A DNA stretch of 21,032 nt from Saccoglossus kowalevskii (Eukaryota > Hemichordata > Enteropneusta > Harrimaniidae): contig NW_003106593.1 of the NCBI RefSeq assembly GCF_000003605.2, positions 395,243-416,274 on the forward strand, given 5' to 3'. The notes beneath the pieces are model-generated. The model was not told the origin of the DNA, did no database searches, and worked only from the letters and a program-made list of their open reading frames with translations. The stretch's first letter is position 1. The number at the start of each line of letters is the position of its first letter. This document shows positions 1-21,032 of the stretch, piece after piece. Both the position numbers and the translations under genes were made by a program.

Positions 1-340
1 CGTAAATGAAAGCTCTTTTGAATCTTCCTTCTTGAAACTGTATTGTAAGAAAAACCAGGTTCCCCTAATCTAAACCTAGATCTCCCTGGTCTGTCTTTCT
101 TTGTTCTGTTGTTTGTTTTCAGTGGAGGTGTTAATGTGATGTTAACCAGAGAGTGAGGTTCAGACTTACTGGTACTACAAATTTTCATTATGTAGGTCAA
201 GTTGGTCTGAATAAGAGCTGGAAAGAGCTTAACCTAGGTTCATACAAAGTTTGTGGTGTCACAAACATAAAGTGAAAACTGTGATATGCAAATTTTTCTA
301 ACTTATGCATGTGATGACCACATGGTGTTTTTTTTGGGGG
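1..340. other. Probable intron sequence, no gene recognised
   Basis: No coding exon could be supported here. One frame stays open from about 135 to 271 on the + strand, but it has no recognisable protein and no convincing splice sites. Because a 3' splice site and terminal exon follow at 1041, this stretch is best read as intron of the + strand gene ending at 1171. That assignment is inference. Confidence 0.35.
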
Positions 341-348
341 GGGGGGGG
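328..348. repeat. Homopolymer junction T8-G13
   Basis: Eight T are followed directly by thirteen G. The tract sits at the outer 3' edge of the antisense LINE fragment, so on the LINE strand it reads C13 then A8 just after the element's TTATTATTAC-type tail. Its length may be unreliable, since homopolymers of this kind are often miscounted in assemblies. Confidence 0.8.
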
Positions 349-349
349 C

Positions 350-932
350 TTGTAATAATAACAACCTTTATTGATATCGTATCCCTTCTGGGATCTAGAT
401 TAGAATACAATAAGGTTATAAGGAACAATAAAATACATAAGTAATAATAATAATAAAAAAGAAATAAATAGTAATACTGTGAAAATATTATTATATAAAT
501 ATTTTTTTGGTGTTATTTTGAGGCAGCTGGTAAATTGCTTTTCATGAAATTCTCTCTTTTATTGAAACAGTCGCTGATAAACTTGGCAATTGCTTGGACG
601 GTTTCAGAATTTTTGTTATTGAGAAGTGCTTTCAGATTACCGGATAAGTTTACGTTTTCAAACAAAGCATCTCTTTCAAATTTGTACTGGTTACAATTGA
701 AGAGGAAGTGTTCTTCATCTTCAATTTCATTGGAGTCACAGACAGGGCATGTTCTATTTAAGACATCTATGTTGTGATATCGCCCAACTTCAATCTGAAG
801 TATGTGGGCACTTATCCTCAGTTTAGTCATAGATGATCTGTGGATGGGGTTTTTAATAATTTCAAGGTATTTTTCAAGTGCAAAATCAGTTTTCAGCTGT
901 CTGTAGGTACGAAGTTTATTTTTGTGATTGTA
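350..932 (-). mobile_element. 5'-truncated non-LTR retrotransposon (LINE) 3' end
   Basis: The minus strand carries the last part of a LINE ORF2 protein (see the pseudogene entry at 513-932) followed by a short AT-rich 3' UTR. This contains an AATAAA-type signal (minus strand, about 368-373) and ends in a TTATTATTAC-like tail near 350. Coding similarity stops abruptly at a stop codon near 934, as expected for 5' truncation during target-primed reverse transcription. The tail type and the C-terminal Cys/His motif fit LINE families common in marine invertebrates, but I cannot assign the clade. No clear target-site duplication was found. It lies antisense in the probable intron of the gene ending at 1171. 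Confidence 0.75.
513..932 (-). pseudogene. LINE ORF2 C-terminal fragment with Cys/His motif
   Basis: About 139 codons are open on the minus strand, from the stop near 934 down to the stop at 513. The reading begins around KLRTYRQLK and runs through RISAHILQIEVGRY. That is the usual LINE pattern of a tract resembling 'lRls.h.L.iE.GRy' followed by a zinc-binding-like motif CPVC...HFLFNC (C-x2-C, H, C). It then ends shortly after FISDCFNKRE. This is the extreme C-terminus of the endonuclease/reverse-transcriptase polyprotein, beyond the polymerase domain. No reverse transcriptase core is present, so it cannot be active. The fragment has no internal stop, which suggests a fairly recent insertion. 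Confidence 0.75.
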
Positions 933-1040
933 TTACAATAAGTTTAATTTCAATAAAACCCCAAAAAGTCAAATCATGTTCGAGAATTGATGCTTGAACA
1001 GATAATTATTGATTCCTGACGACTTGTTATCTGATTTCAG

Positions 1041-1171
1041 ACATACGACATGGATTTGCCTTGACGACACCAAAAAGAAATATGATCTGTTCGGCTGATT
1101 CATATGAAGATAAACTGTGTTTTATAACCGCTGTAGAGAAAGCTATACAGACTGCAGTGGAATCAGATTAA
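1041..1171 (+). CDS. Terminal coding exon of a PH-domain protein (partial)
   Basis: A 3' splice site (ctgatttcag, 1031-1040) is followed by a frame that completes a split codon with two bases and then reads 42 codons from 1043 to a TAA at 1169-1171. The peptide contains HGFALTTPKR, then SADSYEDK, then ITAVEKAIQTAVESD. This matches the end of a pleckstrin-homology domain: strands beta-6 and beta-7 with a 'TPKR...sA.s.EDK' turn, followed by the C-terminal amphipathic helix. The Trp usual in that helix appears to be Phe (LCFITAV). PH domains bind phosphoinositides or proteins at membranes. The protein ends at the helix, so the PH domain would be C-terminal. All other exons lie upstream, outside this window, and the gene cannot be named. 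The splice site and reading frame are seen; the PH assignment rests on pattern only. Confidence 0.6.
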
Positions 1172-1675
1172 ATCATTCTTAATCACTTATTAATTAATTA
1201 ATCAATCATCTTTAAACTTACATCGACTGCAGGCTAGAAAAGCACAGCTTAACTATGATACAAATACAATTTCTTTATCAGTATTAATTGAATTGTAAAT
1301 TATTTATGATTAATCATGTGATTTTACTATTTTTATATTGATATGTCACAAATCTGCTTCACCCTTTTAGAAATTATGTATATATTATCAACAAATGTAT
1401 AAATGTAAATAATCTAATATTTTTGACTGCTCTGTATAAAAAAAATTTCATAACAGAATTTTAGGTTTTACTCATGTAACAATGTATCACGACATTTGCA
1501 GAAGTCCTGTTGTCTCAAAAAAAGCTTAGGATATTTTGTCATAATAACAACTAACGTCATGGGACATTTCTAATCGTTTGCCATATTAAATGAAAATAAT
1601 TTATTGTGCACTGAATTTTTAAAATGCTTGCTCATTATATTAAATAATGTCATTTTTTCTGTAATAGTGAACAAT
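1172..1675 (+). other. Probable 3' UTR, AT-rich
   Basis: This is the sequence between the stop codon at 1171 and the tandem array at 1676. It is AT-rich and has no further coding signal. No AATAAA of convincing context occurs before the one at 2156, so the transcript of the PH-domain gene may extend through the array. That is inference. Confidence 0.35.
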
Positions 1676-2137
1676 GCAGTGGTTGCTATGGTTCTAAAAT
1701 GTACCCATCAATTTGATACTTTTCTGTTCATGCTACATGCTAGAAGCATGTTAATACCATATATGGTCATAAGTGCAGTGGTTGCTATGGTTATAAAATG
1801 TACCCATCAATTTGATACTTTTGTGTTCATGCTACATGCTAGAAACATGTTAATACCATATATGGTCATAAGTGCAGTGGTTGCTATGGCTCTAAAATGT
1901 ACCCATCAATTTGATACTTTTGTGTTCATGCTACATGCTAGAAGCATGTTAATACCATATATGGTCATAAGTGCAGTGGTTGCTATGGCTCTAAAATGTA
2001 CCCATCAATTTGATACTTTTGTGTTCATGCTACATGCTAGAAGCATGTTAATACCATATATGGTCATAAGTGCAGTGGTTGCTATGGCTCTAAAATGTCC
2101 CCATCAATTTGATACTTTTGTGTTCATGCTATATGCA
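1676..2137. repeat. 99-bp tandem repeat array, 4.7 copies
   Basis: Units start at 1676, 1775, 1874, 1973 and 2072. The first four are exactly 99 bp, and the last is cut off around 2137. The copies differ at only a few positions. Each full unit contains a 12-bp perfect palindrome ACCATATATGGT and a hairpin of CATGCT-AGA-AGCATG, broken in copy 2 where AGCATG became AACATG. Because 99 is divisible by three, one + strand frame stays open through the array and reads a 33-residue repeat containing HQFDTF and MLIPYMV. That frame has no upstream ATG and does not look like a known protein, so I treat the open frame as a by-product of the period. The high identity suggests recent expansion or homogenisation. 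Confidence 0.95.
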
Positions 2138-2155
2138 ATTTTTACACAAAATTGA

Positions 2156-2161
2156 AATAAA
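2156..2161 (+). terminator. Candidate polyadenylation signal AATAAA
   Basis: An AATAAA follows the tandem array by about 20 bp and is followed by T-rich and GT-containing sequence within 50 bp. It is the first well-placed signal downstream of the PH-domain stop codon, which is 985 bp upstream. If used, it would put the 99-bp array in the 3' UTR. No transcript evidence is available here. Confidence 0.35.
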
Positions 2162-2169
2162 TGCTGCAC

Positions 2170-3700
2170 ATGAAATGTGTCAGTTTTTAATCTTAACTTT
2201 TGTAACCTATTACAAAGTTTTTCAATATTTTTTTTCAGAAATGTGGATCAAGATTATCATGTCTATTTGGTCTGAATTAACAAAGTAACAAATAAATAAA
2301 AAATAAGCAATAATAATAATATGTATTACCGGTAATAATTTTCCATTGTCATGAATCTTTATTAAAAAAAATTGAAAGCATGATTGTAATGTAATACATT
2401 GCACCAATATTTATTTACATTCCAGTAACTGGTTACTGTTTTTCCAAGTTTTTTTTTATGATTCCTTTATATATTTATACATTAGTTGTTTTTCCCATTC
2501 CGTCCTTTTAAAACTAGTTACTGTTATTTTCACTGACATGTAATTTCACTATTTTGATGTTTTGAGCATATATTTACTGTGTTTTAATTTCACAAATTTG
2601 TCAAGGAAACAATGAGTTCCATTGTTATTTTACATGTTAACATGTATTTAATTTAGCAGATTTTACTTATTAATGAAAATAGAGAAATTAAAACCCAACA
2701 AATAATTAATGCCTTTACTGTAGTATAATTTCTTCTTCTGCATGATTTGTAAAATTTACTTTTTATTATTTTTAACATTAAATTTAAAAGGTTACTATTT
2801 TTATTATTATTGTAATTATCTATTTACATTTCAAAATTAAACATTTGCTAGTATAAACTAATTTTGTTGAAAGAAAAATCATATTTTGGTTTGCCTGTAA
2901 TGAAATGGGATTAATATATATTGTTGAAAGAATTCTGTCCATGTTATCATTGTTGTTGTTGTTGTTGTTGTTAACAATCTTGTCACTGCAAAGGTTTATA
3001 TGACAACCAGAACCAGGTCTCTCTACATTTAATGATGCGTGAAATGATACTTCTGACAATTCAACAAAAACCAAATGTACTTATAAATATATAAAGAAAT
3101 TATTAATGAAAAGTCATTCTAAAAAATGGCAACCGGATCCACATCTCTGCCAAAATCCGATTGGTCTTCGTGTCAAAAATGGAATGGCATTTTCATGTCA
3201 TTCATGGCTATCCGTACATGTTTTTTTTACCTTTAGGCTTGTTTAGATTATGTGTTTGTCATCTCTGGATATGTTGGGGTGGGGGGTTGATCAAATGATC
3301 AAGAACTTTGTTCTTTCATGCACTTGGGGAAAAATGAGAGACTGGAATGCTTAAATAATTGTGGTGTCTGCTTTGTGTTCAGATGAGGTTGCATTGTTGG
3401 TCATCACAGGTTGGTTCCTTAATTTGGGCTCCATTCTGTACTTTATTCAGCGCAGCTTGATTTTCAACAGTACACTTCTCGTTTTGTTACAGTCATACAG
3501 TCAGTCACATTTAGCACTGCCCTATCTGCCCTCACCAAACAGTCAGTTTACTACATCACCTACCAGAAAATCCGTGGAAATAATAAATTTCATTTATTAC
3601 TCGTTGGGATTAATTACAGTTTGAATTCGCTTTGATTCTTGTTTTGGCCGGGTAAATTTGCTCATTTTTTCACGAACTCATTTCTAATCTTTTCTTAGAT
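2170..3700. other. AT-rich intergenic stretch, no gene recognised
   Basis: No supported coding sequence on either strand. It contains a (TTG)7 microsatellite and, at 3581-3599, a perfect hairpin TAATAAAT-TTC-ATTTATTA. The open frame at 3361-3624 has no ATG start and no recognisable motif. The last part, roughly 3360-3700, may be the 5' non-coding region of the DIRS-like element that follows, but no terminal repeat could be identified. Confidence 0.5.
2950..2972. repeat. (TTG)7 microsatellite
   Basis: Seven uninterrupted TTG units plus TT. It encodes an Asn run on the minus strand in an otherwise unremarkable frame, so no coding meaning is inferred. Confidence 0.95.
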
Positions 3701-3706
3701 TGCATC

Positions 3707-4381
3707 ATGCCTAAGTCATTAAAAAAGACCGAGAATGTGCTTGCTAGACCTACGGCACATAAGTCGTATTCATCTTGCCAAAACTGGTAAGCTAAAAAGG
3801 GGATGTGTCAGATTCAATGAGTGAAAAATCTCTCTCTCCCCTTTGGTGGCCGAGATGAAGCTTGCCTCCTATCGCAAACTGAAGAAGATCTAGAGTTGCC
3901 ACGGTCGGACTCCCTCGTCAGTTTAGCAGGATCGACGACTGATGAAAGATTTTCACAGCCGTTCATCTCTGAGCTGACACAGGCGTTGGTCGCTACCTTG
4001 GAAGCACCGTTGGGTATTACCAAAGTGGGCATGCCTCGTTCCACGGCTCTTGCCAGGGGAATGGAGTTGCCAATCACTACGAGTACCGACACCGGAATAC
4101 AGAGTGTTCCTACTGGGGCACTGACATCGATGCCGAGTACCAAGGTAGGATCAGTACAGCCATTGCGGGCTGAAAGACTTCATCGACACTTACGCAACCC
4201 GGGTTGGTTGCGCAAATACAGGGACAGACCTTGTTGTCTTCCCCTACCGATGTTAGTCAGGGTGAAAGGGGCTCCTCCCATGGTGATGACATGGCTTGGA
4301 AAGCCTGGATGTTTAACTTGGCATTCAAAGGGCGGTGCTCCCTGTACCCCCTTCGCCAGAATTTGGGTCAGATGTGATTGA
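3707..4381 (+). pseudogene. DIRS-like ORF1 (putative gag) remnant
   Basis: The frame opens with ATG at 3707 (MPKSLKKTENVLARPTAHK) and is interrupted by TAA near 3788 and TGA near 3818. It continues in the same frame as an open stretch of about 186 codons to 4381. The content is polar, with an acidic patch (QTEEDLELPRSDS) and a Ser/Thr/Pro-rich part, as is usual for the poorly conserved ORF1 of DIRS elements. ORF1 products are thought to be capsid-like. Identification rests on position upstream of the RT, not on sequence similarity. After about 4260 a different frame may be the original one, so the true end is uncertain. Confidence 0.4.
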
Positions 4382-4688
4382 GGAGGCTTTATTACCACTG
4401 CTTCACCTAGCCGTGCATAGTGCCCCTACTTGTTACTCTGTGAGAGGGGTATGCAGCCATTTGGGGGGCACAGCTACCACTTCCTCGGCAAGGGTGGGGG
4501 GGGGAGTGCTTTGTCGTCTCTTGTCCCTTCCTTGTTGAGACAAACACAGGCTACCCAGCCAACCGGAGCCTTTGGACTCTTTTTCATTGGCGCTCTCCTC
4601 TCCCACTGCCGACGTGGAGACCACGTCTGTTGGCCAACTCCACTGGACACCTTGTGTGGCCCAGGCTGTGGAAAGTGAATAGAGGGCA

Positions 4689-5111
4689 ATGGAGGGGGGA
4701 TGGTACCCTTCGGGAGACAAGGACAAGAAGACTGATCCTGAATTTGGGTCAGTCCTGTTCCATGCCTTCCGTTGGGGGAGCTGGTACCCCATCGGGGCTA
4801 CAAAAACTGTCGACAGGTCCCTGGTTTGGGATACTCATGCAGTGCGACAGCCTTTTCTACTGGTTCTTCGCCCCAATTTCGGTACTCATGCCTTTGTTAA
4901 GGTGGGTGGGTGCGTGGATCGGGAAGGCCATGTTGCGTGGTCATTTGACCATCACAAGAGCCTGCAAGTGCATCAGGCACTGCAGGCAGAACTTAAACCC
5001 TCCTTTGCAGAATTGTTTTTTCTTGGTGTTAGAGCGGTTTGGTGGTTGCTGAGGACCAACGTATCAATAGGACCACTAAAAGTAATCATCCTTGTTGGCC
5101 AAGGTGGCTAG
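4689..5111 (+). pseudogene. Open remnant between ORF1 and RT of the DIRS-like element
   Basis: A 140-codon frame begins at ATG 4689 and ends at TAG 5109-5111. It contains QALQAELKPSFAELFFLGVRAV near its end. No catalytic motif is visible. Its place between the ORF1 remnant and the RT suggests the distal part of ORF1 or the N-terminal extension of the RT polyprotein. An overlapping frame over 4630-5052 is also open, and it is the less likely of the two because it lacks any conserved-looking tract. The function is not known. Confidence 0.3.
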
Positions 5112-5269
5112 CCCTTCTGGCCAGCAGTTCAAACCAAACCACAGGGTGGTTCAGGCAATAAGTCCCCCACTAGGATCTAAGTGCTTTTGGGGCCAGGGAG
5201 CAGTGAAGTCTCTTTGAAGGCTTCATCTGCTGCCTGGCCATGGATGGTGGTGCGACTCTGGGTCCCCCT

Positions 5270-6000
5270 CTGGAGTTCTCGGCAGGAGAGTTTCCGACCC
5301 ATGGACACTTGTAGTAGTGTCTCGGGGTGTATCAAATTCCTCTCCGGTCTCCTCTGACTCCTCATCCTTCCTCTGGTCTTCTGCTGAGGGACGAGGTCAA
5401 GGCAGAAATGGTACGGCAGGAAGTAGCCAGCCTTATGGAGTATACATGGACGATACACCTAGTGGAGAATCCCCTCATTTAGATCCATGGTTCTATTCTC
5501 ACATCTTCCTTGTTCCCAATAGTTTGAGGGGTGGCATCCAGTTATTGACCTTAGTTGGCTGGAAACACCGGCTTTGGCACTTCTGTCAGTGCACTCAGGC
5601 GATTTGCTGGTGTCGCTGGCTTTGATTGATGCATATTTCCACATCGCCATTCACCACTCATGCAGCCACTATCTCAGATTCCCCTTAGAGGACGAAGTTT
5701 ACGAGTTTACCGCCCTCCCTTTTGGTTTGTGCACAGCGCTGTACATCTCGACCAGGGTGCTAAGACTCAGCTGCTCTACCGGTCGTCGGTTTATCTGAAC
5801 CCATACCTCAACAACTGGTTATTACACAACTGAGACAGGGAGGTGTTAGCGGAGCATGTGCAATTAACGCAAACGATCCTCCATGAGTTGGGTTTTTTAA
5901 TAATATTCCTAAGTCCAACCCTATACAGTACCGCAACCTAGTTTCTGGGTATGCAGTTTGACACAGAGCAAGGGCTTGTCCGCCCCTTTCAGGCGCAGTG
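5270..6000 (+). pseudogene. DIRS-like reverse transcriptase, frameshifted, catalytic Asp lost
   Basis: Motifs appear in the correct order but in changing frames: YQIPLRSP and LRDEVKAEMVRQEV (about 5326-5430), FYSHIFLVP (about 5491), GWHPVIDLSWLETP (about 5529-5570), SLALIDAYFHI (about 5613), YEFTALPFGL (about 5701), YLNNWLL (about 5804), and FLGMQFDTEQGLVRP (about 5941-5985). DIRS RTs typically have DLKDAYFHI and YLDDWLL. Here the motif A Asp is Ala (GCT at 5619-5621) and both Asp of the YLDD box are Asn (AAC AAC at 5810-5815), so all three catalytic carboxylates are gone. At least four frameshifts and several stops are present. It once copied element RNA into DNA and is now inactive. Confidence 0.8.
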
Positions 6001-6279
6001 TGACATCTTGTGGAGCTCGCAAACCAACTCATGTCGACGGGATCGCCTTCTATGGGCGAACTGATGCGCCTTATTGGAAAAATGACTTCAGTTCATTATC
6101 TAGTTTCGTCAGCAGCTCTTCGGTCTCGTCTGATTCAGAGGTGCTTACTGGACCACAAGACCCACATGCGGAACCTGACATTCAGGGTTTAATTGTCGGA
6201 CCAAGCTTTGGCGGCCCTTTGTGGAAGGACACCCGAAACTTGGAAAGGAGACTGCCCCTAAATCTGACAGCTCCCTCAC

Positions 6280-6620
6280 TGACTTCTCCTTACAGATGCG
6301 TCGCTCCAAGGATGGTGCAGCCATCTGATGGACTTTCAAGTCCAAGGGACGTGGCAGACCACGTATGCAGGCCGCCACATCATTTGGCTGGAGTTTCAGA
6401 CCATCCTTCTGTCTCTGAAACTTTTTAAGGAGATCACACACCACCACAGAGTCCCCCATGTTGTCAAAGCTAGCTGAGGAGATCCTCCTTTAGTGCCTGG
6501 AGAACCAAGTGGAGCTAACGGCTCACCACCTTCTGGGGATACACCACAGCTTTGCAGATACCCTCTTGAAACGTATTCGGTTTCAGAACACTGAGTGGCA
6601 GATCCCCCAGTGGGTGGCAG
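6280..6620 (+). pseudogene. RNase H domain of the DIRS-like element, degraded
   Basis: One + strand frame reads LTDASLQGWCSHL (first acidic residue at 6295-6297), then HIIWLEFQTILLSLKLF (Glu at 6391-6393), then a stop near 6475. Further on it reads FADTLLKRIRFQNTEWQIP (final Asp at 6557-6559). This is the RNase H pattern of retroelements: TDAS..GW, the LE helix, and ADxLSR-like near the end, before the TEW segment typical of DIRS-type elements. The expected central Asp region is disrupted around 6460-6480. In an active element it removes the RNA strand during reverse transcription. This copy has stops and no complete frame. Confidence 0.75.
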
Positions 6621-6880
6621 ATCACCTTTTTCGTCTCTGAGATGAGCCCCAGAATGCCAATCTCCTGATGTACATGTCACTTCTCCCAGAGACGAGGATC
6701 TATCAATCTTTTGGAGTCACATGGACGCTTATGCCTTTCCATCCTTCCAACTGGTGCAACAAGTATTAGAGAATCTGTGACTCAAGCCCACCTGTCTTCT
6801 GACACTGGTGGTGCCCAATTTGCCTGTGAAGGTCCCAATGTTGCTGGACCGATCGCCATCCCAAACCTCACTAACATAGT
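6621..6880 (+). pseudogene. Conserved post-RNase H tract of DIRS-like element
   Basis: After RNase H one frame reads, with stops, NANLLMYMSLLPE, then WSHMDAYAFPSFQLVQQVLENL (about 6703-6777), then LTLVVPNLPVKVPMLL (about 6800-6850). DIRS elements show the related order 'P.yvSP..d', 'W..l.aYAFPP..L...vl', 'l..vaP.wp...w...ll' in the region where a Dam-like methyltransferase-related domain is described. I see no intact methyltransferase motif. The tract ends near 6880, and the recombinase C-terminus begins almost at once. Confidence 0.6.
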
Positions 6881-6890
6881 TAGCACAGAG

Positions 6891-7175
6891 GACCATCAGG
6901 AACGGATTCTATGTCCTGTTCAAGCTCTGAGCTGGTACTTCGATCGTACCAAGGTGTCTTGAGGCAGCGAGAAGGGTATGTTTGTCTGCTAACAGCAGGG
7001 CAAGCAAGTCCGCCCTGCTCCTAGTTTGGAACATCACCAGGTGAGGGCACATGAAGTGTGCTGAGTAACCAACTCGTTGGCCTTGATGTCTGGTGCCTCT
7101 CTCGAACAGGTACTTCAAGCAGGGTTCTGGAGATCTCAGAATGTCTTCATTAAGTATTACCTGAGAGACCTTTGC
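6891..7175 (+). pseudogene. Tyrosine recombinase C-terminal remnant of DIRS-like element
   Basis: The frame reads HQERILCPVQALSWYFDRT (6894-6950), stops at 6959-6961, then reads VRAHEVC-stop (7041-7064), ASLEQVLQAGFWRSQ (about 7096-7140) and VFIKYYLRDL (about 7143-7172). These match the DIRS recombinase series LCPVRAL..YL.RT, RAHD-x-R, GaxLe.Il.AgyWrs, and F..fYLrd. The second Tyr (TAC 7158-7160) is the probable nucleophile. The HxxR arginine appears as Cys (TGC 7059-7061) next to a TGA stop, so the enzyme is dead. Only the C-terminal part is present. The N-terminal and central recombinase regions, including the first catalytic Arg, are missing. The enzyme normally inserts the circular cDNA into the genome. 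Confidence 0.8.
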
Positions 7176-7813
7176 TTGAGGAACAGAGGGTTGAGGAAGA
7201 TTCTCTAACCACTGTCCAATATGGCACCTGTAAGTGCAAGTCCTGGCCATTCAGTTGGCATGGTGAACACAGGTGGTAACCCTGAGGGACAAGTGGCTGA
7301 TGGTGAGTTTAGCAGATTCCCTGACTGCTGTCCAAGAAAGTGCAAGTGATCAGCCTAGCAGACTGGAAATACTCAAAGTTATACATGGTGTTGAGATAAG
7401 AGCTCAGCCTCAGGCCAAGAAGAATTATATGCAACACTTGTCTGTACCAAAATTTAAGACCCATGATTTTGTTGTGATCCGTGACAGTTTATGAAAATTA
7501 CAATTACAGGACTTGAGCGTGAAACGGTCATTTAGGCATATTGCCGATAAACAGTGGTGGTGAATGGTAAGTTGAATATAACCATAGTTTCACAATATAA
7601 TTTTTTTATTATACCAAAGCTGTCATTAGATTAGGTTTTATCATTATTGAAATTCCACCTGAATCTAAAGTTTACACTCATTGTCTTGAAAATTGAACAC
7701 AATCAGTTGGCCTCAGCCAAGTTGCTACCAAAAAAAACAATGTCATTGCTACATAAAGTATATGAAAACTCTATCTTCATTTTTGTTTAATTCTGCATCA
7801 TTCCATGCACCAA

Positions 7814-7848
7814 GTCTTGTGTCTTCGGGCGGAGCTACGTCACAAGAC
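7814..7848. other. 8-bp inverted repeat GTCTTGTG / CACAAGAC
   Basis: Perfect 8-bp arms at 7814-7821 and 7841-7848 flank a 19-nt GC-rich loop, in a small GC-rich island (about 7810-7920) within AT-rich DNA. It could be the remains of a mobile-element terminus or a chance stem. There is no run of T after it, and no RNA gene could be identified. Confidence 0.4.
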
Positions 7849-9126
7849 GTTCCTTGTTTCTAAGACGCGCACCGCTGTACCTTGTATTTCTATGGGCCCT
7901 GTGCTAGGTGCTGTGGAATGCCTGTCTAAGCTGGGAAAACAGCACAAACTCAACTTTGAAGTAATCCTGAACAACCAAATTTATATATGTTGCACATGCA
8001 GGTGTAACAGTTTGTCATATATGTGTTAGGTTACTGTAATATCTTCTGTTGTATTATTGGAACTGTTGTTTATTTCCAGCAGATTGTGTAGTGCTTTGGT
8101 CTGGGTGATGCTGCAACTCTTTGGATGTTTCTTTCTTGTTGTAGTGTTCTTTTGTGAGGTATATTCATTAGCTGGGATACTTAATTGCATGCTTTAGAAT
8201 AGTACTACTGTGCCATGATTGGAGTGCAGATTCTCACTTGTAGATGTGTTTCTCGTGTTTATTATTTGAGAGCTTCATAGGAGATGCCACATTCAACAAT
8301 TGTTGTTGATTGGCAGTGCTGTAACAAAGTCTTCTATTTATCCTAGCATTGAGAGAGATAATTTCTGATGATGCTCTTGGTTCCTATATTAATCCTGTAC
8401 ATCTTTCCTCTCCCTTCGATTTGTAATACTTTCTCTGGTATAATCAAAACTAGTTCTTGGTAACTCTGAGCGTGTTAAATAATTTGTGGTCACTTGATGA
8501 GCTGTCTTCCAGTTGAATCTTTAAGTAGTAAAACACGATTTGTTCACTCAATTAGCAGTCATTCTATCTCTGTTTTACTAATCACTCAGAGAAGTTAGGC
8601 TCCTTCAATCATGTGTGTAATAATTCCTTATTTCTATATTTGATGTTTTTTATCGCTCCAGTTGTTTTCTTGTCTGTTGTTGTTATTGTGTTGTGTTGAC
8701 ATTGGTGTTGATCCACTGTATCACAAATTCACCAATGCTTCATTTTCAAGGTGTTTAGTTTCCACCATTTTATTAATTCATTCTGATAATCACTCCTAGT
8801 ATTGTATGACTTCTTATATACATGTACTAATTTAATGTGATCATCAGTATTTGTCTCATTGCATAAGATCTTAACATTCCCAGACATGTGGTATATGTTG
8901 ACGTTCCCATTACTTTCCTTTCTAGTTCTTGTAAAGCTGATTCCAATCCTATCTCATCCCCTTTCTGTTCCTGGATAATGTCAGCATTCTTTATTCTATG
9001 TTTTTGTCATATTACCTCAAACCCTGCAAATAGAAGTGTGCATGGAATCATGGGAAAAAACGGTGTACATTGCTGTGTGATAGCTGTCATAAAGGTGATT
9101 GACATATCATACTTGTTTTCAACTCT

Positions 9127-9211
9127 GGAAGGACAGTGGGAATCTACCAGGTGTGCTTGTGATTTACACAGGAAAGACAATTGGAATCTACCAGTTGTGC
9201 TGTTATTTGAA
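9127..9211. repeat. Imperfect tandem duplication, about 45-bp period
   Basis: The segment starting GGAAGGACAGTGGGAATCTACC (9127) is repeated from 9171 as GGAAAGACAATTGGAATCTACC, and the similarity continues through a C-CAG-TGTGCT tract. There are two copies, diverged by several substitutions and small indels. No function is evident. Confidence 0.7.
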
Positions 9212-10283
9212 AACAAAAGGTGTTTATGATCTACTGAGTTGCCTATGTGACACAGCTGCTAGCAAGATGACATTCTGATTGGCTCATGTGGAAACCCAGG
9301 TGGTGTACCTGTGTAACTGCCATTCTGCATCCTGGAGCTGCGAGTTATCGCCAATACACACTTCCTTAAGCAATCCCCTATTTTAGTGACTTTATTCATT
9401 GTATTTTTTTGTGCTTTGTTTCTTGTCATTATTTTGACAGGTATTAAAGCCAGAAGCTTTAACTCGATATTTTGGTGTATGTGTATTTCATTTCAGTACT
9501 ATTGTCTTGTCTACCCCATTTTAGCAGTGAAAGAACCTCATGTCCAGTGTGAGTTCTGTGGGTGGCCCTCTCCATTGCAATAAGCAGACCTTTATGACAG
9601 ATAGTATCTTGTAATAATTGTTTGTCATCTTTAAATCTAATTAAAGTTGAAGTTAGTTGATCACTACACTGGATGTGTGTATCTATTCGTGAGTTCGTGA
9701 AGTAGTACGGTTGCTACTGTTTGATCTTCTTTCATTTCAGTAAACTCTTGCTTCAAGACAGGGATTTCTTCTTTAGTTTCCATCCGTTTGGACTGGTTAT
9801 CTTTTTTGGGAGGATCATTCTTTCTTTAACATATATATTATTGTTATAAAAATACAATTCAGAACTTGGAGGAATAAATTTGGCACTCAAAATTATTGAC
9901 GTGATTTGTTTAGTCGAACACTTAACTCGAATCAAAGTATGCTCTGAATCGTGTAGACTTGTTCTTGGATTTGTAAATTACCCATACGACTTTTGTCTAT
10001 GGTATGATTAATTGATTTTCACTCTGAAATGTTCAACAGACCCCCCGAAATGGCAATACCTCCCACTGCAGCCCCAATGTTACCAGTGTTGGAACACACA
10101 CCATCGATATTAACTACATGAACCATAAACCTGATGAATTGAAGCAGAATGTGGATTTGCACTTGAAGGAATATATTTCATATAAATTGTACAAGCGTGG
10201 AAAGCCGAACAATCTGTGTATACCGAAAGCAATGAAACTTGTTAAAGCGGCAATAGCTATGATTTGGGACATTTTTTGTTTGT

Positions 10284-10588
10284 TTAAAGGGCGGTGGTCG
10301 TCGCGCTGCGCATGTGCGACATTTGTGTTGATAAACATTGATTTTCCCACAATCCAATGCGCTCGTCTAATTGAAATCACAAGTATGCTGTTTGACCTGG
10401 ATGCAACTTGTCCTAATTACCACCGGTGACTCCTTCGATACCTTCCAATCACTTGAAAATACCTGATTAAAGCTTAGTACGTCTCAGTTTGTACTCATTG
10501 ATCTGCGAAAAGTCAAAGTCGCCATATTTGTTTATATGAAACCATATATCTCGCGCATGCGTGGCGTGGCGCGACGATTAACGCCTTA
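10284..10588 (+). mobile_element. TTAA-flanked MITE, copy 1 (about 305 bp)
   Basis: The left end is TTAA (10284-10287) followed by AGGGCGGTGGTCGTCGCG. The right end (about 10560-10588) is an eroded inverted version containing GCGACGATTAACGCC, preceded by CGCGCATGCGTGG, which mirrors the CTGCGCATGTGCG near the left end. The interior matches the locus at 16080-16345 almost end to end, which shows that it is a dispersed repeat. It has no coding capacity. A TTAA target with short terminal inverted repeats suggests a piggyBac-type non-autonomous element. However, the tips do not start with the CCC common in that superfamily, so the class is uncertain. Confidence 0.75.
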
Positions 10589-11208
10589 CAAATATAATCT
10601 CATCTTTAAAAAAAGAAAACAAGACTAAAGTAACATAAAATGCGATGTGAAAGCTAAGGGTCGAGTAGATGGGAAGTATAGAAACATGACGCACAACGCA
10701 CATAATTCTGGGAAATGGTCTATAAAATAATGAGTGAGAGGCCACCAGAGAGAGGCTGGCGACGTATTTGACATTTCGCCCACCTTTCTTAATCTTACAC
10801 AATAGAAATCATAGCAGTTCGACAATTGGATAGTGACACCCTTTGTAATTATTTAATTTAATCACTGTGCTCGAATACAAAATAGCCGGTGATTATTATA
10901 AACATGATTGACGTTGATTACTCTAAATGCAAGAAGTTAGTGTGGTCGTCGCCCTACACACCATTATTTTGACGACACATCTTTTTAATACATTACAATA
11001 GAAGCTGTACCTTTGATAGGCTTTAAATTATAGTTTCAGCAAGGGATGTCCTCGAATTCTCGAAATTCGCCAAAATCATTTTTATATATGATCATGCACA
11101 CACTTCACCATAAAGTAGGATATGGAATTATACTATCATCATACTTGACTGGGTTTGTTTTATATTCGGAAACATCGGAAAACAAAGGAACTATTTCATA
11201 CATCTGTC
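10589..11208. other. Intergenic, no gene; possible eroded TTAA-element end at 10937
   Basis: No supported gene. At 10937-10952 the sequence TTAGTGTGGTCGTCGC resembles the left tip of the TTAA elements (TTAAAGGGCGGTGGTCGTCGC) with a few bases lost, and is followed by CCCTACACACC. It could be a solitary eroded terminus, but a matching right end was not found. Confidence 0.35.
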
Positions 11209-11401
11209 TTAAAGGCGGTGGTCGTAAAACAGTGCTTCGAATTTCATGTAAAACAGTGCTTTCTAGCCAAATGGAATTATTATGACCACGAATATTTCAC
11301 TTCACCGGCAGATAATGCAATAATAATCAAAATAGCGCAATTTAACCCAAAATTACGAAAATTTTGAAAATCACCACACAACTACGTATTGCAGTATCTT
11401 T

Positions 11402-11510
11402 GTTGTTGGGACCACTCGGAGATAATATTATCTCCCCTGTTGTTGGGACCACTCAGGGATGCTATTATCTCTCTTGTTGTTGGGACCACTCAGGAATAAG
11501 GGCAGGGATA
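11402..11510. repeat. Left subterminal minisatellite, 37-bp period
   Basis: Units start with TTGTTGGGACCACTC and contain or descend from the palindrome GGAGATAATATTATCTCC (perfect at 11418-11435). There are about two and a half units; the second has GATGCTATTATCTC in place of the palindrome. The reversed counterpart lies at 11853-12012. Confidence 0.85.
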
Positions 11511-11852
11511 TTATTTGGTTTACAAGTTGTTCAATGGGATTGTTTATAGGTATATTTATAAGGTAATGGAAAACCATGTTCAGTATACTAGTAGACACAT
11601 ATACACGGTACTCGGTTACATTTTGTACGTTTAAGTTTTATTATAATACAGCAACCTGTTGAAACATCTTTGGTCACCATAGCACTAACAGCCTATGCCG
11701 ACACTTGCTTCAGTTTGGTTGTGTTTTCTCTCTTATGCTGAGCGATTTTCGTAGATTGATCTGTCAAAATTAAAACGCATAAAATATATAATACAACTCA
11801 ACTATGGACTTTTACAAAACTGGGTGTTATTTGCATCACCGTAGAAAAAATA

Positions 11853-12012
11853 TTATCTCTCTGGTCCCATGTATTGTCGACAACTAGGGAGATAATATTA
11901 TCTCATCTTCATCTTCCCGAGGTATTGGTCATCAAGGTCACGAGAAATGAAGGGATAATATTATTCCCGAGTGATCACAGCAACAAGGGAGATAATATTA
12001 TCCTTCAGTGGT
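11853..12012. repeat. Right subterminal minisatellite, inverted relative to left
   Basis: Contains GAGATAATATTATCTC (11889-11904), GGGATAATATTATTCCC (11952-11968) and GGAGATAATATTATCC (about 11988-12003), with spacers such as GAGTGATCACAGCAACAA that correspond to the reverse complement of the left-array spacer TTGTTGGGACCACTC. The array is more diverged than the left one. Confidence 0.8.
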
Positions 12013-12231
12013 CCAGTGATAGTAATACAAGTTATGTAGTGAATACAAAAAATTGTGGTAATTTTAGTCAAATTGTGCTGTTTCCATTATTTTTGCATGT
12101 TCTCCTGGTGAAGTGAATTATTTACGGTCATAATAATACCATGTAGAAAGTAGTGTTGTAAATAAACAATGTTTTACACGCGTTGAGTCCCAAATCGAAC
12201 AGGACGCGGCGCTACGACCACCGCCCTTTAA

Positions 12232-14920
12232 TAAGAGATGAACAATTTAACAGATTTATGTTAAAATGGAAAATAAGGCTATCAGAAAATATCATAAAGC
12301 TCTAAATATTCAGGTTTGGCCACCTGAATGGAGTGGCTCTCCCCCGAAAACAAACAAACATTTTTAGCGAACTTCGACAATTTGAGAACACCCCTAAATC
12401 ACCAAACAAAAGTAAATGTTGCACGCTGCTAATGTTGAACTGTCGAGCTGAATCGATTTCCGCTGTATCCTGTAATATTAATATTATATGTAATATTATA
12501 TCTCAGACTGAATTCTCAACGTGTCTCAAGATGCGTAAATGCCAGTGTAAAGCCCATGGCGACAATGGCAGGTTATTTATGACCATAATAACACCACTTG
12601 CTCCAACAGTTTCAGTTTCGCCGAATCATACCTTCCAGAGGATATTTGTTGTCATTTAGAGAAGACTCCGTTGCCATGAGTACTAAATAGCATTTAAAAA
12701 AAAACTCGCACACACATTTACCGTTACAGAATGATGAATTGCGATTGATGTCGGGTAAGTCACTCACGTCGTCCTGTTCGGATGGCAGTGGTTTTCGTTT
12801 TCTATGTTTTTTTCCCGCATATAGTATATATTTGTATTCCGAATGACTAGCTTGGTGGACTAGTTGGTATAGTGAGGGTTTATATTGCATACGGCACATA
12901 AGTGTGTAATTATTCTTTTCGAAAACCCCGATATCACTTCATGTACTACGTGGTTGTCAAGCTTTTTGTTTTGTTATTGGATTTGTTGGTGGATTGTGTC
13001 ATCGAATGGTGTAAGTAGTTTGTTTCATGTTTCTGGACTTGATAAACTTAATAGATTTACGGTTGGGTATGTTATTTCCACTTAAATAATCGTAAAGGTG
13101 CTTGGTCAGTCATCGCGACGCGATTATTATTGAGAAAACGCTAAATATCCATATGATAATGCATTTATGTGATAGTCGCAGTGTATCTAAACACATGCTT
13201 TATATCGGAAAAAAATAGACGCGAATTGTTCAAACGCATCTACCCACCGTAACAAAACGCGAAGAGACACTTGCTGAACACTTCAACAGTTACCATCAGA
13301 ATATCACTCATATTCACGGGACTATCGTTCAAACACAATAGGGAATTACAATTAGCGATTGAAAATATAAGTATGTTATCAAAATTTTACCAGCGTTTCT
13401 CTCCAAATTAAGTGTTCCAACATCACTAAAAATGTACGTTACTATTGTATTGTCTGGAAATATCATCTATAATACTATCTAGTCACTGTTAGTGCGCGTA
13501 TATTACAGGCCATATGAAACCACCCTTTTGGGCTGTTACCATGCCGTAATGAGGTACGCGTCTCCTTACAGTGGCTAGGCGCATTGCCACGGTCCATTGC
13601 GTGGTTATATAAGTTATATGTTCGTATAATGTGCGTGTAATTTATACTAATAGAAGAAAATAGTAAAAAGTGGAACAGTAGTACATTTCGAGTCTCCGAT
13701 ATGTGACATTTCAGAGATACGATATAATTCCTGTGTTCATACAATTGTTTAAACATGGCAGGTACATCAAATTTTAAAATGAATTTTCCGCCTTGTAAAC
13801 TTCAAAAATGCGTGTAAAAATTCGAATTGTGTCTTTTTTGTTCAGATATTTTATTTATTAGATGTATTTATTATGCAAGAGGTTAGTATGTTCTAGAAAT
13901 TTATGGCAGGTATGTTTAGCATATGCTATTAATTATTATCGTCGCATGAATTTGTTTTGTAAATAGGCTTTCATTGACTTTCATTTCCGGGTGATGGAGT
14001 TACTAACTGACGCAAAAACATCGACTCTATTTAAAGCTATACTGTGGATTTGTTTGTGTTTATTTTTCTTCGCATGAGCTGTGATGCAAAAAAAGGTTCA
14101 ATTACATGCAGTTATGACATTGCTTGCTGTGTGCTGGACATATATATTTATTTCTTCAATGATTCTTTCCGCCGTATTTTCATTCTAACTGTTATACTCT
14201 TGTTGGCTCTATATTGTAACATTTTGTTTCAGTGTGTTGACAGCTACTGGACTATTTACCTCTTTAATTGGTAATTTATTTTAACCATTCAGATGCCTGA
14301 CATATTTGAAGGCACTTATTTAGGTCTGATCCGCTTCTCTCAGCAGTCTCTCAGTTGTGAGTAGCTGATACCACAAATTAGTCTGTTCCTAATGCCAGTG
14401 AGTTATTTTTGTAAATGTAGCGAAATTACATGTTACAGCAAGGATCTTCAAATCAGATCTTTACTTGTCCAATAGTTCATTTGCTTCCTGGGTTCGAGTA
14501 AAGAAAACGTAATGCTTAACAATATATTACATTCTTTTTTTGTGTCAGCGCCCGCAGTCGATAAACGACCGACGGCAGATGAATACTTTCTGTACACCAG
14601 TGTTCTCATATGCATATATAATTTTTGCAGTGCTCCTATAAGCAGGATTTTGCTAGTATCTACAGATCATTTTCTGTGGGTGTACCATATACGGGAGCTT
14701 GACAGATCATATTGCAGTGTTGTTATCGATATAAGGTGTTCTTGAGTTAGTATTAAAACAAAAACTACATGTATAGTTGTGTCTAACAGAAGCCATCGAG
14801 ATAATATACCCACACTTTCGGATACATTTCCTGTGTTCGACTTATTTGCTTACCCTGAGCAAAATCAACTCTGTGACATTATAAACCCCAAAAGTTGCTT
14901 CTTATCCTCGGCATGTCGTC
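12232..14920. other. Gene-poor stretch, no gene recognised
   Basis: No domain, splice-supported exon or RNA gene could be identified on either strand. Frames of 60-108 codons occur but look like chance openings in AT-rich DNA. Minor structures seen are a short palindrome ATCGCG-A-CGCGAT at 13112-13124 and an AT-only palindromic patch near 12475-12500. The minus-strand frame over 13475-13756 has a denser, more protein-like start-proximal part but no recognisable motif. Confidence 0.45.
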
Positions 14921-14927
14921 ACTTCTT

Positions 14928-14956
14928 TCCTTCTTCCTTCTTCTTCTTTCTTCCCT
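14928..14956. repeat. Polypyrimidine tract (CTT-rich)
   Basis: A nearly pure C/T run of CTT, CTTT and CCTT units on the + strand. It introduces the pyrimidine-rich degenerate repeat region that follows. It could form triplex DNA, but nothing else is implied. Confidence 0.7.
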
Positions 14957-15410
14957 GATTCAACAAGTCCTGTTCATCCAGTTATTTACAACTTTACAAC
15001 TATATTCTGTATCTCTGATTTACTGTCAGCGTTATACTTAGTGTTATTTTTCCTGTTACTTTCTCACAATTACCGTTATTACCGTTATTCTTTTATCACT
15101 GTTTCTGTTACTTTCTCCTACTTATGGTTTACGTAAATTATTGTTATCATCACTGTTCTTGTTCCGAATATTTACTCCAACTCATGCTTACCCCGTGTTT
15201 ACTGTCCTTATAACTCACCGCTCTTGTTTCTGTTACTTACTCATAGTTATAGTTACCGTGTCTTATCGGTATACGCTGTCACTGCTATTGTAACTCACTG
15301 ATTCTATTATGTTACTTTCTTCTACTCAAACATGCCATTCTTTCACGTGATTGTAGCTCGCTGTTCTTGTCCGGTTACTTATTCCTACTTATTGTTAGTA
15401 TTATTGTAAT

Positions 15411-15915
15411 TGTCACACGCAACGTAATATTACCGTAATTGGTATAGTACAGGTGTGATGGTTCAAATACCAAAATGGCAACAGTAACAGAAAGACTTCC
15501 CTGGCGGCGATGATAAAATACGAACACGGAGCCAACAGATGAGGTTTCAACTGGTACTGGTATTATTATACTCTGCAAACATCAAGTACAATAACTCGGT
15601 AAAACTCCAAACCTCCAATAACTAGATACTTAAACTCCACCACAATTCAACGAGATCTCCGATCTGATCTCAGTGCTGAACAACTCCCCTATATATACCC
15701 GCACTGTCTATAAATAGACCATTACATCAGCATACATAATGAGTCTTGAACTTACTACCAATTTCTAGAATGTTCCATTAACTTCCATTGCCTCCTACAG
15801 TGTTCTATTACCTATTCAACCATTTTCTAAAAAATATAGAATATTCCACCCAGACACAGTACGATTCTAGAACATTCTCAGTGACACGGAAGTGGTAAAT
15901 AAGTCGTATGCGACA
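15411..15915 (-). mobile_element. Solo LTR, 505 bp, 5-bp target duplication GTAAT
   Basis: The element begins TGTCACACGC (15411) and ends TATGCGACA (15915), giving the TG...CA termini of LTRs with a short inverted TGTC/GACA tip. It is flanked on both sides by GTAAT (15406-15410 and 15916-15920), a 5-bp target-site duplication as made by retroelement DDE integrases. It interrupts a degenerate repeat that resumes on the other side. There is no internal domain and no second LTR, so it is a solo LTR left by recombination. Orientation is taken from the promoter elements: enhancer-like sites then TATA read on the minus strand, placing U3 at the high-coordinate end. No clear polyadenylation signal was seen in the presumed R region. 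The family is not recognised. Confidence 0.85.
15690..15877 (-). promoter_or_regulatory. LTR promoter with heat-shock-element-like cluster and TATA box
   Basis: Two perfect three-unit heat-shock elements of the form TTCnnGAAnnTTC are present: TTCTAGAACATTC at 15865-15877 and TTCTAGAATGTTC at 15763-15775. Between them lies a two-unit GAATATTC (15839-15846). Read on the minus strand they lie upstream of TATATATA (15690-15697) and of a palindromic TATA-like GTCTATAAATAGAC (15706-15719). The predicted start would be near 15660. The three-unit inverted nGAAn array is the established binding site of HSF. That HSF drives this LTR is inference from the sites, their spacing of about 65 bp from the TATA and their position in U3. 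Confidence 0.6.
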
Positions 15916-16079
15916 GTAATAGTTATCAATTGTTTCCTGTTCCTGTTACTTACTCCTGCGTATGCTTACAGCTACCTGTTGTTATTGACCCGCACACGCT
16001 CTGGATAACACTACGATAAAGACTTTCCGTTTTCGGCATTATGAAATACTTTCGGGAGAAAAAGAAAGATAATTTATAA

Positions 16080-16345
16080 TTAAAGGGCGGTGGTCGTCGC
16101 AATGTGCATGTTCGACATTTGTGTTGATAAACATTGATTTCCCCACAATCCAATACACTCTTCTAATGGAAATCACAAGTATGAGGTTTGACCTGGGCGC
16201 GACTTGCCCTAATTATCGCCGTTGACTCCTTCGATACCTTCCAATCACCTAAAAAATACCTAATTACAGCTTGGTAACGTCTCAGTTTGTACTCGTTGAT
16301 GTGCGTAACTGTCAAAGTCGCCATCTTTGTTGATATGAGAGCCAT
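16080..16345 (+). mobile_element. TTAA-flanked MITE, copy 2 (right end missing)
   Basis: TTAA (16080-16083) is followed by AGGGCGGTGGTCGTCGC, and then by about 260 bp closely matching copy 1 at 10284-10550, including TTGTGTTGATAAACATTGATT and CTCCTTCGATACCTTCCAATC. The match ends around the shared CCATAT at 16345, and no right terminal inverted repeat follows. It is either 3'-truncated or interrupted. It has the same orientation as copy 1 and no coding capacity. Confidence 0.8.
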
Positions 16346-16510
16346 ATGTACTGTATTTTTCTGCATAGAAACCAAAGAATTTCACGATGTCGAAAATAAA
16401 AAGTTTTTATCGCAGTGTTTAGATCCTGTAATTTACTCCAATTATTAACTAACTGATTTTATATTTTTTCGAGGTCAGAATTTCCATAACTGTACCACGA
16501 CTAAAATGGC

Positions 16511-16763
16511 AAGAACACGTCGTGGCGTAATACGTGTAACAGGCAGCAAATAATACGTGGTTGCAGTGAAGTAATATACTAGAAATGAACAGAAAAATAC
16601 ATGGTTGTTGCGACGTATTACAAGTAATATACGACAATAGAAGATAACACGTGGTTAGTTACACTTATGAAAAATACTAGTAATGAGCAGAATACAATAC
16701 ATGTTGTATGGACACAATACATGTAACGTTTAACTTGTGCAGAAGAAATAATACATATATACC
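16511..16763. repeat. Degenerate minisatellite, about 48-bp period
   Basis: Related units start near 16551 (TAATACGTGGTTGCAG), 16597 (ATACATGGTTGTTGCG), 16645 (AACACGTGGTTAGTT) and 16695 (CAATACATGTTGTATGG). Partial units lie at 16511 and 16741. Each unit carries an ATACRTGG word, a TAATATAC-like word and an ATGARCAGAA-like end. The copies are strongly diverged. It lies between the MITE and the GPCR gene, about 530 bp upstream of the GPCR start. Confidence 0.6.
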
Positions 16764-17294
16764 CAATATAAATCCTTGGTCAACGCAGTTAGGATACTGT
16801 TGCATCATTGGAGAATCTGGTCGGCAAGAAGTCAGTGAAGTATAATTAGGTTTCATACCAGAATTGGAATTTGTAAACAGGAAATGTGTTCCAGACTTTT
16901 ATATGAGAAAACATTAGTTTTGTGATTGAAATTCCAGCGAAAACCATCTGGAGTGAGCAGTCATGATCAGTTGGATCAACCCGGGGATCAACCAGTGTAG
17001 TTGAATTGGCTTCAACTTGTGTATTTTCAACATTGTAATGGTGCTGTTAACAATTTGATTTTATAAACTATCACCCGTTTTAATTTTGTAAAATGTTGCT
17101 GCTTTACTTATTAGTTCTATGTGTGAAGTAGTCCTGCTCTTCAAGTTTATACATTGTCGTCCATGGGGAGTTTAATTAATTCTAATATAACGAGATACAT
17201 GTAATGGGACAACTCGTCGTATTTCGTATTAAAACGGGCTAGTGTACTGTAAATCATTTACACATGCACGTGTGGCATATTGTGGCACAGAAAA
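16764..17294 (+). promoter_or_regulatory. Upstream region of the GPCR gene, promoter not resolved
   Basis: This is the 530 bp before the GPCR start codon. No canonical TATA plus initiator arrangement stands out. A CACGTG E-box lies in the CATGCACGTGTGG tract at about 17264-17276. A 5' UTR intron cannot be excluded: TGTGGCACAG ends at 17290, five bases before the ATG, and could be a weak 3' splice site. Nothing else is supported. Confidence 0.25.
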
Positions 17295-18266
17295 ATGAAC
17301 GCCACTAACGGATCATACATTAATGACGTCATCATTTCGAGTAGTTACAGTTTCGGATGGGTCAATGCATGTAAAACGCTGATGGGTATTTTAGGCTTGT
17401 TTGGAAATGGTCTCGTGTGTCTCGTGATTTTACGAGTAAAGAAACTGCAAACCGTTACAAATGCGTTGATCTCAAGCTTGGCAGTGTCCGATTTCCTGAC
17501 GTCAGTTTTCATGATCCCTTTCCCGCACCCAAATCGGATACCTTCGGGATTCGTCGGCGAGTTAGCCTGTCGACTGTATATATCCGGATTTTTGTTGTTT
17601 ATGTGCTTTGTTGCTTCTGTGTTCAATCTTATAGCAGTAACTTACGAACGTTATTTAGCCGTGGTGCACCCTCTCAAATATAAAATTCACTTTACTACAG
17701 CAAAGCTAAAAATTATAATCCCGATAATATGGCTGCTGTCAATCGTTCCCCAGAGCTTCTGTTTTTATGTGTACCATGTACAGGACGGTATGTGTATTCT
17801 AGAATGGCCCATCAGTGTTCAGTTTCAAATATTTGTTGGAACTGGGCTTTTCTTTTCTACATATTTTTTACCATTGATGGCGATCTTCGCCGCTTATCTG
17901 CGCATGTTTAGCGTTATGAACGCGCGCGCCTTGGCGCAGAATAGGAACGAGATCGAGGCGAGCCTTCTGAAATCCCGCAGGAAGATGACCAAAATGTTAT
18001 TAATTGTCGTTGTCACATTCACTCTGTGCTGGGCTCCGAATCAGTTTATGTTTTTGGCCTATAATTTCGGCATCACTATCGACTGGACGAGCTTTTATTA
18101 CAATTTTGTGATTATAATTGCTTTTGCCAATTCTTGTATGAATCCATTCATATACGCGTTTAAAATGAAGCAGTTTCGGAAAGGATTTCGAAGTGTCATA
18201 TGTTGCCGTCCTAGTATAGCAGTTGGGACTTTGCCCTCAATAAAAACGACTACTGCAACTGTATAG
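17295..18266 (+). CDS. Class A (rhodopsin-like) GPCR, invertebrate peptide-receptor-like, intronless
   Basis: A complete 323-residue receptor in one exon. ATG 17295 is chosen because it directly precedes two N-glycosylation sequons (N2-A-T, N5-G-S) in a short extracellular N-terminus; there is no signal peptide. Landmarks seen: TM1 GLFGNGL (N38), TM2 LAVSD (D66), TM3 Cys92 and ERY (118-120), TM4 W146, extracellular loop 2 GMC (Cys167) followed by WP, TM5 P193, TM6 CWAPNQ (245-250), TM7 NSCMNPFIY (279-287), then helix 8 FRKGFR and a likely palmitoylated C303-C304. It should couple to G proteins at the plasma membrane. The TM3 Cys to Arg119 spacing is 27, two more than usual. The CWAPNQFMF and NSCMNPFIYAFK tracts and the short loop 3 resemble large invertebrate orphan families often annotated as galanin- or allatostatin-like. 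Ligand unknown. No frameshift or missing motif. Confidence 0.93.
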   Translation: MNATNGSYINDVIISSSYSFGWVNACKTLMGILGLFGNGLVCLVILRVKKLQTVTNALISSLAVSDFLTSVFMIPFPHPNRIPSGFVGELACRLYISGFLLFMCFVASVFNLIAVTYERYLAVVHPLKYKIHFTTAKLKIIIPIIWLLSIVPQSFCFYVYHVQDGMCILEWPISVQFQIFVGTGLFFSTYFLPLMAIFAAYLRMFSVMNARALAQNRNEIEASLLKSRRKMTKMLLIVVVTFTLCWAPNQFMFLAYNFGITIDWTSFYYNFVIIIAFANSCMNPFIYAFKMKQFRKGFRSVICCRPSIAVGTLPSIKTTTATV

Positions 18267-18320
18267 CTTTATATTAGTGGTAAATGCACTTTGTGTTGCT
18301 ACTAAAAAAAGAAAAAAAGT

Positions 18321-18483
18321 TTAAAGCGGGGAGTCGTCACCTTCGCATGCGTCAGATGGCCATAGCGTGTCATTGTTTACAAACAAGCGTCTACCCATGA
18401 GCCTTTGGGTTTTTAGCGTGTGTTGTTATCGTCGCTTGGGACTCAATTCCCGCGCGTGCGCAGGTGACGACCTCTCGCTTTAA
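18321..18483. mobile_element. TTAA-flanked MITE, 163 bp, downstream of the GPCR
   Basis: TTAA (18321-18324) and TTAA (18480-18483) bound terminal inverted repeats of about 27 bp that match at roughly 22 positions: AGCGGGGAGTCGTCACC on the left and GGTGACGACCTCTCGCT on the right. The tips share the AG...GTCGTC pattern with the elements at 10284, 11209 and 16080, but the interior differs, so this is a related but distinct subfamily. It begins 54 bp after the GPCR stop codon and would lie in that gene's 3' UTR. It has no coding capacity. Confidence 0.8.
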
Positions 18484-20885
18484 GGCGCTACAGTCGTCGC
18501 ACCGCGTTGTGTTTGATATGGATTCCGCAAGACGTATACAACGCGGTAGAGTTGACTTTTCAGAGGCTCAGAAGTCAGAAGCCAAAAACTCAGAGGTTCA
18601 GAAATGTGTCTGTGTCTGTTTTATGGATTCTTGATTTCAAAACGTGACTGTACACCACATATACTTGAAGATTTATGCATGTGATGTTTCTATTTCGTCA
18701 GTAGCGGGCAGTAGCGGGGCTTGTCAACTGACGGCGAACCTTCTAGTGCGCCATCAGACGACAATCTCCTGTAGTGGTCAGTAGTAGTCATTGATGCCAC
18801 TTGTTTTTTTTAATGATTGCTACTAGTAAATACTGACAAACTCTTAGTTGTATTTTGTTGTCTCTTCTAGAAATTGTACACGCCATTTAATGTGTTGTTG
18901 TACTAACACAAAATATTCTTTTGAATTTGCCGTTATGATATGACATACAAAAAATAGTTCTTACATTGAAACTCCGGAGTTAAGACATAGGACAGATAGT
19001 ATATAAATTATTTTAAAATGGTGTTGTTCCTTCTTTATTTATTTTTTTAGATATGTGTTGGATTGTAAATGAAATAAATAAATTCAGTATTTTTGATACA
19101 GGGATTTCAAGTAGGCAATGGCGTGTTTGCTATAGAAGTTTGTAAAACGTTTCAAAAATAATTAGCCGAATAACTAAACATATTCTGTTTATGTATGTCT
19201 AGTTGACATATAAAAGAATGTAATTCTACTTTCTAAGCTACAACACTAATGTGTGTTTACATCGACCCTCACAGTAGTTGTGTCCCATCTGTGCAAAAAA
19301 TCTTTAAAATGAAGCAGAAATGGCACAGCATAAAAAATTGAGAAGATTCTTTTCAGTGATTTACTCAAACAAGCTCATAGATAAATGGGTGACAAGTCCT
19401 CTAAATAGCAAGAAAATAGATGGAACTGCATAAAATATGTATTCTATTACAATTTCTCATTTCCCCTATTTTTTTGTTGTCACTAAAAGCATCGTGAGAT
19501 TACTGAAAACAGTTTGAGAATCAGTAATATGATATAATTTATTTTATTATTTGTTTTGATGACGTGGTATTGTACATTATACAAATACATTATATTTGTT
19601 GAAATTTAAACAGTGTTATTGTTATCAGAACTGTGTTAATTTTATATTCAAAAAAAGGAATGTATGTAAGAGTATATTTCACCCCTTGTTATTGCGTAAT
19701 TGCGTCCAGACAGTGATATAAAGTGTAAACAAAATCTACTAAATGGTTATGTCTCCAGGCACTATGCATAAAGTAATTACAAACTTTATATGATTGCCTT
19801 GAAACTATGTTTGCAGCCAAAATTTTAATTTGACCAGGATTATTTATTTCGAAAATACTCAACAAAATACACCACATTGACTCTTAATTTATGGACAAAT
19901 ATGTTATCACATTGTATATTTTGAGATTACACATTTAAAATAATTATTCCCCGAAATTGCAAAACTGCCAAATATTCTCCCAGTATGCTGACACGCGCCC
20001 TCTGTGACTATAAAAACATGTAAGTTGCCAGTTTGTTTATCAACAACATTACACTTAATCTGATCATTTAAACTACGTACAGTAATCTGAATGCTAGTGA
20101 TCAAATATTTTTTTATAATAATGTAGCCTACATAGTTTTCACCGAGTGGACACCGAGAAAGCAAGTGAGCAGTATCGTGACATATACGTGTAGAAATTAC
20201 TCACACTGAATGAAATATGCATTTACAGCCATTTTGATTATAAAGAACCTGGCCTGTGTATTAGATGACTTTATTGACTTATATTTTGTAATTTTGTACA
20301 ATTTATTTTCATTTCGTGTTTTGACTTCTGAGCTTCTGCAAATTCAACCCTATCTAATGTGTTCGCACACGCGCAATGAGTGAACACAGACTAAAGTTAC
20401 AGGTTGTACGACGTGTATTTATGATACTAACATACACACTGCTATAAGTAAGTTTTTGTTCGAATACAAATTAGTTTTCCAGTTTATACGTGTTTATTTA
20501 TTTGGTACGTACCACAAAATGTTATTTCCGATCAATACTCGAGCATTGACTAAAAAAGATCCAACAAAATGTCAAAAAACTCATTTTAGAGTCCCCTTGA
20601 GTACCATATGATGATATTATTGTTAACTATTTCAGACATCACACTTTCAACTTTATTGCGGGTAGATAGTGTAATGTTAGTTCATACATGATATGAGTAG
20701 GTTGTAAGTTACGTAATACATGTTCGATCTTCTCGAAGATTTTATCGGCCTAGGAAATAAAGCGTGTTTTGTTCTTATATTTAATATTATATTAATAATA
20801 ATATACTTTTGACGCGAAAAAGGCATTTCATCATATTCATAAATATTTATAAATTTCACAATTCAAACTGAAACGAGAGGTTTCT
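18484..20885. other. AT-rich intergenic stretch, no gene recognised
   Basis: No supported coding or RNA gene. Directly after the MITE, the sequence TTTAAGGCGCTACAGTCGTCGCACC (from 18480) resembles another TTAA-element tip. An inverted repeat follows at 18501-18547. Near 18558-18602 the word CTCAGAGG-TTCAGAA is loosely repeated. AATAAATAAA at about 19072-19081 is the nearest well-placed polyadenylation signal downstream of the GPCR. The rest is AT-rich with only short chance open frames. Confidence 0.4.
18501..18547. other. 10-bp inverted repeat ACCGCGTTGT / ACAACGCGGT
   Basis: Perfect 10-bp arms at 18501-18510 and 18538-18547 enclose a 27-nt loop. It starts about 20 bp after the TTAA of the MITE and within the possible second element tip, so it may be a subterminal hairpin of a transposon remnant. 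Confidence 0.5.
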
Positions 20886-20987
20886 ATTGGCCGCTTAAAT
20901 AACATTTGGACGTTTTCAAATGACGTCGTTGCGCACTGTGCTCGTTGATTGGCTGCTTTGATTCAGCTGCCATTGAAATTTATAAAG
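20886..20987 (+). promoter_or_regulatory. Candidate core promoter reading out of the window
   Basis: Within 100 bp are two inverted CCAAT boxes (ATTGG at 20886-20890 and 20948-20952), a CRE-like TGACGTCG (20921-20928) and TATAAA (20981-20986). The last CCAAT box lies about 30 bp upstream of the TATA. A start site near 21010 and a gene beyond the window end would be expected. CCAAT plus TATA promoters of this kind are usual in histone and other strongly expressed small genes, but the gene itself is not in view. Confidence 0.4.
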
Positions 20988-21032
20988 ATGCCCTTGTTGC
21001 GACAGTATATATTTGTCTTGTTATTTGTATAT

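Follow-up and report, generated by a model that had tools for sequence, protein, structure and literature searches.

The window analysed here, a stretch of 21,032 nucleotides from Saccoglossus kowalevskii, contains a solo long terminal repeat (LTR) at 15411–15915, which is 505 bp long, begins TGTC and ends GACA, and has the minus strand as its sense strand, as judged from the primer-binding site (PBS) and polypurine tract (PPT) of its relatives. Exact copies of the target-site duplication GTAAT stand at 15406–15410 and 15916–15920; because they abut both ends of the LTR, no internal region adjoins this copy. The TG…CA termini and the 5-bp flank duplication described in a sequence-only reading of this DNA are thus exact to the base. 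On the plus strand, a rhodopsin-family GPCR gene with a complete 7tm_1 match occupies a single frame at 17295–18266, and its first ATG, at 17295, lies 1.38 kb from the LTR and on the opposite strand, agreeing with the earlier estimate of about 1.4 kb. A six-frame search of 12900–17250 gave no Pfam match beside the LTR at E 0.1.

Several other features were observed in the window. A dispersed repeat starting TTAAAGGGCGGTGGTCGTCGC is present at 10284–10540 and 16080–16340, the latter copy just to the right of the LTR, and the two copies are 89% identical over 176 nt. The region 10284–12231 has inverted ends (the second at 12205–12231) with TTAA and could be a DNA transposon; within it lie imperfect inverted repeats at 11271–11511 and 11880–12142 and a nested 37-bp tandem repeat. 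At 1664–2158, a 99-bp unit is repeated in tandem in 4.7 copies with 97% match, its length being divisible by three and an open frame running across it. In a G+C-rich island at 3800–7250 (50–55% in 4001–7000 versus 25–42% elsewhere), several long open frames overlap one another on the two strands; a six-frame search of 3500–7400 gave no Pfam match. Finally, a minus-strand open frame at 513–932 gave a match to zf-RVT below the cut-off (E 0.061), and presumably resembles the end of a non-LTR reverse transcriptase.

Identity of the element

The sequence-only reading had taken the termini and the duplication as its evidence for an LTR. Both are real, but by themselves they weigh little: the window holds 309 TG…CA pairs with an exact 5-bp repeat at spacings of 100–2000 bp, 74 of them at 300–700 bp, and we therefore dropped termini plus duplication alone as proof. 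The stricter TGTC…GACA ends with a 5-bp repeat occur in two pairs (100–2000 bp) and in one (300–700 bp). What makes the identification firm is a pair of independent tests, the restoration of the empty site and the sharing of both ends by genomic copies.

The LTR interrupts a degenerate array of ~60-bp units at 15040–15410 and 15921–15990, which plain autocorrelation missed and anchor spacing revealed, with unit anchors at 15053, 15105, 15165, 15230, 15309 and 15372, and then at 15943. When 510 bp are taken out, the last spacing becomes 61 bp, compared with 52–79 bp for the other units. The joined flanks align across the junction to the rest of the array with a score of 70; none of 500 shuffles exceeded 52, and each intact junction scored 47. 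Since at least 15 neighbouring resume points (within ~15 bases) score 71–77, above the 70 of the true junction, this alignment backs the insertion itself, while the base-exact ends of the element rest on its genomic copies.

We searched the host genome (572,110,611 bases in 4830 contigs) with the whole LTR. Of 597 first-look candidates the best 40 were scored, one of which was the window itself; the other 39 copies are 95–98% identical and align from base 1–5 to base 504–505. Ends that failed to coincide with 15411/15915 had been named beforehand as a possible refuter, and the scored genomic copies agree with the window copy at both ends. Of the 39, 30 are flanked by an exact 5-bp target duplication, and two more have one mismatch. 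Among the remaining seven, three are followed by a PBS and two are preceded by a PPT, so that five abut internal sequence; the rest, L025 and L038, have two mismatches in the duplication. In addition, a 32-base core-promoter pattern of the LTR was found at 472 places in the genome with up to three mismatches, as opposed to none for the reversed control.

Relatives with internal sequence, for which the sequence-only reading had proposed a genome search, were recovered. The primer site TCTGGGGGCTCGTCCGGGA, which we take to be of the tRNA-Pro type, stands directly after the LTR in three copies; the PBS TGGGGGCTCGTCCGGGA and the PPT AGAGGGGAGGCA were each found at three loci. At locus L062, two LTRs enclose a 410-bp internal remnant with TAATG on both sides; the pair differs at 5 of 488 aligned positions, and both heat-shock elements are present in each LTR. 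In another copy, an open frame ~0.7 kb inside the element matches the SCAN domain (E 3.4e-8; 33.6 bits, above the cut-off of 27; at one locus), and this gag piece also has a weak zinc knuckle match. The internal regions of three of the five element loci fetched are mostly N. These data establish the family as an LTR retrotransposon, probably of the Ty3/gypsy type, and 15411–15915 as a solo LTR, probably what remained after the two LTRs of one such element recombined. The SCAN-type gag piece suggests the Gmr1-like group, in which integrase precedes reverse transcriptase, and is a lead to the clade from the gag of one locus alone.

Short inverted ends and a 5-bp duplication also fit some DNA transposons, and we considered whether the element could be a non-autonomous one with TGT…ACA ends. 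This identity is refuted by relatives in which near-identical LTRs enclose or adjoin a PBS, a PPT and a gag piece, and we give it practically no credence. Outside the host, a core-promoter 17-mer had no matches in viral contigs; for the element, phage records gave only two short matches (E 6) and an Rfam search gave none. Two further observations concern other loci. Same-strand core-promoter matches lie 4.7 kb apart on C768 (181281/185958) and C1001 (436364/441128), and are possible two-LTR copies. A 333-aa minus-strand frame at L062:4035–5036 has a TNP-like RNase H N-terminal domain (E 3.5e-27) and probably comes from a DNA transposon.

Heat-shock elements in the LTR

HSF trimers bind three alternating nGAAn units. 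The LTR contains two perfect three-unit heat-shock elements (HSEs), TTCTAGAATGTTC at 15763–15775 and TTCTAGAACATTC at 15865–15877 (both as read on the plus strand), and between them a two-unit site, GAATATTC, at 15839–15846, confirming the two perfect arrays and the half-length one described earlier. They are the only perfect TTCnnGAAnnTTC arrays in the whole window, and both contain the palindrome TTCTAGAA. A near-HSE array outside the LTR, GTATGTTCTAGAAATTTA at 13886–13903, has two perfect and two partial units.

The TATA box, TATATATA at 15690–15697 on the minus strand, is palindromic, so the orientation of the LTR rests on the PBS and PPT of its relatives. The primer site fixes the sense strand as the minus strand of the window, which places the HSEs, including three or more adjacent nGAAn units, within U3 and upstream of the TATA box, as the sequence-only reading had proposed. 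From the position of the TATA box and of an initiator-like TCAGATC at 15661–15667 (minus strand), U3 is predicted to span 15666–15915 on that strand, and transcription to start at the initiator's A, at 15665, which is 32 bases away from the beginning of the TATA box. Relative to this start, the two three-unit HSEs would lie at about −98 to −110 and −200 to −212. A possible poly(A) signal, AATAAT at 15562–15567 (minus strand), would end R; the R/U5 division, like the start at 15665, is a prediction. The LTR contains 15 CpGs.

Two or more HSE trimers arose in 1 of 40,000 first-order simulations of the LTR and in 4 of 40,000 under a second-order model trained on the window, and of 448 alternating-trinucleotide patterns the HSE alone is found twice in the LTR. 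On the other hand, some repeated gapped 9-mer of the HSE shape is present in 85% of 3000 simulated LTRs, and the actual LTR has two such repeated words besides the HSE. Because repeated words of this kind are common, the weight of the pair rests on the prior hypothesis and on the other copies of the family.

Heat-shock elements across the family

Three sets of copies were compared. Among the 39 whole-LTR copies, sites 1 and 2 are each intact in 36, both are intact together in 33, and every copy retains at least one. A second set was picked by the R-U5 half alone, so that U3 played no part in the choice; 40 of its 560 candidates were scored, giving 30 loci for 41 rows. Once the window copy and five loci that are truncated or broken by N are excluded, this set has 24 copies, of which 20 carry two HSEs and 4 carry one. 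Eight of the 24 also belong to the whole-LTR set, and these already-counted copies, the window and the five truncated loci were dropped from the 30 before pooling. The pool of 56 distinct copies (39 whole-LTR copies, the window and 16 new ones from the R-U5 set) comprises 47 with both HSEs, 9 with one and none without.

The third set was defined by exact matches to the 32-base core promoter, which are probably younger copies, with 100 places among the matches listed. Thirty-three of these lie on contigs up to C291, where the listed HSE sites end: two TTCTAGAAnnTTC sites lie upstream in 24, one in 4 and none in 5. Of the five, two stop aligning to the LTR at 346 and 378, two are interrupted by N, and the fifth, L134, has a readable U3 with a single mismatch in each HSE; in two of the cut-off copies, the first site has a mismatch. 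Copies lacking the HSEs had been a proposed refutation; the copies examined did not refute the idea, and two HSEs are a trait of the family.

By length, the 56 copies fall into 45 long (at least 504 bp), 9 middle and 2 short forms (462 and 465 bp), the middle class taking in L087 and L090, which are cut at one end by the alignment. The two-unit site varies, reading TCTAGAATATTC in 23 copies, TATAGAATATTC in 21 and something else or deleted in 12; the middle and short forms have in common a 10-column deletion at 15831–15841 that removes it, and in the short forms another ~30 bp are missing between the HSEs. Relative to the long form, three substitutions are fixed in the middle form and five in the short form (two copies only), and no fixed subfamily difference falls on the 26 positions of the two perfect HSEs, which is suggestive and no more, given how few the fixed differences are.

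The sequence-only reading had asked whether the HSE trinucleotides are more conserved than the rest of U3, and here no significant difference emerged. Over non-CpG, non-diagnostic U3 columns of the 56 distinct copies, 9 of 1002 HSE core cells were changed versus 172 of 11,404 elsewhere in U3 (Fisher P = 0.13), a test with masks placed at random gave P = 0.16 for HSE conservation, and in the 39-copy whole-LTR set the HSE masks ranked 99 of 214. With a median divergence from the family majority of only 2% across the 56 copies, the family is young and the test is accordingly of low power; solo copies would in any case decay neutrally. The conservation test thus does not demonstrate selection on the HSEs.

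Share of the genome's heat-shock elements

We also asked what share of the genome's HSEs the family holds. The TTCTAGAAnnTTC pattern occurs 1164 times genome-wide (552 + 612), against 141 for the reversed pattern. Among the matches listed, 72 of the first 100 TTCTAGAAnnTTC sites can be grouped into 36 pairs, each on one strand with TG preceding CA and with spacings of 62–105 bp in 35 pairs and 781 bp in one, while the 28 unpaired sites divide into 12 inside the LTR and 16 outside. The family therefore holds 84 of these 100 listed sites, 4 of the 36 pairs having been aligned to the LTR and the other 32 assigned by the pair signature.

As TTCTAGAAnnTTC was derived from the LTR itself, the general pattern TTCnnGAAnnTTC, with 5009 occurrences genome-wide (2493 + 2516; reversed control, 1829), provides the fair figure. 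Extrapolating 84% to all 1164 sites gives ~978 family sites, or 19.5% of 5009, and a hand count of 100 TTCnnGAAnnTTC rows among the matches listed placed 20 in the family; the first 100 rows of either pattern run in contig order and are not a random sample. By extrapolation, then, the family carries about a fifth of the perfect three-unit HSEs, on 0.05% of the genome if ~560 copies of 505 bp are taken from the number of first-look candidates. The remaining trimers, estimated at ~4030, are about twofold above the reversed control of 1829. No general HSE trimer was found in 138,293 non-LTR flank bases, which do not allow the background to be judged. By hand count, TTCTCGAATTTTC recurs 8 times in 100 general HSE trimers among the matches listed, and a second repeat family may carry an HSE.

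Discussion

We favour, with a probability of roughly 0.7, the reading that 15411–15915 is a solo LTR of a probably Ty3/gypsy-type element whose U3 works as an HSF-driven, stress-switched promoter. The U3 is a likely HSF-driven promoter because two three-unit sites stand before a TATA box and initiator. HSF trimers would bind the two perfect HSEs ~100 and 200 bp upstream of the TATA box and initiator, and under proteotoxic stress the HSF-bound U3 would switch on minus-strand transcription. The HSF binding and the heat-induced transcription are inferred. Solo copies, including the one in the window, might possibly make nearby genes, the GPCR gene for example, responsive to heat. An HSF DNA-binding-domain frame is present in the host genome (E 7.2e-23), and silencing of the LTR is possible, given its 15 CpGs. 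That such a mechanism works in animals is indicated by bovine leukaemia virus, in which HSF1 activates the LTR through an HSE in the reporter assays described in part of the source available (PMC10236774).

Real HSF sites need not serve the heat response. Inheritance of a retrotransposon requires germ-line expression, and the HSEs could be used for expression in the germ line or early development instead, a purpose that two strong sites would suit as well as heat. The sources, as far as they were available, describe HSF roles beyond the heat shock response, including in development (PMC6927752), and a basal activity of the bovine leukaemia virus LTR that HSF1 raises in transfected cells (PMC10236774). 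The three-unit type of array is, however, the one tied to the heat induction of COPIA elements in the portion available of that study (PMC5059998), and we judge a developmental use unlikely. Less likely still is an accident of the founder, passed on to its copies and bound by HSF to no effect. In its favour are the non-significant conservation difference and the frequency of repeated gapped 9-mers in simulated LTRs, and exact HSE pairs also turn up in phages and bacteria, in sequence with no relation to the LTR: the pair pattern is present in 5 viral and 9 prokaryote stretches, whose alignments to the LTR cover 24 bp at most. One near-identical stretch, with the 115-bp span also seen in the window, is common to four of the five viral ones, and several of the others resemble tandem repeats; we accordingly took the equal span for coincidence. 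Against an accident, two HSEs arose in only 1 of 40,000 simulations, and both HSEs carry the palindrome TTCTAGAA, stand upstream of the TATA box and persist across the length subfamilies. Separately, a repeated run of TTCTAGAA palindromes was noted in a viral contig (L003:14318–14430).

In addition to acting as an HSF-driven promoter of its own element, the LTR in the window might by now drive the GPCR gene, as its enhancer or as an alternative promoter, and be retained for this purpose. Its HSEs lie ~1.4–1.5 kb upstream of the ATG at 17295, and GPCR genes controlled by Helitron-borne HSEs are described for C. elegans in the part available of PMC6927752, a parallel that carries no weight as evidence at this particular locus. 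Against this use, the LTR is separated from the gene by another dispersed repeat, and the window copy is no nearer the family majority than other copies (0.0257 versus a median of 0.0200). We consider this use very unlikely.

Mobile elements bearing HSEs are known from plants, from Helitrons and from one animal retrovirus, and the new part here is the family's share of the genome's HSEs. The following comparisons draw on the portions of the sources available. ONSEN/COPIA78 and other heat-responsive COPIA elements of Brassicaceae have HSE clusters in the LTR, as here (PMC3907296, PMC5059998). In the Brassicaceae elements, three-unit sites correlate with heat induction and activation is HSF-dependent, whereas for the present family a heat response is predicted; such sites (3P, three alternating units) are classed as moderately responsive, yet predicted 3P sites accompany up to hundred-fold induction (PMC5059998). 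ONSEN is a plant Ty1/copia element with a four-unit site, while the present family is probably of the Ty3/gypsy type with three-unit sites (PMC3907296, PMC5059998). ONSEN is without CG sites (PMC3907296), in contrast to the 15 CpGs here, and the ONSEN fragments and solo LTRs of A. thaliana are without functional HSEs (PMC3907296, PMC5059998), in contrast to the solo LTRs here, which keep theirs.

Among animals, the Caenorhabditis Helitrons are a transposon group that spreads HSEs, also near GPCR genes, as here; they are DNA transposons, and HSF-1 binding and induction of nearby genes have been shown for them (PMC6927752), whereas for this family they are proposed. The family would work like ONSEN and, as a spreader of HSEs, like these Helitrons. 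DIRS-1 of Dictyostelium is a tyrosine-recombinase element. It resembles the present family in having a heat-shock promoter in retroelement terminal repeats, but those repeats are inverted and its host is an amoeba (cited in PMC2685390). In bovine leukaemia virus, too, HSF1 acts on an HSE located within the U3 of an animal LTR, but this is an infectious cattle retrovirus with a single site of another form and no dispersed genomic family (PMC10236774). Cryptococcus TCN3 and TCN12 have LTRs with putative HSEs, two in TCN3; they are fungal and known for mobilisation at 37 °C, and a role of HSF is proposed only (PMC12810828). Gmr1-like Ty3/gypsy elements have a SCAN-type gag capsid, and the available portions of their descriptions do not mention HSEs (PMC4592553, PMC4131045); the present family was compared with them by its gag piece alone. 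In the open-access literature, outside which most subscription papers lie, we found no endogenous LTR retrotransposon family of an animal for which HSEs are described, and the available parts of PMC13104882, PMC8896005 and PMC7231272 contain nothing on HSEs in LTRs.

In the literature found, HSE-bearing LTR retrotransposons have so far been worked out in plants, and the present family adds an animal example. Its copies, at hundreds of genomic locations, are young and near-identical, and those examined are mostly solo LTRs with intact HSEs. The element may be activated by heat, and it could also make genes in the vicinity of its copies responsive to heat. We tentatively entertain a wider role, possible rather than probable, in which this one LTR family is a main distributor of HSEs and its hundreds of copies act as ready-made HSF enhancers or promoters that draw new genes, perhaps the GPCR gene among them, into the heat-shock response. 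The family allows a direct test of the long-standing question whether a stress-activated retrotransposon rewires an animal's stress response by scattering HSEs, as its copies, with two, one or no intact HSE and in several length subfamilies, form a natural series for the paired comparison of nearby genes with and without heat.
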